From Pseudomonadota bacterium (GTDB taxonomy: Bacteria; Pseudomonadota; Alphaproteobacteria; Rhizobiales; Hyphomicrobiaceae): a stretch of DNA of 5,534 bases. The stretch spans positions 1-5,534 of the forward strand of contig QGVC01000237.1 of NCBI GenBank assembly GCA_003242645.1, in the 5' to 3' direction. The notes under the pieces are model-generated. The model made no database searches and was not told the origin of the DNA. It worked only from the letters and a program-made list of their open reading frames with translations. Made by a program: the position numbers and the translations under genes. Shown here piece after piece: positions 1 to 5,534 of this stretch; position 1 is the first letter of the stretch; every line of letters starts with the position of its first letter.

Positions 1-2
1 AA

Positions 3-1295
3 CTGGGGCTGTTTATCTTCGTTATTCTGCTGGGTTTCCCAATTGCCTTCACGCTCATCGCAATGGCCATTTTCTTCGGCTATTTCGCGATGGGCACCCG
101 CATATTCGACCTGCTCGTCACGAATACGGCCGATGTTATGCAGAATGACGTTCTAACGGCCGTCCCACTGTTTCTTTTCATGGGGTACGTGATCGAGCGC
201 TCGAACATTCTCGATCGCTTGTTCTACTCCATACAAATGGCGGCGAAGAACATACCTGGATCGCTGGCGGTGGCGACGCTAATCACGTGCGCATTGTTTG
301 CAACCGCCACAGGGATTGTCGGCGCCGTCGTAACGCTGATGGGGCTGCTGGCTTTTCCAGCCATGCTGCGGGCAGGATACGATACCCGGCTGGCGGCTGG
401 GGTGGTCTGTGCCGGCGGCTGTCTTGGCATCATGATTCCGCCGAGCGTCTTGCTCATTCTCTATGGGGCCACGACAGCCACATCGGTCGTCAAGCTTTAT
501 GCGGCTGCATTTTTCCCAGGCTTCTTGCTCGCCGGGCTCTACGTGCTGTACGTCATGGCTCGCGCGATCATAAATCCGAAGTTGGCACCCAGACCGCCTG
601 AGCTAGAAAAGCCGATACCTCTTTTGCACGTCACTTGGGCGCTCCTAACGTCGTTCTTCCCGTTGTTCATTCTGATTATGGCAGTGCTCGGCGCCATTCT
701 GTTCGGGCTTGCCACACCGACGGAGGCCGCAGCGGTGGGGTGCGCTGGTGCGTTGCTGTTGGCCGCTTGCTATCGAGCACTCACATTCGAGCGGCTGAAA
801 GAGGCGACTTACCTGACGGCACGTACCTCCGCGATGGTGTGCTACCTGTTCATCGGGTCCTGGACCTTCTCCTCGGTCTTCTCCTACCTGGGTGGTCATG
901 AGGTGGTTGAGGCTTGGGTCAAGTCTCTGGAACTGTCGCCGACAATGTTCCTCATCCTTTCCCAGCTCATCATCTTCCTACTCGGGTGGCCGCTGGAATG
1001 GACGGAGATCATCATTATCTTCGTGCCGATCTTCTTGCCGCTCTTGAAGGCCTTCAACATCGACCCGATCATTTTCGGCATTCTGGTGGCGTTGAACATT
1101 CAGACATCGTTTAATACGCCGCCCATGGCGATGGCCGCGTACTATCTCAAGGGCATAGCGCCGCCGCACGTAAAGCTGACGGATATCTTCGCCGGCTCAT
1201 TGCCGTTCGTGTTCCTCGTTTTTATCTCGATGGCCATTGTCCACATCTTTCCGGAGATTGCACTCTGGCTGCCGCAGAAACTTTACGGGAACTGA
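3..1295 (+). CDS. TRAP transporter large permease (DctM family), 5'-truncated by window edge
   Basis: This is the large membrane subunit of a tripartite ATP-independent periplasmic (TRAP) transporter, the ion-coupled channel that takes a solute delivered by a periplasmic binding protein. The frame is open from base 3 and gives 430 visible residues. The first in-window ATG (63) is probably internal, because the codons before it read LGLFIFVILLGFPIAFTLIA, a typical DctM first helix, so only about ten residues should be missing. The protein is hydrophobic throughout, with about a dozen membrane segments. Family signatures are visible: the AVPLFLFMGYVIERSNI segment, the GCLGIMIPPSVLLILYGATT re-entrant region, TPTEAAAVGCAGALLLA, and the C-terminal QTSFNTPPMAMAAYYLKG block. 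That last block resembles the subgroup annotated as mannitol/chloroaromatic transporters, but the substrate cannot be read from the sequence. The binding protein and small permease are not in the window and should lie upstream. An amidase gene follows after 3 bases, which indicates co-transcription. Confidence 0.93.
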   Translation: MGLFIFVILLGFPIAFTLIAMAIFFGYFAMGTRIFDLLVTNTADVMQNDVLTAVPLFLFMGYVIERSNILDRLFYSIQMAAKNIPGSLAVATLITCALFATATGIVGAVVTLMGLLAFPAMLRAGYDTRLAAGVVCAGGCLGIMIPPSVLLILYGATTATSVVKLYAAAFFPGFLLAGLYVLYVMARAIINPKLAPRPPELEKPIPLLHVTWALLTSFFPLFILIMAVLGAILFGLATPTEAAAVGCAGALLLAACYRALTFERLKEATYLTARTSAMVCYLFIGSWTFSSVFSYLGGHEVVEAWVKSLELSPTMFLILSQLIIFLLGWPLEWTEIIIIFVPIFLPLLKAFNIDPIIFGILVALNIQTSFNTPPMAMAAYYLKGIAPPHVKLTDIFAGSLPFVFLVFISMAIVHIFPEIALWLPQKLYGN

Positions 1296-1298
1296 AGC

Positions 1299-2642
1299 AT
1301 GCCTGAGGCTTTGACCTCTCTCAGTGCAACTGAAGCGCACCGCGAGATTACTCGCGGTGCGCTTTCTTCCGAGGAGTACGTCACCGCGTGCCTGGACCGG
1401 ATCGAGGCGCTGGATGGCGATATTCGCGCCTTCGTTCACATCGACCGCGCACACGCCTTGAAACAGGCGCGTGAGCTTGACGAGTGGCGCCGTAACGGCC
1501 GGCCGACAGGACCCCTTCACGGTATTCCTGTGGCTATCAAGGATATTTTCGATACCTCCGATTACCCTACGGAGTGCGGCTCACCGCTCCTGGCCGGGCG
1601 CCGACCGCGGCAGGATTCGACAGTCGTCGCGAAACTGCGAGCCGCTGGCGCCGTCATAATCGGAAAAACCGTCACAACGGAATTCGCCTATTATCATCCC
1701 GGCCCGACACGCAATCCGCACAATCTCGAGCACACGCCCGGTGGCTCGTCGTCAGGCTCAGCAGCAGCGGTGGCCGCGGGCATGGTGCCGCTGGCGATCG
1801 GCTCGCAAACGAACGGCTCCGTAATCAGGCCGGCGTCTTTTTGCGGCGTTTTCGGCGCCAAACCCACGCACGGCTTCATTTCACGGGGCGGCGTTCTGGA
1901 GTTGTCCCGAACGCTCGATCATGTCGGTGTGTTTGCCCGCACGCTGGAGGACGTCGCTCTGCTGCTCGACGTACTCACGGGACACGATCCACTCGATCCC
2001 GACACGAAACCTGTCGCCAAGCCCAATTTCCGCGCAATTGCTGCGGAACCACCGCCCCTGCCGCCGAAATTCGCGCTGGTGAAAACACCGGTGTGGGAAA
2101 AGGCGGACGCTTCCACACGCGAGATTTTCGAGGAGCTCATTTCCAGCCTCGGCGACGATGGCGGAACTGTCGAGCTTCCCGAAATTTTTGCCGAGGCCTG
2201 GACCGCGCATCGCACCATCATGGCTGCCGACATGGCCCATCGGCTTTCGAAGCTTGTCGAGCGCGGCGGCCCGGACAAGTCCAGCCAGCAGCTTCGTGAT
2301 ATTCTCGATGAGGGCCGGCGGGTAACGGCGGTGGATTATCTCGCTGCGCACGACCTGGGGCCGCGCCTGCACGCCAGCCTCTCTCCCATTTTCGACTATT
2401 ACGACGCAATCATTACGCCAGCGAGCATAGGTAGCGCTCCGGCATCGCTTGAAACGACCGGCGATCCGGTGTTCTGCACGCTTTGGACATTGTTGGGCGT
2501 TCCGGCGTTGTCTTTGCCGGTATTGCAGGCTCCCGACGGCATGCCGCTTGGCTTGCAGCTCGTCGGCCCGCCAAACGATGACGCGCGCTTACTGCGTTCA
2601 GCACGCGTCTTGATAGAAAACCTCTCGAAATTGGAAAGCTGA
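1299..2642 (+). CDS. Amidase-signature family hydrolase
   Basis: This is a 447-residue enzyme of the amidase signature (AS) superfamily, which hydrolyses carboxamide bonds with a Ser-cisSer-Lys triad. The triad can be placed by spacing: Lys81 in PVAIKDIFDT, cis-Ser150 in the PGGSSSGSAAA loop, and nucleophile Ser174 in QTNGSVIRPAS. The two serines are 24 residues apart, as in characterised members. The core is followed by FCGVFGAKPTHG, also typical. The usual GxDTGGS motif reads GSQTNGS here, a variant I recall in other bacterial amidases, so it is not taken as inactivating. Length is within the family's 450-500 range. No signal peptide is seen, so the enzyme is likely cytoplasmic. The ATG lies 3 bases after the permease stop and the ribosome binding site is weak (CGGGA inside the permease end), which suggests translational coupling. 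Context implies that it cleaves an amide imported by the TRAP system. It is not GatA on context, since no gatB or gatC is adjacent. The specific substrate is unknown. Confidence 0.92.
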   Translation: MPEALTSLSATEAHREITRGALSSEEYVTACLDRIEALDGDIRAFVHIDRAHALKQARELDEWRRNGRPTGPLHGIPVAIKDIFDTSDYPTECGSPLLAGRRPRQDSTVVAKLRAAGAVIIGKTVTTEFAYYHPGPTRNPHNLEHTPGGSSSGSAAAVAAGMVPLAIGSQTNGSVIRPASFCGVFGAKPTHGFISRGGVLELSRTLDHVGVFARTLEDVALLLDVLTGHDPLDPDTKPVAKPNFRAIAAEPPPLPPKFALVKTPVWEKADASTREIFEELISSLGDDGGTVELPEIFAEAWTAHRTIMAADMAHRLSKLVERGGPDKSSQQLRDILDEGRRVTAVDYLAAHDLGPRLHASLSPIFDYYDAIITPASIGSAPASLETTGDPVFCTLWTLLGVPALSLPVLQAPDGMPLGLQLVGPPNDDARLLRSARVLIENLSKLES

Positions 2643-2662
2643 TCAGCCGCTGTTAGCCGGCG

Positions 2663-2851
2663 TCATTGCCCGTTGTTTCGCGAACGCCGGAACAGCGGGG
2701 CGAAAGCGTCCTGCCAAAACGCCACTGCCATTAGAACAAAGGCCAAGATCGACACGACCCACAGGGGCACCTCCCCGACCTTCCCTACGATCGCGACGAC
2801 GAAAGCAATCATCAGGGCCATGCCGATGATCGCGGAAATCGCATCTGCCAT
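2663..2851 (-). CDS. Small two-helix inner-membrane protein, function unknown
   Basis: This 62-residue protein has two hydrophobic segments, residues about 5-22 (ISAIIGMALMIAFVVAIV) and about 29-46 (PLWVVSILAFVLMAVAFW). They are joined by a short loop, KVGEV, and followed by a basic tail (FRRSRNNGQ) that should lie in the cytoplasm. It is supported as a real gene by a good ribosome binding site (GAGGAAGAG, about 5-12 bases before the ATG on the minus strand) and by its coherent membrane topology. It also resembles small conserved membrane proteins I recall from Rhizobiales, but I cannot assign a family name or function. It ends 20 bases from the amidase stop in a convergent arrangement with no clear terminator between them, and it diverges from the ABM-fold gene on the other side. 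Other frames through this stretch give Arg/Gly-rich peptides that look like shadows. Confidence 0.75.
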   Translation of the reverse strand: MADAISAIIGMALMIAFVVAIVGKVGEVPLWVVSILAFVLMAVAFWQDAFAPLFRRSRNNGQ

Positions 2852-2896
2852 TGTCTCTTCCTCGCCCCCGGGGCAATGATGTCACCAGCGCCTCGA

Positions 2897-2924
2897 ATGA
2901 TATTGCATCTCCTTGCCGAAGCAA
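2897..2924 (-). promoter_or_regulatory. Candidate sigma-70-type promoter for the small membrane protein
   Basis: Read on the minus strand, TTGCTT (2924-2919) is followed after 16 bases by TATCAT (2902-2897). TATCAT is a 5/6 match to the -10 consensus, while TTGCTT matches only 3/6 of TTGACA. Transcription would begin near 2890 and leave a leader of about 40 bases that includes the ribosome binding site. The location in a divergent intergenic region is right, but the -35 is weak and one such match could occur by chance. Confidence 0.3.
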
Positions 2925-2961
2925 AGCGCGAGGTGCGCAACGCCTGCCGGGAGGTTCGACA

Positions 2962-3315
2962 ATGATCGCGGTGATTTTCGAAGTGACGCCCGCCGAGGGG
3001 CGGAAGCAGGAATACCTCGACCTGGCCGCGGAACTCAGGCCCGAGCTTGAAAAGATAGATGGCTTCATCTCGGTCGAGCGGTTTCAGAGCCTCACCGATC
3101 CTGGGAAGCTCCTCTCGCTGTCGTTTTGGCGGGATGAGGAAGCCGTCGCCCGCTGGCGCAATCACCCGGGCCACCGCAGAACGCAGTCCCGTGGCCGCTC
3201 CGGCGTTTTCGCAGGATATCGGCTGCGGGTCGCGCACGTCTTGCGCGATTATGAGATGACGGACCGGCGCGAGCAGGCCCCCGAGGACAGCCGCGCTATT
3301 TTCGACAAAGGTTGA
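2962..3315 (+). CDS. Antibiotic biosynthesis monooxygenase (ABM)-fold protein
   Basis: This 117-residue cytoplasmic protein belongs to the ABM dimeric ferredoxin-like family. Members act as small cofactor-independent monooxygenases or, more often, have no defined substrate. The fold's core is visible: strand MIAVIFEVTPAEG (1-13), helix QEYLDLAAELRPELEKIDGF (16-35), strand ISVERFQSLTDPGKLLSLSFW (36-56), and helix DEEAVARWRNHPGHRRTQ (58-75) with the W...HPGHR pattern. A final strand, YRLRVAHVLRDYEM (84-97), completes it. The start at 2962 is chosen because GGGAGG (2949-2954) lies 7 bases upstream and the first strand begins at once. The same frame is open back to 2851, but that extension is Arg/Ser-rich and has no ribosome binding site. 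It stands alone as a transcription unit, divergent from the small membrane protein and convergent with the HECGH protein. The physiological reaction is not inferable. Confidence 0.87.
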   Translation: MIAVIFEVTPAEGRKQEYLDLAAELRPELEKIDGFISVERFQSLTDPGKLLSLSFWRDEEAVARWRNHPGHRRTQSRGRSGVFAGYRLRVAHVLRDYEMTDRREQAPEDSRAIFDKG

Positions 3316-3356
3316 TTGGAGGCAGTGCGTCCTGCCCGAAGCGCCGCTTGGACGGC

Positions 3357-3383
3357 TCGAGCCGCGCCCTGGGCGCGGCTCGA
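3357..3383. terminator. Perfect 13-bp inverted repeat, probable bidirectional terminator
   Basis: The arms TCGAGCCGCGCCC (3357-3369) and GGGCGCGGCTCGA (3371-3383) are exact complements around a single T. In RNA this forms an 11-bp or longer GC-rich stem with a CTG loop. It lies between the stop codons of two convergent genes (3315 plus, 3414 minus), where a shared terminator is expected. No T-run follows on either strand, so it is not a canonical intrinsic terminator. A dispersed extragenic palindrome is the alternative. Confidence 0.6.
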
Positions 3384-3413
3384 TGCTTAGGAACGCGGCG
3401 ATTGACTGGACCG

Positions 3414-4028
3414 CTAATTCCGAGCGGTGCGGTTCCTGCCACTCCCCACCAGTTTCGGGCCATTCAAGAGCGCTGGTGCGCTTGCGCCCGCCGCCCTTTC
3501 GATCTGGTTGGCTGGCTTTCTCTTCGGCGCAGGCGCCCTGGCCGCAATTGCCTCATTGAAGGTCCGCTCGAGATTTTGGCAGCGGGTTCGAGCCGAAGGA
3601 TGAGTCGGCGTGGCCGGCATATTGCCGAAGGACCTGCACACCTGCCTCAGGCCATTTCTGTCCAGCCAGCCTTCAGCGACGCCGCGCCTGACAGCCCAGC
3701 TGTCGGCCCTCAGCTCACTCCCCCCGACGCGGTGGTGGCCGCACTCGTGATAGAAGACGAAAAGACGAACCGTGTGCGGCATCCGATTGAGCAGCCGCGG
3801 ATTGATGATAAGGACGCCTGGCGCCGCAGCACCCTCGCTGGGCAGTCCCCCGTCGAGCACGCTCCGTGCCCCGCCGCAGCGGAGGGTGCGACCTCCCATC
3901 GAAAGACTTCCATCCCGCTGAACCTTGAAACCCCCGCTCGAAGCCGGCGCAGCCTGAGCGGCCGAAAGGAGGCTGAAAAAGGCTGCGAACGCGCTGGCAA
4001 GGCCGAGCAGCCGTACTGGATACTTCAC
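3414..4028 (-). CDS. Exported protein with HECGH putative zinc-metallopeptidase motif
   Basis: This protein has 204 residues from a GTG start at 4028. That start is chosen because GGGGGAG (4041-4035) lies 6 bases upstream and the peptide then begins with a signal sequence: MKYPVR, a hydrophobic stretch, and SAAQA before APASS, so cleavage is likely after residue 26. The frame stays open to a TTG at 4061, which would bury the signal. The central YHECGHHRVGG contains HExxH (His94, Glu95, His98). It is followed by ELRADSWAVRRG, where Glu105 or Asp109 could be the third zinc ligand, as in gluzincin-like ExxxD helices. The gap between HExxH and this helix is only six residues, shorter than I would expect. 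Four cysteines remain after processing (51, 96, 131, 150), so disulphides are possible. The last 40 residues are Pro/Ala/Arg-rich and probably disordered. I do not recognise a named family. Peptidase activity in the periplasm is an inference from the motif alone. Confidence 0.82.
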   Translation of the reverse strand: MKYPVRLLGLASAFAAFFSLLSAAQAAPASSGGFKVQRDGSLSMGGRTLRCGGARSVLDGGLPSEGAAAPGVLIINPRLLNRMPHTVRLFVFYHECGHHRVGGSELRADSWAVRRGVAEGWLDRNGLRQVCRSFGNMPATPTHPSARTRCQNLERTFNEAIAARAPAPKRKPANQIERAAGASAPALLNGPKLVGSGRNRTARN

Positions 4029-4148
4029 CGGACACTCCCCCGTGACGTGATTGCCACTCAACGTTAGCTAGAAATGTTGCATACACATTTGTGCCAGAAT
4101 TACGGCAGTCGCGCCATCGGGGCTCAATTTTCGGTTGCGGCAACGGTG

Positions 4149-4173
4149 GGAACGAGGCGGCGACCGGCGTGTT
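4149..4173 (+). promoter_or_regulatory. Candidate EcfG (general stress sigma) promoter
   Basis: GGAAC (4149-4153) is followed after 17 bases by GTT (4171-4173). This matches the alphaproteobacterial EcfG/RpoE2 promoter pattern, GGAAC then 16-17 bases then GTT. It points to the CBS-BON gene. Initiation would fall near 4180 and give a leader of about 70 bases. The -10 GTT shares its two T residues with the first half of the FNR/FixK palindrome. The match is exact at the conserved bases, but the motif is short. Confidence 0.5.
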
Positions 4174-4185
4174 GATGAGTATCAA
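4172..4185 (+). promoter_or_regulatory. FNR/FixK-type anaerobox (TTGAT-N4-ATCAA)
   Basis: TTGATGAGTATCAA is a perfect palindromic match to the binding consensus of FNR/FixK/Anr regulators, which activate genes under low oxygen. Its centre is at 4178.5. A class II activator site sits at -41.5, which would put +1 at 4220 and the -10 hexamer at 4208-4213. That hexamer reads GATCAT, 4/6 of the consensus and matching at the conserved second A and last T. The start codon follows at 4251. Spacing and orientation therefore fit activation of the CBS-BON gene. For the minus-strand gene the equivalent -10 position (4144-4149) is GC-rich and does not fit. Confidence 0.72.
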
Positions 4186-4207
4186 TGCCGATGCACAGAA
4201 CTCGGAC

Positions 4208-4213
4208 GATCAT
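4208..4213 (+). promoter_or_regulatory. -10 element of the putative anaerobox-dependent promoter
   Basis: GATCAT matches four of six bases of TATAAT and lies exactly where a class II FNR-type promoter places its -10 relative to the palindrome at 4172-4185. No recognisable -35 is present, which is usual for such activator-dependent promoters. The leader would be about 31 bases and contains the GGGAGG ribosome binding site (4240-4245). Confidence 0.45.
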
Positions 4214-4250
4214 TCGTCCGCGCAAAAACCCCAAGCTCTGGGAGGCTGCC

Positions 4251-4943
4251 ATGAAGGCTCGCGACATTATGAGCAAGAATGTGATCACCGTTCGTCGGGA
4301 GACATCGGTGCACGAAATTGCTCAGCTGATGACCGATAAGCGGATCAGCGGCGTTCCCGTGGTGGCAGAGGACGGCACTATCCTCGGAATGGTTAGCGAA
4401 AGCGACCTGCTCCGGCGGGCCGAGATTGGCACCGAGCCGCAACGCAAATGGTGGTTGAGCTTCTTCAGCGACCCTGACCTGCTGGCGCGCCAATACAGGA
4501 AAACACATGGCCTCAAGGCAGAGGATGTGATGTCCCGCCCCGTCGTCACCATCGACGAGGATGCGGATTTGAGCGAGATCGCCAACACCTTCGAAAAGCG
4601 GAGAGTGAAGCGGCTTCCGGTCGTGCGCGACGGCAAGCTGGTCGGCATCATCTCTCGCGCCGATATCGTGAAGGCCCTGAGTCAAAGCAAGCCGCAACCC
4701 GAGAAGCCGATAAAAAGCGACGCCGAGCTCGAGCAAGCGCTCTTGGCGAAGATCCGCGAGCAAGATTGGCTGGACGGCACTTTTCTCAACGTGGTCGTAC
4801 AGAATGGCGTCGTCGAGCTGAACGGCTTCGTTCCCTCCGCAGAGCAGCGCCGGGCTTTGCATGTTCTCGTCGAGGAGATGGATGGAGTCCAGAAGATCGA
4901 GGACAGGCTTGTGCTCGGGTCACCGAGTTTGCGAGGGGTCTAA
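4251..4943 (+). CDS. CBS-CBS-BON domain protein
   Basis: This 230-residue cytoplasmic protein has two tandem CBS domains, residues about 3-56 (MSKNVITV to GMVSESDLL) and 88-143 (VMSRPVVTIDEDADL to IISRADIVKAL). A BON domain follows at about 156-222 (SDAELEQALLAKI, NVVVQNGVVELNGFV, VQKIEDRLVLGS). A CBS pair usually binds adenine nucleotides such as AMP or ATP as an energy or ligand sensor. BON domains are associated with membrane or phospholipid contact and stress proteins, but here there is no signal peptide. A Trp/Phe-rich linker (QRKWWLSFFSDPDLLARQYRK, 64-84, in part) joins the CBS domains. The start at 4251 is set by GGGAGG (4240-4245) five bases upstream. An in-frame ATG at 4185 has no ribosome binding site and overlaps the anaerobox. 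The gene appears monocistronic. The upstream sites suggest induction by low oxygen and general stress. The ligand and partner are unknown. Confidence 0.93.
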   Translation: MKARDIMSKNVITVRRETSVHEIAQLMTDKRISGVPVVAEDGTILGMVSESDLLRRAEIGTEPQRKWWLSFFSDPDLLARQYRKTHGLKAEDVMSRPVVTIDEDADLSEIANTFEKRRVKRLPVVRDGKLVGIISRADIVKALSQSKPQPEKPIKSDAELEQALLAKIREQDWLDGTFLNVVVQNGVVELNGFVPSAEQRRALHVLVEEMDGVQKIEDRLVLGSPSLRGV

Positions 4944-5047
4944 GCCGAGGTGGCAGAGCGCGATTCGATAAGCTTGTAGACGTCCGCAACGCCTTTCGCG
5001 AGCGCTTCATCGCTTAAGAATTCGTTACGCAAATCGCTCGGCACCAT
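4940..5047 (-). CDS. Short ORF of 35 residues, possible 3' remnant of a lost gene
   Basis: On the minus strand, ATG at 5047 opens MVPSDLRNEFLSDEALAKGV and continues to a TAG at 4942-4940. The peptide is acidic and helix-forming, unlike the Arg/Gly-rich peptides from shadow frames here. The frame extends upstream without an ATG (TDRHHVSPLNYAA precedes) to an in-frame TAG. No ribosome binding site precedes the ATG. Its stop overlaps the CBS-BON stop on the other strand. I read it as either the C-terminal remnant of a gene or a small gene of unknown function. The amino-acid composition is the main support, and a chance ORF cannot be excluded. Confidence 0.28.
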   Translation of the reverse strand: MVPSDLRNEFLSDEALAKGVADVYKLIESRSATSA

Positions 5048-5214
5048 GGCGGCATAATTGAGAGGCGAAACGTGGTGCCGATCGGTCTATCTGAAGCCGA
5101 GTGTCAGTGACCTCGCAGGCCTTGCTGGCCAGGCCCCAGCTCCCAGCCCCTGAAAAAATCGAAATCGAAAAACTTGTCTCCTGCGTGACAGCGCGCACCG
5201 CTTAAGTCTGCCAA

Positions 5215-5240
5215 TCTTGCCTCATCGACGGACGGCAAGA
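5215..5240. repeat. Inverted repeat TCTTGCC-N12-GGCAAGA
   Basis: Seven-base perfect arms at 5215-5221 and 5234-5240 flank a 12-base loop. It lies about 75-100 bases before the His-rich protein start and could be a hairpin in the leader or an operator. It is not followed by T residues, so it is not a terminator. Confidence 0.4.
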
Positions 5241-5256
5241 GCCGCCGCCGTGAACC

Positions 5257-5279
5257 GGCCGAAAGAAATCAAATCGGCC
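5257..5279. repeat. Inverted repeat GGCCGA-N11-TCGGCC
   Basis: Six-base perfect arms at 5257-5262 and 5274-5279 surround an A-rich 11-base loop. It ends 23 bases before the ribosome binding site of the next gene. Together with the repeat at 5215-5240 it would give the leader two consecutive stem-loops. A regulatory role is speculative. Confidence 0.35.
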
Positions 5280-5313
5280 AATTGAGTCGAGGCAAAAGAT
5301 CTGGAGGACTGAG

Positions 5314-5534
5314 ATGAACAAGAAGGTGATCATGGGTTTGGCCGCTGGTCTGATGGCACTCGGTGCGCTTCAAGTGCCGGGAGCTGAAGCAAAGACCAAG
5401 ATTTTCGTCCATGGCCACAAGCATCATCCCCACAAGCACTACGTTTTCAAATGGCACAAGTGGCATAAACCCCATTACGTCTACTACAAAGACTGCGACT
5501 ACTACTTCTACAAATGGAAGACCACAGGAAAGTT
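5314..5534 (+). CDS. Exported His/Lys/Tyr-rich protein, 3'-truncated by window edge
   Basis: The start ATG at 5314 has GGAGG (5303-5307) six bases upstream. The 73 visible residues begin with a clear signal peptide: MNKKV, a hydrophobic core of small residues, and PGAEA before KTK, with cleavage likely after residue 26. The visible mature part (47 residues) is extraordinary in composition: about 11 Lys, 9 His, 7 Tyr and 3 Trp. It contains HGHKHHPHKHY (33-43), two KWH units, and aromatic runs such as HYVYY and DYYFY around a single Cys. I recognise no domain. Clustered histidines suggest metal binding (Zn, Ni or Cu) in the periplasm or at the cell surface, and the Lys/Tyr pattern could also favour contact with polyanions or the envelope. 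Both are inferences. The reading frame is still open at the window end, so total length and C-terminal features are unknown. Confidence 0.85.
   Translation, partial: MNKKVIMGLAAGLMALGALQVPGAEAKTKIFVHGHKHHPHKHYVFKWHKWHKPHYVYYKDCDYYFYKWKTTGK

Follow-up and report, generated by a model that had tools for sequence, protein, structure and literature searches.

Does a perfect palindrome of the FNR/FixK type, lying before a gene for a CBS-CBS-BON protein, place that gene in a low-oxygen response, and if it does, which promoter would it serve and which signal would it convey? The question is raised by a 5,534-nucleotide stretch of DNA from a bacterium of the Hyphomicrobiaceae, hereafter the window, which was analysed as a whole. 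From left to right, the window contains a TRAP transporter DctM gene, an amidase gene, a small hypothetical frame, a gene with an ABM domain and then a divergent pair. The leftward member of this pair (3414-4061) encodes a product with no match in Pfam or NCBIfam; judged by eye, its N-terminus is signal-like and its YHECGHH stretch resembles the motif of a zinc peptidase. The rightward member encodes the CBS-CBS-BON protein. At 5314-5534, a small His/Lys/Tyr-rich protein begins (HGHKHHPHKHYVFKWHKWHKPHYV), which is probably secreted, is truncated by the window end and has no match in Pfam. One homology search found nothing beyond one short stretch of the TRAP gene. The features that matter for the argument are the following.

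3414-4061, minus strand: hypothetical gene, divergent, having its intergenic region in common with the CBS-BON gene; a homologue adjoins CBS-BON in L042 and L043.
4172-4185, no strand: very likely FNR/FixK-type operator, TTGATGAGTATCAA, a perfect TTGAT-N4-ATCAA; exact match, conserved before homologues.
4208-4213, plus strand: -10-like hexamer GATCAT, 22 bases after the box; the peak in the family is at 21-22.
4220, plus strand: predicted transcription start, placed by geometry.
4240-4245, plus strand: ribosome binding site GGGAGG, read from the sequence.
4251-4943, plus strand: CBS-CBS-BON protein, 230 aa; Pfam CBS 5e-37 (two stretches) and BON 2e-15.
4521-4682, plus strand: second CBS domain, residues 91-144 (Pfam).
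4716-4916, plus strand: BON domain, residues 156-222 (Pfam).

The initial annotation had described the locus as an exact palindrome, a -10-like element at a fixed distance from it and a leader with a strong ribosome binding site before a CBS-CBS-BON gene, and direct reading of the sequence bears out each of these elements. TTGAT-N4-ATCAA is present as a single perfect copy, an exact match to the operator pattern (TTGAT-N4-ATCAA or TTG[AC]-N6-[TG]CAA) that begins 79 bases before the ATG. Its centre is at 4178.5, i.e., 41.5 bases 5' of position 4220, and GATCAT occupies -12 to -7 relative to that position, as had been calculated. GGGAGG ends 5 bases before ATG 4251, and Pfam assigns two CBS stretches and one BON domain to the frame that starts there; 120 listed homologues carry the same two Pfam families. 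Among the 25 NCBIfam families listed, none matched the CBS-BON protein above its cut-off. We took 4251 as the start because the homologues align from the methionine at this position, which does not vary among 24 aligned sequences; a longer frame starting at ATG 4185 was dropped on the same ground.

To place the palindrome in a comparative setting, we searched for homologous proteins in 397 genomes (order-wide), 103 genomes (one family) and 289 genomes (class-wide), the sample groups being those to which G002 (locus L002), a named Hyphomicrobiaceae MAG, belongs. Matches weaker than 7.3e-39 were not taken in the order-wide search, whose set is the best of the matches listed, and the class sample consists of 29 new loci out of 46 matches listed. 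The proteins closest to that of the window are found in two genomes of one genus, G478 (68% identity) and G479 (63%), to which we refer as the sister genomes. The upstream regions scanned numbered 137, comprising the window, 56 loci and 80 short regions. Left out were L001/L002, which are duplicates of L011/L012, and loci with a match ending before residue 210 or beginning after residue 6; a contig-edge hit (G100:C3:3) was skipped in picking the 80 regions. It should be noted that the start positions are nominal, with an ATG at 115 of the 137.

The strict box TTGA-N6-TCAA, sought in the zone from -200 to -35 relative to the CBS-BON start, was present in 59 of the 137 regions (window included) and absent from 78. 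When 11 permuted half-site palindromes were sought in the same 137 regions, ten gave no match and one gave a single match. The class-wide sample behaved similarly: the strict box was present in 13 of 29 loci and absent from 16, in counts that include L214 (internal stop) and L217 (matching residues 1-153 only), and all 11 permuted controls gave 0. Grouped by identity to the window protein, boxed regions made up 14 of 20 at 45% or more (the box being absent in six), 22 of 56 at 40-45% and 23 of 61 at lower identity. The boxes also cluster in position, with 25 of 66 at -80 to -71, and their density in the same 85 loci is 2.98/kb in the zone vs 0.075/kb elsewhere, a 39.5-fold enrichment. Direct comparison of the nearest homologues shows that the TTGA/TCAA half-sites are retained at -68 to -95, and the central letters and the leader vary. 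Outside the 14-base core, just past the TCAA half-site, positions 2-3 are G in 61% and then C in 55% of 56 boxes. The second CBS-BON copy of G478 (L068, 35% identity), which was outside the 137-region scan, has no box upstream, and two of the six plasmid relatives scanned (L184-L188 and L220) carry the strict box in the nearest 200 bases, namely L220 (at -79) and L188, the start of which is uncertain.

A tree of the CBS-BON proteins was built from 84 rows, which were the window, loci of all three genome samples and others fetched, with the 80 short regions kept out of it; it is midpoint-rooted for drawing. The window falls in a group of 15 rows (starred, support 100/98), 14 of which have the box. 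The next wider group, which is not starred and has weaker support (89/79), has the box in 18 of its 19 rows, and the whole tree has it in 42 of 84. Presence of the box requires 15 changes on the tree against a mean of 28.3 after shuffling, and none of 500 shuffles gave a number as low. L048 (G421) is the only unboxed row among the window's 15 and lies inside the window's own 7-row group; the second copy in G421, L165, does have the box. Conservation of the palindrome and its spacing before orthologues, which the initial annotation had proposed as a check, was thus found, both in the window's group (14/15) and in the regions as a whole (59/137 vs 0-1 for the controls).

These comparisons also bear on whether the palindrome could have arisen by chance. 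A match of 10 letters can occur in this way: the window has one perfect copy vs 0.01 expected, such a copy also arose in 2 of 200 dinucleotide shuffles, and with up to two mismatches allowed the window is not enriched (2 found vs 1.59 expected). Against this stand the recurrence of the box in the window's group and its positional enrichment, and we consider a chance origin extremely improbable. The box at 4172-4185 is, on this comparative evidence, very likely a genuine FNR/FixK-type operator.

In class II promoters, the FNR-type box has its centre at -41.5. Position 4220 was chosen by the initial annotation to fit this geometry, and the geometry of this single window, in which GATCAT has four of the six letters of TATAAT, is therefore circular. 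It is supported independently because the -10-like peak is family-wide. For this analysis, the 59 boxes were thinned by similarity to 56, and a TATAAT-weighted score was compared with letter shuffles, for which the 99th percentile of the best z was 3.5. The score has its maxima at 21 and 22 bases past the box (z 8.4 and 8.0), with lesser peaks at 19 bases (z 5.4) and, marginally, at 27 bases (z 3.5). The 22 bases of the window fall within the class II arrangement, i.e., a centre near -41.5 and a -10 element 21-22 bases after the box, and G479 has CATAAT, with five of six letters, at the equivalent spot.

Since a palindrome is directionless, the box might be real and yet serve the divergent gene at 3414-4061, or might repress. 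A homologue of this gene does adjoin the nearest two orthologues (69% in L042 and 59% in L043); however, among the loci compared, many of which are short, it was found only at L042, L043 and L079 (which overlaps L043), and the box is conserved much more widely than that. Moreover, hexamers with at least four of six letters at 21-22 bases occur in 18 of 56 cases on the CBS-BON side vs 2 of 56 on the opposite side, where no offset rises above z 2.4. As the peak of -10-like elements lies on the side of CBS-BON, activation of CBS-BON, rather than of the divergent neighbour, would be the better reading, and a box acting for the neighbour or as a repressor site appears very improbable to us.

Evidence on the regulon comes from the company that such boxes keep. 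Perfect boxes occur 3 times in G478 and 12 times in G479, and the reversed pattern does not occur in either. Eight of these 15 places precede genes typical of low-oxygen regulons: four universal stress protein (Usp) genes, an Hsp20 gene, ccoN, a Crp-type gene that diverges from a NarK-like one, and CBS-BON itself. Three of the Usp genes were called by Pfam and the fourth (L080) because it resembles L071; ccoN was called by NCBIfam above the cut-off, and the NarK-like gene below it. The remaining seven boxes precede an ethylbenzene dehydrogenase-domain gene, a ferric reductase-like gene, a gene for a protein with no Pfam family, and four places that are unclear. Regulators of the fitting type are also present in the sister genomes. 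Both have a FixK-like protein (L084 and L085, 80% identical), and one has an FNR-like protein (L086). By NCBIfam, with scores under the cut-off in both cases, L085 (scanned as L077:133-834) comes nearest to FixK and L086 to FnrL. L086 carries CxxC-x7-C near its N-terminus, and common to all three is the stretch ETVSR in the helix-turn-helix, which we take to be the recognition helix of these CRP/FNR-type proteins. A regulator of this kind in the window's own genome would be the presumed user of the box.

Presence of a regulator as such does not discriminate, as hits at 1e-5 or better were obtained in 50 of 50 boxed and 60 of 60 unboxed genomes; it is uninformative because the CRP/FNR family is large. 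Location says more: in 30 of 110 genomes (18 of the 50 box-bearing and 12 of the 60 box-lacking ones), no more than 20 kb separate a CBS-BON gene from an FNR/FixK-like gene, vs about 1.6 expected, a rough random-placement estimate that assumes genomes of 5 Mb and uses regulator matches listed down to about 2e-26. In G002, an 11-kb island (L218, G002:C144:82500-93500) has seven relaxed boxes and contains genes for a cytochrome c, a FixK-like protein, the boxed CBS-BON and Host_attach, a frame that by eye resembles haem-copper oxidase subunit I, and two FNR-like genes whose products have cysteine clusters in their N-terminal part. Genes for host attachment and for CBS proteins both appear in a FixK2-dependent list of Bradyrhizobium diazoefficiens (PMC9104804, available in part).

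The box does not settle the exact signal because FNR, FixK and DNR have nearly the same one; PMC2908626, in the part available, describes the three as virtually identical. The main user could therefore be a CRP/FNR member of the NO type (DNR class), or another member, with NO or nitrate respiration rather than oxygen as the signal, and the position of boxes in G479 between the Crp-type gene, whose best NCBIfam family is FtrB, and the NarK-like gene would suit it. What speaks against this reading is that, in G479, the identical perfect box precedes ccoN next to a FixK-like gene, that Usp and Hsp20 genes are preceded by it as well, and that the CBS-BON gene of G002 sits in its island together with FixK-like, FNR-like and oxidase-like genes. 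We regard it as unlikely, and oxygen would be the more probable signal.

We therefore favor, with high confidence, a model in which an FNR/FixK-type activator drives CBS-CBS-BON from a class II box. The palindrome would be the operator for this activator, whose dimer, bound at 4172-4185, would overlap the -35 position of the promoter and recruit RNA polymerase to the -10 element at 4208-4213. When oxygen falls, CBS-CBS-BON would be transcribed alongside the regulon's genes for the cbb3 oxidase, universal stress proteins and small heat shock proteins. Membership in an oxygen-limitation regulon was the central prediction of the initial annotation, and it gains support from the conservation of the box, the class II -10 element and the low-oxygen genes at 8 of 15 boxes; judged from these sequence comparisons, the little-studied CBS-CBS-BON family is probably part of the low-oxygen response.

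How does this compare with known systems? According to the parts available of the respective papers, the CBS gene blr6074 of B. diazoefficiens is FixK2-dependent and has an upstream FixK2 box, TTGAGCTGCATCAA (PMC9104804), the CBS ortholog set 2256 is in the predicted alphaproteobacterial FixK regulon (PMC2908626), and microoxia raises CBS proteins, including blr4646 and bll5551, in B. diazoefficiens (PMC6515984). These three gene products are likened here to that of the window as CBS proteins, BON domain aside. Both blr6074 and the window gene are CBS-domain genes with a FixK-type box upstream, but the box of blr6074 is listed at -143, whereas that of the window lies 79 bases before the ATG with class II spacing to the -10 element. 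FnrL/FNR promoters of Rhodobacter and E. coli have the same TTGAT-N4-ATCAA box, and the FnrL targets covered in the available part of the source include no CBS-BON gene (PMC2908626). For Burkholderia isolates, in which a FixK homologue is discussed, an increase of a BON-domain protein from a low-oxygen locus is described (PMC6127331, in part), and the CBS proteins in the parts available of PMC4263372 and PMC7285207 are others than CBS-BON. In the open literature, as far as its incomplete coverage extends, we found no report of CBS-BON genes as FNR/FixK targets. The gene thus appears to be of a known kind, that of the FixK2-dependent CBS genes, and the CBS-BON member and its breadth appear to be new within the literature searched.

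What such a protein might do is suggested by its predicted fold. The model of the window protein (mean pLDDT 82.5, pTM 0.57) matches, over its CBS part, the CBS pairs of AMP-bound CBSX2 (4gqy, TMt 0.86), of AcuB with AMP, ADP or ATP (9s4x-9s52, TMt about 0.6) and of Hypoxic Response Protein 1 (Rv2626c, 1y5h, TMt 0.89), all of which have the same CBS-pair fold. Residues G46, D52 and G132, glycine and aspartate residues that we take to be the CBS ligand motif, are invariant in 24 homologues. Adenylate sensing by the CBS pair, the second part of the initial annotation's prediction, is thus no more than plausible on the model, and adenine nucleotides may be the ligand bound. Rv2626c, which we assume to be hypoxia-induced under the regulator DosR, differs in that it is a 133-residue chain of another phylum and that the match covers CBS residues only; the use of a CBS pair in the two proteins is likely convergent. 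In the loop between the CBS domains (residues 60-72, 4428-4466), residues 60-71 are below 50 in model confidence, T61 and W67 are invariant and W68 is nearly so; the loop is perhaps a conserved flexible element and contact site.

BON domains in general have been proposed to bind membranes (title of a reference in PMC6127331, available in part). A broader and tentative view, which we think could well prove wrong, is that CBS-CBS-BON is a recurrently kept low-oxygen effector of the alphaproteobacteria, namely a cytosolic adaptor whose CBS pair would read AMP/ATP and gate the action of BON on a membrane or partner, convergent with the actinobacterial hypoxia protein. In summary, it is comparative evidence, and not one motif, that would place the widespread CBS-BON architecture in the oxygen-limitation regulon, and a CBS-pair protein induced upon failure of respiration would be a natural candidate for a reader of adenylate status.
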